Positions 1-63,082 of a stretch of DNA of 63,082 nucleotides are shown here, piece after piece. The position numbers and the translations under genes were made by a program. Numbering within the stretch: the stretch's first letter is position 1; the number at the start of each line of letters is the position of its first letter. The stretch is from positions 1 through 63,082 of the forward strand of contig JAANAU010000020.1 of NCBI GenBank assembly GCA_011089965.1, written 5' to 3'. The DNA is from Magnetococcales bacterium (GTDB lineage Bacteria > Pseudomonadota > Magnetococcia > Magnetococcales > Magnetaquicoccaceae). The notes beneath the pieces were generated by a model. It was given only the letters and a program-made list of their open reading frames with translations, had not been told where the DNA came from and ran no database searches.

Positions 1-236
1 CCCCATCGACGCACGTCCCGCCGCGCACCGTTCCCGTGGTGGTCACGTTTCCAGCAATCATGGTCGCCGTGCCATCGGTCAACGTACCGCCGCTCATCCG
101 GGCCGTGCCATCGGTCAACGTGCCGCCGCGCACCGTTCCCGTGGTGGTCAAATTTCCAGCAGTCATGGTCGCCGTGCCATCCGTAAACGTACCACCGCTG
201 ATCGTGCCAGCCCCGGTCAGATGACCAGAGGTCAAG
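1..236 (-). repeat. 105-bp tandem repeat encoding 35-residue units in the exoprotein
   Basis: The segment beginning CGCACCGTTCCCGTGG at 24 recurs at 129, a period of 105 bp, or exactly 35 codons. Each unit encodes T-M-x-A-G-N-x-T-T-T-G-T-V-R-G-G followed by two GGTLTDGTA-type sub-repeats. The array continues toward the window edge, so copy number is unknown. In-frame length means copy changes would alter protein length without breaking it. Confidence 0.85.
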
Positions 237-3200
237 GTGGCCGTGCCATCGGTAATGGTCGATGCCATCAGCTTGGCAACCGTATCTGGTGTACCGGTCG
301 TCACCACCCGGTCTTTGGACAACCGATTGACCACCACCGAACGATCTTCATCCGCCAGACTGTTCCCGGAGTTGGTCACACCACCAATCACGGAGCTGTC
401 TGCCGCAGCCCGGAAATCAGCCACCAGATTGACCCGGTTGAACGCCTCGTCGGCAATGGCATTCATGGCATACAGATGACCGCCATAGGTCTCGTTCTTC
501 GGCCCCTTGCCCGCCAGGAACTCGGTCGCCGACCAGATGGAGTCATCCGCAATATCGGTGCTGCTCATGTTGAACGTCACACCCGTGACGCTGTTGGCCA
601 CACCAGAGGCAGCACCATTGATGATCTGCGCAACGTAGGCCGCCACCGTGTTGGTCGAGGAGAAATAACCAATTCCCAACATGTCTTCCAAATTGGAGAC
701 ACGGGTGGCCAGACTCAGGAAGAAGTCGGCAACATCTCCATCCGTAGCCCCGACAAGGCCACGGCCAGCGTTGGTCGTAAACGAATCAGAGGTTCCATCC
801 CCTGCCGCAGTGATCCCGGAACTGGTCGCACTGTTGCCGGAGATCGTGACATTCAAGAACTTGCCCGTATAATCGGTATGGACCGGAACATGTCCCAGAG
901 GCGTGTTCGCAGAGTTCTTGACCTGCTCCACATACAGAGTCGGTGCCGTTGGACCGGCAAGACCGTTAAAATCACCCATATTGATGTTAAGCCGGTCCGC
1001 ATTACTGGTGACCGTCGATTCCCAATCGATCTTGACCGCATCATTGCCGATTCCCGAACCGAGATTCGCCTCGGAGGTGAAATTGAAGCTTTCCGCCTTC
1101 AGGAATCCGGCATCGGCACTGCTGGTGACCAGGATGCTCCCGGCACCGGTTCCGGTACTCAGGTTGATCTCTTTCAGATACTTGAGCTGACCGCTGCCAA
1201 AGTAGGAGGCGGTCAGGTTGCCGTCATATGCCAATGGCGAGGCACTGGAATCATTGTTGATGGCGGTCGTCGAAGTCGTGGCGGCAATGATCCCATCCAG
1301 GGTGATGTTGTTACCCGAATTGGTGATCCCCACCGTATACTGACTGCCGGTGCTGTCCACAACAAAGATATTGCCCACCGTCAAAGCGGCACCGGTATTG
1401 GTCAAAGCGACATTGCCCCCCGTGGCATAGGAGTCCCCCAGGACAGGGGTAGCCAACGAGCCGAGATCCACCGCACCAGCGCTGACAAAGGCAAACGAGG
1501 TCGAGGCCGTCACGGTATTGGAGTCCGTGATGTTGCCACCCGAAGTCACGCTCACCACACCACCGGTGACACCGTTGAGATCCATGGCATCGGTCTCACG
1601 GAGGGTCACGGCTCCGGTCCCGGCATTCACACTCCAGCTCGCCACGGCATTGCCAGAATTGTCCAAGGTCACGGTCTTGGTATTGGCTGCGGAGCTGTTT
1701 ACGGTCACAGCACCCGCCACAATCTTATCCGTGGTGGCAGAACCCTGGGTGATCGTCCCCTTGGTGGCCGTCGCATCCGTGGTGGTCAAAGAGACCGTGC
1801 CTGCCGTACCGTTGCTGATGCCCGCCACCACCATATTTCCACCAGTCTGCTTGACCGTGATGGGGGTGGTTGCAGAACCGGTCGTGGTATCCAGGGTCAA
1901 CGAACCAAAGCTGGTCGTGGCACCCCCTGTGTCATTCAGAGTGATCGTACCACCATTCGTGACCGCTTTCAGGTTGTTGGTCACACTCATCGCACCCGTG
2001 GTATTGGTCACACTGCCAGCCACGGCATTGTTGGTCAACGTCACAGCCGCCCCGGATGCAGGAGCAGCCGAGTTCGACAAGGCCGCAATCACCATATTGC
2101 CAGAGGTCTGGGTCACTGCCATGAGACCGGTCCCGGAGGTCAAATCCAGGGAGCCGAAATTGTTGGCATGGGCCGTGGGAGTCGCCCCATGGGAAGCATC
2201 CAGAGTGATCGCACCATTGTTGGTGGCAATCGTCAGTTTGCCGTTGGGCACGGAGAGCGTACCGCCATCGGTCACGGTGGCACCACTTGCGGCGGTGGTC
2301 AGAGTCACTGCCGTACCTGTGGTGGCCAGATTGGCCAGCACCATGTCTCCGGTTTTCTGGACCACGGTGATGGCCCCGGAAGCAGAGGTGAGATCCAGGG
2401 AAGAGAAATTGGACTGAGGCGTACCCACACCGGTCGTGGCATCCAGGGTAATCACCCCGGTACTGGCGGTGGTGATCGTCGTTGCACCCGCCAGCAGCAC
2501 CGGATCAGCCACATCGGTCACATCACCGGTCCCGACAGCCGTGATTTGCAGGGTGCCCTTGGCCCCACCAGCCCCACCGGTGGTGTCAATCGAAGCCAGG
2601 CTGATATCCCCATCCGCACCGCCAGACGAAATTTGTACGGCCCCACCTGTGGTGGTGATGGCACCGGTCTGGGTCACATCCCCCCCGGCACTCACCGTGA
2701 CCGCCCCACCCCCAGAGCTGATGGCACCGGTCTGGGTCACATCCCCCCCGGCACTCACCGTGACCGCCCCACCCCCAGAGGTGATGGCACCGGTCTGGGT
2801 CACTGCACCGGTCGAGGTCAGATTCACCAATCCACCGGTCCCGGTGCCCGTTGTGGTGATGGCACCCACGGTCATCGTGGCATCGGCTTCTTTGAGTTGC
2901 ACAGAACCGCCATTGCTCCCGGTGACACTCCAACTGCCGGTGAGGACGTTACTGAGTTGCAGGTCGATGTTCCCGCCACCCGTGGCACTGTTCAAGGTCA
3001 GGTTGCCCGCCGAAATCACGCCGGTTTGGGTCAGATGGCCACTCTGCACATCAAGGGTGGCATTGCCCGAAACCAGACTGGCGATGGCCATGCCATTCTT
3101 TTCGGTCAGTTGCACGATACCGGCAGCTCCACCAGAACCATTGCTGACACTCCAGCTCGTCACATCATTGTTGGTATCGGTCAATGTCACATCATGACCG

Positions 3201-6200
3201 TTGGGCATCGTGATCGTGGTCACGCCGGCGGTGATGGTACTCGTCTGGGTCAAGGCTCCGGCCTTGGAGGTCAATTGCAACGTACCCGACGTCCCCCCCG
3301 TCACTGCGGTCGAAATCTGAGCAATACTCATACCGCCGGTTTCTGTCAGGGCGACATCCCCGCCGTTCGAGGTAACACTCCAGGCACCAACCGTGTTGTC
3401 CTGGGTCAGGGTGACATCTCCACCACCGGTTGAGGTATTCGCGGTCACCGTGCCGGTCGCATTGATCGTCCCCGTCTGACTCAGATCCCCATTGTTCGAT
3501 GTCAGGGTGACCCCGCCAGCAGAGACGATCTGGGCAATGGACATGCCACTCTTTTCCGTCACGCTGACCGTGCCTGTCCCAGCCGTGATATTCCAACTGC
3601 CTGCGACATTGTCGCTATTGGTCAGCGTGATGTTCTTTCCGTTGGAGGCAGAGGTGTTGAGGGTCACCGTACCGAGCGCAGATATGTCCGCGCCAGAGCT
3701 GGTATCCTGGGAGATCACCCCTTTCCCGGCAGCGGCATCGGTGGTGGTCAGAGTCACGTTACCCGTGCCACTGTTGGCAGCGATCCCTTTGATGGTCATA
3801 TCACCTTCGGTCTGAACCAGCGTGACATTGCCATTGGTTGCCGTCAGGTCAACGGATGCGAAATTGATCTTTTCCGTTGCGGTAATGGGTGTTACATCCA
3901 GGCTGATGGAGGTGCCGGAAATCGTGGCCGCACCTGCCGAAATAATGGCCGTTGCACCCGCAGTGACCGCCCCTGTGGCGGTCAGATCCACCGTAGCGGC
4001 AGTCGCGGTTGACAGCCCGTCAAGCTGCATGGCACCGGTCTCTTTGACCGTGACGTTGCCCGAACCTGAGGTGAGATCCCAACTTCCAACGGCATTGTTT
4101 GTGTTGTCCAGGGTGATGACCGAACCAGCGCCCGTATTGCTGACCGAAGTGTCCACCGTCACACTGCCGACAGCCAAAATCTTGTCCGATGCGGTGGAAC
4201 CTTGAGTGATCGCACCTTTGCCAGCCGTCGTTTCCGTGGTCTCCAACGTGACCGCGCCAGCAGAATCGATCCCTTTGACGAGCATGTCTCCATGGGTCTG
4301 GATGACCGTGATATCCCCGGTCGTGGAGGTCAGGGTCAGCGATGTGAATTCGTTGTGTTCCGTACCCCCGGTATCCAGGGTGATGGCTGTACCGTAGATC
4401 GTGGTGGCACCGGCGGTAAAGGTCGCATTGGCACCATTGGTCACGGCACCAGAGGATCTCAGGTTGGCCGCACCGGTGGTCGAAAGGTAATCGATCTGCA
4501 TGGCGCTGTCTTCGGTAAGGGCAATGGCACTGCCACCCGAAGATCTCAAATCCACAGAACCGAAATTGACCGTATCCGAGGCGCCATTCGCGCCATTCGT
4601 ACCCAGGGTGATCGCACCAGTGCTGCTGATGGTGGCCAGTCCGGTCACGTCAATCGTCACGCCGGACACATTGGTCACGTCCCCGGCAGCATTCAAGGTG
4701 GCGGCTCCGGTCGTGATCAGGCCATCGATCTGCATGGCGCTGTCCTCCGTGACCGTGATCGCATTGCCAGTCGCTGCCGTGGACAGATTGACAGAGCCGA
4801 AGTTGACCGTATCCGAGGCCCCATTGACACCATTCGTGCCCAAAGAGATGGTGCCTGCACTGGTGACAGAGGCCTGACCACCCACCTTGAGCGTGGCACC
4901 GCTGATGTTGTCCACAGCACCCGTGGTGGTCGTGACACTCAAGGCACCACTCACCCCGGTATTGCCCAGATGGATGGCGCTGCCGGAGTTGACATAGGCA
5001 CTGGTGGCAGCCTTGTCACTCGGATAGCCCGAACCCGTGATGGAGTTGGGACCGGTGATGACCAGAGCCGTGCCGCTGGTCACATTCACGGCAGAGCCGG
5101 AAGAACCGATATCGTCGGCAGAGAGGGTAAGCGTGGCACCGCTGATGGTATTGGCCGAACCGAGAATATCCGCAGAGGTGATCAGGGAGACGTTCTTGGC
5201 AGCCCAGCCGGCCACATTCCCGCCGAGGGTGATATTGCCGGCTGCGGTAATCGACAAATGGGGAGTGGTGGAGATGGCAGCCAGTTCAGTGGCATTCAGG
5301 GCGTCCGCCGATCCACCAGCGCCACCCACGGTCAGGGTGCCTGCGGTATCCACCAGGCTGATGGTGCCGCTGGCGCCTGATGCGACCTTGGTCGCACCCG
5401 TCAATTCGATCTCCGGGGCTGACAGGGTCACGGGATCGCTGGCGCCCTGGGCCGTGATCGCTTTGGAATTGTTGGCCAACGTCGTACCGCTGCCGGTCAA
5501 AAACAGGCTGATACCCGTACCGCTGGTGCCCACGGTATACAGGTCATTGGCCAAGGTCAGGCTCTGGTCCGTCGAGAGATGCACCCCTTCAAACGCGTTC
5601 GCACCAGTAGAATCCGCAGGGGTTCCAGCGTTATAATTCTGGATCGTGAGCGTGGTCGCTTTGGAGACGGTAACCGGACTGGCGGCTGTACCAATGGCCG
5701 TGGCTGTGGCATTCGCGCCGGTCGTACCATACAGATTGATCACGCGCCCGGTCAGATTGGTGCCGGATCCGGTTTGGATCAGGTCTCCGGTGACGATCAG
5801 GTTGATGGTATCAGCGGCATCCAGGGAGGAAGAGGAGTCCCGCACGGCAATGGACCCCAGACTCAGATTTCCGATGGAGCGGAGGTTGATGGCGTCTGTT
5901 GCGGCATTGGCACTGTTTCCGGCGGCGATATTCACCACTCCGGAAGCGGTGATGTCGAGATCCGCCAGACCCGCCACACCCACGTTGCCGGTGGCAGAGA
6001 TGTCGATGGTCGAGGCGGTGATGTCCGCAGTGGTGGCAACCACCGAGGCATCTGCCGTGGCCGTCACGTTGCCGGTGATGGTGGCGGCAAAGGCGCGACC
6101 CGCAGAGCCGTCATGCATGGTGAGAGCACCGCTGTTGAAATCCAGCGAGGCACCATAAAGAGAGAGATCGACCTTGGCCGTGCTGTCGGCTGTGATGGTG

Positions 6201-7930
6201 ATGTCACCCGTGCTTCTGGTTGCCGCGGTTCCCAGGCCATCGGCACCGATCACCAGCTTGCTGCCGGATCCGCCGGTAATGGCCGCGATTTCGGCAGTGG
6301 TCAGATCCAGGCCCGTGCCGGGTTTGGTGCCCAGATTGATGTCACGGCTTAAGGTTTTGGCCCGGATCGATGCCGTGCCATTGGCATCCAGTTTGATCGG
6401 GGCTGTGGCGGGATTGGTGATGGTCACCGTATCGGCCACGATATTGAGATCCTTGACCTGGATTCCGTTGGCCTGGTTGGTATCGACGACCACGGCCTGA
6501 TTGGCTGAAGCGGTCTGCAAGGTGAGAGTGGAATTCCTGGCGGTGGTTCCATCAAAGGTGCCGCCCACCGTGATCTGGCCATCATTGGTGATGTCGATGG
6601 TGGCCCCGCCACTCTTGGTCGTGGCACCACTGCTGATGGTCAATGCGCTGCCGCTGTTGGTCAGGGTGGCCTTGCCAGCGCCGTCCAGCACCAGATTGGA
6701 GACCTGAACCGTGCCGGTGATCTCCCCGGAGCCGGTCGCACCCGACGTACCCAGACCGAGTGTCGTGGCCTTGACCGGATTCAGAGTGACTGCCGCCCCA
6801 TCCACGGCATTGATGTAAACCGCCTGATTGGTCGAAGCGCCTCCAGAGGTCTGCACCGAGACCGTCGAGGTGCCGGCAATATTCAGGCCGGTGCTTTTGG
6901 AGGTTCCGACCGGAGAGGAGGTCTGGACCGTTGTGGAGGCGGCGGTGATCGATGTGCCACTCTCCTGGGTCAACAGGCCGGTCGGGGTGATGGTGAAGGT
7001 TCCGGTGCCGACGTTGACATCTCCCAACTTGGCGATTCCGGTGCGCACATTGGCATTGACATTGTCGGTGGTGATCGACAAGGCACCGGTGGGATTGAGC
7101 GCGGTATTGTTGCTGGTCGCAACCGCACCCTTGGCCGTGATCAGGATATCCGCAGCATCGACCGCTCCGTTCGTCTTGTTGAAATCCACTGTACCGCCGG
7201 AACGGATGACCAGATTGCCCCCGGAGTGCAACGAGATATCGCTGTTGATGGCAACATTGGTCGAAGAGGTGAAGCCGGAGAATTGCAAACCGAAATTGCT
7301 GGAGGCGGTTGAGTTCAACCCGGTGGGATCGCTGACCAGTGTCGACAGATTGCCCGGAGTCTGGGTGTAGAGTCCCAGATTGGTGATGTCATTGACATTG
7401 GCATTGGCACCGATATTGACGCCGTTCGGATCGATGACGATCACCGTGGAGTTGCCCACTGTGGAGATCGTGCCATTGATCGTCGTACCGCCGCCGCCAT
7501 TGACCACATTGACCAGGGTGAATCCGGAAATGCTGGCATCCTTGGTGATGTCGAGGGTGGATCCTTGACCGATATTGAAACCGGTGCGCGCGCCCCCGCT
7601 CTCCCATTGCAGGATGGCTTTGGAGTTGGTGCCGAGATTGAGCGTACCATCCGCAGCCGTGCCAGGGGTTGTGGTGCTGTTATAGGTTCGATAGTCGATC
7701 ACCCCACCGTTACCAGAGGAGGCGGACTGATTCAGATCACTGAATTTCGGCAAACCCGCATTCTCCCCGCTACCGGTCACCGTTACCCCGGCAGCAGAAA
7801 CCGACCCCGCGTTGAACGCTCCCCAGACTGCCATGGCAGCGGCCAGTGACATCACCTTGTGCCGCGCCCGTGGTGTGCATACCGACGTTTTGATGTGGGA
7901 TGAAACGGGGTTCGATTGCGTGGTCTGCAT
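1..7930 (-). CDS. Giant filamentous-haemagglutinin-type exoprotein (TPS family), 3' end outside window
   Basis: One frame stays open on the minus strand from 7930 to the left edge, giving at least 2,643 residues. The start chosen is the ATG at 7930 (MQTTQSNPVS), 10 nt after a GGAGG at 7941-7945; the in-frame ATG at 7939 sits too close to that site. Residues about 22-47 form a signal peptide (basic RARHK, then a hydrophobic stretch ending GSVSAA). Residues about 60-200 resemble the TPS secretion domain that a TpsB pore recognises (AILQWESGG..TGFNIGQGS, then VIVIDPNGVNIG). The remainder is a monotonous beta-helix-like sequence rich in Gly, Thr, Ser, Ala and Asn, with units such as VTLTT, GDVTQTG and DLTSTTG, typical of FHA adhesins. 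Near the left edge it carries exact 35-residue repeats. No TpsB gene is in the window. Function as surface adhesin or large secreted protein is inferred from family. Confidence 0.85.
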   Translation of the reverse strand, partial: MQTTQSNPVSSHIKTSVCTPRARHKVMSLAAAMAVWGAFNAGSVSAAGVTVTGSGENAGLPKFSDLNQSASSGNGGVIDYRTYNSTTTPGTAADGTLNLGTNSKAILQWESGGARTGFNIGQGSTLDITKDASISGFTLVNVVNGGGGTTINGTISTVGNSTVIVIDPNGVNIGANANVNDITNLGLYTQTPGNLSTLVSDPTGLNSTASSNFGLQFSGFTSSTNVAINSDISLHSGGNLVIRSGGTVDFNKTNGAVDAADILITAKGAVATSNNTALNPTGALSITTDNVNANVRTGIAKLGDVNVGTGTFTITPTGLLTQESGTSITAASTTVQTSSPVGTSKSTGLNIAGTSTVSVQTSGGASTNQAVYINAVDGAAVTLNPVKATTLGLGTSGATGSGEITGTVQVSNLVLDGAGKATLTNSGSALTISSGATTKSGGATIDITNDGQITVGGTFDGTTARNSTLTLQTASANQAVVVDTNQANGIQVKDLNIVADTVTITNPATAPIKLDANGTASIRAKTLSRDINLGTKPGTGLDLTTAEIAAITGGSGSKLVIGADGLGTAATRSTGDITITADSTAKVDLSLYGASLDFNSGALTMHDGSAGRAFAATITGNVTATADASVVATTADITASTIDISATGNVGVAGLADLDITASGVVNIAAGNSANAATDAINLRSIGNLSLGSIAVRDSSSSLDAADTINLIVTGDLIQTGSGTNLTGRVINLYGTTGANATATAIGTAASPVTVSKATTLTIQNYNAGTPADSTGANAFEGVHLSTDQSLTLANDLYTVGTSGTGISLFLTGSGTTLANNSKAITAQGASDPVTLSAPEIELTGATKVASGASGTISLVDTAGTLTVGGAGGSADALNATELAAISTTPHLSITAAGNITLGGNVAGWAAKNVSLITSADILGSANTISGATLTLSADDIGSSGSAVNVTSGTALVITGPNSITGSGYPSDKAATSAYVNSGSAIHLGNTGVSGALSVTTTTGAVDNISGATLKVGGQASVTSAGTISLGTNGVNGASDTVNFGSVNLSTAATGNAITVTEDSAMQIDGLITTGAATLNAAGDVTNVSGVTIDVTGLATISSTGAITLGTNGANGASDTVNFGSVDLRSSGGSAIALTEDSAMQIDYLSTTGAANLRSSGAVTNGANATFTAGATTIYGTAITLDTGGTEHNEFTSLTLTSTTGDITVIQTHGDMLVKGIDSAGAVTLETTETTAGKGAITQGSTASDKILAVGSVTVDTSVSNTGAGSVITLDNTNNAVGSWDLTSGSGNVTVKETGAMQLDGLSTATAATVDLTATGAVTAGATAIISAGAATISGTSISLDVTPITATEKINFASVDLTATNGNVTLVQTEGDMTIKGIAANSGTGNVTLTTTDAAAGKGVISQDTSSGADISALGTVTLNTSASNGKNITLTNSDNVAGSWNITAGTGTVSVTEKSGMSIAQIVSAGGVTLTSNNGDLSQTGTINATGTVTANTSTGGGDVTLTQDNTVGAWSVTSNGGDVALTETGGMSIAQISTAVTGGTSGTLQLTSKAGALTQTSTITAGVTTITMPNGHDVTLTDTNNDVTSWSVSNGSGGAAGIVQLTEKNGMAIASLVSGNATLDVQSGHLTQTGVISAGNLTLNSATGGGNIDLQLSNVLTGSWSVTGSNGGSVQLKEADATMTVGAITTTGTGTGGLVNLTSTGAVTQTGAITSGGGAVTVSAGGDVTQTGAISSGGGAVTVSAGGDVTQTGAITTTGGAVQISSGGADGDISLASIDTTGGAGGAKGTLQITAVGTGDVTDVADPVLLAGATTITTASTGVITLDATTGVGTPQSNFSSLDLTSASGAITVVQKTGDMVLANLATTGTAVTLTTAASGATVTDGGTLSVPNGKLTIATNNGAITLDASHGATPTAHANNFGSLDLTSGTGLMAVTQTSGNMVIAALSNSAAPASGAAVTLTNNAVAGSVTNTTGAMSVTNNLKAVTNGGTITLNDTGGATTSFGSLTLDTTTGSATTPITVKQTGGNMVVAGISNGTAGTVSLTTTDATATKGTITQGSATTDKIVAGAVTVNSSAANTKTVTLDNSGNAVASWSVNAGTGAVTLRETDAMDLNGVTGGVVSVTSGGNITDSNTVTASTSFAFVSAGAVDLGSLATPVLGDSYATGGNVALTNTGAALTVGNIFVVDSTGSQYTVGITNSGNNITLDGIIAATTSTTAINNDSSASPLAYDGNLTASYFGSGQLKYLKEINLSTGTGAGSILVTSSADAGFLKAESFNFTSEANLGSGIGNDAVKIDWESTVTSNADRLNINMGDFNGLAGPTAPTLYVEQVKNSANTPLGHVPVHTDYTGKFLNVTISGNSATSSGITAAGDGTSDSFTTNAGRGLVGATDGDVADFFLSLATRVSNLEDMLGIGYFSSTNTVAAYVAQIINGAASGVANSVTGVTFNMSSTDIADDSIWSATEFLAGKGPKNETYGGHLYAMNAIADEAFNRVNLVADFRAAADSSVIGGVTNSGNSLADEDRSVVVNRLSKDRVVTTGTPDTVAKLMASTITDGTATLTSGHLTGAGTISGGTFTDGTATMTAGNLTTTGTVRGGTLTDGTARMSGGTLTDGTATMIAGNVTTTGTVRGGTCVDG
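2661..2810 (-). repeat. 63-bp tandem repeat within the exoprotein
   Basis: The string GCACCGGTCTGGGTCAC starts at 2661, 2724 and 2787, a period of 63 bp or 21 codons. The unit encodes GGDVTQTGAI-SGGGAVTVSA and two full copies are nearly identical. This is a recent in-frame duplication inside the beta-helical region. Confidence 0.85.
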
Positions 7931-7945
7931 CTCTCTCATGCCTCC

Positions 7946-8315
7946 AAACGAGAATGTTTCGCCCTCTCGGACCAGGTTGCCGATGCCAAGGTCCGAAGCG
8001 TTCTTTTTAATTTTGAGTAGTCTACAAAGATGTGTATTTCCAAAAAAAACTGAGTCCGCAACACCGGCCTGACCAGCAGTCAGAAACAAACGAAATATGG
8101 ATCATTCAAAATTTTACCAAAAAAAACCGCGCCAAGTCAAGCGCAAAGCGATCCCAAGCCCAGTGACTGAAGATCGATACCGCCCCCATCGACCAAATCG
8201 CACCTTGACTTGAATCAAAAATTTTGCGCACTGAACCATTTTGCGGTCCCATGCAATTGAAATGCCATAATCACAAACAAAACCCGGATTCTTTGCGGAC
8301 ATTTTGAACAGAACT
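7946..8315 (-). promoter_or_regulatory. Long leader/intergenic region of the exoprotein gene, with candidate RNA hairpins
   Basis: About 370 nt lie between the CRISPR array and the exoprotein start, with no convincing gene. Read on the minus strand, the last 50 nt before the ribosome binding site can form two adjacent hairpins. One has the stem CGGACC/GGTCCG (7990-7995 with 7968-7973). The other has a four-base stem GAGA/TCTC (7965-7968 with 7950-7953) around GGGCGAAACAT. The rest is AT-rich with no clear sigma-70 promoter. The hairpins may act on translation; I could not match them to a known riboswitch class. Confidence 0.35.
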
Positions 8316-9724
8316 GCGCAGATCCCCTTTCATGCGGGGCGAGCGACAGGATGGATAAAAAGGGGGTGTACAGTCGGAAGGATTTATTTCCGTCTCAATC
8401 CCCTTTCAAGCGGGGCGATTACTTTGGGGGGCAGTGGATTGCTCCGATGGATCTACTCCTCCACTACGTGTCTCAATCCCCTTTCAAGCAGGGGCGATTA
8501 CTTTGGGCTTGGAAAAAGAGTTGAGCCGCTTGATCTCTGGAGATTTTGTCTCAATCCCCTTTCAAGCGGGGCGATTACTTTGGGAGGCTCTATTCGATAT
8601 CCTGAATCTGGCTCGAAAGGCCAAGTCTCAATCCCCTTTCAAGCGGGGCGATTACTTTGGGGCCGCCAATGCCGCAGCCTATGCCGCAGCCAGTGCCGAA
8701 GGTCTCAATCCCCTTTCAAGCGTGGCGATTACTTTGGGAGTATCGGGCGCGCAATTGGATCTGGAAAAACAGATATGTCTCAATCCCCTTTCAAGCGGGG
8801 CGATTACTTTGGGTGAGTAAAAATCCTTAGCTGGATCAAGGATTTCATTTGTCTCAATCCCCTTTCAAGCGGGACGATTACTTTGGGGATTTCCTCGCGG
8901 CATCGTTCGATGCAGAGTACACAAGTCTCAATCCCCTTTCAAGCGGGGCGATTACTTTGGGGATCTCGGATTGCAAGCATTTATTTCAGGAGCTTGCCTG
9001 CTCGTCTCAATCCCCTTTCAAGCGGGGCGATTACTTTGGGCATCTCTGGCGGCAACACAAGCCTCCTTCAATTCCTCTGTCTCAATCCCCTTTCAAGCGG
9101 GGCGATTACTTTGGGGATGGTCAGTCAGTGGCTGAACAAGCACTACACCCCGAGTCTCAATCCCCTTTCAAGCGGGGCGATTACTTTGGGACACAAATTG
9201 CGGAAGTAATTCAGAACCATACATTAAATGGAGTCTCAATCCCCTTTCAAGCGGGGCGATTACTTTGGGATACAGACTTTATGAGAGATGGAGAAGAGCC
9301 GGTAGCGTCTCAATCCCCTTTCAAGCGGGGCGATTACTTTGGGGCAACCTATGCCGCAGCCCGTACCGCAGCCGATGCCGCAAGTCTCAATCCCCTTTCA
9401 AGCGGGGCGATTACTTTGGGAAGAGGAAAACGAGATAAAATGGTAAACGAATCAAGCAAGTCTCAATCCCCTTTCAAGCGGGGCGATTACTTTGGGAAAA
9501 TGAAGGAGCAGCAGTACACGCTGACGCTGTTCGAGTCTCAATCCCCTTTCAAGCGGGGCGATTACTTTGGGTACATCTTACTTGCTGAAAGATGGTGACG
9601 TTAAAAATGGTCTCAATCCCCTTTCAAGCGGGGCGATTACTTTGGGTAAATGAAAAGAGGCGTGCTTTGGAACGCCAGAGGGCAGAGGTCTCAATCCCCT
9701 TTCAAGCGGGGCGATTACTTTGGG
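8316..9724 (-). CRISPR. CRISPR array, 18 repeats plus one degenerate terminal repeat, type III-A associated
   Basis: A 37-bp repeat, on the plus strand starting GTCTCAATCCCC and ending GATTACTTTGGG, begins at 8392, 8470, 8548, 8625, 8702, 8777, 8851, 8925, 9004, 9079, 9154, 9233, 9307, 9384, 9460, 9535, 9610 and 9688. Spacers are 37-42 nt. Read on the minus strand the repeat ends in ATTGAGAC, the usual 8-nt 5' crRNA handle of type III systems. This puts transcription leftward and the leader at the right, next to cas2. Variant repeats cluster at the left (distal) end: a one-base insertion at 8470-8507, a substitution in 8702-8738, another in 8851-8887, and a strongly degenerate repeat at 8316-8352 in correct register. 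That gradient supports the orientation. Confidence 0.97.
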
Positions 9725-9912
9725 AGACACCTGTCGAATTTCATGATTTTGCACACTTTTCTGAACTTTTTTTCGTAACCTGTCAAATTCCTCTCCTCTT
9801 GTCAATCATTTTACACCCGTTCAGAAGAGATTACCATGAATCCGATTGATATACAAGGAAATCGTTTGATTCGTAACCTCCCCTGCTTTTTGCTGGTCTG
9901 ACTGGTTACGAC
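9725..9912 (-). promoter_or_regulatory. CRISPR leader with candidate promoter
   Basis: This AT-rich, non-coding 188 nt lies between the cas2 stop and the first (rightmost) repeat. On the minus strand it contains TTGTAT (9851-9856) and TAATCT (9828-9833) separated by 17 nt, a plausible sigma-70 promoter pointing into the array. It also has two TTTGACA/ATTGACA-like motifs further in. The location beside cas1-cas2 and the intact neighbouring repeats fit a functional leader; the promoter call is inference. Confidence 0.6.
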
Positions 9913-10206
9913 TCACACGACAAAGACCGTCTCCTCGCCAGGAACCGGGCCTGGGATGCCCAGACGTTCCACTTTGGGGGCACATGTGGCACATAACGTG
10001 TAAATACGCACGGCATCGGCGTTGACTTTGATTTTTTTGCTGATTTCGGAAATCATCTGGTGCAGCAAATCCCGGTCCAACACAGCCTCGAACACACTCT
10101 CCTGAATGCGATCCCCGTATTGATCCAAACAAATGGCCAAACGACGCCGACGTTTGTTATCGCTGATATCATAGCATATCACATACCGATGATGATCCGT
10201 ACGCAT
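9913..10206 (-). CDS. cas2: CRISPR-associated endonuclease Cas2
   Basis: This 97-residue protein has the usual Cas2 length and begins with the ferredoxin-like strand RYVICYDISDNKRRRRL, whose Asp is the conserved Cas2 residue. QESVFEAVLD follows, matching the second strand. A CATCAP segment sits near the C-terminus. With Cas1 it forms the integrase that inserts new spacers at the leader end. It is the last gene of the cas operon, 3 nt after cas1 and directly before the leader and array. Nothing appears truncated. Confidence 0.95.
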   Translation of the reverse strand: MRTDHHRYVICYDISDNKRRRRLAICLDQYGDRIQESVFEAVLDRDLLHQMISEISKKIKVNADAVRIYTLCATCAPKVERLGIPGPVPGEETVFVV

Positions 10207-10209
10207 CCC

Positions 10210-11238
10210 TTAATCTTGCAAAACAAAAGGTTGATAGTCGGACTCTTCACGCAGGGCCATGGCCAGACGGTTGACCTGACGGTGTATCAGAGCCAACGGT
10301 GTGTGATGCTCTCCTTCCGCCTCCCGCATGGGACGTTCCAAATGGTCGCCCCAGGCACGAAAAAATACTTTCAGACCCGCAGAGGTCAATCGGACTCCTC
10401 CCTCTTGCGGGTCAGGCTCGAACATGTGCAACTGGATCTGACGCAAATTGCACACCCGCATCACAAATCGATCCACTATCGGATGACGAAACTCTTCCAA
10501 CAAGTCCAAAGACAAACTGGCCCGACCAGGACGCGGGGCATGCATGAACCCCAGGGCAGGATCCAATCCCCTGGCTTCCAGAATTCCGGCAATGCGATTG
10601 CCCAATAAAACATATCCAAAAGACAACAAGGCATTGGCTGGATCTGGTGGCGGACGACGCTGACGACCGACAAAAGAGATCTCACTCCGAAACCCATGCC
10701 TCAATACAGAAAAATACCCGGCAGCCACACTACCCTCATACCCCATCAGGCTTTCCAGATCGCCACAAGCGCGCATCCCTTCCTGACGCGCATCCAGATC
10801 CTGCAACACTGCCGACACATCCTCCAGTCCCGGCTGGTTGGACTGGATGCGACTCAATACGGCCCGGGCATTGGTACACTTGGCCATCAAGACGGCACGG
10901 GCCAACGAACAGGCACGCGCGCCATTCTCAACCGCACGATACTGCATCAGGCGCAGATCCCCACTGCGCGCCACCTCGGGAACCATGCGCCCCAAACAGC
11001 GACCCGAAAATGAGAACCAGGCCACGCCAATCCCCTTTTCCAGACACAACTGCATGGCATCCACCGTGATATGCACCCGCCCCACCAAGGCCACCAGCTC
11101 CAACCGATGCGGCTCGACCTTCAACAATACGTGCGGCGTCTTGCCCGTCTCCTTGGCATCGTGCGCTGCCGTCACATGCAACACCCCTCCGGAATACCGA
11201 ACCGTGGCCCCCTGCTCTGTCACATAAAGAGTAGGCAT
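10210..11238 (-). CDS. cas1: CRISPR-associated integrase Cas1
   Basis: At 342 residues this is a full-length Cas1. The helical catalytic domain carries the metal-binding set: Glu168 in LMGYEGSVAAGYF, His233 in GFMHAPRPGRASL, and the acidic cluster Asp245/Glu248 in SLDLLEEFRHP. It starts 6 nt after the CARF-HEPN gene and is followed closely by cas2, so the pair is co-expressed. It catalyses spacer acquisition. No reverse-transcriptase fusion is present, so acquisition should be from DNA. Confidence 0.97.
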   Translation of the reverse strand: MPTLYVTEQGATVRYSGGVLHVTAAHDAKETGKTPHVLLKVEPHRLELVALVGRVHITVDAMQLCLEKGIGVAWFSFSGRCLGRMVPEVARSGDLRLMQYRAVENGARACSLARAVLMAKCTNARAVLSRIQSNQPGLEDVSAVLQDLDARQEGMRACGDLESLMGYEGSVAAGYFSVLRHGFRSEISFVGRQRRPPPDPANALLSFGYVLLGNRIAGILEARGLDPALGFMHAPRPGRASLSLDLLEEFRHPIVDRFVMRVCNLRQIQLHMFEPDPQEGGVRLTSAGLKVFFRAWGDHLERPMREAEGEHHTPLALIHRQVNRLAMALREESDYQPFVLQD

Positions 11239-11244
11239 GGAAAG

Positions 11245-12582
11245 TCATGCAAGAAATTCCGGCGTACGGGCCAGCGCCAACCATTCTGTTCCATACGGTG
11301 CGCAACCAGGCAGCAAAACCTCCGATTCCAATCGACGATAAAAATCACGCATGGTTCCCTCATCCGGAGCGCGCGCCTGAAAACCATGAATCAACACGCT
11401 GCCATTGCGCACACGGGCACTCATCATGGGAAGATTGCCAAGATCACTCAATGTCCTGGCCAGAGGATCTTTAAGCATTTTCAACAACCCCGTCACCCGC
11501 TCTCGACCCGCCATCAACGTCCCATCCCTGTTGGCACTCAAGGGCGTATCTTTTTTCCCTTTCATGTAGTCCAGATAACTCCTGATCGTGGCATCTGCGG
11601 GATCAAGACAAGAAGAGTCATGCCCATGAAGAAACAACGCCATCTGGCCAGCCATTTCCAACACTCGATAGGCCCGCACCACAGCATCTTCCAGTTGCTT
11701 CTGTTGGAGACGACGCCAACCATTGGCCCACAAATCCACCATGAGACGACGCAAATATGGGGCTTTTTTCTGACGGCGCGTCTCCAGATCATCTCCCTCT
11801 GGGAACGTCATGGCCAGGTGTTCCACCCATGCGCGCACGACGGGGGCAGGATAAAACCGCCGCCATTCACTTGCCAGACTCTCTGGTTCCGACAAGGGCA
11901 CAGCATGCGCGGCACGATAACTCAACCGATCCCATGCCTCATAGAAACTGGCCAAGGCACGGATCGCACTGAGCTGAACATGAAACTCCTCTGGCCAGTT
12001 CAAGCGGGTCAAAGGGTGGTTCGGGTCTGGCAAGAGTTCCATAACTGCTGCGAAATTACCGTGTTCAAACAGCCGACAGGCATCTTCCAGACGGTGCGAG
12101 GCCATAATGCGTGTCGTCTTGAATCGAGCAATGCGCTCGCTGCCCGAAGTGACCATGCCACGCTGGTCGCGCTCTCCAGTGATGTAACGCAAATGGGGAA
12201 TATCATGACGCACGGCAGCCAGGGTCAAGGCTGCGCTCATCATCTTGGTGCCCCGTGTCGGATCCACAGCCATGAAACCCGACTCCTCCCCCTGTTCTTT
12301 CAGTCCGGTCAAAACCCGGTCAAAGTGATCAAAGCAACGATCTGCATCATCTTCATCTCCGGCAGCAGGCAACGGATACACCTCCACGGGATAGGCGTGC
12401 AAGGCCCCCTTGACCGCATCGGCCCACTCTCCCGTCACCTGCGACGGCAACAGAATCACCCGCGACCAGCGACCATCCTGGATCGACAGCCGCAAGGGGG
12501 TATACAACGTCTCCTCCCGACGATTCTCATCTCCAGTGCCCACGGTCAGCAACAACACCCCTGACTTGCCTGCTTTGGCCAT
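11245..12582 (-). CDS. CARF-HEPN ribonuclease of the Cas_Cas02710 (Csm6/Csx1-like) group
   Basis: The start used is the ATG at 12582 (MAKAGKSGVLLLTVGTGD), preceded by GGGAG at 7 nt; upstream in-frame codons overlap cas6. The product is 445 residues. The N-terminal CARF fold shows LLLTVGTGD (10-18) and DPTRGTKMMSAALTLAA (107-123), the ligand-loop signature of TIGR02710-type proteins. The C-terminal part is helical and ends with RNGSVLIH (392-399), an R-x6-H HEPN ribonuclease motif. In this family cyclic oligoadenylate made by Cas10 binds CARF and switches on RNA cleavage. It lies between cas6 and cas1. Family assignment is good; the exact ligand size (cA4 or cA6) cannot be read here. Confidence 0.85.
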   Translation of the reverse strand: MAKAGKSGVLLLTVGTGDENRREETLYTPLRLSIQDGRWSRVILLPSQVTGEWADAVKGALHAYPVEVYPLPAAGDEDDADRCFDHFDRVLTGLKEQGEESGFMAVDPTRGTKMMSAALTLAAVRHDIPHLRYITGERDQRGMVTSGSERIARFKTTRIMASHRLEDACRLFEHGNFAAVMELLPDPNHPLTRLNWPEEFHVQLSAIRALASFYEAWDRLSYRAAHAVPLSEPESLASEWRRFYPAPVVRAWVEHLAMTFPEGDDLETRRQKKAPYLRRLMVDLWANGWRRLQQKQLEDAVVRAYRVLEMAGQMALFLHGHDSSCLDPADATIRSYLDYMKGKKDTPLSANRDGTLMAGRERVTGLLKMLKDPLARTLSDLGNLPMMSARVRNGSVLIHGFQARAPDEGTMRDFYRRLESEVLLPGCAPYGTEWLALARTPEFLA

Positions 12583-12598
12583 TTCACACTCCCTTGCT

Positions 12599-13549
12599 TC
12601 AATTCCAATACAAACGATAATGTCCCAACCCGAATGTGGCGTTCTTGCCCACATGCAGCCACTGTCCCAAATAAAGAAACGGCCAGAACGGCTCCAAAGG
12701 GCCAGTCAGATTCCACGCGCCCACAACGCCCCCCAGGGCCATGGTCTGCTGCTGACGACCCGAACGTCTGGTCCAATCGCGCCATGTCAACCGACCGCGC
12801 GCATCGATCAAACGGGCCTGTTGCGCCAGATCGGCATAATTTGCGCTGATCTGCCGCTGCCCGTGCAACTCCATCACCTGACTGACACGACGCATCAGGT
12901 TCACCAGCAGATCACGGGGGGTGATGCGCTCTGGACCCAACGGCGAGCCATCCCGCTGCACCCGTGCCGGGGTGATGATCTGCATGGTCACTACGGATGG
13001 TTCAGGCCAGGGTGGCACCTGAACACAAGGAAAATGTTCGATCAGACTTAACCCCTCCGGGTTGAAAATCTCCCGCTCCCCCTGAGACTCGACCAAAACC
13101 ACCCGAATCAAACGCGCCTTGCCGTGATCCGGCCCCACCCCGCGCGCCAAGGCACGCTGCCAGGCAAACACAATCAGGGACAACTGGGCCAAGGCCTTGC
13201 CCACCAGCACCATGTGAAACACCAACGGCTCCCCGGGTTGATGGATCCGCTCCCCCCACGGGGGCGGCTCGATCACATAGGGGTTGGGCACCACAGCCTG
13301 CATCCGCTCCCCTGTTGCCGACACCGGAACCGGTGTCTCAAACATCAACGGATACGGACAACTGCGCCACAACCCACACCCCGGACACTCCGGCTCTCCA
13401 GTCAAACAGACCACTCGGCGCAAGGCTGCTCCAAACACCCCACGCAACGCCGATCCCGCATACTCCGGCAGCCGCATCCGGGTCTCCATTTCCCACTCCA
13501 AACGATAGCGGGCCACAGGCAGCGAGAGGATCTCCGACCCACCACTCAT
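12599..13549 (-). CDS. cas6: CRISPR pre-crRNA processing endoribonuclease Cas6
   Basis: This 316-residue RAMP protein resembles the PF10040 Cas6 group. RLPEYAGSALRGVFGAALRR (27-46) is the typical first RAMP segment. A Cys-rich ECPGCGLWRSCPYP follows, and the C-terminal glycine-rich loop reads HVGKNATFGLGHYRLYW. It would cut the repeat transcript 8 nt upstream of each spacer, leaving the ATTGAGAC handle seen in the array. Its ATG overlaps the csm5 stop (ATGA). The four cysteines suggest a metal-binding knuckle, which is inference. Confidence 0.88.
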   Translation of the reverse strand: MSGGSEILSLPVARYRLEWEMETRMRLPEYAGSALRGVFGAALRRVVCLTGEPECPGCGLWRSCPYPLMFETPVPVSATGERMQAVVPNPYVIEPPPWGERIHQPGEPLVFHMVLVGKALAQLSLIVFAWQRALARGVGPDHGKARLIRVVLVESQGEREIFNPEGLSLIEHFPCVQVPPWPEPSVVTMQIITPARVQRDGSPLGPERITPRDLLVNLMRRVSQVMELHGQRQISANYADLAQQARLIDARGRLTWRDWTRRSGRQQQTMALGGVVGAWNLTGPLEPFWPFLYLGQWLHVGKNATFGLGHYRLYWN

Positions 13550-15069
13550 GACAAGGTCTCACGCAAAGGATCAAGCAGCGCCTTTTTCTTCTTTTCATCC
13601 AGTCCCTTGTTGATTTTTTTCCACAAATCGCGCTCACACAATGCAATGAGTTGATTCTTCTCCTCCGCACTCCACGCGGAGGATCGGGCATCATCCACCA
13701 CTTTTTTTGTCTTATTCCATAATGTATTGGCAAACGGTTGAGGTGACGATTTCTCAATCAGCTGCCGCAACTCCTCGATGCGACGCTGATTGGGAGACAA
13801 AGCGGCCAGACGTGCCACACGCTCTTGCTCCAACGCATCAGCCTGCGCTTGATCTGCAAGACGCTGCTCTTCTTTTCTTTGTTCCTGCAATCTTTTTTGT
13901 TCTAATTCATTTCGATTGAAAGCTATTTTATCTTTCAACACTTTTTTATAATTATTATAGTCAAAACACTGACGATCCCAATCATCAACATTTATATTAA
14001 TTTGATGGCATATTGAATTGATTGTTGTTTGCAATTCGGTTATTCTTAATTCTTCCCCATCTGGATAAAACTCAACAAAAACCCAACCAAACGGTACCAA
14101 CTGACCACCAGAAATCCGACAAAGTGTAGTAGACAGAGGATCTTTTGTATTATATTTTGTTCTTATTCTTCTTATCTTTTGTATGGATTGCGTATCTGCT
14201 CCTGAATGTTTTCCAATTCGCAACAATATACCAGACTTATTCTCAATAGCGGTATAAATCCGATGCGCAAAATGATCAGCCCACCAAGGTTCTTTCATCG
14301 CTTTTAACATATCGATTTGCCGATCAAGAATGCTTTTGTAATACTTGTTACATTGATCAATAAATCTATCTTCAAACACAAACCCATCAAGAATAGTGAT
14401 CTTTCCATTCATCCATCTCGATTGAAATGGATATAAACACTCTGCAAGAAAATTACGCCCATCTTTTACTGTCGTTTCTGTACCATCCTTTCTATGCCTG
14501 CTATGTCTTGTCATAATGCAAGTTGTTTTTCCAGACCAACCCAATGCCACATGCGCATCCCCTATCTTTAACTTGGTTAGAGGGTCATTTTCAAATGCAC
14601 CATTCATCAAATCTCTTTCAGGTTCACCAGGAGCAATATTTTCCTTGTCTTCCGCCAAAGAATTCAATATCGCTGTCCTTATTGAACCTTTTACAGAAGA
14701 TCCAGGAAGAATCGGCTGATTTGAATAATGATCATATATCATTCTTTCAATCCGACCATTTTGTTTTTTATGGTGAAGGTAAGCGAATTCGGTCATCGGT
14801 ATCATCCTCTCAGACACATACGGCAACTCCTTCAACTCCTTATAAAATTCTACCAAACCGGACAACGAATCATCACGAGAGGCTATTTCTCGTAGTCGAT
14901 TTCGCTGTTGATCATTTATGATATCATTTATAGATAACACAGAAAATGGATAGAGATATTTATCCCGAACAACATACTCAACCGGGATAAAATCCTCTCC
15001 AGCACCAATAAGGATTGGAGACAAGGTCGAAATCACATAATTCAACTGCTTCATGAACGGTTTACCCAT
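13546..15069 (-). CDS. csm5: Type III-A RAMP protein Csm5, unusually long
   Basis: The protein caps the crRNA 3' side of the Csm complex. The RAMP signature LPGSSVKGSIRTAIL near residue 120, and LSPILIGAGEDFIPVEY near the N-terminus, identify Csm5. I use the ATG at 15069 (MGKPFMKQL), 7 nt after GGAG and overlapping the csm4 stop; ATGs at 15072 and 15054 are also possible. At 507 residues it is longer than the roughly 350-400 usual. The extra C-terminal part is a charged coiled coil (QEQRKEEQRLADQAQADALE) followed by a helical tail rich in Lys. The central 13.9-15.0 kb is clearly AT-richer than the flanking cas genes. Confidence 0.88.
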   Translation of the reverse strand: MGKPFMKQLNYVISTLSPILIGAGEDFIPVEYVVRDKYLYPFSVLSINDIINDQQRNRLREIASRDDSLSGLVEFYKELKELPYVSERMIPMTEFAYLHHKKQNGRIERMIYDHYSNQPILPGSSVKGSIRTAILNSLAEDKENIAPGEPERDLMNGAFENDPLTKLKIGDAHVALGWSGKTTCIMTRHSRHRKDGTETTVKDGRNFLAECLYPFQSRWMNGKITILDGFVFEDRFIDQCNKYYKSILDRQIDMLKAMKEPWWADHFAHRIYTAIENKSGILLRIGKHSGADTQSIQKIRRIRTKYNTKDPLSTTLCRISGGQLVPFGWVFVEFYPDGEELRITELQTTINSICHQININVDDWDRQCFDYNNYKKVLKDKIAFNRNELEQKRLQEQRKEEQRLADQAQADALEQERVARLAALSPNQRRIEELRQLIEKSSPQPFANTLWNKTKKVVDDARSSAWSAEEKNQLIALCERDLWKKINKGLDEKKKKALLDPLRETLS

Positions 15070-16006
15070 CATAAAACTCCCTATCCACACAAAGTCCAAC
15101 CACAGGCGCATAACCTTGAGTTACCGTTTCCGGCATCATTTTTGAAATTTTTGAAATTCCTTGTCCAACACAAGACATCTCTACAAAAGACGACGATGGA
15201 ACCAACACCGCCCCGGCACGCGCCAGGAGCACCGGCTGTTTGAACGGCCTGCCTTGAATGGCCGCCACATCCCCATGACGCCCAAACCGGGTCAATACCG
15301 AATAACAACTGCGCTCCGGATCCAATCCGCACCCTTGCGGGGCACAAAATCCCAGGGTCAACCAGGCCGTACTGTTCTTCTGATTGGGCAACTCCGCTGG
15401 CTCCAGCTTCTCCACCACGAACTTGCCGATCCCGGTACTGGCATCCTTGCCAAATCCGCTGCGCCCCACATCCTCCAGCGCAGTGCGCAACTCCGCTTCA
15501 TCCAACCGGTCCGGATCCACGACCAGCCAGATCTCCAAACGGGCATCCGGCGGAAACCAGGTCTGATCGACTTGAAACGGGGCAAAACCCTCTTTGCCCG
15601 TGGTTCCGGTCAGCCGGTTGATGCTGTTGTGGGGTTGAGGAGCGATCTTCCGGTCGCTCTTCCAGATCTCTTCTTCACTCTGGCACAACGAAAGCCACGC
15701 TTTCAGATCCAGGTGAACTTTGTCACGGGGCAACCAGATCTTTTTCTTCTCGGCCTTGCGATCCACAGAGGATGGCTTCGTGCGCACAGGGGGCAGAAAC
15801 GGTCGCGGCCAATATCCGGCAGGAAACCAGTCCGACACCACCAAAAAGGGGGCATTCTGGCCAACATAGCCCTGCAACCGTTCTGCAAGCCAGTCGTCCC
15901 CGTAACGATTGCGCAAGCTCCAACAGAGCTGACCAAACAGGGTGTCCCCATGCGGCGGCGTGGCAAACGCCGTCTGCGGGAGAATGGTGGCAAGCATCGT
16001 CTTCAT
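15062..16006 (-). CDS. csm4: Type III-A RAMP protein Csm4
   Basis: At 314 residues this matches Csm4. It has an N-terminal HGDTLFGQLCWSLRNRYG (RAMP fold), a mid-protein GRSGFGKDASTGIGKF glycine-rich loop, and a C-terminal QGYAPVVGLCVD. Csm4 binds the crRNA 5' handle and Cas10 at the base of the Csm complex. Its 3' end overlaps csm5 by 8 nt and csm3 ends 13 nt upstream. The gene has the GC content of the rest of the operon. Confidence 0.93.
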   Translation of the reverse strand: MKTMLATILPQTAFATPPHGDTLFGQLCWSLRNRYGDDWLAERLQGYVGQNAPFLVVSDWFPAGYWPRPFLPPVRTKPSSVDRKAEKKKIWLPRDKVHLDLKAWLSLCQSEEEIWKSDRKIAPQPHNSINRLTGTTGKEGFAPFQVDQTWFPPDARLEIWLVVDPDRLDEAELRTALEDVGRSGFGKDASTGIGKFVVEKLEPAELPNQKNSTAWLTLGFCAPQGCGLDPERSCYSVLTRFGRHGDVAAIQGRPFKQPVLLARAGAVLVPSSSFVEMSCVGQGISKISKMMPETVTQGYAPVVGLCVDREFYDG

Positions 16007-16019
16007 GGATCATCCATCC

Positions 16020-16727
16020 TCACCACGGTTTGGCCTCTTCCAACTTCTGCTGCCACTCTCCCTGAAGCTCGAACCGGATGCGGCCATACCCCCGCGATCC
16101 GGAACCACCCAATGCATCCATCTCCAAGAGTTTCAGACCGACCCACAGGGTTTCGAGCAATTTTTCCTCACCGTCCATGTCCAACACCTTGACAGACAAG
16201 GCAAACTCAAAACACGCACCCGCCGGCACCCGCTCCACGTTGCGAGGATGCTCGGCCACTCCGCGCACCCGATTAATGGTGTTTTCCATCTTGGTCTCGG
16301 TCAGAGAGAGATTTTTTGTCCGAATCTTCTCGACCCAATCCCGTTCCAACCGGCAATCCCGAAAGGCGACACGGCTGGGACCGATCTCTTTGGCCTGATC
16401 ATCATTCAATTGATCGGAAACCCCGAAAAGTCGCAAAATCCGTAACGCCTCTGACCGATCCGGGGCTTTGTCCAATTGGCCATAACCCATCGGCTTGCCA
16501 CCGTTGACCCCTGCCAACCCGGCCTGCCACTCAAGCAAAGAGCGGATCTTCCCTTTCAGGCTGCTGCCCGGGATGTAGGGTTCGTTCGTATGCGGATGAC
16601 GGATCACCGGATTGTCCGATCCGCCGATGTGCATCTCGGCATTCCCGCTGCCGATGTGCAGGCCGGTGAGCAATCGAATTTGGCCGGTAATCTCTTTGAT
16701 TCCGGTCAGCCTGAGAGGATGATTCAT
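16020..16727 (-). CDS. csm3: Type III-A backbone RNase Csm3
   Basis: This 235-residue protein has the Csm3 signatures LLTGLHIGSGNAEMHIGGSDN, YIPGSSLKGKIRSLLEW and GGSGSRGYGRI. Asp38 in HIGGSDN aligns with the catalytic Asp33 of Streptococcus thermophilus Csm3, so periodic cleavage of target RNA should be intact. The ATG overlaps the stop of hepT (ATGA). Expression of this essential backbone subunit is therefore translationally coupled to the toxin gene upstream. Confidence 0.95.
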   Translation of the reverse strand: MNHPLRLTGIKEITGQIRLLTGLHIGSGNAEMHIGGSDNPVIRHPHTNEPYIPGSSLKGKIRSLLEWQAGLAGVNGGKPMGYGQLDKAPDRSEALRILRLFGVSDQLNDDQAKEIGPSRVAFRDCRLERDWVEKIRTKNLSLTETKMENTINRVRGVAEHPRNVERVPAGACFEFALSVKVLDMDGEEKLLETLWVGLKLLEMDALGGSGSRGYGRIRFELQGEWQQKLEEAKPW

Positions 16728-17101
16728 GACTCCAATCTCTCCTGAATATCTGAATGGTTGGGACGTTCCAGTTCGTCCAGTATCCGTTGCAGTTGTGGAA
16801 TCAAAGCGGGAATTTCATCCACCGCCGTTTTCCAAACCGTCCCCAAATCTACCGAAAAATAGGCATGAACCAAGACATTCCTCATGCCTGTCATGTCTGA
16901 CCACGGAACCGCTTCATGTTTCCTTCTCAATGACACAGGCATTCTGGCGGCAGCCTCGCCAATGACGGTCAATTGGTGCAAAACGGCGCTTTGCACCAAC
17001 TCATCCTGGCAAAATTGATCCAATGTCGTGAGACTCACATAACGGACCACTGCCTGGGCTGCTGCGATCATGTCATGCAGATACAAAACCTCACTGCGCA
17101 T
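16724..17101 (-). CDS. hepT: HEPN-family toxin HepT (DUF86)
   Basis: The 125-residue helical protein contains RNVLVHAYF (74-82), the R-x4-H-x-Y motif of HepT toxins. Arg74 and His79 form the RNase site, and Tyr81 is the residue that MntA adenylylates in characterised pairs. It overlaps the 3' end of the mntA gene by 11 nt and the csm3 start by 4 nt. HepT/MntA pairs are normally free-standing loci, so their presence between csm2 and csm3 is unusual. Function as an RNase toxin follows from family; a CRISPR role is inference. Confidence 0.9.
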   Translation of the reverse strand: MRSEVLYLHDMIAAAQAVVRYVSLTTLDQFCQDELVQSAVLHQLTVIGEAAARMPVSLRRKHEAVPWSDMTGMRNVLVHAYFSVDLGTVWKTAVDEIPALIPQLQRILDELERPNHSDIQERLES

Positions 17102-17396
17102 GGATCACCTGCGCGCTGGCCAAAACCGCATCGCGAATGGCAGGCTTCAACCACTCTCTGGGCACCAGATCCACGGGACGGGCACACAAATCCGCCAACT
17201 CCTGCTGCATCCTGGCCATGGCCAGCAAGCCAAACGCACGCTCCTCTTCAAACTCCACCAACCAGTCAATATCGCTCTCAGACGAAAAATCCGTCCTCAA
17301 TATCGATCCGAACACCGAAAGCCGCCGGACTCCCCAACGCCGACACCACGCGCTCAGAGAAGAATCGGATATTTCGAGATGGTCGTTGAAACGCAT
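17091..17396 (-). CDS. mntA: MntA-type minimal nucleotidyltransferase antitoxin
   Basis: This 101-residue protein has the minimal nucleotidyltransferase core VFGSILRTDFSSESDIDWLVEF, with Gly30-Ser31 and the catalytic Asp42/Asp44. Members of this family neutralise HepT by adding AMP to the Tyr of its R-x4-H-x-Y motif. A ribosome binding site (AGGAGC) overlaps the csm2 stop codon 8 nt before its ATG, so translation is tied to the cas operon. A conserved PVDLVPREWLKP tail matches the family. Confidence 0.9.
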   Translation of the reverse strand: MRFNDHLEISDSSLSAWCRRWGVRRLSVFGSILRTDFSSESDIDWLVEFEEERAFGLLAMARMQQELADLCARPVDLVPREWLKPAIRDAVLASAQVIHAQ

Positions 17397-17407
17397 CGTT
17401 CCCGCTC

Positions 17408-17791
17408 CTAATCTTTTGGCCGGATCTGCTTGTAGAACCCCATGACCGCTTCCATGAACAGTTTGAAGTGTTTCATGGAGTCGGGATCATTGACCTCTTT
17501 CAGACAACCCCGCATCAGATCAACAAAATATTTATCCACCAACTGCGGATTTCTGCCATTGGCATAAGCGGCCTTGGCATTGAGCATACGAATAAATGGA
17601 AGCAACTCCTTGAATCGATCCTCCGGTTTTGGATCTTCATTCACACGCTCGTTCCACATACAGATCTCGTCGTAAAATCTGCGGATCTGCGATGGCTTGT
17701 TGGTTCTTTGTTCTTGACTCAACCGGGTGGCAACCTGTTGGGCTTGCGCATCAAAAAGATCAGGGACAGGATTTTTGAAATCAAACATCAC
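17408..17791 (-). CDS. csm2: Type III-A small subunit Csm2
   Basis: At 127 residues this all-helical basic protein matches Csm2: QIRRFYDEICMWNERV, RFKELLPFIRMLNAKAAYANGR and HFKLFMEAVMGFYKQIRP. Csm2 lines the inner filament of the Csm complex alongside Csm3. Its start overlaps the cas10 stop (ATGA). Csm2 together with Csm5, rather than Cmr5 and Cmr1, defines the locus as subtype III-A. Confidence 0.93.
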   Translation of the reverse strand: MMFDFKNPVPDLFDAQAQQVATRLSQEQRTNKPSQIRRFYDEICMWNERVNEDPKPEDRFKELLPFIRMLNAKAAYANGRNPQLVDKYFVDLMRGCLKEVNDPDSMKHFKLFMEAVMGFYKQIRPKD

Positions 17792-20283
17792 TTTGACACC
17801 TCCCGACGTTTATAGAGATATGCAAACAGGGCAATCTTGTATTTTTCTTTGTACTGACTGATCTTGCCCCCAATTCCGACGGCAAAGTCCTTTCGGTAGA
17901 TCTCTTGGCGCTGTTCCTCTCTGTCCACCTGACGCAGCTTGTCCACGACAAAACGCCAGGTGCGATAGGTGAACCAGGAACGCCAGATCGCATCTTCCGG
18001 TATGTCGCTGCCCGCCATCTCGCACAAGCGCAGCAGTCCATACAGATAGGCCGTGCTCAACTCCACATCATGTTGAGTACTCAAACCTTCCGACACGTCG
18101 TGCAACTCCTTTTCCGCATCCAGCATCTTCCCAAAGGTGTGCCAGTCAACGGTCTGTTTCCAACAGGTGATCGACTTTTTGCCCGGATTCTTCTTGGCGC
18201 CATGCAGGGCGGCTTCGGCCAACCCGACCAGAGCCGGAACCGGAATACCGGGTTTGGTCATGGCCACTCCGGCGGAAAAATGGACCTCCGGATTGTTGCC
18301 CACATAGCGTTGGAACTCCTGCTGCATCTCCCTGGCCAGCCGCATCTGCGACCACCACGGCCCCACCAGGAAAAAATCATCCCCGCCCGCAAACACCGTA
18401 TAGGTATCCGGAAACTTCCGGGCACAGTGCCAGGCCAAACCGGTCGTGAAAAAGGCGTTCAATTGCCGACTCAAGGAGGCCATGCGGGCAAAGGTCGGCT
18501 CCTGCAAGCCATCCTTGAACAGAGTGCCCAGATCATCCACATCCCCTTTGAGAATCCCCAAAGCCGCGACTCCACGGCGCGTTCCCTTGGCATCCTCCAC
18601 CACACCCAGGCCAGCGATCTCTTCAAAGGTGCGGATCTCCCCACGCTCTTTGGGCACATGTCCGTTGATCTCCCGGCGGGCACGGCCATTCCACAACGGA
18701 GCGCGACCATCTTGCGCCGGGGCCAGATCCCATGCCCGCACCACAAACCCCACATCCTCATCCCCAAAACCGATCCGATAACCCAGCCATTCCACCCCAC
18801 CCTTGCCGCCTTTGCCAATGCGCAAGAGCCTCTCCTTGACCAGTTTGTCACCGATCTCAAGCTGTGCTGCGCAACGCGCGCATTTCTCATCCTTCATGGC
18901 CGGGGCCTGACCGCAACGGGAACAGACCCCGTGCGCATAATCATGATCAAACACCATCACATCACAGAGGCCGCACAGATCAAAACGCCGCCGTTTGCGG
19001 CGATCCAGATCACGAAACAATCTTTCCATCAATTCTTTGAACGGCTGTGTCTGAAAATCGCTCCGTCTGGCGCGGGTGCTGGCCAGAACGATTCCTCCCT
19101 GTCCGAACGCATGGGTCAAAAACCATGGATCCAATTCCCGACGAATCCGCTCCAACCGCGCTTCGGCATCCGGCAGACAGGGGGCCACAATCAGGAACTT
19201 GCCCGCAGCATTGATGATCTGACTGATCCCTGGCAACTCGAACGCCTCCAGAACCTTCAAGGCCGCCAACTCGGTCAACAGCGACACCTCGAACGAGCGT
19301 CCCCGCAACATCTTGGCCGCCCCTTTGTCGCTCGCGCCGCCTCCGGAAAAGATGAACTCCTGGATTCCGCAAAAATCCCCCTGAACCAACAAGAATTCCG
19401 GCGTCTCCACCCGGTCCCAGTGCCCCTGCCAGCCTGCCTCGGCAAACCCTTCGGCCACAGAACCCAACGCCTCATGATGACGCCACAAGGCCACCGCCAG
19501 CGAGGCCGTGGCCTTGGAGTGGTCATACAAAGAGACATTCGGCGGAATTTGCTTGAATCCTTCCGGTCCGCGCGTCACCGTGGCCGACGGAATGGCATGG
19601 GTAAAAGTCAGATACAACGAATCGAAATGATCCAACCACAAGGGCCATTGATCATCCTGCCACCTTGGCGATCTTTCCAGCCTTTCCAACCCCTGTAAAA
19701 ACTTTGTCCACAGAGCCTGATACTCCTTTTTGGCCTCGGCATCCGGGATCTCCGTCCTTGAAACAGGGTACAAAAACTCCGGGGCCAAAGGGTGCAAAGG
19801 AAGACGATGGTTCGGTTCATGATTCTGTTTCAAAGTTTCCAGCAATGGCCACAATCGCACCTGCCGATAATTGGCCTTTCGCACCCCCTCGTCCTCACCG
19901 GCCCGGTTGTAGCGGTCGAAACTCTCCCGCTCAAAGCCGGATGCCAGGCGATCCGCCGTGGCAATGATCCGTTGCAACGGGGTTTCCGGCTTGTGATGCA
20001 TGGCCGCACCATTGATCACCGAGTCCCGGTCCTCGAACGGCGTCATGCCCGTCCCCTTGAGCGGCGGAAGAAAAATCTTCTCCATCGCATCGATGGCCAT
20101 GCCGGTATAAGCGGCATGCTGATGCGAATGACGCCCCTCCCAGGAGGGACAATAGGTGGCCACATTCCCGAGTTTTTCGGGTGGCACCTCTCCGGTGCGT
20201 TCAAAGAACTTGCCCACATCGTGCACCAAAGCGGCAAATCCCACCCGGCAGGAGGCGGCCAACAACTGCGCGCGACTATCCAT
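17788..20283 (-). CDS. cas10: Type III-A effector subunit Cas10/Csm1
   Basis: The 831-residue protein has an N-terminal HD nuclease domain (LVHDVGKFFERTGE, His21-Asp22, with AMHHKPETP near 95). A zinc-finger-like segment follows at about 437-463 (CGLC...CSRCGQ...CARC). The palm cyclase carries LKGDVDDLG near 579 and the GGDD motif at 633-636 in FAGGDDFFLVG. HD cuts single-stranded DNA at transcribed targets, and GGDD makes cyclic oligoadenylates. Both active sites look intact. It overlaps the upstream CARF gene by 8 nt. Two CARF proteins in the operon are natural receivers of its signal. Confidence 0.97.
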   Translation of the reverse strand: MDSRAQLLAASCRVGFAALVHDVGKFFERTGEVPPEKLGNVATYCPSWEGRHSHQHAAYTGMAIDAMEKIFLPPLKGTGMTPFEDRDSVINGAAMHHKPETPLQRIIATADRLASGFERESFDRYNRAGEDEGVRKANYRQVRLWPLLETLKQNHEPNHRLPLHPLAPEFLYPVSRTEIPDAEAKKEYQALWTKFLQGLERLERSPRWQDDQWPLWLDHFDSLYLTFTHAIPSATVTRGPEGFKQIPPNVSLYDHSKATASLAVALWRHHEALGSVAEGFAEAGWQGHWDRVETPEFLLVQGDFCGIQEFIFSGGGASDKGAAKMLRGRSFEVSLLTELAALKVLEAFELPGISQIINAAGKFLIVAPCLPDAEARLERIRRELDPWFLTHAFGQGGIVLASTRARRSDFQTQPFKELMERLFRDLDRRKRRRFDLCGLCDVMVFDHDYAHGVCSRCGQAPAMKDEKCARCAAQLEIGDKLVKERLLRIGKGGKGGVEWLGYRIGFGDEDVGFVVRAWDLAPAQDGRAPLWNGRARREINGHVPKERGEIRTFEEIAGLGVVEDAKGTRRGVAALGILKGDVDDLGTLFKDGLQEPTFARMASLSRQLNAFFTTGLAWHCARKFPDTYTVFAGGDDFFLVGPWWSQMRLAREMQQEFQRYVGNNPEVHFSAGVAMTKPGIPVPALVGLAEAALHGAKKNPGKKSITCWKQTVDWHTFGKMLDAEKELHDVSEGLSTQHDVELSTAYLYGLLRLCEMAGSDIPEDAIWRSWFTYRTWRFVVDKLRQVDREEQRQEIYRKDFAVGIGGKISQYKEKYKIALFAYLYKRREVSK

Positions 20284-21409
20284 TATGCAAATCCTCTTCG
20301 ATGATGATGTATTCCGGATCCAACATCAGACCATACGCACATCCCCCGCGCTGACGGCGCGATTGCACCCGGCCAGGATGGGAAACTCCCAACAGGCTCT
20401 TGATCTTGGAGACGGAATGGCCGATCTTTTCACTGAATTCCGCATAACTGACCCCGCCGTTCCGCTCCCTGGGCACCCACCCCTGCTCCCGATGATGGCA
20501 ACGGATCCGGGCATAAACCCCATCCAACCGGGTCACATAAATCTCCTGATCCAACTCCCGACGGGCAATCCATCCCTCCTCACCCAACCCCTCCAGACGA
20601 CAACCGGCAAAAAAAAGCACCACCGCAAACTCACGGGGCGGCAGGATCACCTCGGCACCGTGATGACGTACCGTACAGGTTCTCACATGCAGCACCACTT
20701 TTGGATCCAGACTCTCCACCTCCCGTTGCACCCGGCCACGCGCATGCTCCAACGGAATGACACCGCGCCGGGTCTCTTCATCCAGCAAGGAGCGCAAACG
20801 CACCACAGGAATCTCCACCATCTCCAGATGTGCTGCCGAGCTGTCCAGAAAAATCACCCCATGCCCGGCCCGATGCACGGCCAAAGGCTGCGGAGTGACG
20901 GGTGGATAAAAAAATTCCGCCAGATTTTCAAACGGCGGCGACACCAGCAAATGGACCAGACGATCCTCGGAACGGGCCAGCAATCCAAACACCTGGGCAA
21001 ACAACACGGTCATATCCTTGCGACCGCCAGCCACACACGCCACCACCGGCAGGCTCCCCTCCTGACACCAACCGGCCAGAGACTCGAACAAACCATCGGG
21101 CATGGCGCTCTCCAACTGCCCATCTTCCCTGCGTCCGCGCCAGAACCGGTGCAGATCCTCCAGACCAAAGCCAATCTCCGCACGCGCCAACCCATACTCC
21201 CGACACAAACGATCCAACGGGGTCTCTGCACCCACCAGCAAGGCATTGCGCGCCGCATCGGCCCCCTCGGGGGTGGTCAATACCGAAATCCGTCTCACCT
21301 GGCGACCCTCACGCACCATCAGAAGATACAACGCCTCGGTAATCACCTGGGGCGTCAATCCCACCAGCACCACCAGATGACACGCCTTGCTGTTGACAGT
21401 TTTTCTCAT
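20276..21409 (-). CDS. CARF protein of the TIGR02584/Cas_NE0113 group with C-terminal HTH-like region
   Basis: The first gene of the cas operon encodes 377 residues. Residues 10-210 form a CARF domain: VVLVGLTPQVITEALYLL, ISVLTTPEGADAARNALL and VACVAGGRKDM, the last being the ligand-loop motif of the Cas_NE0113 family, members of which are annotated as CRISPR ring nucleases. Residues about 255-345 look like a winged-helix module (LPPREFAVVLFFAGCRL, then YAEFSEKIGHSVSKIKSLLG). It could therefore bind or degrade cyclic oligoadenylate, bind DNA, or both. No HEPN motif is present. Promoter-proximal position suggests a sensor or off-switch; that is inference. Confidence 0.75.
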   Translation of the reverse strand: MRKTVNSKACHLVVLVGLTPQVITEALYLLMVREGRQVRRISVLTTPEGADAARNALLVGAETPLDRLCREYGLARAEIGFGLEDLHRFWRGRREDGQLESAMPDGLFESLAGWCQEGSLPVVACVAGGRKDMTVLFAQVFGLLARSEDRLVHLLVSPPFENLAEFFYPPVTPQPLAVHRAGHGVIFLDSSAAHLEMVEIPVVRLRSLLDEETRRGVIPLEHARGRVQREVESLDPKVVLHVRTCTVRHHGAEVILPPREFAVVLFFAGCRLEGLGEEGWIARRELDQEIYVTRLDGVYARIRCHHREQGWVPRERNGGVSYAEFSEKIGHSVSKIKSLLGVSHPGRVQSRRQRGGCAYGLMLDPEYIIIEEDLHNG

Positions 21410-21577
21410 TTTGTTTCAGAGATGTTCTGGATTGATGGCATCAAGACAGGCTGCCGCACGCCCAATACTCTATGGGAAACAGACCAAAGGGTGCAACCAG
21501 GAAAAGCTGGCGACCAGATGGCGATCCCAACATGGGGACCACCTGATATGGTGGGCTGAATGACAACACTGAATACA

Positions 21578-21583
21578 ATTATA
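21578..21583 (-). promoter_or_regulatory. Candidate -10 element for the cas operon
   Basis: On the minus strand the sequence reads TATAAT at 21583-21578 within an AT-rich patch (AATAATAACTATAATTG). It lies about 170 nt upstream of the first cas gene. No good -35 box sits 17 nt upstream (AGCGTT), so the promoter may need an activator. It lies between the relic repeats and the operon. Confidence 0.4.
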
Positions 21584-21632
21584 GTTATTATTGCGCGCAA
21601 AACGCTTGCCTTGGATGCGCCGGCATCGTGAA

Positions 21633-21743
21633 TGCTCTATCCCCTTTCAATCAGGGCAATCACTTCGGATGAAAAATGACGGTTACGGCGAAATCATGGG
21701 AACGCTGTCTCAATCCCCTTTCAATCGAGGCGCATACTGAAGA
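21633..21743 (-). CRISPR. Relic two-repeat CRISPR upstream of the cas operon
   Basis: Two diverged copies of the array repeat occur at 21633-21669 and 21707-21743. The second keeps the first 18 bases (GTCTCAATCCCCTTTCAA) exactly; the first keeps ATCCCCTTTCAA. The 37-nt interval between them (21670-21706) equals a normal spacer. Orientation matches the main array 12 kb away. The remaining bases of both repeats have drifted, mostly in the distal half, so this is a decayed array remnant or a stand-alone repeat pair. Confidence 0.85.
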
Positions 21744-21755
21744 CGTCATACACGA

Positions 21756-22046
21756 TCAGTGCGGCAAAAAAGATTTCAGGATCAAGGTAACGATACCACC
21801 AACCGTGATGGCCATTCCCCATTTGAGGGGGGCGAGTTCTGCCGCAATACGCAACTCCAACTCTTTGATATCATGCTTGACAGCCAATTCCAACTCCTTG
21901 AGATCCCTCCGGGTTGCCAAATCCTCCAGATTCGTCTTGAACACACCCGAAAGGGTTTTGGCATGCACTTCAGCTTGCGCTTCGGTCAAACCAACAGATT
22001 GTAAATCTTTAATATAAGCGTGCGTATCAAACGTAATCGCCATCAT
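21756..22046 (-). CDS. Small coiled-coil protein with C-terminal membrane anchor (DUF1640/CCDC90-like)
   Basis: Starting at the ATG at 22046 (MMAITFDTHAY), with GAGAGG upstream, the product is 96 residues. It has DTHAYIKDLQSVGLTEAQAEVHAKTL, a coiled coil with repeated LE..LATRRDLKELELAVKHDIKELELRI, and a final transmembrane helix (MAITVGGIVTLILKSFL). Layout and sequence style match bacterial DUF1640/CCDC90-type proteins, which are often found in multiple copies and have no established role. It lies just downstream, in its own direction, of the topoisomerase gene. Confidence 0.65.
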   Translation of the reverse strand: MMAITFDTHAYIKDLQSVGLTEAQAEVHAKTLSGVFKTNLEDLATRRDLKELELAVKHDIKELELRIAAELAPLKWGMAITVGGIVTLILKSFLPH

Positions 22047-22186
22047 GCTCAAACCTCTCAACGCTTGAATGGATCTTTTAGCATGTATATACCATATCCA
22101 TATATCCCAAGCATAGCAATAAATTCTCCTTGGTATTGCCATTCAGATGGAGTCACACACCGACTCACCCAGCAGGCAATCCATCA

Positions 22187-24154
22187 TCATGACCGCGTAT
22201 GACGACAGTGCGGGAACCGACTGCACCCCATGAACGCCCGCCCATCCTTGGCCGTACGCGCCACCAGACGACCCTGGCGACACGCCGGACAACGGGCCTC
22301 TTCCGGGAGTGCCACCAGCTCGGAAAAACGGCTCAAAGAGTCTTCCCCCGTGCTTTTGACCGCCTCGATCAAGCGGGTGACCCACATGACCGCCTTGGCC
22401 TCGAACTCTTCCAGCGAACGCACACCCTGGGCGATCTCTTCCAGGGCCTGCTCCCAGATGGCGGTAGTGGCCGGATTGGTGACACTCTTGGGCAACAGAT
22501 CCACCAACACCCGTGCCACCGGGGCGCTGATCAGATTCTTGCCTTTTTTGATCAACAGTTTGCGCTGCAACAAGGTCTCGATGATCCCGGCGCGGGTGGC
22601 CTCGGTGCCGATCCCGGAGGTCTCGCGCAAGGTCTTTTTGAACCGGGGATCCTCCACCATGCGCCCGATGTTTTTCATGGCCTGAATCAAGGTGCCCTCG
22701 GTATACCGGCTCGGCGGCCTGGTCTGTTTGGCCTGCACCTGGCTCGACACCACAGGTACGGCGATCCCCTTTTTCAAACCCGCGGGCAGATGCTGCTCCT
22801 CCTCTTCCTCGGGTTTGGGGTCACGACGCAACACCACCTTCCAACCCGCAGCCACCTCCACATTGCCGGTGGCACGGAACAGCCATTCCGCCACCGTCAC
22901 CTCAACCACGCTCCGGTCATACTGAAACGCCGGGAAAAACTGCGCCAGATAGTGACGCCGGACCAGATCATACAGTCGCATCTCCTCCAAGGTCATGGCC
23001 GACACCGGCGAGGGAGTGCGGGTGGGTATCATGGCATGATGGGCCGTGATCCGCCCGTCATCCCATGCCTTGGAGCAGATGGCCGGATTCGCCAATCCCA
23101 CCAGTTCGGTCAACCCCGGATCCGACTGCACCATGGCACGCAACACCCCGGCAATCTCCCCCCTTTGACTTTCGGGCAAATAACGACAATCGGTGCGGGG
23201 ATAGGTGATCGCCTTGCGGGTCTCATACAACGCCTGCGCCACCTCCAGGGTCCGGGCCGCACCCATGCCCCAACGCCGGGAGGCCTCCTGCTGCAAGGTG
23301 GACAGATCCAGAGGCAAAGGAGCCTGCTCTTGCATCCGTTTCGTCTCTGCCTTGGTGATGACCCCGGTCTGACCGCTCACCTGTTGGGCCACCTCCTCGG
23401 CTTGCGACCGCTTCAGACACCGCCCCTCGTCATCCCCCAAAGCCTCCGGAACCACCCATTTGGCACGCCAGACTTTGGTGTCACTCCGGCATTCGATCCA
23501 AACCTCAAAAAAATCCTTGGGCACAAACTGCTCAATGGTCCGATCCCGGTCCACCACCAGCTTCAAGGTCGGGGTCTGCACCCGTCCCACGCTCAACACC
23601 CCGTCATAACCGCCCCGACGACCCAACAGGGTACAGGCGCGGGTCAGGTTCATGCCCACCAGCCAGTCGGCCCTGGCCCGCCCCAGTCCGGCCCGATAGA
23701 GCGGCTCGGTCTTGGCACCCGGCAACAAAGCCGCCAATGCCTGACGGATGCTCACATCATCCAGTGCCGACAACCACAAACGGGAAACCGGGCCGCGATA
23801 GTGGCAATGATCCAAGATCTCGCGACCAATGGTCTCCCCCTCCCGATCCGCATCGGTGGCGATCACCACGGAGGTGGTCTTTTTCAACAACTCACGGATA
23901 ATACGGAACTGTTTGCCCACCTGGTCGCGCACTTCCAGTCGCCAGGTCTGGGGCAGAATCGGCAGGGTTTCCAAACGCCAGGATTTCCACATCTCCTGGT
24001 AGCCGTCCGGGGGGATCATCTCCAGCAGATGGCCTACACACCACGTCACACCAATGCCCGCCCCTTCCAGGTAACCGTCTCGCTGGCGTTGCGCCCCGAG
24101 CACACGGGCAATATCCCGACCCTGGGATGGCTTTTCGCACAAATACAGGATCAT
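22187..24154 (-). CDS. topB: DNA topoisomerase III (type IA)
   Basis: The 655-residue protein opens with the TOPRIM domain (LYLCEKPSQGRDIARVLG; acidic IATDADREGETIGREIL). The core carries the catalytic tyrosine in AITYPRTDCRYLP. SGIGTEATRAGIIETLLQR is the conserved late-core segment of TopB. A C-terminal zinc ribbon (CPACRQGRLVAR...FMGCSRFPHCRHTR) closes it. TopB removes negative supercoils and decatenates replication and recombination intermediates. Length and motifs are normal. It starts 18 nt after the terminator of the upstream gene. Confidence 0.95.
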   Translation of the reverse strand: MILYLCEKPSQGRDIARVLGAQRQRDGYLEGAGIGVTWCVGHLLEMIPPDGYQEMWKSWRLETLPILPQTWRLEVRDQVGKQFRIIRELLKKTTSVVIATDADREGETIGREILDHCHYRGPVSRLWLSALDDVSIRQALAALLPGAKTEPLYRAGLGRARADWLVGMNLTRACTLLGRRGGYDGVLSVGRVQTPTLKLVVDRDRTIEQFVPKDFFEVWIECRSDTKVWRAKWVVPEALGDDEGRCLKRSQAEEVAQQVSGQTGVITKAETKRMQEQAPLPLDLSTLQQEASRRWGMGAARTLEVAQALYETRKAITYPRTDCRYLPESQRGEIAGVLRAMVQSDPGLTELVGLANPAICSKAWDDGRITAHHAMIPTRTPSPVSAMTLEEMRLYDLVRRHYLAQFFPAFQYDRSVVEVTVAEWLFRATGNVEVAAGWKVVLRRDPKPEEEEEQHLPAGLKKGIAVPVVSSQVQAKQTRPPSRYTEGTLIQAMKNIGRMVEDPRFKKTLRETSGIGTEATRAGIIETLLQRKLLIKKGKNLISAPVARVLVDLLPKSVTNPATTAIWEQALEEIAQGVRSLEEFEAKAVMWVTRLIEAVKSTGEDSLSRFSELVALPEEARCPACRQGRLVARTAKDGRAFMGCSRFPHCRHTRS

Positions 24155-24172
24155 CGGGAAAAATCAATGTTC

Positions 24173-24211
24173 AAAAAAATCCCCAGGAGGGATAGGAACC
24201 ACCCCTCCTGG
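24173..24211 (-). terminator. Rho-independent terminator of the Gly/Asn/Trp-rich gene
   Basis: On the minus strand, CCAGGAGGG (24211-24203) pairs perfectly with CCCTCCTGG (24191-24183). A run of seven T follows at 24179-24173. It lies 12 nt after the upstream stop codon and before topB, separating the two genes. Confidence 0.85.
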
Positions 24212-24222
24212 CGACAATCGAC

Positions 24223-24699
24223 TCACTTCTTCTCTTCGGCTTTGGCTTCGGGAGCAGCCGGCGGCGCACCCCAGGCCGGAGCACCCCAACCCGGAGCACC
24301 CCAACCCGGAGCACCCCAACCCGGTCCGCCATAACCATAACCCGGTCCACCCCAACCCGGACCATAGCCATAACCCGGTCCACCCCAACCATTGTTCCAG
24401 CCGTTGTTCCAGCCGTTGTAGTTGTTCCAGTTGTTGTTGCCATAACCGTTGCCGGAACCGGCGACATCGCCACCCATGTTGAAGCCGAAATTGCCCGATG
24501 CACGGCCATCGCCACGGCCATTGCCCAGCCAGTTGTTGCCCCAGTTGTTGTTCCAGTCGTTCCAGTTGTTGTTGTTGCCCCAACCACCCGGTCCACCCCA
24601 ACCCGGTCCACCCCACCAGGCCGAAGCATCACCAGCAGAGATCATGGCCGCACCACCCAGCAGGGTGGCCAATGCCAACACACGCAGACCTTTATTCAT
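24223..24699 (-). CDS. Secreted Gly/Asn/Trp-rich protein, sulfur-globule-protein-like
   Basis: The start ATG at 24699 follows AGGAGG by 8 nt. The 158-residue product has a clean signal peptide (MNKGLRVLALATLLGGAAMISAGDASA). The mature part is almost wholly Gly, Asn, Trp, Pro and Tyr: NNNNWNDWNNNWGNNW, then GPGYGYGPGWGGPGYGYGG, then GWGAP repeats, ending in a charged EAKAEEKK tail. Composition and size resemble the structural coat proteins of periplasmic sulfur globules in sulfur oxidisers. It could alternatively be another glycine-rich envelope protein. No sox or dsr genes are in the window to support the sulfur role. Its own terminator follows. Confidence 0.6.
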   Translation of the reverse strand: MNKGLRVLALATLLGGAAMISAGDASAWWGGPGWGGPGGWGNNNNWNDWNNNWGNNWLGNGRGDGRASGNFGFNMGGDVAGSGNGYGNNNWNNYNGWNNGWNNGWGGPGYGYGPGWGGPGYGYGGPGWGAPGWGAPGWGAPAWGAPPAAPEAKAEEKK

Positions 24700-24967
24700 T
24701 GTCTTTCCTCCTCGTTAAGTTTCAGTACACTATGATAACCAACCCAGGACGAAGCCTGTGGAAAAACGGGCACCGGTCATTCTCCCCATGACTCTTGAAT
24801 CCTCCCGCATCTTAAGCAATCTACTCCAAACCCCTTTTCGGTGTAAATTAAAAAAATGCACAACAGAGAGACCTTGACTCGGGAACCAATTCCATCCTGA
24901 CAATGTCAACAGGAAGTTTGTCACGCACGTCAGTTCCGGTTTGACTTTATTATCCAACGGAGTTCGT

Positions 24968-27121
24968 ATGACCAGGAGCAAGAGACACCCATCCCGAATC
25001 AGCCCGTGGGATGGGAGCGCATGGATGGGCCTGTTGTGGATCTTGACCCTGTGTCTGCCCAGCCCGGTTCTGGCCCGGGAGTTCGGGGCCTACGAGGTGC
25101 CGGTGCAACCTGCCGACGTCTTTCCGGATGCCGACCGCTTCGACCCTTTGAACGGAGCGCCCGCCATGGGTACGGCGTACAAACAGGACAAACCTGTCGG
25201 TCATATTTTTCTCACCAGTGATATCGGCTACTCCGGCAAGCCGATTGAGGTTCTGGGCGGAATGAACCGGGAGGGCATCGTCACCGGGGCCAAGGTGATC
25301 AAGCATGCCGAGCCGATCCTGTTGATCGGCATTCCGGAACAGAAACTCTTTGATTTTGTCCATCGTTATGTGGGTCGCAACCCGCTCAAGGAGGCTGAAG
25401 CGGGTGCCAGACAGGCCATCGACGCCATCAGCGGCGCCACGGTCACAGCCATCGTGATCAACGATGGCATCCATCGTGCAGCCCGCAAGATCGCACGCGG
25501 CGGCCAGGCCGAAGCTCCGGTTGCCAAATCCACCCTGCTCGATCCGCCGTTCAAACCCAAAGCCTGGAACGAGATGCTCGGCGAAGGAACCGTGCGTCGT
25601 CTGACCTTGAATCACGGCGAGGTGGATGCGGCCTTTCACAAGATCGGTGCCGGCAGCGGGGAGCCGTACATCAAGGTCATGCCGCCCCAGGAACTCTTCA
25701 TCGATCTGCATGTCGCCCTGGTCACACCTGCGGAAATCGGTCAGAACCTTCTGGGTGCGGCAGAATACGCCAATCTCAAGGAGTGGCTCGCCCCCAATCA
25801 ACAGGCACTGCTGATCATGGCCAACGGGACGTATTCATTCCGGGGGTCGGGCTTTGTGCGCGGCGGCATTTTCGACCGTTTCAAGATCAATCAGGACGGC
25901 AACGGCATTCTGCTCCACGACTACCAGTATCGCCGCATGCGCGATCTGGGAGCGGGCATGCCGGAGTTCGAGGAGATCGGTCTGTTCAAAATGCCTGAAG
26001 GCGGCCTCTTCGATCCCACCCGGAGCTGGTCCATGGAGCTTCTGGCCCAGCGTCCCATCGGCCCCATCGAAAAGACCTTCACCAGTTTTTCACTCTCCTA
26101 CACCCTGCCCGAACGGTTCCTCCAACGGCCTGCTCCGGTTGTTGTTCCACCTGCCGCCCAGACCCAAACCGCCAGCCAGGCCGACGACCCGGAGAGCGGG
26201 CCGCCTTTGTGGCAACGCATGTGGCAGGACAAAATGGGCGATATCATTGTCCTGTCGGTCTCGCTGATCCTATTGACCCTGATCTTTTTCTTTCAGGAAC
26301 TGCTGATCACCCATCCCCGCCTCGTCACCAATATCCGCCGCGCCTTTCTGCTGTTTTCTCTGATCTGGATCGGCGGTTATGCCCAGGCCCAGCTTTCGGT
26401 GGTCAATGTTCTGACCTTCCTGCACGCCTTGATGGGGAATTTCCGCTGGGAGTTCTTCCTGATCGAGCCGTTGATTTTCATCCTGTGGAGCGCCACGGCT
26501 CTTTCTTTGATCTTCTGGGGTCGGGGAGCCTTTTGCGGCTGGCTCTGCCCGTTCGGTGCATTGACCGAACTGCTCAATCTGGTGGCTCAAAAGTTCAAGG
26601 TGCCCCAGATCCGCATCCCCTTTGCCTGGCATGAGCGGTTATGGGCATTCAAGTATGTGTTGTTCATGGGACTGTTGGCCATCTCGCTTTCGTCCATGGC
26701 CACTGCCGAAATGCTGGCCGAGATCGAGCCGTTCAAAACCGTCGTGCTGCTGCGTTTTGATCGGGAGTGGCCGTATGTGTTGTGGGCCGTGGGTCTGCTG
26801 GGGGTCGGCCTGTTCATCGAGCGGTTCTTCTGCCGCTATTTATGCCCGTTGGGGGCAGCCATCGCCATCCCGGGACGCATGCGGGTCTTTGCCTGGCTCA
26901 AGAGACGACGCCAGTGCGGGGATCTCTGTTCCAACTGCGGCAACGAGTGTGGGGTTCAGGCGATCCAACCCAATGGGGAGATCCACCCGAATGAGTGCAT
27001 CTACTGCCTGCACTGCCAGTTGAACTATGTCAACGAAGCGGTCTGTCCAACCTTGATCATGCGCAAAACCCGCCGCGAACGCCGCGCCTCGGCCAGCAAG
27101 GAAGAGTCTCCCTCCGTGTGA
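24968..27121 (+). CDS. nosR: NosR, membrane FMN/iron-sulfur protein for N2O respiration
   Basis: The ATG at 24968 follows ACGGAG by 5 nt. The 717-residue protein has a signal sequence ending SPVLARE and a periplasmic FMN-binding domain (AISGATVTAIVINDGI, where the Thr in SGAT carries covalent flavin). Transmembrane helices begin near residue 420. Cytoplasmic polyferredoxin motifs follow: CGWLCPFGAL, CRYLCPLGAAI, CSNCGNECGVQ and CIYCLHCQLNY. NosR passes electrons from the quinol pool toward NosZ and is needed for its maturation and activity. It is first in the nos cluster; the next gene is 172 nt downstream across a palindrome-rich gap. Confidence 0.95.
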   Translation: MTRSKRHPSRISPWDGSAWMGLLWILTLCLPSPVLAREFGAYEVPVQPADVFPDADRFDPLNGAPAMGTAYKQDKPVGHIFLTSDIGYSGKPIEVLGGMNREGIVTGAKVIKHAEPILLIGIPEQKLFDFVHRYVGRNPLKEAEAGARQAIDAISGATVTAIVINDGIHRAARKIARGGQAEAPVAKSTLLDPPFKPKAWNEMLGEGTVRRLTLNHGEVDAAFHKIGAGSGEPYIKVMPPQELFIDLHVALVTPAEIGQNLLGAAEYANLKEWLAPNQQALLIMANGTYSFRGSGFVRGGIFDRFKINQDGNGILLHDYQYRRMRDLGAGMPEFEEIGLFKMPEGGLFDPTRSWSMELLAQRPIGPIEKTFTSFSLSYTLPERFLQRPAPVVVPPAAQTQTASQADDPESGPPLWQRMWQDKMGDIIVLSVSLILLTLIFFFQELLITHPRLVTNIRRAFLLFSLIWIGGYAQAQLSVVNVLTFLHALMGNFRWEFFLIEPLIFILWSATALSLIFWGRGAFCGWLCPFGALTELLNLVAQKFKVPQIRIPFAWHERLWAFKYVLFMGLLAISLSSMATAEMLAEIEPFKTVVLLRFDREWPYVLWAVGLLGVGLFIERFFCRYLCPLGAAIAIPGRMRVFAWLKRRRQCGDLCSNCGNECGVQAIQPNGEIHPNECIYCLHCQLNYVNEAVCPTLIMRKTRRERRASASKEESPSV

Positions 27122-27129
27122 ATGAAATG

Positions 27130-27167
27130 TTCCATTCGGAATTGATCTTCATCAATTCCGAATGGAA
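27130..27167 (+). promoter_or_regulatory. Perfect FNR/NNR-type site nested in a 17-bp hairpin
   Basis: TTGAT-CTTC-ATCAA at 27142-27155 matches the FNR/Anr/Dnr consensus perfectly. It is the centre of a larger perfect palindrome: a 17-bp arm (27130-27146), a 4-nt loop, and its complement (27151-27167). It sits 8 nt after the nosR stop and 127 nt before nosZ. It may serve both as an oxygen- or NO-responsive operator and as an RNA hairpin at the nosR 3' end. No U-tract follows, so it is not a classic terminator. Confidence 0.75.
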
Positions 27168-27204
27168 AAAACATTGCAATCCCGCCTCTCATGTGTGATA
27201 CCCC

Positions 27205-27243
27205 TGTGTGAAATCACACACCTGCGTCTGTTCAAATGAACAG
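27205..27243 (+). promoter_or_regulatory. Two further inverted repeats and a candidate -10 upstream of nosZ
   Basis: TGTGTGA-AA-TCACACA (27205-27220) and CTGTTCA-AA-TGAACAG (27228-27243) are perfect 7-bp inverted repeats, each with a 2-nt AA centre, lying 7 nt apart. An additional direct TGTGTGA occurs at 27192. TATACAT at 27247-27253 could be a -10 element, which would place the second palindrome in the promoter spacer. The regulator is unknown; half-site spacing is too short for CRP. Confidence 0.5.
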
Positions 27244-27293
27244 GCGTATACATAGGATCGTTCCCATTTTTACTCTGATCAGGAGAGAAGACC

Positions 27294-29231
27294 ATGGCCG
27301 AAAATGAGAAACAGGGCGTAACGCGTCGTGACTTGCTGGAGACCGGTTTCAAGGTGGCCACTGTAGGTGGGCTGACTGGCATGGCCTGTCGGGCCGGGGT
27401 TGTTGGCGGAGGCGCCTTGGCCGCCGCAGCAGCCACCATGCCTGGAACCGCAGCGGCTGCGGGCAAGGCGGATGTGCCTCCGGGGCAGTTGGATGAATAT
27501 TACGGTTTCTGGAGCGGTGGTCACTCTGGTGAAGTGCGCGTTTTGGGTCTGCCTTCCATGCGCGAATTGATGCGCATTCCGGTCTTCAATCGTGAGAGTG
27601 CGACCGGTTGGGGTTTGACCAACGAAAGCCTGATGATTCTCTCCGAAGGTCTGACCCCGGAGACCAAAGAGTATTTGAAAAAACAGGGCAAAGTCACCTT
27701 TGATCACGGCGACACCCACCATCCGCGCATGTCCTATACCGATGGCTCCTATGACGGGCGTTATCTCTATATCAATGACAAATCCAACACCCGCATTGCC
27801 CGGATTCGCTGCGACATCATGAAGACCGACAAGGTGTTGGAGATCCCCAATGCCCATGCCATTCACGGTCTGCGTCTGCAACGTTATCCCAAGACCGGCT
27901 ATGTCTTTTGCAACAGCGAAATGCGTCTGCCCATTCCCAACACCCCGGCCACGATGAAGGATCCGAAAAAGTATGTCGGAATGTTCAATGCCGTGGATGG
28001 CGAAACCATGAAAATGGCTTGGCAGGTCAAAATCAGCGGCAACCTGGACAACTGTGATGCCGACTACAAGGGCAAATATGCCATCTCCACCTGCTACAAC
28101 TCCGAAGAAGGATTCACCACAGCGGAAATGACCGCAGCTCCGGCTGACCATGTGGTGATCTTCAACATTGCCGCCATCGAAGAGGCCGTCAAGTCCGGCA
28201 AGGCAGAAATGATCAACGGCGTGCCGGTGGTGGATGGTCGCAAAGAGGCCAAATCCCAGTTCACCCGTTACATCCCCATTGCCAGCAATCCCCACGATGC
28301 CAATGCTGCCCCGGATGGCAAATATGTGATCGTGAGCGGCAAGCTTTCGCCCACGGTGTATGTCATTGCCTGGGACAAGGTGGATGAGTTGTTTGCCGGT
28401 AAAATCGCTGAAAAGGATGTGATCATCGCCAATCCGGAAATCGGTCTGGGTCCGCTGCACACCACGTTTGACGGACGGGGCAATGCCTACACGTCGGTCT
28501 TTCTGGACAGTCAGATCGTCAAGTGGAATATTGAGGATGCCATCAAGCAGTACAAGGGCGAAAAGGTCAATCCGGTGCGCCAGAAGCTGGATGTCCACTA
28601 TCAGGTTGGGCACACCAATGCGTCCATGGCCGAATCCAAGGATGCGGATGGCAAGTGGCTGGTGGCTTTGTGCAAATTCTCCAAGGATCGTTTCCTCAAT
28701 GTCGGCCCGTTGAAGCCGGAAAATGATCAGTTGATCGACATCTCCGGGGATGAGATGAAGCTGGTGCATGATGGTCCGACCTTCCCGGAGCCGCATGATG
28801 CCATCATCGTCCACAAATCCAAGGTCAAGCCGGTTGAAGTCTACAACAAAAACGACCCGCTGTTTGCCGCTCTGAATGCCCAGGCCAAGAAGGACAATGT
28901 GGAGTTGGGCAAAGACAGCAAGGTGATCCGCGAGGGTGCCAACAAGGTACGTGTTTACATGGTCAGCCACGCCCCGACCTTCAGCATGACCGAGTTCACG
29001 GTCAAGCAGGGGGATGAAGTGACGGTCATCGTGACCAATGTGGATGAAGTGGTGGATCTGACCCATGGTCTGACCGTGGTGGGACACAACGTCTGCTTTG
29101 AAGTGGGTCCGCAAGCCACGGCCTCTGCCACCTTCCGTGCGGATCGTCCTGGTGTTCACTACTACTATTGCCAATGGTTCTGCCACGCCTTGCACATGGA
29201 GATGCAGGGACGGATGTTTGTCGAGGCCTGA
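27294..29231 (+). CDS. nosZ: Nitrous oxide reductase NosZ (TAT-exported, clade I type)
   Basis: The ATG at 27294 follows AGGAGAG. The 645-residue precursor starts with a twin-arginine signal (VTRRDLLETGFKVATVGG). The beta-propeller contains CuZ ligands in HGDTHHPRMSYTDG and further His motifs. The C-terminal cupredoxin has the complete CuA motif CQWFCHALHMEM, with Cys626, Cys630, His634 and Met637. The enzyme reduces N2O to N2 in the periplasm, using electrons from cytochromes. The TAT signal points to clade I, which fits the nosR-Z-D-F-Y-L order. All catalytic motifs look intact. Confidence 0.97.
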   Translation: MAENEKQGVTRRDLLETGFKVATVGGLTGMACRAGVVGGGALAAAAATMPGTAAAAGKADVPPGQLDEYYGFWSGGHSGEVRVLGLPSMRELMRIPVFNRESATGWGLTNESLMILSEGLTPETKEYLKKQGKVTFDHGDTHHPRMSYTDGSYDGRYLYINDKSNTRIARIRCDIMKTDKVLEIPNAHAIHGLRLQRYPKTGYVFCNSEMRLPIPNTPATMKDPKKYVGMFNAVDGETMKMAWQVKISGNLDNCDADYKGKYAISTCYNSEEGFTTAEMTAAPADHVVIFNIAAIEEAVKSGKAEMINGVPVVDGRKEAKSQFTRYIPIASNPHDANAAPDGKYVIVSGKLSPTVYVIAWDKVDELFAGKIAEKDVIIANPEIGLGPLHTTFDGRGNAYTSVFLDSQIVKWNIEDAIKQYKGEKVNPVRQKLDVHYQVGHTNASMAESKDADGKWLVALCKFSKDRFLNVGPLKPENDQLIDISGDEMKLVHDGPTFPEPHDAIIVHKSKVKPVEVYNKNDPLFAALNAQAKKDNVELGKDSKVIREGANKVRVYMVSHAPTFSMTEFTVKQGDEVTVIVTNVDEVVDLTHGLTVVGHNVCFEVGPQATASATFRADRPGVHYYYCQWFCHALHMEMQGRMFVEA

Positions 29232-29250
29232 TCGGTTGTTGTTTGACCGC

Positions 29251-30549
29251 ATGTCCGTGCTGAGCAGGCACATCGGGTTGCCGGCGGTCAGGATTTTCCT
29301 GACCGCCGGATTTTTTTGCCAGCCACTGCAAGCCGCAGTGGTGGAGGTTTCCCCTGGCCCGGATGCCTTGCGTCACGCCATTGCCGCTGCTGCGCCGGGT
29401 GACACTTTGCACCTGTTGCCTGGCCGTTATGATGCGGCCACGGTGGATCGCACCCTGGAGTTGATTGGCACCGAGGCCGCCATTATTGATGCGGATGGCA
29501 AGGGGAGCGCATTGATTGTCACTGCCCCCAAAGTGGTGGTACGGGGTGTGACTGTGACCGGTTCCGGCAAAACAGAGACCGATCTGGACAGCGGCATTCT
29601 GGTGGTCAAAGGGGCGGATGAAGCGCGCATCGAGAACAATCATGTGATCGGCAATCTGTTTGGCATTGCCATTCAGGGGGCGCAGCGGGTTCTGGTTTTG
29701 AACAATGAAATCAAAAATCGCGATGATTTGTGGCTGAATGACCGGGGCAACGGGATCAACATCTGGGATTCGACCGGTTCATTGTTCGAGGGCAACCGGG
29801 TGAGTGGCGGACGGGATGGATTGTACATTCACACGGCCCATGGCAACACCATTCGCGGCAACCGGTTCCGTGATCTGCGTTTTGCCGTGCATTACATGTA
29901 TGCCAACCGCAGCGAAGTGACGGGCAATCTCTCCATCAACAATTCGGTTGGCTATGCGTTGATGTCTTCTGAGCATCTCATCATCCGGGGCAATTTCTCT
30001 CTCAATGATCGTGATCACGGTTTGATGTTTCACGCTTCGCGCCATTCCGAGTTGGATCATAATCTGGTGTTGAACACAAAAGATAAATGTGTTTTTATTT
30101 ACACATCATCACACAGTAAAATTCATCATAATCGTTTTGAAGGGTGTGAGATTGGCATTCATTTCACGGGGGGATCGGAAAAAAATCTTTTTTATGAAAA
30201 TGCTTTTGTGAACAACCGCACTCAGGTCAAATACAGCGGCATGGTTCAGTATGAGTGGTCGCGGGAGCAGCGTGGCAACTATTGGAGCGACAATGCGGCG
30301 TTTGATCTGAATGGGGATGGCATTGCGGATGTGGCGTATCGTCCCAACTCCTTGATGGATCGGGTGGTATGGAATTATCCTTTGGCCAAGTTGTTGTTGG
30401 CCAGTCCGGTGATGGAGACGTTGCGGGTGGCTCAGGGTCGTTTTCCGACGCTCAGTCCTGGAGGGGTGGTGGACAGTTGGCCTTTGATCGCGCCACCACC
30501 GTCGCCGTCGCCGCCGCCGCCCGTGCCGGAGGTCGTGAACGGACCATGA
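29251..30549 (+). CDS. nosD: NosD, periplasmic copper-site maturation protein
   Basis: The start chosen is the ATG at 29251 (MSVLSRHIGLPAVRIFLTAGFF), 19 nt after nosZ; no strong Shine-Dalgarno is visible. The 432-residue protein has a signal peptide and then right-handed beta-helix (CASH) repeats: NNHVIGNLFGIAIQGAQ, GNTIRGNRFRDLRFAVHYMYANRS and SLNDRDHGLMFHASRHSELDHN. With the NosFY transporter it supplies sulfur for CuZ assembly in NosZ. A short AT-rich stretch lies near 30070-30200. The C-terminus ends in a Pro-rich tail whose stop codon abuts the repeat element. Confidence 0.93.
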   Translation: MSVLSRHIGLPAVRIFLTAGFFCQPLQAAVVEVSPGPDALRHAIAAAAPGDTLHLLPGRYDAATVDRTLELIGTEAAIIDADGKGSALIVTAPKVVVRGVTVTGSGKTETDLDSGILVVKGADEARIENNHVIGNLFGIAIQGAQRVLVLNNEIKNRDDLWLNDRGNGINIWDSTGSLFEGNRVSGGRDGLYIHTAHGNTIRGNRFRDLRFAVHYMYANRSEVTGNLSINNSVGYALMSSEHLIIRGNFSLNDRDHGLMFHASRHSELDHNLVLNTKDKCVFIYTSSHSKIHHNRFEGCEIGIHFTGGSEKNLFYENAFVNNRTQVKYSGMVQYEWSREQRGNYWSDNAAFDLNGDGIADVAYRPNSLMDRVVWNYPLAKLLLASPVMETLRVAQGRFPTLSPGGVVDSWPLIAPPPSPSPPPPVPEVVNGP

Positions 30550-30738
30550 TCAGGGGTCCAGGGGGGTTACCCCCCTGGTGGGGTCCAGGGGCAAGGCCCC
30601 TGGGACTTTAATCTTTGAATCTTTTAATCTTTTAAACAAAAAATATTTAAAAAATTTATTAATTTTAAACATTAAAACATGAAAACATGAAAACATGAAA
30701 ACCCTGGGGGATGAATCCCCCAGACCCCCTCTTTTTTT
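30549..30738 (+). repeat. MITE-like dispersed repeat between nosD and nosF (copy A)
   Basis: The 5' part holds two GC hairpins. A 9-bp stem CCAGGGGGG with loop TTA spans 30558-30578. An 8-bp stem CCAGGGGC with loop AAG spans 30585-30603. A low-complexity AT stretch follows, with ATCTTTTAA units and three ACATGAAAA units. The 3' part is a CTGGGGGAT/ATCCCCCAG hairpin (30704-30723) plus CCCCCTC and eight T. The outer ends are roughly inverted copies of each other (GGGGTCCAGGGG and CCCCCAGACCCC). The first 44 bases are identical to 62908-62951. The final hairpin and T-run could terminate transcription inside the nos operon. Confidence 0.75.
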
Positions 30739-30778
30739 TCAATCGTTGGAGCTTTTCTACGGCTGGGGAATCACCATC

Positions 30779-31699
30779 ATGAACCAAACCGCGCTGGCCG
30801 TCGAGGCGGTGGTCAAAACCTATGGCAACCATCACGCCTTGAACGGGGTGAACTTTGCAGTTCCCGCCGGAGTGTGCATGGCACTCCTGGGCCACAATGG
30901 CGCTGGCAAAACCACTCTGATGAAACTCTTGCTGGGGTTGACCCGCCCCACATCCGGACAAATTACGGTATTGGGGACAAATCCGGCCTTGGCAGGACCG
31001 GAGTTCCGCCGCCAGATCGGCTTTTTGCCGGAAAACGTGATCTTTCATGCGGAATTGACGGGTGAAGAGACCCTCAAACACTATGCCCGCCTCAAGGGCG
31101 AAAATCCAAACCGACAAAACGAACTCCTGGAACGGGTGGGACTGGCCCACGCTGCCCGCCGCCGTGTCAAAGGCTATTCCAAAGGGATGCGACAACGATT
31201 GGGCCTGGCCCAGGCACTGCTGGGCCAACCACGCCTGCTGATGCTCGATGAACCCACAACCGGTCTGGATCCGATGCTGCGACACGAATTCTACCAGGTG
31301 ATTCAAGAACTGCGCAGCGCCGGAGTGACCATTCTGCTCTCATCCCATGTCCTGACCGAATTGGAAGCGCGTACCGATCTGGCCATGATCCTGGAACATG
31401 GACGCATCACAGCCTTCGGTACTCTGGATGAATTGCGCCGTGAGGCTGCCCTGCCGGTACGCCTGCGAATCCGGGCTTCCGATCCGGAACAGGTCATGAC
31501 CGCCCTGAACGGCATCACGGCCCGACAAACCGCACCGGAAGAGCTGGAATTGACCGCTGCCGTGGAAGAAAAAATGACCATCCTGCGCACACTGATGGCC
31601 AGCGGGATCGATGTCTCGGATATCGAAATCCAACTCCCCACACTGGATCATGTCTATGCCCATTTTGGCCGGGAAAAACCTGCAAAGGAGGAGAAATGA
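30779..31699 (+). CDS. nosF: NosF, ABC transporter ATPase for NosZ maturation
   Basis: The ATG at 30779 begins MNQTALAVEAVVKTYG; an upstream in-frame ATG lies inside the repeat element. The 306-residue ATPase has Walker A GHNGAGKTT, signature YSKGMRQRLGLAQAL, Walker B LLMLDEPTTGLD and the switch His in LSSHVLTE. It powers the NosY permease, which works with NosD. A second protein domain (residues 220-306) is the usual C-terminal extension. Its stop overlaps the nosY start (ATGA). Confidence 0.92.
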   Translation: MNQTALAVEAVVKTYGNHHALNGVNFAVPAGVCMALLGHNGAGKTTLMKLLLGLTRPTSGQITVLGTNPALAGPEFRRQIGFLPENVIFHAELTGEETLKHYARLKGENPNRQNELLERVGLAHAARRRVKGYSKGMRQRLGLAQALLGQPRLLMLDEPTTGLDPMLRHEFYQVIQELRSAGVTILLSSHVLTELEARTDLAMILEHGRITAFGTLDELRREAALPVRLRIRASDPEQVMTALNGITARQTAPEELELTAAVEEKMTILRTLMASGIDVSDIEIQLPTLDHVYAHFGREKPAKEEK

Positions 31700-32523
31700 C
31701 CCCGCTGCTGGTCATCGCTGACAAGGAGATCCGCGACGCCCTGCGCAACCGCTGGGTGATCAGCGCCACATTGCTGATGGCAGGACTGGCTTTCTCGCTG
31801 ACCTTTCTGGGAAGCGCCCCCACCGGCGATCTGGGTGCATCCCGCCTGGCCGTGACCGTGGTCAGCCTCTCCAGTCTGACCATTTTTCTGGTTCCTCTGA
31901 TCGCCCTGATGCTGGCACACGACGCTTTGGTGGGAGAAATGGAACGGGGCACCCTGCTGCTGCTGCTGGCCTACCCGGTGACACGCTCCCAGGTGGTCCT
32001 GGGCAAGTTCATGGGGCAGATCGTGGTCATGGCCATTGCCACGGTGGTCGGGTATGGAGCGGCAGGTCTGGCAGTCGGCCTCCAGGGAGAAGGGGCGGAT
32101 CCGCAAAGCTGGCACGCCTTCGGTGCACTGATCGCGAGCGCGGTATTGCTCGGGGCCGTGTTCATCGCCCTGGCCCACCTGGTGAGCGCGGTCGCACGGG
32201 AACGAGGAGGCGCTGCCGGTGTCGCCATCGGCTTGTGGCTGCTGTTCGTGGTATTGTACGACATGGGATTGCTGGGGATATTGGTGGCCACCAAAGGCCA
32301 GATTCATGAAAAGATCTTCCCTTGGCTGCTGCTGGGCAATCCAACAGACATTTTCCGACTCTACAACCTGACCGCCTTTGAAAACACCCGCACCTTTTCC
32401 GGCCTGGCTGGTCTGAGCGGACAGATGGAATTCTCCCCGACATGGCTCCTGTCCGCCCTCTTCGCCTGGGTGGTGGTGCCTCTGGGAGCAGCCATGGTGG
32501 TCTTTAAACGACGTGAGCTGTAA
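31696..32523 (+). CDS. nosY: NosY, ABC transporter permease for NosZ maturation
   Basis: The 275-residue integral membrane protein has six hydrophobic spans, in ABC-2 permease style: IADKEIRDALRNRWV near the N-terminus, the motif HDALVGEMERGTLLLLLAYPVTRSQVVLGKF, then repeated helices. Position directly after nosF and overlap with it by 4 nt support the assignment. With NosF and NosD it delivers a sulfur species for the CuZ centre. Confidence 0.92.
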   Translation: MTPLLVIADKEIRDALRNRWVISATLLMAGLAFSLTFLGSAPTGDLGASRLAVTVVSLSSLTIFLVPLIALMLAHDALVGEMERGTLLLLLAYPVTRSQVVLGKFMGQIVVMAIATVVGYGAAGLAVGLQGEGADPQSWHAFGALIASAVLLGAVFIALAHLVSAVARERGGAAGVAIGLWLLFVVLYDMGLLGILVATKGQIHEKIFPWLLLGNPTDIFRLYNLTAFENTRTFSGLAGLSGQMEFSPTWLLSALFAWVVVPLGAAMVVFKRREL

Positions 32524-32527
32524 TACG

Positions 32528-33040
32528 ATGCCACAAATGCTGCGTTCGATCCTGATCATTTTTTTATTGGTTCTGACTGCCTGCGGCAACCCAGCCGACG
32601 AGTCGATGCCAACCGTGCAAGAACCGCCCCCCGAGGCCAAAGGGTTCTACTGCGGCATGAGCCTGGCCGAACACCCTGGTCCCAAAGGCCAACTCCACAT
32701 GGCTGGGGAAACCCAACCCTTGTGGTTCTCTTCCGTGCATGACGCCATGGCCTATCTGCAACTGGAAGGGGCCACCCGCCGCATCCGCGCCTTTTATGTC
32801 CATGACATGGCCAAAGCCGACTGGAACAAACCCCAACCCGGCACCTGGATCGATGCCCAAAAAAGCTGGTTTGTGCTGGGATCCAAACGCCTTGGCGGCA
32901 TGGGTGGCTCGGAAGTGGTGCCGTTTGCCACCCAATCCCAGGCCGAAACCTTTGCCAAGGAACATGGTGGACGGGTACTGGACTACGCTGCCATGCGCAA
33001 AAAAGAGATGTTTCCGGCCCAATCCGGACCTGAAAAGTAA
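32528..33040 (+). CDS. nosL: NosL, copper-chaperone lipoprotein
   Basis: The start used is the ATG at 32528 (MPQMLRSILIIFLLVLTACG), 4 nt after nosY; the alternative at 32513 would overlap nosY. The 170-residue product has a lipobox LTAC, so it is anchored by a lipidated cysteine. The NosL domain contains FYCGMSLAEHPGPKGQLHM, whose Cys and Met residues bind Cu(I), and a typical AFYVHDM segment. It delivers copper to NosZ. It is the last gene of the nos cluster. Confidence 0.9.
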   Translation: MPQMLRSILIIFLLVLTACGNPADESMPTVQEPPPEAKGFYCGMSLAEHPGPKGQLHMAGETQPLWFSSVHDAMAYLQLEGATRRIRAFYVHDMAKADWNKPQPGTWIDAQKSWFVLGSKRLGGMGGSEVVPFATQSQAETFAKEHGGRVLDYAAMRKKEMFPAQSGPEK

Positions 33041-33563
33041 AAAATCCCATCCAAAAAAAGAGTTACCAGCTCTTGAGAACGACTCGCATACCGGGTTGGC
33101 AAAAAAAAAATAGACCAAGTGGCTGAATTCCCTTCCCGCTCTGCCCCAATCGGGCTATGATTCAGGGCGATGGGTAGGTCATACCCGGAAAGAAAAACAG
33201 GCACTTCGGACTCAGACCCTGTTGACTTTTGTCAGTCACGTCCCATTTCGGCACGCGCGCCACTACCGACTTGGACTAGGATTGCAGCCAACAAGTTCCT
33301 GAACCCCGAAATCGAGGATGCCCAAGAAGACCAGCCGCCCACAGGGAGTCATGCGTACTTGCACTGCGCAGGACTCATCGGGAACGGCGCCACGTTTTCC
33401 AGCCTCTCTTCGACCCTTGGGAATTGCTGATAACGATACACCATTCAAGTGTCATCGGCAGAAAGCGATTTCCCGAGTGCCGACCGGCGTCTGAACACAT
33501 ACCTGTCACAATGGCCTGCTCTGCTAGCGCACTACTCTGCAATCGCAAGGGAAAAGGAACACA
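33041..33563 (+). other. Intergenic region with no recognised gene
   Basis: The 523 nt between nosL and the phosphate transporter has no reading frame with coding character, no clear terminator and no strong promoter. A weak hairpin AAGAG/CTCTT occurs near 33058-33074. One isolated PhoB-like half site, CTGTCAC, lies at about 33504-33510, too little for a Pho-box call. Confidence 0.5.
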
Positions 33564-34607
33564 ATGGATACACTGTACACATTGGCTGTGGCAACGGTGA
33601 TCATAGTCCTGATTTTCGACTATACCAACGGCTTCCACGACGCCTCCAACATCATCGGCACCATCATTGCTTCACGCGCCATGACCCCGATCCAATCGGT
33701 GATCATCGTGGCCACCTTTGAACTGCTCGGACCGATTCTGGGCGGAACCGCCGTGGCCAACACCCTCGGCAAATTCATCACCATCGGAGACCTGCCCAAA
33801 CAGGTTGCCATGGGGATCATTCTGTGCGGTATCTTCGGAGCCATCTTCTGGAACCTGCTCACCTGGTGGTTTGGTCTCCCCTCCTCCTCCTCGCATGCTT
33901 TGGTCGGTGGACTGATCGGTGCCGTCGTGGTCTCTGCCGGTGCCGACAACGTGATCTGGGGCTTCTCCGAACTGGCGAACGGCAAAGTGACCGGCTTTAC
34001 CAAAATTCTGGTATCCTTGCTGGTTTCACCGCTTCTGGGCTTCTGGGTCGGATTTGGCATTCACCTGTTCATGCGCGGTCTGCTGCGCAAGGCCACCCCG
34101 CAAGTCAACAAGCCCTTGAGAAAGATGCAATTCATCACTGCTGCCGGACTGGCCTTCTCCCACGGCTCCAATGACGCACAAAAGAGCATGGGCATCATCA
34201 CCATGGTGCTGCTGCTGGGCGGCTACATCGACAAATTCGTCGTGCCGGGCTGGGTGATCTACTCCTGCGCCATCGTCATCACCCTGGGCATCCTCTCCGG
34301 TGGCTGGCGCATCGTGCGCACGGTCGGCTTTGGCATCTTCAAAGTGCGTCCTTTGCACGCTTTGGATACCCAACTCACCTCTGCCACCCTGATCCTCTCG
34401 GCAGCCCTTGCCGGTGCCCCGGTCTCCACCACCCACGTGGTCAGCTCGGCCATCATGGGCATCGGTGCCTCGGAACGTCCCAAGGCGGTTCGTTGGGCCA
34501 AGGCCAAAGAGATCATCAGCACCTGGGTCATCACGATTCCCTGCTCCGGCATCGTCGGTGCCTTGACCTATTACCTTGTCAAGGTCTTTACCGGCGGGGC
34601 CATTTGA
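33564..34607 (+). CDS. pit: PiT-family inorganic phosphate transporter
   Basis: This 347-residue inner-membrane protein carries both copies of the PiT signature: GFHDASNIIGTIIASRAMTP near the N-terminus and FSHGSNDAQKSMGIITMVL in the second half. LPSSSSHALVGGLIGA and VSTTHVVSSAIMG are the repeated serine/threonine-rich motifs of the transport path. It takes up phosphate with low affinity, as metal-phosphate or by proton symport. The DUF47 gene that follows is its normal partner. Confidence 0.95.
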   Translation: MDTLYTLAVATVIIVLIFDYTNGFHDASNIIGTIIASRAMTPIQSVIIVATFELLGPILGGTAVANTLGKFITIGDLPKQVAMGIILCGIFGAIFWNLLTWWFGLPSSSSHALVGGLIGAVVVSAGADNVIWGFSELANGKVTGFTKILVSLLVSPLLGFWVGFGIHLFMRGLLRKATPQVNKPLRKMQFITAAGLAFSHGSNDAQKSMGIITMVLLLGGYIDKFVVPGWVIYSCAIVITLGILSGGWRIVRTVGFGIFKVRPLHALDTQLTSATLILSAALAGAPVSTTHVVSSAIMGIGASERPKAVRWAKAKEIISTWVITIPCSGIVGALTYYLVKVFTGGAI

Positions 34608-34699
34608 AGCCGGTTGCCGCAGTCAATCTGAACGGAACACTTGAAAAAAAAACAACGATCCGGATCCATGAGGATCCGCAAAAATAAAGGAGAATCAAC

Positions 34700-35398
34700 A
34701 TGGGTGGCAGTTCCAATTCACTTGTTTCCAAAATTCTCAGCAACGTCTTCCCGCGCGTGCCGGACTTCTATGGCATGATCAACGATCAGTGCGACATCTG
34801 CGCACAAACCATGGATGCCTTGGCCGAATTCATGGAGACCGGCTCCGAAGACAAAGGTCTTCTGGTGCGTGAGCTGGAGAAACGGGGCGACGAGATCAAG
34901 CAGCGCAACATGAGCGTGCTGAACCAGGCCTTTGCCACGCCGATGGACCGCGAGGACATCTATCGGGCAGTGACAGCCATTGACATGATCATCAACTATG
35001 CCAAGACCACGATCCGCGAAATGGAAGGTCTGGGCCTGAAACCGGACGAGCACACCCGTGAGATGGTCCAGATGATGCGCGAAGGGGTCGATGCCCTGAA
35101 GCGCGGATTCCAGAAACTGGGGGTCACCCCGGCACTGGCGGATCAGGATGCCGAGGCAGTGCGCAAAGCCGAGCGTAACACTGAAAAAGCCTATCGCCGG
35201 GCCATTGCCGATCTGTTCCAGGTGGACGCCCAACTGCGCGCCCTGGACAACAACGAACCCCGCGCCCACTCCTCTGCCTTGGCGCACGTGGTGGAGATCT
35301 TCAAGAAACGTGAACTGTATCGCCATCTCTCCAATACAGCAGACCGGATGGCCGAGGCAGCGGACGTTCTCCACGACATCGTGGTGCAGATCTCCTGA
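34700..35398 (+). CDS. DUF47/PhoU-like Pit accessory protein
   Basis: The start ATG at 34700 follows AAAGGAGAATCAAC. The 232-residue helical protein belongs to the DUF47 (PF01865) family, with FPRVPDFYGMINDQCDICAQ, MDREDIYRAVTAIDMIINYAKT and HLSNTADRMAEAADVLHDIVVQIS. Such PhoU-like proteins sit next to PiT transporters and are thought to control their activity. It lies 92 nt after pit and is followed by a strong terminator. Confidence 0.9.
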   Translation: MGGSSNSLVSKILSNVFPRVPDFYGMINDQCDICAQTMDALAEFMETGSEDKGLLVRELEKRGDEIKQRNMSVLNQAFATPMDREDIYRAVTAIDMIINYAKTTIREMEGLGLKPDEHTREMVQMMREGVDALKRGFQKLGVTPALADQDAEAVRKAERNTEKAYRRAIADLFQVDAQLRALDNNEPRAHSSALAHVVEIFKKRELYRHLSNTADRMAEAADVLHDIVVQIS

Positions 35399-35432
35399 TT
35401 GCAGAGTCCATTGGTTCCAGCCTTGCCTTGCG

Positions 35433-35462
35433 ATGCGCGCCCTTTGGGGCGCGCATTTTTTT
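35433..35462 (+). terminator. Rho-independent terminator after the pit-DUF47 operon
   Basis: A perfect 10-bp stem ATGCGCGCCC (35433-35442) pairs with GGGCGCGCAT (35447-35456) across a TTTG loop and runs directly into a T tract to 35462. It ends just before the RNase P RNA gene. Confidence 0.95.
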
Positions 35463-35475
35463 CCAGATCATGATT

Positions 35476-35883
<408 letters not shown>

Positions 35884-35929
35884 TCCCAGATTTTTCCATC
35901 ATTCTTTTGCAAAAAAAGTGGCTGTCGGC

Positions 35930-35960
35930 TTGACACCCTTGCCCCTTCGCATCCTATAAT
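35930..35960 (+). promoter_or_regulatory. Candidate sigma-70 promoter of the dcw cluster
   Basis: A perfect TTGACA (35930-35935) and a perfect TATAAT (35955-35960) precede rsmH. The spacing is 19 nt, two more than optimal; reading CTATAA as the -10 gives 18. A start near 35967 would leave a leader of only about 23 nt before the rsmH ATG. Confidence 0.65.
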
Positions 35961-35989
35961 TCCCGGATTAATACAATTCACCCACCCGC

Positions 35990-37018
35990 ATGCGAGGCCG
36001 GTTTTTGTTGACGGATGCCGACGATAGCACGCTTCACAATGCCTCTTCTGACACAGGTCATTGCAGCGTTCTGCCACGAGAAACCCTGGAAGCATTGCTG
36101 CCACGGCCCGGAGGGATCTATGTGGACGCAACCTTTGGGGATGGTGGCCACACAGAAGCCTTGCTGGCCGCCTCGGCCCCGGATGGACGGGTGATTGCCC
36201 TGGATCGGGATGCGGCAGCCGTGGAACGCGGGACACCCCGTGTGCAGGCGGCTGCGGGTCGGTTGCAACTGCTGCATGCCCGCTTCAGTCAACTGGCAGC
36301 GATTGTGGAACCACTGGGGCTGAAAGAACGGGTGGATGGCATTCTGTTTGACGTTGGTCTCAGCTCCCGCCAACTGGATGCCCGAACGCGAGGTTTCTCT
36401 TTTCGACTGGATGGACCATTGGATATGCGCATGGACCAGACCACGCCCGCACCAACCGCTGCCGAACTGCTGAACCGTCTGCCTGCGGAAGCCTTGGCAG
36501 ATCTGTTTTTTCAGTATGGGGAGGAGCGCCATGCCCGCAAAGCGGCACGCGCCATTGTGGAACAACGCCGCACCCAGCCGTTTGCCACCACCAGACAACT
36601 GGCCCGGCTTCTGGAACGGATCCTGCCAGCAGGCGGTCCCATTCACCCGGCCACCCGCATTTTTCAGGCGCTGCGCATTGCGGTCAACCAGGAGCTGGAA
36701 GAGCTGACCCAGGGGGTTCAAACCGCCCTGGAACTGGTGGCACCCGGAGGCCGGGTGGCCGTGATCTCGTTCCACTCCCTGGAAGATCGCATCGTCAAAC
36801 ACACCTTTCGCGCGGCAACGGCGCCTCCTCCGCCACCCACCGGTCCAGCAGCCTGGCTCCCTGTGACAACCCCACCTCAGGTACTCAAGTTTCGGCTGCC
36901 CTTCAGCCGTCCCGTCACTCCGGACACCCTGGAGATCCGTGCCAACCCCCGGGCACGCAGTGCCAAATTGCGCGTGATCGAACGTCTACCTGCCCCCTCC
37001 CTGGATCGCATCCCATGA
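35990..37018 (+). CDS. rsmH: 16S rRNA m4C1402 methyltransferase RsmH
   Basis: The 342-residue protein has the SAM-binding signature GGIYVDATFGDGGHTEALL, then ALDRDAAAVE, ILFDVGLSSRQLDARTRGFSFR and GPLDMRMDQ. AVISFHSLEDRIVKHTF lies near the C-terminus. It methylates C1402 of 16S rRNA at N4. The start at 35990 gives about 25 residues before the usual GHCSVLPRE region; no strong Shine-Dalgarno is visible. It heads the dcw cluster, where mraZ is missing. Its stop overlaps ftsL by 4 nt. Confidence 0.95.
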   Translation: MRGRFLLTDADDSTLHNASSDTGHCSVLPRETLEALLPRPGGIYVDATFGDGGHTEALLAASAPDGRVIALDRDAAAVERGTPRVQAAAGRLQLLHARFSQLAAIVEPLGLKERVDGILFDVGLSSRQLDARTRGFSFRLDGPLDMRMDQTTPAPTAAELLNRLPAEALADLFFQYGEERHARKAARAIVEQRRTQPFATTRQLARLLERILPAGGPIHPATRIFQALRIAVNQELEELTQGVQTALELVAPGGRVAVISFHSLEDRIVKHTFRAATAPPPPPTGPAAWLPVTTPPQVLKFRLPFSRPVTPDTLEIRANPRARSAKLRVIERLPAPSLDRIP

Positions 37019-37284
37019 AATCGCCCTGGCTGTTGCATACCGTATTGACGATTTTGCTGGTAATCACGGCAGCGATTACCATTGCCTCCCGCATGTGGAT
37101 GCTGGATGCCCATCGGGAACTGGAAAAACAGGCCAAAAAGCGCATTCAACTGCTTGACCAGGAGCAGGCATTGCGCGTCGAATGGGTGGTGCGTACCGAT
37201 CTCAACACCATCGAACGCCGTGCCAAAAAAGATCTGGGCATGCGTCCGATGCGACCCGACCAATGGCTTGAGGCCCAAGAGTGA
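37015..37284 (+). CDS. ftsL: Cell division protein FtsL
   Basis: At 89 residues this is a small bitopic protein with one transmembrane helix (LLHTVLTILLVITAAITIAS). A periplasmic coiled coil follows (HRELEKQAKKRIQLLDQEQALRVEW), then TDLNTIERRAKKDLGMRPMRP, the FtsL C-terminal pattern. It links FtsQ/FtsB to FtsI/FtsW in the divisome. It overlaps both neighbours by 4 nt. Confidence 0.9.
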   Translation: MKSPWLLHTVLTILLVITAAITIASRMWMLDAHRELEKQAKKRIQLLDQEQALRVEWVVRTDLNTIERRAKKDLGMRPMRPDQWLEAQE

Positions 37285-39398
37285 ACCTGAAACCTTTTTT
37301 CCAGATCATGGGGACACCCTTTGCCTGGATATCCGCCATGGGCAGAGGTCTGACCCGAAGTGGCGGACGCCGTACCCGTCCTGGTCAAAGCAGCAGCGCC
37401 CCCATCAATGCCGCCACCACGCCGGAGCGCCTCAAGCCGCGACCCGGCTCCCGTCCGGTCGAGCCGATCAATGTCGGCATGCGTTTGAACGTGTTGCTGG
37501 TTTTCTTTCTTTTGGCCTTCACCATTCTGGCCGCACGCGCCATTGATCTCTCCTGGCTGCAAGGGGCAGAGCTGCAACGCCGCGCTCTGAACCAATACCA
37601 ACGCAAGATCATCGCCCATGGGCAACGCGGACGTTTTCTGGATCGACGCGGTCACACCCTGGCGGTCAGCCTGCCGGTACGCAACCTGTCGGTGGACATC
37701 GATCATGTGGCCGACAGGGTGCAACTGGCCGATCAACTGGCCCCCATTCTGGGCATGGAACGCCACTATCTGCGACGCAAACTCCGCAAGGCCAAAACCG
37801 GCTCTTTCCCGGTGATCGCACGCAAACTCCATCCCGGGATCATCCAGAAAATCCAGCATCTCAACCATCCGGCGCTGTTCTTCATTCCAGACATGCAGCG
37901 CTTTTACACCATGGGGGAGATCACCGGCCACATTCTGGGGTTTGTCGGCTATGACGGCCAGGGTGCCGAAGGGCTGGAAAAGGTGTTCCAGAAGGATCTG
38001 CATGGCCAAACCGGGTCGCGCATCATCACTCAGGATCGGATGGGACGGGTGATGCCCACCGTGCAAAACATCACCGATGCCAAACCCGGCGCAGACATTG
38101 TCCTCACCATCGATGCCACGGTGCAATACATTGCCTACCGCGCCCTGCTGCGCGGCGTCACCCACAGCAAAGCCAAAGCCGGCTCGGTGGTGATCATGGA
38201 TCCCAAAAACGGCGATGTGCTGGCCCTGGTCAATCAACCCGCCTTCAACCCCAACAACATGCTGGACAGCAAACCCGATCAACGCCGCAACCGGGCGATA
38301 CTCGATGCCTACGAGCCGGGTTCCACCTTCAAGATCTTCACCATTGGCGCAGCTTTGGACCTTGGCCTCATCAAGGAGAGCACCCAGATCAACATCGAGA
38401 ATGGACGCTTCACCATCGGTGACCGCACCATTCGGGACTTTCACGTCGGCAACACCATCCTGACCGTCAGCCAGATCATTCAGAAGAGTTCCAACGTGGG
38501 TGCGGCCAAAATCGGACTGATGATGAAACCCGATACCTTGGAGCAGTACATTCTCAATTTCGGCTTCTCCCGTCCCACCGGCATCGAACAGAACAACGAA
38601 GCCCCAGGCAGTCTGGCAGACATCACCCACTACCGCTATGTCGGACAGGCCAACCGCTCCTATGGTTACGGTGTCCTGGCCACCCCATTGCAGATCACGA
38701 CCGCCACAACCGCTGCGGTCAACGGAGGATTGCTGCGTTCTCCCCATCTGGTGGCCGGTCGCATGATCCACAATCAACAACTCTCCCTCTCCCGGAACGA
38801 ACCCAAACGGGTCGTCTCCGAGCAGACCTCAACCATCCTGCGCCGCATTCTCACCACCGTGGTATCCACCGAAGGGACCGCAGCCCAGGCCAAAGTGGCG
38901 GGCTATACCGTGGGAGGCAAAACCGGAACCGCCCGCAAGGCATCGGGGCGTCAGGGATACATGAGCGGCAGTTACTTTGCCTCGTTTGTGGGTTTCATTC
39001 CGGCTGAAGATCCCAAAATCGTCATTTTTGTCGGCATCGATGAACCCGACACCAAACTCTATTATGGCGGTCTGGCCGCAGCCCCGGTATTCCGCGAAAT
39101 CGCCGAGGAGGTGTTGCCCCTGCTGGCCGTACTCCCGTCAACTCCGGTGGATGTCAAACTGCCCCCGGCGCGCACGGAGTCCAAGCCCCCCCCTCTGCCC
39201 ACTCCCCCGGGTGCCAAACCCGCCTCGCCAACTGCCGAAGAGCCAGCCACTGCCGAGTTGGGCTACAAACATCTGTCGTTGGCCGAAGCCATGGAAAAGG
39301 CCAAAAAACAAGGCGTTGTTCCGGTCATCAAGGGATCGGGTCTGGTGACCCGGGAGCATCTGGAAGAGAATGGCGATCTGCATCTGGTGCTGGAATGA
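37281..39398 (+). CDS. ftsI: Division transpeptidase FtsI (PBP3) with C-terminal PASTA-like domain
   Basis: The 705-residue protein has a roughly 65-residue cytoplasmic tail rich in Arg, one membrane span (VLLVFFLLAFTILAARAI) and the PBP dimerisation domain. The transpeptidase domain has SxxK at Ser348-Lys351 (YEPGSTFKIFT), SSN in IQKSSNVGAAKI, and KTGT in VGGKTGTARK. After residue 620 comes a Pro-rich linker. A PASTA-like module follows (YKHLSLAEAMEKAKKQGVVPVIKGSG...LVLE), which E. coli FtsI lacks. It crosslinks septal peptidoglycan. Confidence 0.95.
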   Translation: MNLKPFFQIMGTPFAWISAMGRGLTRSGGRRTRPGQSSSAPINAATTPERLKPRPGSRPVEPINVGMRLNVLLVFFLLAFTILAARAIDLSWLQGAELQRRALNQYQRKIIAHGQRGRFLDRRGHTLAVSLPVRNLSVDIDHVADRVQLADQLAPILGMERHYLRRKLRKAKTGSFPVIARKLHPGIIQKIQHLNHPALFFIPDMQRFYTMGEITGHILGFVGYDGQGAEGLEKVFQKDLHGQTGSRIITQDRMGRVMPTVQNITDAKPGADIVLTIDATVQYIAYRALLRGVTHSKAKAGSVVIMDPKNGDVLALVNQPAFNPNNMLDSKPDQRRNRAILDAYEPGSTFKIFTIGAALDLGLIKESTQINIENGRFTIGDRTIRDFHVGNTILTVSQIIQKSSNVGAAKIGLMMKPDTLEQYILNFGFSRPTGIEQNNEAPGSLADITHYRYVGQANRSYGYGVLATPLQITTATTAAVNGGLLRSPHLVAGRMIHNQQLSLSRNEPKRVVSEQTSTILRRILTTVVSTEGTAAQAKVAGYTVGGKTGTARKASGRQGYMSGSYFASFVGFIPAEDPKIVIFVGIDEPDTKLYYGGLAAAPVFREIAEEVLPLLAVLPSTPVDVKLPPARTESKPPPLPTPPGAKPASPTAEEPATAELGYKHLSLAEAMEKAKKQGVVPVIKGSGLVTREHLEENGDLHLVLE

Positions 39399-40933
39399 AA
39401 CTGTCCGCTTTATGTCAAGCCAGCCGCCTGGCGGATTTGAGCGCATCCGGAGCCGATGTGGAGATCACGAGCCTGACCGCGAATTCGCGGCAGGTGGTTC
39501 CTGGCGCTCTGTTTGCCGCACTGCCTGGCAGCCATACCCACGGCAGCCGTTTCATCCCCTCTGCCCTGGCAGCCGGGGCCAACGCCATCCTGCATGACGG
39601 CAGCCACCCTGTGCCTGTTCCGGCCCTGGTCCATCCGAATCCACGCCGTGCCCTGGCTGCGGTCGCTGCCGCCTTTTACGGCCATCCTGCCGATGCTCTG
39701 ACCATGATCGGTATCACCGGATCCAATGGCAAGACCACGGTGGCCGCCATGGTCGAGTCGATCCTGCACGCAGCCCAACGGATATGCGGGGTGATCGGCA
39801 CGACCGGCATCCGTTTCCCGGGATGCCTACGTCCGCCATCTTTGACCACCCCGGACCCGATCACCTTCCAGAGCACCCTGGCCGACATGCGCGCTGCCGG
39901 ATGCCATGCAGTCATCTCCGAGGTCTCATCCCATGCCTTGATCCTGTCCCGGACTGCGGGCATTTTATGGCATGCAGCCGCTTTTACCAATTTGAGCCGG
40001 GATCATCTGGACTTTCATGGCACCATGGATGCCTATTGGCAAGCCAAACGCTCCCTGTTTTTCGACCCGCCGGAGCCACGCACGGCCATTCTCAATCTGG
40101 ATGATCCCAGAGGTCAGGAACTCAAAAGCGCCTGCCAGGCCCGAAACATTCCGGTGCTTGGTTTTGCGCTGAACGACACAACAGGGGCCGAGGTAAACGC
40201 ATCAGCCATTCAGTTCGGCTGGCCCCACAGCCGGTTCCTCCTGCACACCCCGCACGGAAGCCATCCAATCCGACTGCCTGCTGCAGGACGATTCAATGTG
40301 GCCAATGCCCTGGCAGCCACAGCCATTGGCATCTGCATCGGAATCCCCTCTGAGCAGATCATCAGCGGGCTGGAGTCGTTCTGTCCGGTCCACGGTCGCA
40401 TGGAGCCGATTCATGCCGGACAACCCTTTACCGTGCTTGTGGATTTTGCCCACACCCCGGATGCCTTGGAGCGCCTGCTGACCACCGTACGCGAGATGAC
40501 ACCAACCGGCCAGGTTCTGCTGCTCTTTGGCTGTGGCGGGGATCGGGATCCGGGCAAACGGCCCATCATGGGAGAGATTGCCGGGCGACTGGCTGATTTC
40601 ACCGTGATCACCGATGACAACCCCCGCTCCGAAGATCCGGCAACCATCCGCGCCGCCATCTGCTCCGGTCTTCAGGAACACACCTCGGCATATCGCGAAA
40701 TCGGCGACCGTGATCACGCCATCGGTGTCGTGTTGGCCATGGCCCAACCCAACGATGTGGTCTTGATTGTCGGCAAAGGTCACGAAACCGGCCAGATCCT
40801 GGCCACCCACACCCTGCCTTTCGATGATGCCGAAGTGACCCGCACCCATCTGCGTCGGCTGCATGCTGGCCAAATACGGCCAACCGCATGGAACGACCAA
40901 ATTAACGAAATAATATTCCCTAAACCTGCCTGA
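39395..40933 (+). CDS. murE: UDP-MurNAc-L-Ala-D-Glu ligase MurE
   Basis: The 512-residue Mur ligase has the ATP loop GITGSNGKTTVAAMVE, the substrate motif SEVSSHALILSR, FTNLSRDHLDFHGTM with the carbamylated-lysine region, and the DNPRSEDP motif. DNPR matches enzymes that add meso-diaminopimelate. It extends the peptidoglycan stem peptide by its third residue. It overlaps ftsI by 4 nt. Confidence 0.96.
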   Translation: MKLSALCQASRLADLSASGADVEITSLTANSRQVVPGALFAALPGSHTHGSRFIPSALAAGANAILHDGSHPVPVPALVHPNPRRALAAVAAAFYGHPADALTMIGITGSNGKTTVAAMVESILHAAQRICGVIGTTGIRFPGCLRPPSLTTPDPITFQSTLADMRAAGCHAVISEVSSHALILSRTAGILWHAAAFTNLSRDHLDFHGTMDAYWQAKRSLFFDPPEPRTAILNLDDPRGQELKSACQARNIPVLGFALNDTTGAEVNASAIQFGWPHSRFLLHTPHGSHPIRLPAAGRFNVANALAATAIGICIGIPSEQIISGLESFCPVHGRMEPIHAGQPFTVLVDFAHTPDALERLLTTVREMTPTGQVLLLFGCGGDRDPGKRPIMGEIAGRLADFTVITDDNPRSEDPATIRAAICSGLQEHTSAYREIGDRDHAIGVVLAMAQPNDVVLIVGKGHETGQILATHTLPFDDAEVTRTHLRRLHAGQIRPTAWNDQINEIIFPKPA

Positions 40934-40987
40934 CCGGGTATACTCTGTTCCTCTTTTGACCCACCTTGTTCCAAAGATAGGTTTCGC

Positions 40988-42376
40988 ATGCGACTCTCCT
41001 TTCTGCGCACGGCCTGTCAGGCCCGTTCTGGAACCGGATCTCCCACGGACGATCCGAAGATCACGCGCGTTTCGACCGACAGCCGCCAGGTGCAACCAGG
41101 GGAGTTGTTTGCCGCCCTGACCGGACCCAACTTTGATGGTCATGACTTCATAGCCGCCGCCATTGATCGGGGATGTGCCGCCATTCTGGCGGCACGGGAA
41201 CCAACATCTCCGGTTACGGTGCCCATGCTGATCGTGGAGGATGTCTTGCAGGCCTTGAGTACCGCTGGCCACGCCTGGCGCCACCATGTGACACCCGGGG
41301 CGGTCATCGGCATCACCGGCTCTTCGGGAAAAACCACGGTCAAAGAGATGGTCGCCGCCTGTCTGCGCCAGGAGTTGACCGAAGTCCATGCCACACAGGG
41401 CAATCTCAACAACCATATCGGCGTTCCGCTTACCCTGCTCTCCATGCCTGCCACCTGCCAGGCCGCCGTGATCGAAATGGGCATGAGCGCACCTGGCGAG
41501 ATCGCCCATCTCACCCGTCTGGCTGAACCCACCATCGGGGTGGTGACCAATGTCCAACCGGCACACATGGCCGCCTTTGCCAGCCTGGAAGAGATCGCCC
41601 TGGCCAAAGGGGAACTGTTTGCCAATCTGCCCCCTTTGAGCATCTGTCTGCTCCCTGAGGATGATCCCAACCGGACCACCCTGGCCTGGTGCATGGGAAT
41701 GCGTCCCGGTTTGAGCTATGGCCTCACCCCGGGAGCACAATTGCGCTGGGAACCCGATGCGGTGGCTGCATCGCAAGGGGTTGTGCAAGGAGAGATCCTC
41801 TGGCCGGATGGTCAACGCGCCCGGGTCGATCTGGGCACGACTGGGGTACACATGGTGCGCAACGCCCTGGCAGCAGCGGGTGCCGCCCGTGCTGCCGGCA
41901 TCTCCCCAGCAGCCATTGGTCAGGCATTGTCCGCGTTTGCACCGGTGTCCGGCAGGGGCCGGATCCAGCACTCCCCATCTGGATGGCGCATCATCGACGA
42001 TACCTACAACGCCAACCCAGGCTCCATGGCTGCGGCCCTTGACACCCTGGGCAGCCTCCCGGCCACCCGCCGCATGGCCATCCTCGGCGACATGCTCGAA
42101 CTCGGCATCCACTCCGAACGTCTGCATGCCCAACTGGCAACAGACATCGACAACAACCGGATCGATGTGGTAATCAGTGTCGGTTCGGCCATGCAGGCTC
42201 TGCATCACGCGCTGGCAAACCGCCCGGCGCTTCTGGCTGTTCACATCCTGAATCCGGCTGAGGTCTGGCCCACCCTTTCAACCCTGTTGCACCCCGATGA
42301 CCTGATCCTGGTCAAAGGGTCACGCGGCATGCGGATGGAACGCATCGTCAAGGACTTGATGAACCATGCTGTATAA
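40988..42376 (+). CDS. murF: UDP-MurNAc-tripeptide D-Ala-D-Ala ligase MurF
   Basis: The 462-residue ligase contains [57 protein letters not shown] and [15 protein letters not shown], all MurF motifs. It adds D-Ala-D-Ala to complete the pentapeptide. It starts 54 nt after murE and its end overlaps the mraY start by 11 nt. Confidence 0.96.
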
Positions 42377-43451
42377 TCTGCTATATCCGCTGAGCGGACA
42401 GTGGTCAGTATTGAACCTGTTCAAATACATCACGTTTCGCACCATCGGCGCCATTCTGACCGCACTGATTCTCTCTTTTGTCGTGGGTCCATGGATGATC
42501 CGCTCCCTGAGCAAGTTGCAGGGCCAGGGACAACCCATCCGCACGGATGGCCCAAAACGTCATCTGCTGGAAAAAGGCGGCACCCCCACCATGGGGGGGG
42601 CATTGATGCTGCTGGCCATCACGGTCTCGACCTTGTTGTGGGCCAACCTGACCAACCCGTTCATTCACATGGCCTTGTTGACCACACTGGGATTCGGGGC
42701 CATCGGCTTCTGGGACGACTATGCCAAGGTCACCAAACGCCACTCGCGCGGAGCACCGGCTGCGGTCCGTTTCCTGCTCCAATCCGCCATTGCCGTGGTG
42801 GTGGCCCTCTCCCTGAAACTGACCCAACCGGCACTGTTCGGCTCACTGGCCTTGCCCATTCTCAAGGATGTGACCATTGATCTGGCCTGGTGGTTCTTTC
42901 CCTTTGCCATCCTGGTCATTGTCGGCTCCAGCAATGCGGTCAATCTCACCGATGGCCTGGATGGCCTGGCCATCGGTCCCACCATGTTGACCGCTGCCAG
43001 CTTCATGTTCATCGCCTATCTGACCGGACATGCCAAATTCGCCAACTACCTGGGGATTCCCCATGTTCCGGGAGCCGGGGAGCTGACCATCTTCTGCGGT
43101 GCTCTGGTCGGAGCGGCCTTGGGATTTCTATGGTTCAACACCTATCCGGCCCAGGTGTTCATGGGAGATGTCGGCTCCCTGTCACTCGGTGCGGCACTGG
43201 GCACGATTGCCATGGCCACCCGCCACGAAATCGTTCTGGCCATCATCGGCGGCATCTTTGTGCTGGAAACCCTGTCGGTCATCATCCAGGTCGCCTCCTT
43301 CAAACTGGTGGGCAAACGGGTCTTTCGCATGGCCCCGCTCCATCACCACTTTGAACTCAAAGGGTGGGCGGAACCCAAAATCATCGTCCGTTTCTGGATC
43401 ATTTCGATCATTCTGGCCCTGATCGGCCTCTCCACCTTGAAGATCCGCTGA
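42366..43451 (+). CDS. mraY: Phospho-MurNAc-pentapeptide translocase MraY
   Basis: At 361 residues and about ten membrane spans, it has [46 protein letters not shown] and [15 protein letters not shown]. The DDxxK-like and HHH motifs are the MraY active site. It transfers phospho-MurNAc-pentapeptide to undecaprenyl phosphate, giving lipid I. Its stop and the murD start share a base (TGATG). Confidence 0.97.
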
Positions 43452-44809
43452 TGATCCCCCACTCCGCTCCCATCGGTGTCATCGGATTGGGCCGCTCCGG
43501 CAGCGCCGCGCTCCGGCTGCTCGCCAACTCCGGCCTCCCGGTCCGCGCCTGGGATGGTCGGAACGAACCACTTCAACCCTTCTCGGCCCTCCCTGGCGTG
43601 GAGTGTTTCAGCGGAGATCCCTTGCCGACCGCCCCCTTTCTGGGCTGTCAGACCATTCTGTTGTCACCCGGCATACCCCGCGCCCTGCCCGAAATCCAGA
43701 CCCTGACAGCTGCCAACATCCCGATCATCAACGATATCGAATGGCTCCACACCCTGGTCCGCGATGCACACCCAAATGCCACCTTCATCGGCATCACCGG
43801 CTCCAACGGCAAATCCACGGTCACCTCCCTCATCGGTGCCATGCTGGCCCGACACCAAAGTGACGTGGTCACCGGTGGCAATCTGGGGGTTCCGGCCCTG
43901 GAACTCTGGCAACCTGAACATCGGGTCTATGTCCTGGAACTCTCCTCGTTCCAGTTGGAAAGCATTGCCGCATTCCGGGCCGAAATCGCCGTGCATCTCA
44001 ACCTGACACCCGACCATCTGGATCGCTACCCGGATCTTGAAGCCTATCATCAAGCCAAACTGCGCCTGTTCGCCAACTCCCAGCCCGGGGATCATGCGAT
44101 TCTCAATGCCGATGACCCCATGCTGTCCGATGCCCTCACCCAACTGCGTCAGCGCCAGATCACGGTCATCCCCTTTTCCATCACCCGGACACTGCCCGGA
44201 GGGGTCTATGTCCAGGATGATCATCTGATCGATCACCGCGACCCAACGCCACGCACGCTGCTCCCCACGGCACAGATCGCCATCCAGGGGGCGCACAATC
44301 AGGCCAACGCCGCTGCGGCCACAGCCGCTGCCCTGGCTGCCGGAGTCCCGATTGAGGCCATCCTCGACATCCTGACCACCTTTCCCGGCCTGCCCCACCG
44401 CATGGAACCGGTCCGTCAACTGCATGGCGTCACCTATTTCAACGACTCCAAGGGGACCAATATCGGTGCCACACTGATGTCCTTGCGCTCGTTTGCCGCC
44501 AACAGCGTGATCCTGATTGCCGGAGGACGGGACAAAAAAGGGGACTTTTCCACGCTGGCACCCGTGGCCTCGACCATCGTGACCGATGCGATCCTGCTGG
44601 GCGAAGCCGCAGACGATCTGGCCCGGGCGCTGGCAGGCGGACCGCGTCTCCACCGGGTCCAGGAGATGACCCAGGCCGTTCAATTGGCTCACACCCTGGC
44701 CAAACCTGGTCAAAGCGTGCTGCTTTCTCCAGCCTGCGCCTCTTTTGACATGTTCAAAAACTTCGAGGAGCGCGGAGCACGGTTCCGCGCCGCTGTCCAT
44801 GGCCTCTAA
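43451..44809 (+). CDS. murD: UDP-MurNAc-L-Ala D-Glu ligase MurD
   Basis: The ATG at 43451 gives [24 protein letters not shown], the N-terminal dinucleotide-like fold, in 452 residues. GITGSNGKSTVTSLI is the ATP loop. LELSSFQLESI, NLTPDHLDRYPDLEAYHQAK and YFNDSKGTNIGATL are MurD motifs. It adds D-glutamate as the second stem residue. Translational coupling to mraY by TGATG decides the start. Confidence 0.95.
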   Translation: MIPHSAPIGVIGLGRSGSAALRLLANSGLPVRAWDGRNEPLQPFSALPGVECFSGDPLPTAPFLGCQTILLSPGIPRALPEIQTLTAANIPIINDIEWLHTLVRDAHPNATFIGITGSNGKSTVTSLIGAMLARHQSDVVTGGNLGVPALELWQPEHRVYVLELSSFQLESIAAFRAEIAVHLNLTPDHLDRYPDLEAYHQAKLRLFANSQPGDHAILNADDPMLSDALTQLRQRQITVIPFSITRTLPGGVYVQDDHLIDHRDPTPRTLLPTAQIAIQGAHNQANAAAATAAALAAGVPIEAILDILTTFPGLPHRMEPVRQLHGVTYFNDSKGTNIGATLMSLRSFAANSVILIAGGRDKKGDFSTLAPVASTIVTDAILLGEAADDLARALAGGPRLHRVQEMTQAVQLAHTLAKPGQSVLLSPACASFDMFKNFEERGARFRAAVHGL

Positions 44810-45962
44810 ACCCTCTTCATCGTTAAAAAATCCCAGGATAAACGAACCAGCCGGTTCCGGACACATTGACCTGTGGCTGGCCGGCAGCGCCTGTGCGCTC
44901 CTGCTGATCGGTTTGGTGATGGTCTATTCCGCCTCCTCTCCAATCGCTCTGAAAAAATTTGATGATCCCACCCACTATGCCCTGCGCAACGCGATCTTTG
45001 CCTTGACCGGCCTGTTTGCCATGGCCTGGATGAGCCGCATGCCCATCACCACCATCCGCTCCTTGAGCAGAACGGCTTTCTGGGTGATCATTTTTCTGTT
45101 GTTCCTGGTCTTCATTCCCGGCATTGGCGTCGAAGGGGGTGGGGCGCGACGCTGGATCAATCTGCGCTTCATCACCATCCAACCTTCTGAACCGTTCAAG
45201 GTGGCGATCACCCTCTATATTGCCCATCTGTTGGCACTGGAACCCCAAAGAGTGCGCTACTTCAAGGAGGGATTGTTGCCGCTTCTGGGCCTGTTCGGAC
45301 TGGGGGCAGCCCTGCTGATGGCCGAACCCGATTTCGGTGCCACCTTGATCTGTGGCGTGGTCGTGATGTCGGTCATCTTCATCGCCGGCATGCCCATCGC
45401 CTGGATTGCCGCCGTGGCAGCCGCCGCCATCCCCCTGGCCGCTGCCGGCGTGATCATGGCCCCGTATCGCTTCCGGCGGGTCACCTCATTTCTCGATCCC
45501 TGGGATGACCCCCTGAACAGCGACTTCCAACTGGTGCAATCGCTGCTGTCGTTCGGCAGCGGCGGCGTGATGGGGGCTGGTCTGGGAGAGGGTCAACAAA
45601 AACAGTTCTACCTGCCGGAATCGCACACCGACTTCATTTTCGCCGTGATCGGCGAGGAGTTGGGACTGTTCTGGATCCTGGTCATCATCGGCCTGTTCAC
45701 GCTGCTGGTGTGGCGCGCCTTGCTGATTGCCCGTCATACACAAGATCTGTTCGTGCGCTTGAGCACGGTCGGATTGACCATGTTGATCGCCTCCCAGGCC
45801 ATTGCCAACATGGCGGTGGTGATGGGCCTGCTGCCACCCAAAGGGTTGACCCTGCCTTTGGTCAGTTACGGAGGCTCCTCCATGGTCATCACCCTGGCCA
45901 GCATCGGCCTGCTTTTGGCCTTTTCGCGCACCGTACCCGCTGCTGCCCGGGGCGACGCATGA
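44799..45962 (+). CDS. ftsW: Septal peptidoglycan glycosyltransferase FtsW
   Basis: Starting at 44799 (MASKPSSSLKNPRI), the 387-residue SEDS protein has about ten membrane spans. Motifs are DLWLAGSACALLLIGLVMVYSAS, GGARRWINLRFITIQPSEPFKVA, PWDDPLNSDFQLVQSLLSFGSGG and LPLVSYGGSSM. It polymerises septal glycan together with FtsI. The start overlaps murD by 11 nt; its stop overlaps an ATG at 45959, but murG has a better start 15 nt later. Confidence 0.94.
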   Translation: MASKPSSSLKNPRINEPAGSGHIDLWLAGSACALLLIGLVMVYSASSPIALKKFDDPTHYALRNAIFALTGLFAMAWMSRMPITTIRSLSRTAFWVIIFLLFLVFIPGIGVEGGGARRWINLRFITIQPSEPFKVAITLYIAHLLALEPQRVRYFKEGLLPLLGLFGLGAALLMAEPDFGATLICGVVVMSVIFIAGMPIAWIAAVAAAAIPLAAAGVIMAPYRFRRVTSFLDPWDDPLNSDFQLVQSLLSFGSGGVMGAGLGEGQQKQFYLPESHTDFIFAVIGEELGLFWILVIIGLFTLLVWRALLIARHTQDLFVRLSTVGLTMLIASQAIANMAVVMGLLPPKGLTLPLVSYGGSSMVITLASIGLLLAFSRTVPAAARGDA

Positions 45963-45973
45963 CAGGAGGAATC

Positions 45974-47089
45974 ATGACTCCATCCGGCAAACGGCTGGTT
46001 TTGGCAGGTGGCGGAACCGGCGGACACCTGTTTCCGGCATTGGCCGTGGCCGACGCCTGGGAGGCTGGCGGAGGGGAAACGCTGTTCATCGGGGCCGAAG
46101 GGGGCATGGAGTGCCGTCTGGTCCCAGGCAGGGGCAAACGTCTGATCACCTTGCAGGTGGGGCGCTTGCAGGGCAAAGGGATCTGGACCCGGATTCAGAC
46201 CCTGCTGGGTCTGCCCGCCGCCATCCGTGCTGCCCGCCAACATCTGCAAGCCTATGCGCCGCATGCAGTCCTGGGGATGGGCGGGTATGCCTCGGCACCA
46301 ACCGTGCTGGCCGCACGCCTGTTGAAAATCCCCACACTGCTCCATGAACAAAACGCGATCCCTGGTCTGACCAACCGACGACTGGGACGACTGGCCAACC
46401 GGGTGTTGACCGGATTTGAGCAGGCCACGGGGTTTTTCCCGGCTGGGCAGGCCATTGCAACCGGCAATCCGGTGGGCCGCGATTTTCCCCACCCGTTTCC
46501 GGAACCACCCTTCCGCACGCCGGACATGCCTCTGAACCTGTTGATCTTTGGCGGCAGTCAAGGGGCACACATCTTTACCGCTGTGGTTCCGGAGGTCATC
46601 CTTCAACTCCACCAGCAGGGATTGCATTTCCGGATACGCCAACAGGCCCGCCCAGAGGATCTGGAGAAGGTGCGCCGTCCCTATCAACAGGCCGGAATCC
46701 CTGCCGAAGTGGAACCCTTTTTTGCCGACATGGTCACCGCCTACCGGGAAGCCCACCTGGTGATTGCCAGATCCGGAGCTTCATCCATGGCCGAGCTGGC
46801 CCTGACGGGCCGGGCAGCACTGCTGGTTCCCTACCCGTTTGCCGCTGACGATCATCAGCGGGCCAATGCCCATCCGCTGACCGCTGCGGGAGGTGCCTGG
46901 ACCTGCCTGCAACCCGAATTCACCGTCCCCTGGCTGCTGGCATTCCTGAAGGCACGTCACCAGGATCCAGCCGGATTGCTGGCCACCGGCAATCTGGCCC
47001 GGACCCTGGCCAAACCCCGGGCAGCGGCAGAGATGGTCACTGCCATTCTGCAACTTCTGGCCGACGAAAGGGATTCTTCCCATGTATGA
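45974..47089 (+). CDS. murG: Lipid II synthase MurG
   Basis: The ATG at 45974 is preceded by AGGAGGA, so I prefer it to the in-frame ATG at 45959. The 371-residue GT-B enzyme has the N-terminal GGGTGGHLFPALAVADAW loop, LHEQNAIPGLTNR, FGGSQGAHIF and VIARSGASSMAELALTGRAALLVPYPFAADDHQ. It adds GlcNAc to lipid I at the inner membrane. It overlaps murC by 8 nt. Confidence 0.96.
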   Translation: MTPSGKRLVLAGGGTGGHLFPALAVADAWEAGGGETLFIGAEGGMECRLVPGRGKRLITLQVGRLQGKGIWTRIQTLLGLPAAIRAARQHLQAYAPHAVLGMGGYASAPTVLAARLLKIPTLLHEQNAIPGLTNRRLGRLANRVLTGFEQATGFFPAGQAIATGNPVGRDFPHPFPEPPFRTPDMPLNLLIFGGSQGAHIFTAVVPEVILQLHQQGLHFRIRQQARPEDLEKVRRPYQQAGIPAEVEPFFADMVTAYREAHLVIARSGASSMAELALTGRAALLVPYPFAADDHQRANAHPLTAAGGAWTCLQPEFTVPWLLAFLKARHQDPAGLLATGNLARTLAKPRAAAEMVTAILQLLADERDSSHV

Positions 47090-48482
47090 CAAGATCCGCA
47101 AACTCCATTTTGTCGGCATTGGCGGTATTGGCATGAGCGGCATTGCCGAAGTGCTGCTCAATCTGGGCTATCAGGTCTCCGGCTCGGACATGGCGGACAA
47201 CGCCTCGGTGCAACGGCTGCGCGGATTGGGGGCAACCATTCATATTGGTCATGCTGCCAACCATGTGCGTCAGGTGCATGTGGTGATCCGTTCCTCTGCC
47301 GTCACCCTGGAAAACCCGGAGATTGCCGAAGCACGCCGCCTGGGGATTCCGGTGGCCCGACGGGCCGAAATCCTCGCCGAGCTGATGCGCATGAAATACG
47401 GCATCGCCATTGCCGGCACCCATGGCAAAACCACCACCACCTCGATGATCGCCACATTGCTGGAAGAGGCGGACATGGATCCCACGGTGGTCAATGGCGG
47501 GGTGGTCAAGGCGTTCGGCAGCAATGCCCGTCTGGGAACCGGAGATTTTCTGGTCACCGAGGCGGATGAGAGCGATGGCACCTTTTTGAAACTCTTTCCC
47601 ACCATCGCCGTGGTCACCAACATGGATCCGGAGCATATGGAGTTTTACAAAAGCTTCGACGCCGTGCGCCAGGCCTATTGGAACTTTACCGAAAAGATTC
47701 CGTTCTACGGGGTGGCCGTGCTGTGCCACGACCACCCCCAGGTGGCGGAACTGGCGGCCCGTTTGGATGAGAAACGGGTGATCACCTATGGTCTGGAGGC
47801 CGGAGCCGATCTGCGCGCCTGTGCCATCCGGCGCGAAGAGGGCAAAACCCGTTTTGAAGTCCAGCTCCACCAGCCTGACCCAACGGCACACCCTCAGCTC
47901 TTGGGAACCGCCACCTTGCCGATTCCCGGACAGCATAACGTACAGAACGCCCTGGCAGCCATTGCGGTCGCTTTGGAGCTGGAGATCCCCTGGGAGACCA
48001 TCGTGCGCGGTCTGGCCCGCTATCGCGGGGTACGCAGACGCTTTGACATCCTGATCGACACGCCACAACGCACCATCATCGATGACTATGCCCACCACCC
48101 CTCAGAAATCCGCGCCACGCTGGCAGCGGCCCGCGACGCCTATCCGGAGCGTCGCCTGGTCGCCATCTTCCAGCCCCACCGCTACAGCCGGGTCCACGAT
48201 CTGTTTGCGGAATTCATCGCCTGTTTCGGGGCTGCGGATCTGACCCTGGTCGACCGGATCTATCCGGCAGGTGAAGCCCCGATTCCCGGCCCTCTGGCCA
48301 CCGGCGGTCAATGGCCCCTGGTCAACGGCATTCGCGAACAAAGCGGGGTTGCCGCCCTGCCCCTGCCTGGCGGCGAAAACTGGCGGGAAGGACTGGAGGC
48401 CTTGCTGAAACCGGGGGATGTGGCTCTGTTCCTGGGCGCTGGCAGCATCAGCCATCGGGCCAGGGATTTTGCCGCGTCATGA
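47082..48482 (+). CDS. murC: UDP-MurNAc L-alanine ligase MurC
   Basis: The 466-residue ligase begins with HFVGIGGIGMSGIAEVLLNLG. The ATP loop is AIAGTHGKTTTTSMIATLL. EADESDGTFLKL, NMDPEHMEFY and IIDDYAHHPSEIRATL follow, all typical. It adds the first stem residue, L-Ala. A 165-nt gap separates it from murB, the largest within the mur part of the cluster, with no gene that I can support in it. Confidence 0.96.
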   Translation: MYDKIRKLHFVGIGGIGMSGIAEVLLNLGYQVSGSDMADNASVQRLRGLGATIHIGHAANHVRQVHVVIRSSAVTLENPEIAEARRLGIPVARRAEILAELMRMKYGIAIAGTHGKTTTTSMIATLLEEADMDPTVVNGGVVKAFGSNARLGTGDFLVTEADESDGTFLKLFPTIAVVTNMDPEHMEFYKSFDAVRQAYWNFTEKIPFYGVAVLCHDHPQVAELAARLDEKRVITYGLEAGADLRACAIRREEGKTRFEVQLHQPDPTAHPQLLGTATLPIPGQHNVQNALAAIAVALELEIPWETIVRGLARYRGVRRRFDILIDTPQRTIIDDYAHHPSEIRATLAAARDAYPERRLVAIFQPHRYSRVHDLFAEFIACFGAADLTLVDRIYPAGEAPIPGPLATGGQWPLVNGIREQSGVAALPLPGGENWREGLEALLKPGDVALFLGAGSISHRARDFAAS

Positions 48483-48647
48483 CTCCATCCCGAGCCGAAC
48501 GGCAAACAGCGGCATGGTACGCACCAACCGCTTCTGCACCCCGACCCAACGATTGACGAAAGCTTGCCGGACCGGAGCGTTCACGGTATGATCAACCGCT
48601 TCTGAACTCAATTGGATGCAACCAGACCCAACAAAGCGACAGCCGTG

Positions 48648-49577
48648 ATGAACCCGTTTGCCCATGTGGGGCTGGCCAACCCGATTCTGACCGAACAACC
48701 TTTGGCGCTGCAAACCACATGGCGCATCGGAGGTGCTGCCCGATGGCTGCTGCGTCCTGCATCGTTGGACGAACTGGGCCGACTGCTGACCTGCTGGCCT
48801 GCCGGCATTCCCCGTCTGGTTCTGGGTGGAGGAAGCAACGTGCTGGTGGCTGACCAGGGGTTTGCCGGCGCAGTTCTGGATTTGACCCATGGCGTGAATC
48901 GGATCTATACTGTTACCGAATCCTTGAAAGAGGACGGTTCTGTTCTGATCCATGCGGATGCCGGGGCTGCGACACGCGCCTTGGCCCATTTTGCGCGCCG
49001 TGCAGGATTGCGCGGTGCGGAATTTCTGGCCGGGATACCGGGCAGTATCGGTGGCGCGGTACGCATGAATGCCGGGGCCTACGGCGGAGAAATGCGGGAG
49101 ATTCTGAAAGAGGTGGAACTCCTCAATGCCCGCGGGGAACGGCTGGTGCGTACCCCGGAGCAGTTGGGCATGGGCTATCGGTGTTGCACCGGGTTGGGGG
49201 ATCAGATCGTGATCAGCGTGCGGGTCTGTTTGCAACCCGATGATCCGGAACAGATCCGCCAACGCATGCGCACCTTCAATCGCCAACGCCGTCTCTCCCA
49301 GCCACTGGAGTGGCCGAATGCCGGCAGCGTGTTCAAGAATCCGCCTGCCGGAGGCAAGGCATGGGAGTTGATCGCCCAAGCCGGTTTACGCGGGATGCAG
49401 CGGGGTGATGCCCAGATCTCACCCAAGCACTGCAATTTTTTTGTCAATCTGGGTCAGGCCACGGCAGCACAGATGCACGACCTGATCACCATGACCCAAC
49501 AACAGGTTGCCCAACACTCCGGTGTGTTGTTGCAACCCGAAGTCCAACTCGTGGGTTGGAATCGTGAGGCACCATGA
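48648..49577 (+). CDS. murB: UDP-N-acetylenolpyruvoylglucosamine reductase MurB
   Basis: I use the ATG at 48648 (MNPFAHVGLANP), giving 309 residues; a TTG at 48612 would add 12. The FAD-binding domain shows TTWRIGGAARWLLRP, LVLGGGSNVLVADQG and LAGIPGSIGGAVRMNAGAYGGE. The C-terminal substrate domain has QPLEWPNAGSVFKNPP, AWELIAQAGLRG and NLGQATAAQMHDL. It lacks the type I insert loop, so it looks like a type II MurB. It makes UDP-MurNAc using NADPH. Confidence 0.94.
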   Translation: MNPFAHVGLANPILTEQPLALQTTWRIGGAARWLLRPASLDELGRLLTCWPAGIPRLVLGGGSNVLVADQGFAGAVLDLTHGVNRIYTVTESLKEDGSVLIHADAGAATRALAHFARRAGLRGAEFLAGIPGSIGGAVRMNAGAYGGEMREILKEVELLNARGERLVRTPEQLGMGYRCCTGLGDQIVISVRVCLQPDDPEQIRQRMRTFNRQRRLSQPLEWPNAGSVFKNPPAGGKAWELIAQAGLRGMQRGDAQISPKHCNFFVNLGQATAAQMHDLITMTQQQVAQHSGVLLQPEVQLVGWNREAP

Positions 49578-50557
49578 TGGATCCACTCCGGACTGCCCTG
49601 GCCGCAGGGAAAAAAGTGGCTGTTCTGATGGGTGGGGCCTCTCCCGAACGGGAGGTGAGCCTGAAAAGCGGCAGCGCCATGCTGGCCGCCCTGGAGCGAC
49701 GCGGCTGCCCCCCGATTGCCATCGATCCCGCCTCGGGACGTGATCTGCCGGGCATGCTGCTGGAACAAAACGTGGCAGTGGCCGTATTGGCGCTCCATGG
49801 CACGGGTGGCGAAGATGGCACGATCCAGGGTCTGTTGGAGTTGATGCGCATTCCCTATACCGGTTCGTTTGTCGGTGCCTCGGCTTTGTGCATGAACAAG
49901 ATCCTGACCAAACGGGTGCTGCGCGATGCCGGATTGCCCACCCCTCTTTGGGAAGAACACCTGCTGGACCCGGAACGATTCCAGGCGGAACGCATCGAGA
50001 GCGCCTTGACCTTGCCCTGTTTTGTCAAACCGATGAGCACAGGATCGAGTGTCGGCATCCAACGCGCCACCGATGCGGCCACTCTGCGCACTGCGGTCAT
50101 CGAGGCGGCCCGCGCCAATGGAACGGGGACAACCCGCGTGCTGGTGGAACAAGAGATCCAGGGCACGGAGATCACCCTGTCGTTGTTCAACGACACCCCT
50201 TTGCCCCTGGTCGAAATCCGTCCGCACACAGGCTTTTACGACTATCAGGCCAAATATCTGTCCGGTCAGACCCGCTATCTGATCCCCCCGGAACATCTGG
50301 GGCCTGAACCTTTGGAACGGGCCAAGGCCGCAGGCATGGCCGCAGGCCAGGTGACCGGATGCCGGGGACTCTACCGGGTGGACATGATCGTGGATGCAAC
50401 CGGCATCCCCTGGATCCTGGAGATCAACACCCTGCCGGGTATGACCGCAACCAGTCTGGCCCCCAAAGCGGCAGCAGCCCATGGCTGGTCCTTTGAGGAG
50501 CTGGTCGAGCGCATTCTGTTATCCGCCGGGTTGGAAACATGTCCCGCAGCCTGGTAG
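49574..50557 (+). CDS. ddl: D-alanine-D-alanine ligase
   Basis: This 327-residue ATP-grasp enzyme has VAVLMGGASPEREVSLKSG, ALHGTGGEDGTIQGLLE, PYTGSFVGASALCMNK, PCFVKPMSTGSSVGI and ILEINTLPGMTATSLAPKAAAA. It supplies the dipeptide used by MurF. It overlaps murB by 4 nt and ftsQ by 19 nt. Confidence 0.96.
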   Translation: MMDPLRTALAAGKKVAVLMGGASPEREVSLKSGSAMLAALERRGCPPIAIDPASGRDLPGMLLEQNVAVAVLALHGTGGEDGTIQGLLELMRIPYTGSFVGASALCMNKILTKRVLRDAGLPTPLWEEHLLDPERFQAERIESALTLPCFVKPMSTGSSVGIQRATDAATLRTAVIEAARANGTGTTRVLVEQEIQGTEITLSLFNDTPLPLVEIRPHTGFYDYQAKYLSGQTRYLIPPEHLGPEPLERAKAAGMAAGQVTGCRGLYRVDMIVDATGIPWILEINTLPGMTATSLAPKAAAAHGWSFEELVERILLSAGLETCPAAW

Positions 50558-51282
50558 CCATTTTGTTGCTGGTCATTGGCGGTGTGCTTGCCCAGCAAGG
50601 CTGGGAACGGATGCGCCGCTCCGATTGGTTTCCACTGGAAACGATCCATATCCGTGGTCTGGTCAACCTGCCCCATGCCGCCATTTTGCAGACCATGGAT
50701 ACCCAGAAAGGGACCAATCTCCTGACCATTGATCCGGAAAATATCCGCTCACGTTTATTATCCCTTCCCTGGATCCACTCGGTGCGGGTAAAACGTCTCT
50801 TTCCTTCGACCCTGACCGTCACGCTCACGGAAAAAAGCGCCGTGGGGTTGGGACGGCAGGGAGAGCGGATCATGGTGCTGGATGAATACGGTCTGCCGAT
50901 CAAACCGTATGAAAAGACCGACCCGCTGCTGTTTCCGGTGATCACGCCAACCCCTGGTCCCAATCAGGCAGCCCAGGCTGTCTGGATTTTGAATTTGCTC
51001 GACAAACAAGCTTGGATTAAGGATCAGATCTCCGAAGCCGTTGGCCAACCGGGTGGCGGCTGGATTCTGTACACCCGCAAAGGGGTGAAGTTGCTGCTCT
51101 CAAATCGTGCGGAACAGGAACTTAGTCTCTTGCATAGGTTACAGAAACGTTACAAGATATTGGATCTGCGTATTCGTCAGGTCGAGTTGCGGATCGCCAA
51201 CCGGGTGGCCGTGCGACCCGAAGCACATCTGGAACCGCCCTTGCCGGAAAAACCGGATGCGCGCCGCATTCCAGCGACTTGA
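50539..51282 (+). CDS. ftsQ: Cell division protein FtsQ
   Basis: The 247-residue bitopic protein has an N-terminal membrane helix (LVAILLLVIGGVLAQQGW) and then a POTRA domain beginning WFPLETIHIRGLVNLPHAAILQTM. IRSRLLSLPWIHSVRVKRLFPSTLTVTLTEK follows, the family hallmark. It recruits FtsL/FtsB to the division site. Its start lies within the 3' end of ddl. Confidence 0.92.
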   Translation: MSRSLVAILLLVIGGVLAQQGWERMRRSDWFPLETIHIRGLVNLPHAAILQTMDTQKGTNLLTIDPENIRSRLLSLPWIHSVRVKRLFPSTLTVTLTEKSAVGLGRQGERIMVLDEYGLPIKPYEKTDPLLFPVITPTPGPNQAAQAVWILNLLDKQAWIKDQISEAVGQPGGGWILYTRKGVKLLLSNRAEQELSLLHRLQKRYKILDLRIRQVELRIANRVAVRPEAHLEPPLPEKPDARRIPAT

Positions 51283-51366
51283 TGAGTCAAGTGATTGATT
51301 GATTGGAATTAGTAGATTTACAGGACGCCCCCGGGGCACGGTTTAACACCCATTTTCAGGTTGATT

Positions 51367-52608
51367 ATGCCCAAACAGGATCAAAACCTGATTGTCGGAC
51401 TGGACATTGGCACGACCAAGATCTGCTGTGTCGTGGCCGACACCCAACCGGATGGACGGCTGGACATCATCGGCATCGGCACCCACCCGTCACGCGGTCT
51501 GCGCAAAGGGGTGGTGATCGACATCGACTCGACCGTGGAAAGCATCCGCATGGCCATCGAAGAGGCTGAAATGATGGCCGGGGTCGAGATCAACATGGTC
51601 TTTGCCGGCATTGCCGGCGGCCACATCAAAAGCGGCAACTCCAATGGGGTAGTGGCCACCCGTGATGGCGAGGTGACCCAAAGCGATGTTGTCCGGGTAC
51701 TGGATGCTGCCCGCGCCCAAAGCATCCCCATGGATCGTGAGATTTTGCATGTCATCCCGCAAGAGTACATCCTCGATGGCCAGGACGGGATCAAGGAGCC
51801 TTTGGGCATGCACGGAGTCCGGCTGGAAGCGCGGGTCCACATTGTGACCGGTGCCGTGGCCTCGGCCCAAAACATCATCAAATGCGTCAACCGCTGCGGA
51901 CTGGATGTGGGTGACATCATCCTCGAACAGCTCGCCTCCTCGGAAGCAGTCCTGACAGCCGATGAAAAAGAGCTGGGAGTCTGCCTGCTCGATATTGGCG
52001 GCGGAACCACGGACATCGCGATCTTCTCCGACGGCCATATCAAACATACGGCAGTCCTGGCCATTGGCGGCGATCATCTGACCAACGACATTGCCGTGGG
52101 TCTGCGCACCCCAACCCGGGAAGCCGAACAGCTCAAACGGAAATATGGCTGCGCACTGGCAGCCATGGTCGCCGCAGACGAAAGCATCGAAGTACCCAGC
52201 ATCGGAGATCGCAAATCCCGCTCGCTGACCCGCCATATCCTGGCAGAAATCATCGAACCCCGTGTGGAGGAACTCTTCACCCTGGTCAATCGGGAGATTG
52301 CCCGTTCCGGGTTTGAAGACCATATCGCAGCAGGCATTGTGCTGACTGGCGGCTCCTCGATCACGGAAGGGATGGTGGAGTTGGCGGAAGAGGTGTTCAA
52401 CAAGCCAGTGCGTCGTGGATTCCCGCAAGGGGTGGGTGGACTGACCGATGTGGTCTCCAGCCCGGTGTTTGCCACGGCAGTGGGGCTGGTGCAGTTTGCC
52501 AGCCGGAACGAACGGGAGATGGGGCGTCGCCTGCAACCTGAACAGGGCGTCATCCCGATCAAAAACGTATTCCAGCGTATGCGGGAATGGTTTGGGGAAA
52601 TTTTTTAA
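51367..52608 (+). CDS. ftsA: Cell division actin-like protein FtsA
   Basis: From the ATG at 51367 ([23 protein letters not shown]) the protein has 413 residues. The actin-fold phosphate motifs are [22 protein letters not shown] and [13 protein letters not shown]. The FtsA-specific 1C domain follows the first motif. A C-terminal amphipathic helix ([13 protein letters not shown]) anchors it and tethers FtsZ to the membrane. It sits 84 nt after ftsQ and 36 nt before ftsZ. Confidence 0.96.
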
Positions 52609-52644
52609 TGTTCTTGCGCATCATTTTCCTGGAAGGGGATTCTC

Positions 52645-53898
52645 ATGGCCATTGAATTCGAGTCGACGTCAGAACCGTTGCAGCGCATCAAGGTCATCGG
52701 CGTAGGCGGTGGTGGCGGCAATGCCATCAACAACATGATCGAAGCGCAACTCGAAGGGGTGGAATTCATCGTGGCCAATACCGATGCCCAGGCATTGGCC
52801 CGCAATCTGGCTCCAACCCGCTTGCAGATCGGCGTCAACATCACCCGTGGTCTGGGTGCCGGGGCCAAACCCGAAGTGGGGATGCGTTCTGCCGAAGAGA
52901 GCAAAGAGAGCATCAAGGAGTCGTTGATCGGGGCAGACATGGTTTTCATCACAGCCGGCATGGGCGGCGGCACTGGCACGGGGGCAGCCCCGGTGATTGC
53001 CAAGATGGCCAAAGAGATGGGCATCCTGACCGTGGCCGTGGTGACCAAACCGTTCGGGTTTGAAGGCCGACGCCGCATGCAGTATGCCGAAGAGGGATTG
53101 AAACAGCTCCGGGATCATGTGGATACGGTCATCACCATCCCCAACCAGAAACTGCTCACCATTGTCGGCAAGAACACCACCATCCTGGAGGCGTTCCGCA
53201 AAGCCGACGACGTGTTGTTGCAAGCCGTACGCGGCATTACGGATCTGATCACCATCACGGGTCTGGTCAACGTGGACTTTGCCGATGTGCGCACGGTCAT
53301 GGACGAAATGGGACACGCCATGATGGGCGCAGGCGAAGCCACCGGCGATACCCGCGCCCTGGATGCTGCCACTCAGGCCATCTCCAGTCCGCTGCTCGAC
53401 GAGATCTCCATTCACGGTGCCCGTGGCGTCTTGATCAACATCACCGGCGGGTTCAATCTGGCCCTGCAAGAGGTGGATGAGGCGGTCACCGTGGTCAAGG
53501 ACATGGTCCATGATGATGCCATCATCGTGGTCGGGGCGGTTCTGGATGAATCCATGGAGGATTCGGTGCGGGTTACGGTGGTGGCCACTGGTATCGGCGG
53601 GGCCGAACAGGTCGCCTTCCCGAGCAAAGAAAATGTCACCGGCACCAGAAACGCCACCTCGGCCAGCAAACAGCACACCCCCCGCAACGCCTTCAACAAG
53701 GCCGCAGCAACGGTCAAAGAGATGACCTCCACAGTCAAAGAGTTGGGACTTAACGACTCCCAGGATGTCAAAAAATCCACGATTCGCTCCTTCCGTCGCA
53801 CCCCCAAAAATCTGGATGACTACAACGCCGGTCTGGAACAGTCCAACAACGAGGATGCCTTTGACATCCCGACCTTCCTGCGCCGGCAAATGGATTGA
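52645..53898 (+). CDS. ftsZ: Tubulin-like division GTPase FtsZ
   Basis: The 417-residue GTPase has [17 protein letters not shown], the tubulin signature [13 protein letters not shown], and [11 protein letters not shown] (T7-loop region). A flexible linker near 330-400 is followed by the conserved C-terminal peptide [11 protein letters not shown], which binds FtsA. It forms the Z ring. A strong AAGGGG precedes the ATG. A large perfect hairpin follows the gene. Confidence 0.98.
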
Positions 53899-53918
53899 AT
53901 CCCTGCGGTCTGATCTTT

Positions 53919-53950
53919 GTTCTGCCAGGTACCTGAGTACCTGGCAGAAC
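53919..53950 (+). terminator. Perfect 14-bp hairpin after ftsZ, lacking a U-tract
   Basis: GTTCTGCCAGGTAC (53919-53932) pairs exactly with GTACCTGGCAGAAC (53937-53950) over a CTGA loop, 20 nt after the ftsZ stop. No T run follows on the plus strand, so it may be a factor-dependent terminator, an mRNA-stabilising element or an operator. The other 245 nt before lpxC hold no gene. Confidence 0.6.
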
Positions 53951-54195
53951 ATGGCATCGGTCCAATCCCCATCTCAACCCGCACCATCCCACCCATGCGT
54001 CTCTGCCCACCCGGCCAGACAGCTCTGCATGCGCTTTTTTCCTTCTCGATCCACCTGTAATCCGTTATAGTGAAGTTTTTGAGCGCAGAAGAGTGTTCTC
54101 TGTCTGTTTGTTGGCATCATAGTTGCTTTAATCGTCATGACTGACCGAAACGATGAGTCCCAACAACGACATCATACTGAACGGAACCGACTGAC

Positions 54196-55128
54196 ATGCA
54201 ATTTCAACGCACCCTCAAAAACACCATCCGTTGCACCGGTATCGGCCTCCACGGGGGCAACAAGGTCTACCTGTCGCTGCGGCCCGCTCCGGAAAACACC
54301 GGTATTGTCTTTCATCGCATCGACATGGGTGGTGCGTTGATCCCGGCCCGGGTGGAAAACGTCGTTGATACCAGACTCTGCTCAACCATTGCCAATGCCG
54401 ACGGGGTGCGCGTCTCCACCGTGGAACACCTCCTGGCCGCCTTTGCGGGCCTGGGTGTGGACAATGCCTATGTGGATCTGGACAGCCCGGAAGTCCCGAT
54501 CATGGATGGCAGTGCGGCTCCGTTTGTCTTTCTGATTCAATGCGCAGGGATCGTCGAACAAAAGGTTGCGAAAAAATGGTTGCGCATCAAGAAATCGATC
54601 TCCGTCTCCCACGAGAACAAACAGGCCTCGTTCCACCCCTGCGACCAGTTCCGTCTGAGCTTCCACATCGATTTTGACCACCCGCTGCTCGCAGAACAAG
54701 GGGTGGAGATCGACATCACGGAAACCACCTTCATCAAGGATATCAGCCGGGCACGCACCTTCGGCTTTCTCAAGGATCTGGAAACCCTGCGCGCCAATGG
54801 CCTGGCCCGTGGCGGTTCTTTGGATAATGCCATTGTCATCGGCGACTTTCGCATCCTCAACGAAGGGGGATTGCGCTACGAAAAAGAGTTTGTCCGTCAC
54901 AAGATCATCGATGCCATCGGTGACCTCTATCTGCTGGGCCGCCCGATTCTTGGTCACTTCAAAGGGGTCCGCTCCGGCCATGCCATGAACAATCTGCTGC
55001 TGCGCAAACTGCTGGCCCGCACCGATGCCTGGGAGCTGGTGGAGTCCACCGAACATGCCTCTTTTGCAGAATTTGTCCCGGCCTCCATGCCGCGCGTACG
55101 CCAGGCTGCGGCTGCCTACTCCATGTAA
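54196..55128 (+). CDS. lpxC: UDP-3-O-acyl-GlcNAc deacetylase LpxC
   Basis: The 310-residue zinc enzyme begins with [56 protein letters not shown] holds the first zinc His. [36 protein letters not shown] and [14 protein letters not shown] are later motifs with the other ligands and the catalytic His. It commits precursor to lipid A synthesis, so the cell has a lipopolysaccharide outer membrane. Confidence 0.97.
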
Positions 55129-55183
55129 GCCTGGCTGCATCACGCAGGCTGTTTTCTCCCGCCCCGCGCTGATCGGAATCGTC

Positions 55184-55717
55184 ATGATCACGATGCTGAT
55201 TGCCGGGTGCGGGCGCCATTCCCAATCCACCAACCACACCGTGATCCAGCAGACCGTCCTGCTCTTGCAAGGGGAAAAACTGCTGGCCCACAGCGAACTT
55301 GCGCCCCCATTCCTCCTGCAACTCGGTGAGCAACTCGCCCAGGGAGAACCCCTGCTGGCCTCCTACCGATTCCGCATCCGACGCCTGCACCCCTGGCTGC
55401 CGGATACCCGGATCCTGGATAAACCGCTGCAACGACACATCCGCAAACGCCTGATCACCGAACGCTATGAATTGCGCGAAGAGCAACAGCGCCTGGTCCA
55501 CTACACCACCGATGAACAGGAAGCCTTGAACTTCATCGGCAATCCGCGCTTTATTCTATTGGCCAACCGCTTCAAACCGCTCCCCCAGACCCGCTATCAG
55601 ATGGAAACCCATCTCTCCATCACCCCGTCCGGGATGTCCCGTCTGTTTTTGCTGCTGAATCGCTGGCTCTCCCTCGGCAAACCGATGGAGTTCATCCAGA
55701 TCACGGAGCTGCCATGA
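55184..55717 (+). CDS. DUF4390 protein, probable lipoprotein
   Basis: The start is uncertain. The first in-frame ATG after lpxC is at 55184 (MITMLIAGCGRHSQ), giving 177 residues. The LIAGC segment looks like a lipobox, but the signal would be too short unless a non-ATG start such as CTG about 14 nt upstream is used (LIGIVMITMLIAGC). The body (LGEQLAQGEPLLASYRFRIRR, YELREEQQRLVHYTTDEQEAL, QMETHLSITPSGM) matches DUF4390 proteins commonly placed before NtrY-like kinases. Function is unknown. Its stop overlaps the kinase start by 4 nt. Confidence 0.7.
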   Translation: MITMLIAGCGRHSQSTNHTVIQQTVLLLQGEKLLAHSELAPPFLLQLGEQLAQGEPLLASYRFRIRRLHPWLPDTRILDKPLQRHIRKRLITERYELREEQQRLVHYTTDEQEALNFIGNPRFILLANRFKPLPQTRYQMETHLSITPSGMSRLFLLLNRWLSLGKPMEFIQITELP

Positions 55718-57909
55718 AACGGTTTGTTCTCTCTTCTCGGCACGGCTATCTGCTGTTGGTGCTGCTGGTGGTCGCCATCATCACCTTCCTGACCGCGCAA
55801 GGGCTGCACGGTGCGGTGGCAGTGAGCAGTGGCGACTATGGGATGCTCTTTCTGATCCTGCTCTATGTCAATCTGTTTCTGGTATTGGCTCTGGGTTTTC
55901 TGGTGCTGCGCCACGTCTTCCGACTGTGGCTGGACCGGCGCCAGCGACGCACCGGCTCGATGCTGCGCACCCGCATGGCCTTGATGTTCGTGGCCTTGTC
56001 GTTGCTGCCCACCCTGATCATTGCCATGCTCTCGGTCAACTTTCTCAACCGTGGGGTGGACTCCTGGTTTTCCGACCGGATTGCCCGCGCCATGGACACG
56101 GCCCTGGAGGTCTCCCGTGCCTATTACCGGGAGAGTCAACGCAACATCCGTCACGATGCCGAAGGGATCGTCCGCAACCGCGCCTTGGCCAGCTCCCTGA
56201 CCCTGGATGATGACGAGGCACTCTCGGCCATTCTGGAGGTCGAACGGATGGCGCGCGGCCTGGATGAAGTGGCGATCCTGCGTCCGGATGGCACCCGGAT
56301 TGCCCGGGCGGGGGAGCTGCCCTTTGACCCTCTGCCCGATCTGGATGCGATCATGGATGGCTCCTCCCGCGCCCTGGTGGTCACCAGCGATGCCGGGGAA
56401 CGGGTGCGCGCCTTTGTCCCGTTGGACGACAACTATGTCCTTTCCACCGGCCACTGGATCGACCGGCAGATCCTCGGTCAACTGGAAACCATTGAAGCCG
56501 TTTATGTCGATTACCGCAACCTGCGTGCCTCTCACGGATTGCTGAAGGCCAACCATACCGTGACATTGGCCCTGATCGCCGTGTTGTTGCTCCTGGCCGC
56601 CATCTGGTCCGGCTTCCGGATCGCCGATGATCTGACCAACCCCATTGCCGAATTGATCGTGGGGGCACGCAAGGTGGCCATCGGGGATCTCTCGGTCACG
56701 CTGTCTGTCACCGGCAATGACGAACTGGCCACCCTGATGGCAGCCTTCAATGCCATGACCCGCAAACTTCAGGAAAACCACGAAGAGCTGCAAGAGACCA
56801 ATGCCCTGCTGGAAGAGCGCCGCCGCTTCATGGCCGCCATCGTGCAACACATCTCGGCTGGCGTGATCAGCGTCAACCGCAGCGGGGAGATCACCCTCAT
56901 GAATCCTGCTGCCGGCATGCTGTTGGGCATCGATGGTCCCCTGGCCATTGGTCAGCACTATCGCGCCCTGCTGCCGGACGCGATGTTGACCGCACTGTCG
57001 CAACGGGATCCGCGCGGCCCCGGCATCATCGCCACCCAGTTTCAAATGCAGATCCAGGGTGCAGATCGCACCTATACCCTGATGGTCCGGGTCACACCCC
57101 TCGATGATGGGGCAGGAGCCAGTCACGGCTTTATCACCACCTTCGATGACATCTCCGACATCCTGCTGGCCCAACGCAGCCATGCCTGGAGCGAGGTGGC
57201 CCGCCGCATTGCCCACGAAATCAAAAACCCCCTGACCCCGATTCAGCTCTGGGCACAACGGCTGCGCCGCAAATACATGAAGCATCAAGCCGACTCCTGC
57301 CCGGATTGGCAGGTGCTCGACGAGGGCACCAATGCCATCATCAATCAGGTCGAAGAGTTGCGCATCCTGGTCAATGAGTTTTCCACCTTTGCCCGCCTGC
57401 CTCGACCGGAACTGACCCCGAACGACCTGCATGCGGGTATCCAGGAGGTGTTGCTGCTCCATCGGGCAGAACTGGAAAAAATTACCGTAACCACTGATTT
57501 TTCCAAGGATCTGCCCCTGTTCCCCCATGATCGCGGTCAGATCAAACAGCTCTTCACCAATCTGATCTCCAATGCCCTGGCAGCCATCCGTGAACGCAAT
57601 GCCGCAACGTTTCTTGCCATTTCCACCGAGGTTACGGACAATGGCGCGTGGGTGCGCATCCAGATTGCCGATTCCGGTTCCGGCATCCCCCCGGGCGACC
57701 GGGATCGCATCTTTGAACCCTACTTCACGACCAAGGCAACCGGGGTTGGACTGGGCATGGCGATTGTCAAGAAAATCGTGGAAGATCATGGAGGCTCCAT
57801 CCGCATTCGCCAGTCCCAATGGGACGGTGCCCTGATCGAGATCCGACTGCCGATCCACACCAATCCGCTCCCGGTCACCACCAGCCCAGAGCATGCGAGT
57901 CACACATGA
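55714..57909 (+). CDS. ntrY: NtrY-like membrane sensor histidine kinase
   Basis: The 731-residue protein has N-terminal membrane helices (about 10-110), a periplasmic sensor region, and a further span near 285-305 (LALIAVLLLLAAIWSGF). A HAMP domain follows (DDLTNPIAELIVGARKVAIGDLS), then a PAS domain. The HisKA phospho-acceptor helix is WSEVARRIAHEIKNPLTPIQLWAQRL. The ATPase motifs are NLISNALAAI, IADSGSGIP and GVGLGMAIVKKI. Order and coupling to the next gene suggest it phosphorylates the NtrX-like regulator. The sensed signal (nitrogen, redox or envelope) cannot be read. Confidence 0.9.
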   Translation: MKRFVLSSRHGYLLLVLLVVAIITFLTAQGLHGAVAVSSGDYGMLFLILLYVNLFLVLALGFLVLRHVFRLWLDRRQRRTGSMLRTRMALMFVALSLLPTLIIAMLSVNFLNRGVDSWFSDRIARAMDTALEVSRAYYRESQRNIRHDAEGIVRNRALASSLTLDDDEALSAILEVERMARGLDEVAILRPDGTRIARAGELPFDPLPDLDAIMDGSSRALVVTSDAGERVRAFVPLDDNYVLSTGHWIDRQILGQLETIEAVYVDYRNLRASHGLLKANHTVTLALIAVLLLLAAIWSGFRIADDLTNPIAELIVGARKVAIGDLSVTLSVTGNDELATLMAAFNAMTRKLQENHEELQETNALLEERRRFMAAIVQHISAGVISVNRSGEITLMNPAAGMLLGIDGPLAIGQHYRALLPDAMLTALSQRDPRGPGIIATQFQMQIQGADRTYTLMVRVTPLDDGAGASHGFITTFDDISDILLAQRSHAWSEVARRIAHEIKNPLTPIQLWAQRLRRKYMKHQADSCPDWQVLDEGTNAIINQVEELRILVNEFSTFARLPRPELTPNDLHAGIQEVLLLHRAELEKITVTTDFSKDLPLFPHDRGQIKQLFTNLISNALAAIRERNAATFLAISTEVTDNGAWVRIQIADSGSGIPPGDRDRIFEPYFTTKATGVGLGMAIVKKIVEDHGGSIRIRQSQWDGALIEIRLPIHTNPLPVTTSPEHASHT

Positions 57910-59288
57910 ACCGAACCGTTCTCATCATCGATGACGAAGAGGCCATTCGTTTCAGCCTGCGGGGTATTCTGGAGGACGAAGAGTATTCCGTACTCGAAGC
58001 CGCTTCCGGCGAACAGGGACTTGCGATTCTGGAACAGCAGGATGTCGCAGCGGTTCTGCTGGACATCTGGATGGCCGGGATCGATGGCATTGAAACCTTG
58101 CGCCGCATCAAGGCCGCAGAAAAAAGTCGCGCACGGGAATCCGAAATTCCGGTGATCATGATGTCCGGACACGGCACCATCGAAACCGCCGTCTCGGCCA
58201 CCAAAGAGGGGGCTTATGATTTTCTTGAGAAACCTTTATCATTGGATCGGGTGTTGCTGCTCTTGGAGCGTGCCATCCGCGCCCATGATCTGGCCCGGGA
58301 AAACCGCTTCCTGAAAGCACAAATGGATGCCATTCCGCCGATGATCGGCGATTCCGCGGCCATGCGCGCCCTCGAAGAGAAACTGCTGCGCGTGGCCCCG
58401 ACCGAAGGGTGGGTCTTGATCTCGGGTGAAAACGGCACCGGCAAAGAGGTGGCAGCGCGCCGCCTGCACGCCTTGTCCAACCGGGCTTCCGGTCCCTTCA
58501 TTGCCGTCAATTCGGCAGCCATTCCCGAAGAGTCCATCGAGGTGGAGCTGTTCGGCTCTGAAACCACCGGACCCGGCGGCCTGCGCGTCACCCAACCCGG
58601 ACGCTTTGAACAGAGCCATCACGGCACCCTGTTTCTGGACTCCATTGGCGACATGTCCCTCAAGACCCAGGCCAAAATTTTGCGCGCCCTGCAGGAACGA
58701 CGCTTTGAGCGGGTGGGCGGCAGACGGGCCATTCAGGTGGATGTCCGGGTCATGGCCGCCACCAGCAAGGATCTGCAAGAAGAGATCGAGCAGGGCCGCT
58801 TCCGCCAGGATCTCTATTATCGATTGAACGTCATTCCCATCACCGTACCGCCGTTGCGTACACGGGTGGACGACATCAAACCCTTGATCGAGTTCTTTCT
58901 CAAAACCCAGCAAGCCACCCTGCCCCAGCAGCGATCCTTTTCTCCGGCAGCCATGGCCTGTCTCAAAAACTATCATTGGCCAGGCAATGTCCGGGAGTTG
59001 AAAAATCTGGTGGAACGGCTCCTGATCATGGCCCCGGGATCGATCATCGATCCCGAGGATCTCCCGGATTTCATCCATATCAAACCCGGAGAGAGAGCGA
59101 CCTCCAGCACCCCATGGGACACCCTGCTGGAAAACGAAAACCTCCGCGATGCCCGCATCGCCTTTGAGCGGATCTTTCTGAAAACGCAACTGGCGCGTCA
59201 TAACGGCAACATCTCGCGCACTGCCGAGGTGATCGGCATGGAGCGGTCAGCACTGCATCGCAAATTAAAGACTCTTGGTCTGGATTAA
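57906..59288 (+). CDS. ntrX: NtrX-like response regulator with divergent AAA+ domain
   Basis: The ATG at 57906 overlaps the kinase stop (ATGA). The 460-residue protein has a receiver domain with acceptor Asp53 (LLDIWMAG). Its AAA+ domain has Walker A GENGTGK (174-180). The GAFTGA loop that contacts sigma-54 is absent: after VELFGSE comes a short TTGPGGLRVTQPGRFEQ. The Walker B glutamate is Ser246 (LFLDSIGDM). A Fis-type HTH closes it (NISRTAEVIGMERSALHRKLKTLGL). Lack of GAFTGA is usual for NtrX; the Walker B change is less so. It probably regulates without sigma-54 activation. Confidence 0.88.
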   Translation: MNRTVLIIDDEEAIRFSLRGILEDEEYSVLEAASGEQGLAILEQQDVAAVLLDIWMAGIDGIETLRRIKAAEKSRARESEIPVIMMSGHGTIETAVSATKEGAYDFLEKPLSLDRVLLLLERAIRAHDLARENRFLKAQMDAIPPMIGDSAAMRALEEKLLRVAPTEGWVLISGENGTGKEVAARRLHALSNRASGPFIAVNSAAIPEESIEVELFGSETTGPGGLRVTQPGRFEQSHHGTLFLDSIGDMSLKTQAKILRALQERRFERVGGRRAIQVDVRVMAATSKDLQEEIEQGRFRQDLYYRLNVIPITVPPLRTRVDDIKPLIEFFLKTQQATLPQQRSFSPAAMACLKNYHWPGNVRELKNLVERLLIMAPGSIIDPEDLPDFIHIKPGERATSSTPWDTLLENENLRDARIAFERIFLKTQLARHNGNISRTAEVIGMERSALHRKLKTLGLD

Positions 59289-59302
59289 CAAGGAGCCGTC
59301 TC

Positions 59303-60514
59303 ATGAAACCCCTGGATCCGGTGGTCATCGATAAAATCCTGACACAATATGATCAACAGAAAAAAACCTATCAGGATTTTCTTGATCGCACCCTCACCTT
59401 GATCCAGGAATTCATTGTCCCGGATGGCCCCAAGGTCCATTCGATCATCGGACGCATCAAGGAAAAAGAGAGCCTGGCAGAAAAACTCAACCAGCCCAAA
59501 GAGGCGTATGCCCGCCTGAACGACATTCCGGATATTGCCGGCATCCGCATCATCACCTACTTTGAGGAGGAGGTGCAGGTAATTGCGGAGATCATCCGCC
59601 GGGAGTTCAATGTTTCGGCCTCGCCCGAACACTCCAAGATTCTGAGTGCAGATCCCCACCGTTTCGGGTATCACTCCACCAACCTGCAAGTCGGACTGCT
59701 CGACAACCGGCTGGAGTTGATCGAATATCGTCGCTTTCGCGGTTTTCTGGTCGAGTTGCAGATCCGTTCGGTTTTGCAGCATGCCTGGCTGGAGATCAAC
59801 AAACATCTGGGTTTTCAGACCCGGGAGCACTGTCCGCCCCAGAAGCAGCGTGAATATGCCCGCATCACGGCCCTGTTCGAGCTGGCCGATCAGGAACTCA
59901 ATCAGATCAAGTCGTTTTCCTATCAACCCAAGAAGGCAACACGTCTGGAACTTCTGCCGGGAGATCCGCTCCCCCCCTTGCCGGAACTCCCCTCGGAGAC
60001 CCTGCCACCCATCGAGGAGGAATCCGCCGCGCTGCCGCCACCTGCCACAACCCCTGCCTTGCTGGAAAAAATTCCAGCCAGTTGTCTGATTCGCCATGAG
60101 GAGATGGAACGGTTTGTCCTCGAAAACCGACTGCTCACCGCCTATGATCGCCGCATTGCCGACCATTACGACACGCGTCTGATCTTCAAGACCCAGAGCA
60201 TCATCACCCTGACCGAAGCCTGTTGTCAGTTGGATATCGCCTCGATTGCCGAGGCCGGCGAGTTGATCCGGAATCACGAAAAACGGATCAAGCCCATGGC
60301 CAGGATATTATTGGGCGATCCGACAGTCATCAAGTATGAACACATCTCACGCGGCGTGACCCTGCTGGTGATCTGCGCCATCCTGGCTGCCAAGAGCGGT
60401 CACACCAACACGGTCTTTCAATTCATCAACCGCTACCACCTTGAGAACGATCCGACCAGCACCGGCATTGCCTCCGAGTTGATCGATTGTTTGCAAGAGC
60501 ATCTGACTCCGTAA
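59303..60514 (+). CDS. RelA/SpoT synthetase-domain protein
   Basis: The 403-residue protein has a (p)ppGpp-synthetase-type domain in residues about 40-190: IIGRIKEKESLAEKL, LNDIPDIAGIRIITYFEEEV, DPHRFGYHSTNLQVGL and VELQIRSVLQHAWLEINKHLGF, which carry the family's basic and acidic catalytic positions. There is no HD hydrolase domain and no TGS/ACT. A Pro/Glu-rich linker (PLPPLPELPSETLPPIEEE) separates a helical C-terminal domain of about 150 residues that I do not recognise. It starts 14 nt after ntrX with an AGGAG site. It could be a small alarmone synthetase or a related pyrophosphokinase. Confidence 0.8.
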   Translation: MKPLDPVVIDKILTQYDQQKKTYQDFLDRTLTLIQEFIVPDGPKVHSIIGRIKEKESLAEKLNQPKEAYARLNDIPDIAGIRIITYFEEEVQVIAEIIRREFNVSASPEHSKILSADPHRFGYHSTNLQVGLLDNRLELIEYRRFRGFLVELQIRSVLQHAWLEINKHLGFQTREHCPPQKQREYARITALFELADQELNQIKSFSYQPKKATRLELLPGDPLPPLPELPSETLPPIEEESAALPPPATTPALLEKIPASCLIRHEEMERFVLENRLLTAYDRRIADHYDTRLIFKTQSIITLTEACCQLDIASIAEAGELIRNHEKRIKPMARILLGDPTVIKYEHISRGVTLLVICAILAAKSGHTNTVFQFINRYHLENDPTSTGIASELIDCLQEHLTP

Positions 60515-60526
60515 CCAACTCTTTGG

Positions 60527-62752
60527 TCATTGGGCCTTCCTGGCACACCAGAAAGACCAGGGGCAATAGTATAAATCGACCCGGTGCTCTCCAGGGGGAA
60601 CAATCAATCCCGTAAAGGTATGATCCACGGGAAACAGCCGTACAGGTTGTCCATCCAGGTATCCGTTCCAGTCCGGATGGAAGGTATTGGAGATCATCAG
60701 AATACCGGTACGAGAAAAACGCACCTGCAACCGTTCCAGATCAGGTGCATGCTCCAGCCACTCCACTTCAGCCTTTCCAGAGCCATCTCCCTCCAGGACA
60801 GGCCCTTGATGCAGATCGGCGCGGGTCGTCACGAAAGCCGTTGTTGCCAACCTCTCCAGGGGGGCACGGGAGAGCGCGTCCAGCACCCCTTGCGCATCGG
60901 CATAGGTCTGCACACGAAACAACCCAAATGCACGCGGCATGGTCCCGGAGAGTCGGTAGACCCGCATCCTGGCCATCTCCGGGCAGAATTGTTCATCGCG
61001 CAGTTTTTGCCGCTCTTCCTGCCACAAGGAAGAGATATGATATGGCACCTCTTCTTCGAGAGTCAGTTCAGGATCATCCAAAGGAGATCGCGAAAGAATG
61101 AACCGGGTATTGGCCAAAGCCAACAGCTTGAGGTTGGCCCCTTCAGCCAGACGCTCTGCGGAGCGGTTGCAATCGAGTGGTCGGGCGGGATAGAGATAAA
61201 GATGATGCGCAAATGAAAGTTTTGTATTAAACTTTTCATAGTATTCTGCTTGCGGGGCAACAGACAACGGCTTCAACACCTGCTTCCAATAATCATAATA
61301 GTGGATAGGATACAGAGCCGAAATCCCATCCACGGCATCCAATCCATAGGCATTCACCAGCCCAGGATAACTCCGATACGAGGCCACCCGAAACGGTTCA
61401 CGACTTTCCGAACGCATCCGTTGGGCAATCTGTCTGATTCCTGGATTCGACAACAACTCTTCCTGAGTGCCATTGACAGGAATACGATCCCACATTTCAT
61501 GACTTTGCAACCAGGCACGCACCAGGATCATGCATGCCAACACGGTCACCAGCCCACGCACCAGCATCGGTTTCCTTGCCAGGGATTGTCCCAACACCTG
61601 CGCACAAAAAAGGATCAGGGGGAGATGAATATACTCCAAGGCCCGTTCCGGGCGGATCGCACTGTTGAGGTGCTGACTCGGCACAAAGAAAAAAATCAAC
61701 GGCCAGCACTGGGTCAACAGAATGAAGGCGACCGGAAAACCAAACCGCTTCAGTTCGCTCCAACGCCGGGTGCGCCAGACATGCCCAAGCAACACCCCTG
61801 TTGCCACACCGCTGACGGTCAACAGATACAGATACTCCCGTTGATGCTTGAGCAACGGGAGCAGATTGCCCATCACACCCCAATAGACCTGCTTGATGAC
61901 CAACAACAAGGCACCGGGTATGGCATGCCATTGGTCTGTGTTCAGCCAATGAAACAGATTGGATCCTTTGGCATCGATCCCAAAAACGATACGATGGGAG
62001 AAACCGAGATTGCGCATCACCGCGATCAATACCGGAGCCGCAGCAATCACGGCTCCTGCGGCAAACAAGAGCAACACGACCCATGATGTCGGCTTGCGCA
62101 ACGGTTCGGCAAACAGGAAATACAATCCAATGGTGATCAGGGCATAGGGCAGATTGGCCACGGTCGAGCTGACCACGCCCATGGACAATCCCAGCCCGAA
62201 CGCCATGATCCAGGCCCAGCGCCTGCCGGGGTCATCGGTCAGTCTGGCAAGCATCCAGATCCAACCCGGGGCAATGGCAAAATACCAATTAAAAAACAGA
62301 TCCCAGAAGGAGATAAAAACCACCCAACCATAATAACAACTGAAAACAACAGCTATCCATGAATCCACAAAAAAACGTCGTGTAAACAGTAAAAATGAAA
62401 AGCAAATTGCAATAGTTATAAATGTTATCTTGTAAACCAGATACGCCGTCAAAGGGGGCAACCACATGAACAACAGAGTCGAAGCACCCCACACGGGTTG
62501 ATCAATGGCCAGACGATCCGTACCGCCGATCTGCACGTCATCACGGAACGTCCATCCATGCGCACTCCAATCCGCACCATGCCGGATCAGACGCGGGATC
62601 AACCCATCTGCCCCATCCAGCACATCCAGTGCCGCTTGCGGGCTGGACCAGACATAGGGCCACACCGTCACCAGGATCATCAACACCGCAAAGCCTACAG
62701 CCTGCCAGTGCACAGAAATCACACGCATCAACGATCTCAATCTCAATCTCAC
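60527..62752 (-). CDS. Large multi-spanning membrane protein, YfhO-like (GT-C fold)
   Basis: The 741-residue protein starts with MRLRLRSLMRVISVHW; the Met at 62728 is an alternative start. About eleven membrane spans occupy the first 420 residues. The C-terminal 300 residues are extracytoplasmic and end with ILMISNTFHPDWNGYLDGQPVRLFPVDHTFTGLIVPPGEHRVDLYYCPW, the terminal module of YfhO-type proteins. Such proteins are linked to glycosylation of lipoteichoic acids or surface glycans; the substrate here is unknown. It is convergent with the RelA-like gene, 12 nt apart. A local AT-rich stretch lies near 62290-62430. Confidence 0.75.
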   Translation of the reverse strand: MRLRLRSLMRVISVHWQAVGFAVLMILVTVWPYVWSSPQAALDVLDGADGLIPRLIRHGADWSAHGWTFRDDVQIGGTDRLAIDQPVWGASTLLFMWLPPLTAYLVYKITFITIAICFSFLLFTRRFFVDSWIAVVFSCYYGWVVFISFWDLFFNWYFAIAPGWIWMLARLTDDPGRRWAWIMAFGLGLSMGVVSSTVANLPYALITIGLYFLFAEPLRKPTSWVVLLLFAAGAVIAAAPVLIAVMRNLGFSHRIVFGIDAKGSNLFHWLNTDQWHAIPGALLLVIKQVYWGVMGNLLPLLKHQREYLYLLTVSGVATGVLLGHVWRTRRWSELKRFGFPVAFILLTQCWPLIFFFVPSQHLNSAIRPERALEYIHLPLILFCAQVLGQSLARKPMLVRGLVTVLACMILVRAWLQSHEMWDRIPVNGTQEELLSNPGIRQIAQRMRSESREPFRVASYRSYPGLVNAYGLDAVDGISALYPIHYYDYWKQVLKPLSVAPQAEYYEKFNTKLSFAHHLYLYPARPLDCNRSAERLAEGANLKLLALANTRFILSRSPLDDPELTLEEEVPYHISSLWQEERQKLRDEQFCPEMARMRVYRLSGTMPRAFGLFRVQTYADAQGVLDALSRAPLERLATTAFVTTRADLHQGPVLEGDGSGKAEVEWLEHAPDLERLQVRFSRTGILMISNTFHPDWNGYLDGQPVRLFPVDHTFTGLIVPPGEHRVDLYYCPWSFWCARKAQ

Positions 62753-62907
62753 GGAACGATCCTCTGAACCGCCTTATGAAAGAGCCGGCCAACCTGACCG
62801 GGTTTGACAAACAAGGCTAACCGCGACGGGATATGCTGTTTCTCCTGGCCGGGCAGGGCCGTTTGATGATTCTTAACAGGATGATCCGTCAAGAGTCACA
62901 CACCAAC
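62753..62907. other. Upstream region of the YfhO-like gene
   Basis: These 155 nt contain no gene and no clear promoter. They separate the minus-strand membrane protein from the dispersed repeat. Confidence 0.4.
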
Positions 62908-63082
62908 ATCAGGGGTCCAGGGGGGTTACCCCCCTGGTGGGGTCCAGGGGCGAAGCCACTGGGACTTTAATCTTTTAAATCTTTTAAATCTTTTAAATCT
63001 TTTAAATCTTTTAAATCTTTTAAATCTTTTAAATCTTTTAAATCTTTTAAATCTTTTAAATCTTTTAAATCTTTTAAATCTT
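62908..63082 (+). repeat. Dispersed repeat (copy B) running into a 9-bp VNTR
   Basis: Positions 62908-62951 are identical to 30549-30592, including the CCAGGGGGG/CCCCCCTGG hairpin. The second hairpin carries a GAA loop and one stem mismatch. From 62971 to the window edge the 9-bp unit TCTTTTAAA repeats perfectly about 12.4 times. Copy A has only degenerate units of this type, so the VNTR is expanded here. The right end of the element is outside the window. Confidence 0.85.

Follow-up and report, generated by a model that had tools for sequence, protein, structure and literature searches.

Organization of the nosR-nosZ spacer

How can nosZ be controlled separately from nosR, the gene directly upstream of it? 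The question is raised by a 172-nt spacer in a Magnetococcales genome, in which a first-pass annotation, made from the DNA letters alone, had noted three stacked palindromes. A lack of copper is known to limit the reduction of N2O, a greenhouse gas, and hence to affect its release, and the link between nosZ transcription and copper is poorly understood. Here we analyzed the window, a 63,082-nt stretch from one contig of this genome, together with relatives that are MAGs of the same order, including Ca. Magnetaquicoccus inordinatus UR-1, which is reported to have nosZ and no norBC (PMC6783814). All compared genomes are uncultured or draft. An alignment was made of the sequence upstream of nosZ from about 20 relatives.

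The features of the locus are collected in Table 1. The nosR product matches the NCBIfam model TransRegNosR with an E value of 2e-237, yet it falls under that model's curated cut-off. On the 3' side of nosZ lie nosD and then ABC-transporter genes at the nosFY position. A search upstream of nosR for an FNR box, a UAS and a sigma54 box found none. Divergent from nosR, at 24223-24699 on the minus strand, is the gene for a small secreted protein with a very high content of Gly, Trp and Asn (WGGPGWGGPG, NNNWNDWNNN). In two loci of a sister genus (L125 and L126), a peptidoglycan-binding-like ORF lies between nosR and nosZ.

Re-reading the sequence placed three exact palindromes in the spacer where they had been annotated, at 27130-27167, 27205-27220 and 27228-27243, with an FNR site at the center of the 17-bp hairpin. 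To gauge chance, the spacer was shuffled 4,000 times with its dinucleotides preserved. An inverted repeat whose arms reached at least 12 bp arose in a fraction of 0.0005 of the shuffles, one perfect 7-2-7 palindrome in 0.021 and two in 0.00025. Since a single 7-2-7 palindrome is expected in 2% of such spacers, the third palindrome would not be remarkable by itself. The whole window contains eight 7-2-7 palindromes, two of which are in this spacer.

Conservation in relatives, which the first-pass annotation had named as a check on all three motifs, was found for the FNR hairpin and for the second palindrome, TGTGTGAAATCACACA, and not for the third. We are highly confident in this anatomy and its conservation. 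Taking the whole explanation together, it is fairly probable that nosZ is controlled from this spacer, through two elements that are conserved and one that is local. The three palindromes of the spacer differ in kind. The dense control that had been proposed between the two genes is kept in relatives and might let nosZ be expressed independently of nosR.

Table 1 Features of the nosR-nosZ locus, in window coordinates.
Feature	Position	Strand	Basis or remark
nosR	24941..27121	+	ATG near 24968 is the likelier start codon
Hairpin of 17 bp with 4-nt loop	27130..27167 (arms 27130-27146/27151-27167)	+	pairing kept by compensatory change
FNR/DNR box TTGATCTTCATCAA at the hairpin top	27142..27155	.	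perfect TTGAT-N4-ATCAA
Sigma54-like box TGGAAAAAACATTGCA, overlapping the hairpin 3' end	27163..27178	+	GG-N10-GC, 9/12 consensus positions
Inferred sigma70 promoter	TTGCAA 27174-27179, 17-nt spacer, TGT-GATACC 27194-27202	+	spacing common to six genus loci
Weak UAS-like site TGTGTGATACCCCTGT, overlapping the main UAS	27192..27207	+	matrix score 6.0, about 99.9-99.99th percentile of the window
UAS TGTGTGAAATCACACA (TGTGTGA-AA-TCACACA), predicted site of a receiver-less sigma54 activator	27205..27220	.	conservation and sigma54 boxes
Stem of 11 bp (two G-U pairs) with AAAU loop, nosZ leader	27225..27249	+	folds as UGCGUCUGUUC/GAACAGGCGUA, z -4.2
nosZ, TAT-dependent (clade I) nitrous-oxide reductase	27294..29231	+	TIGR04244, 1053 bits vs cut-off 625

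An FNR box within a conserved RNA hairpin

The FNR/DNR box of the first palindrome is the sole perfect TTGAT-N4-ATCAA match in the window. Nine nosZ loci, from the window genome and eight relatives, share a core of TTGA[TC]-N4-[AG]T[CT]AA that caps an extended dyad. In the flanks of this core, the arms are fully different by genome (ATTCGG/CCGAAT in the window genome; ACATGA/TCATGT, GCATGG/CCATGC and GCCGATA/TATCGGC in others) and their complementarity is kept. Across the nine loci, 93.9% of the flanking pair cells are still paired, and 10 of 11 flanking pairs are altered on both sides. The covariation score of the hairpin is 1.008. Shuffles gave 0.273, with 0/500 reaching the score of the hairpin, and sliding gave no more than 0.245. 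The segment 27122-27182 folds at -26.2 kcal/mol (z -6.9), and several genomes have G-U pairs within the arms, which favors an RNA over a DNA structure. Because the arms change in sequence yet stay paired, the first palindrome is predicted to be an operator and a conserved RNA hairpin at once. Such a fusion offers a clean natural case of one sequence selected for two roles, as an operator in DNA and as a structure in RNA.

A DNA-level feature, such as an extended operator or a cruciform, could also account for the long dyad: the FNR box is kept in all loci, a symmetric operator retains its symmetry as well, and the window genome has no T-tract directly downstream of the hairpin. This is improbable, however, given arms that vary freely while remaining complementary, with G-U pairs among them. 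The other FNR boxes of the genome are not extended either; past the core, the dyad continues for 12 bp at nosZ and for 0-2 bp at the 14 other perfect boxes readable in the window's own genome. Elsewhere in the order such extension is rare, with 3 of about 17 non-nos sites reaching at least 6 further pairs in a count by eye. Three genomes of the sister genus (L005-L007) have T8 directly 3' of the hairpin, which fits an intrinsic terminator, and in L012 a terminator-like hairpin and an FNR box are adjacent but distinct. It appears from L012 that hairpin and box have merged in the other genomes.

As an RNA hairpin fused with the FNR box at the 3' end of nosR, the first palindrome would end or protect the nosR message. 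The sister-genus version would be a full intrinsic terminator. In the window genome, which lacks the T-tract, GGAAAAAACATT follows the hairpin on the plus strand and A6 stands in place of the T residues, which makes termination doubtful here; protection of the 3' end is as likely. The earlier proposal that a strong hairpin ends the nosR message therefore holds for the hairpin itself, through its covariation, and termination is clear only in the sister genus with T8. A search of Rfam returned no match to a known RNA family. A repeated hairpin element of the REP or MITE kind was rejected, since the extended FNR core is present just twice in the genome.

The reading of the FNR site as an operator is borne out by the perfect box and by two FNR-type regulators, which are the only CRP/FNR proteins in the genome. 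Their recognition helices are ETVSR and ETFSR (E-T-[VF]-S-R). The ETVSR protein has an FNR-like N-terminal cysteine cluster, and the ETFSR protein, with no cysteines at its N-terminus, is DNR-like. Either could bind the box, which would activate nosZ under low oxygen or NO. Upstream of 66 nosZ loci outside Magnetococcales, the hairpin and the UAS are absent and FNR boxes are rare.

The second palindrome and a predicted sigma54 regulon

The palindrome at 27205-27220 has one exact copy in the 3.66-Mb genome. At nosZ, TGTGTGAAATCACACA is kept within the family, and about 13 genomes show it at this gene. Exact TGTGTGANNTCACACA occurs in 10 of 48 genomes, and control patterns, including the reversed one, gave zero matches. 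Every place in which it occurs is upstream of nosZ, or of TonB-dependent receptors, TonB or a TonB-linked operon. The dyad has the form TGT-N10-ACA, and at most TonB loci a degenerate second site lies 21-23 bp from the main one. The weak site TGTGTGATACCCCTGT in the nosZ spacer is 13 bp from the main UAS, as opposed to 21 bp at other loci. In L125-L127, from the sister genus, the terminator/FNR element has a UAS copy on either side; the two copies are about 165-173 bp apart, a spacing that would permit looping.

Downstream of the UAS, a sigma54 -24/-12 box is found at 21/21 motif-bearing TonB/copper loci, with offsets in helical phase. A GG-N10-G(C) box lies downstream at 12/12 TonB loci (Fisher P about 1e-7), and among loci fetched without regard to the motif, motif and box occur together in 8 of 10, including G027, a closed single-contig genome of another family. 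The UAS-to-box offsets are 50-53, 61, 73-74 and 84-85 bp, with an 11-bp period (Rayleigh P about 4e-8; 0/400 shuffles reach it). Both P values are optimistic because loci from related genomes are not independent, though the pattern spans several families. A UAS with a phased sigma54 box is the architecture used by enhancer-binding proteins (EBPs), and TGTGTGAAATCACACA is very probably the UAS of such a protein. A CRP-type site was rejected for this palindrome, as both CRP/FNR proteins of the genome carry FNR-type helices.

Copper as the common substrate of these receptors is proven by sequence for some of them only. Against TIGR01778 (TonB-copper, cut-off 472), the receptors of G005 and G014 score 713 and 699 bits; that of G013 falls below the cut-off with 120 bits, and several receptors away from nos are not OprC-like. 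The window's genome has no close homologue. It does have a second UAS target, at C75:46417, where tandem TGTGTC/TGTGGC sites 21 bp apart precede a sigma54 box at +52 and an operon with ABC-transporter and TlpA-like ORFs. This predicted sigma54 operon (L194, G000:C75, 3897-9015) encodes an ABC permease, an ATPase, a membrane protein, a TlpA-like lipoprotein, a small CxxC protein and further ORFs, and is possibly metal-handling. An operon behind a UAS in another genome (L133, G036:C19, 4697-8371) encodes a NapH/NosR-like ferredoxin protein, a DsbD-like protein, TonB and a receptor, and resembles a second nos/copper assembly unit. In G027 (L267, 982-997), a weak UAS and sigma54 box precede a TonB receptor-TonB-ExbB operon and no full nosZ-motif locus is present, which suggests that the regulon predates its use at nosZ.

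A candidate enhancer-binding protein

The candidate regulator is a 331-aa sigma54 activator with GAFTGA and a Fis HTH and without a receiver domain. Orthologues of it are found in G004, G005, G008, G010, G013, G014, G020, G026 and G036 at 0.1-11 kb from motif-bearing loci, and in G018 at 20 kb from such a locus. The usual neighbor of the gene encodes a DsbD_2 membrane protein. The window genome has a 76% identical orthologue (G000:C70:41747-42739, equal to L249:11748-12740), with a Sigma54_activat domain containing GAFTGA, a Fis HTH and no receiver. The FNR gene of this genome is about 9 kb away from it, and an oxidase subunit-like ORF is 5 kb away. The pair of DsbD_2 and receiver-less activator (L249, 11745-13477, minus strand) recurs in most genomes checked, usually near TonB genes.

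Neighborhood and promoter class make this EBP the likely binder of the UAS. It would bind TGTGTGAAATCACACA, and its other targets would be the genes for TonB-dependent copper receptors and for TonB, whose sigma54 promoters lie 50-85 bp downstream of the motif. The EBP could instead be a mere neighbor, with the UAS-like site serving another repressor of copper uptake. Proximity is not binding, genes for TonB, DsbD_2 and EBP may cluster for other reasons, and the site is palindromic like any dimer operator. Such a coincidence has a low probability, as a sigma54 box in helical phase, the mark of an EBP, accompanies the motif at every motif-bearing TonB locus, and by eye no other regulator gene recurs in these neighborhoods. 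For the candidate EBP, copper may be the signal, judging by the receptor annotation and the copper need of NosZ.

The site shared with copper-uptake genes suggests that NosZ production is tied to copper supply. With a 16-bp site common to both and a named candidate regulator, this link becomes directly testable.

The nosZ promoter and the direction of control

Separate control of nosZ, as the first-pass annotation had it, is supported by the conserved FNR box and UAS in the spacer. Six nosZ loci of the genus show a similar spacing of three elements, namely the FNR box, a TTGC/TTGT element and a TGn-extended -10. In the window genome, the FNR box is centered at 27148.5 and the -10 lies at 27197-27202, for a predicted start at about 27209. 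The box would then sit at about -60 to -63 in the six loci (about -60.5 in the window genome); the positions expected of FNR/DNR operators are about -41.5 or -61.5 relative to a mapped start. The TTGCAA/GATACC hexamers are weak, a promoter scan did not report them, and in part they could represent a degenerate second UAS.

The predicted FNR-driven start falls inside the UAS, where a bound protein would block RNA polymerase. The distance between UAS and FNR box is 64-68 bp in the six genus loci, 135 in L012 and 32 in L017, whose shorter spacing would again place the UAS over a class II promoter. In L005-L007 the UAS is upstream of the FNR box, and this variable position counts against the main explanation. 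Across 13 nosZ loci, no conserved sigma54 box accompanies the UAS, and none lies downstream in the window genome. In L004, L008, L009 and L012, only 43-48 nt separate the UAS from the nosZ ATG, too short a distance to accommodate a sigma54 promoter downstream.

The lack of a conserved sigma54 promoter, together with a UAS over the predicted start, favors repression of nosZ. We lean towards repression by the EBP, with low to moderate confidence. The EBP would then repress nosZ while turning on copper uptake, forming a copper-sparing switch. A bEBP that acts at sigma70 promoters, also as a repressor, is reported in Caulobacter NtrC, which however lacks GAFTGA (PMC10274813). Tentatively, the full arrangement may be one EBP that switches copper uptake on and nosZ off through a UAS over the sigma70 start, with the FNR operator doubling as the nosR 3' hairpin.

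Activation of nosZ by the EBP, through sigma54 or by aiding the FNR promoter, would turn on NosZ and copper supply together, as with NnrR in Brucella, where co-regulation of nosA with denitrification is predicted (PMC1274295). The same site occurs at nosZ and at copper-uptake genes, and in the window genome TGGAAAAAACATTGCA (9/12) lies 42 bp upstream of the UAS. That box is absent from relatives, however, and with 0/13 nosZ loci showing a conserved box and four lacking room downstream of the site, we consider activation unlikely.

The third palindrome

The third palindrome, CTGTTCAAATGAACAG (CTGTTCA-AA-TGAACAG at 27228-27243), is single-copy, and the nearest other site in the genome is 2 mismatches away. 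It is absent from the nosZ upstream regions of relatives, and a leader hairpin after the UAS was seen just in the window genome and L016. We interpret it best as a genome-specific 11-bp leader hairpin, perhaps with a role in mRNA stability.

An operator is the alternative: the regulator of the second palindrome could bind here again, or the sequence could be a LexA box. The sequence is a perfect 7-2-7 that fits CTGT-N8-ACAG, and its center is 23 bp from that of the UAS, near the 21-23 bp tandem spacing elsewhere. On the UAS matrix, however, it scores like random sequence (18% of window positions score as well), by which a second UAS was rejected. A LexA box was rejected as well, as neither recA nor the LexA-like gene of the window genome has one. 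With the absence from relatives, and with an RNA form that gains two G-U pairs to reach an 11-bp stem, an operator is quite improbable. The related regulators or dimer of dimers once suggested for the second and third palindromes are not supported. The actual partners of the second palindrome appear to be a degenerate site about 21 bp away and the sigma54 activator.

Comparison with known systems

Receiver-less sigma54 EBPs are of the PspF type, and NifA sites have the form TGT-N10-ACA. The candidate EBP resembles PspF as an AAA+ protein with GAFTGA, a Fis HTH and no receiver, and its dyad is NifA-like. Its UAS often has a second site about 21 bp off, and lies 50-85 bp upstream of the -24/-12 box. 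The partner gene of PspF is PspA, whereas that of the window-genome EBP encodes DsbD_2. Unlike the PspF type, the predicted regulon comprises TonB-dependent (copper) uptake and nosZ, with no conserved sigma54 promoter at nosZ.

In Pseudomonas stutzeri, FNR/DNR-type activators regulate nosZ separately. The nos genes are under FixK2/NnrR control in Bradyrhizobium (PMC5582078, PMC6710368) and MgFnr control in Magnetospirillum (PMC4065386). All three resemble the present locus in using a CRP/FNR-family box under low oxygen or NO. In Bradyrhizobium, however, nosR and nosZ overlap as one unit, whereas in the window genome an FNR box lies between them, inside an RNA hairpin. An element with a DNA-level role also serves as a hairpin stem in Neisseria and Pasteurellaceae, where inverted DNA uptake sequences form terminator stems (PMC1852404); those terminators embed an uptake signal, whereas the nosR hairpin embeds the operator of the next gene. 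Dedicated control of copper receptor genes, linked to respiration or denitrification, is likewise known. Bordetella uses the post-transcriptional uORF system CruR-CrtA for its TonB-dependent copper receptor (PMC12914433) and Brucella places nosA under NnrR with predicted denitrification co-regulation (PMC1274295), whereas a sigma54 activator is predicted for Magnetococcales.

Each part is thus of a known kind. In the literature that we searched, which included few subscription journals, neither a sigma54 EBP acting on TonB copper receptors nor a terminator with an embedded FNR box is reported, and what is undescribed there is an FNR operator serving as a nosR 3' hairpin together with the TonB/copper sigma54 UAS at nosZ.

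Elsewhere in the window, a CRISPR-like array at 8392-9739 contains 18 repeat copies starting GTCTCAATCCCCTTTCAAGCGGGGCGATTACTTTGGG, with 74-79 nt spacing. Possible cas-type ORFs accompany it on the minus strand, at 12599-21409.
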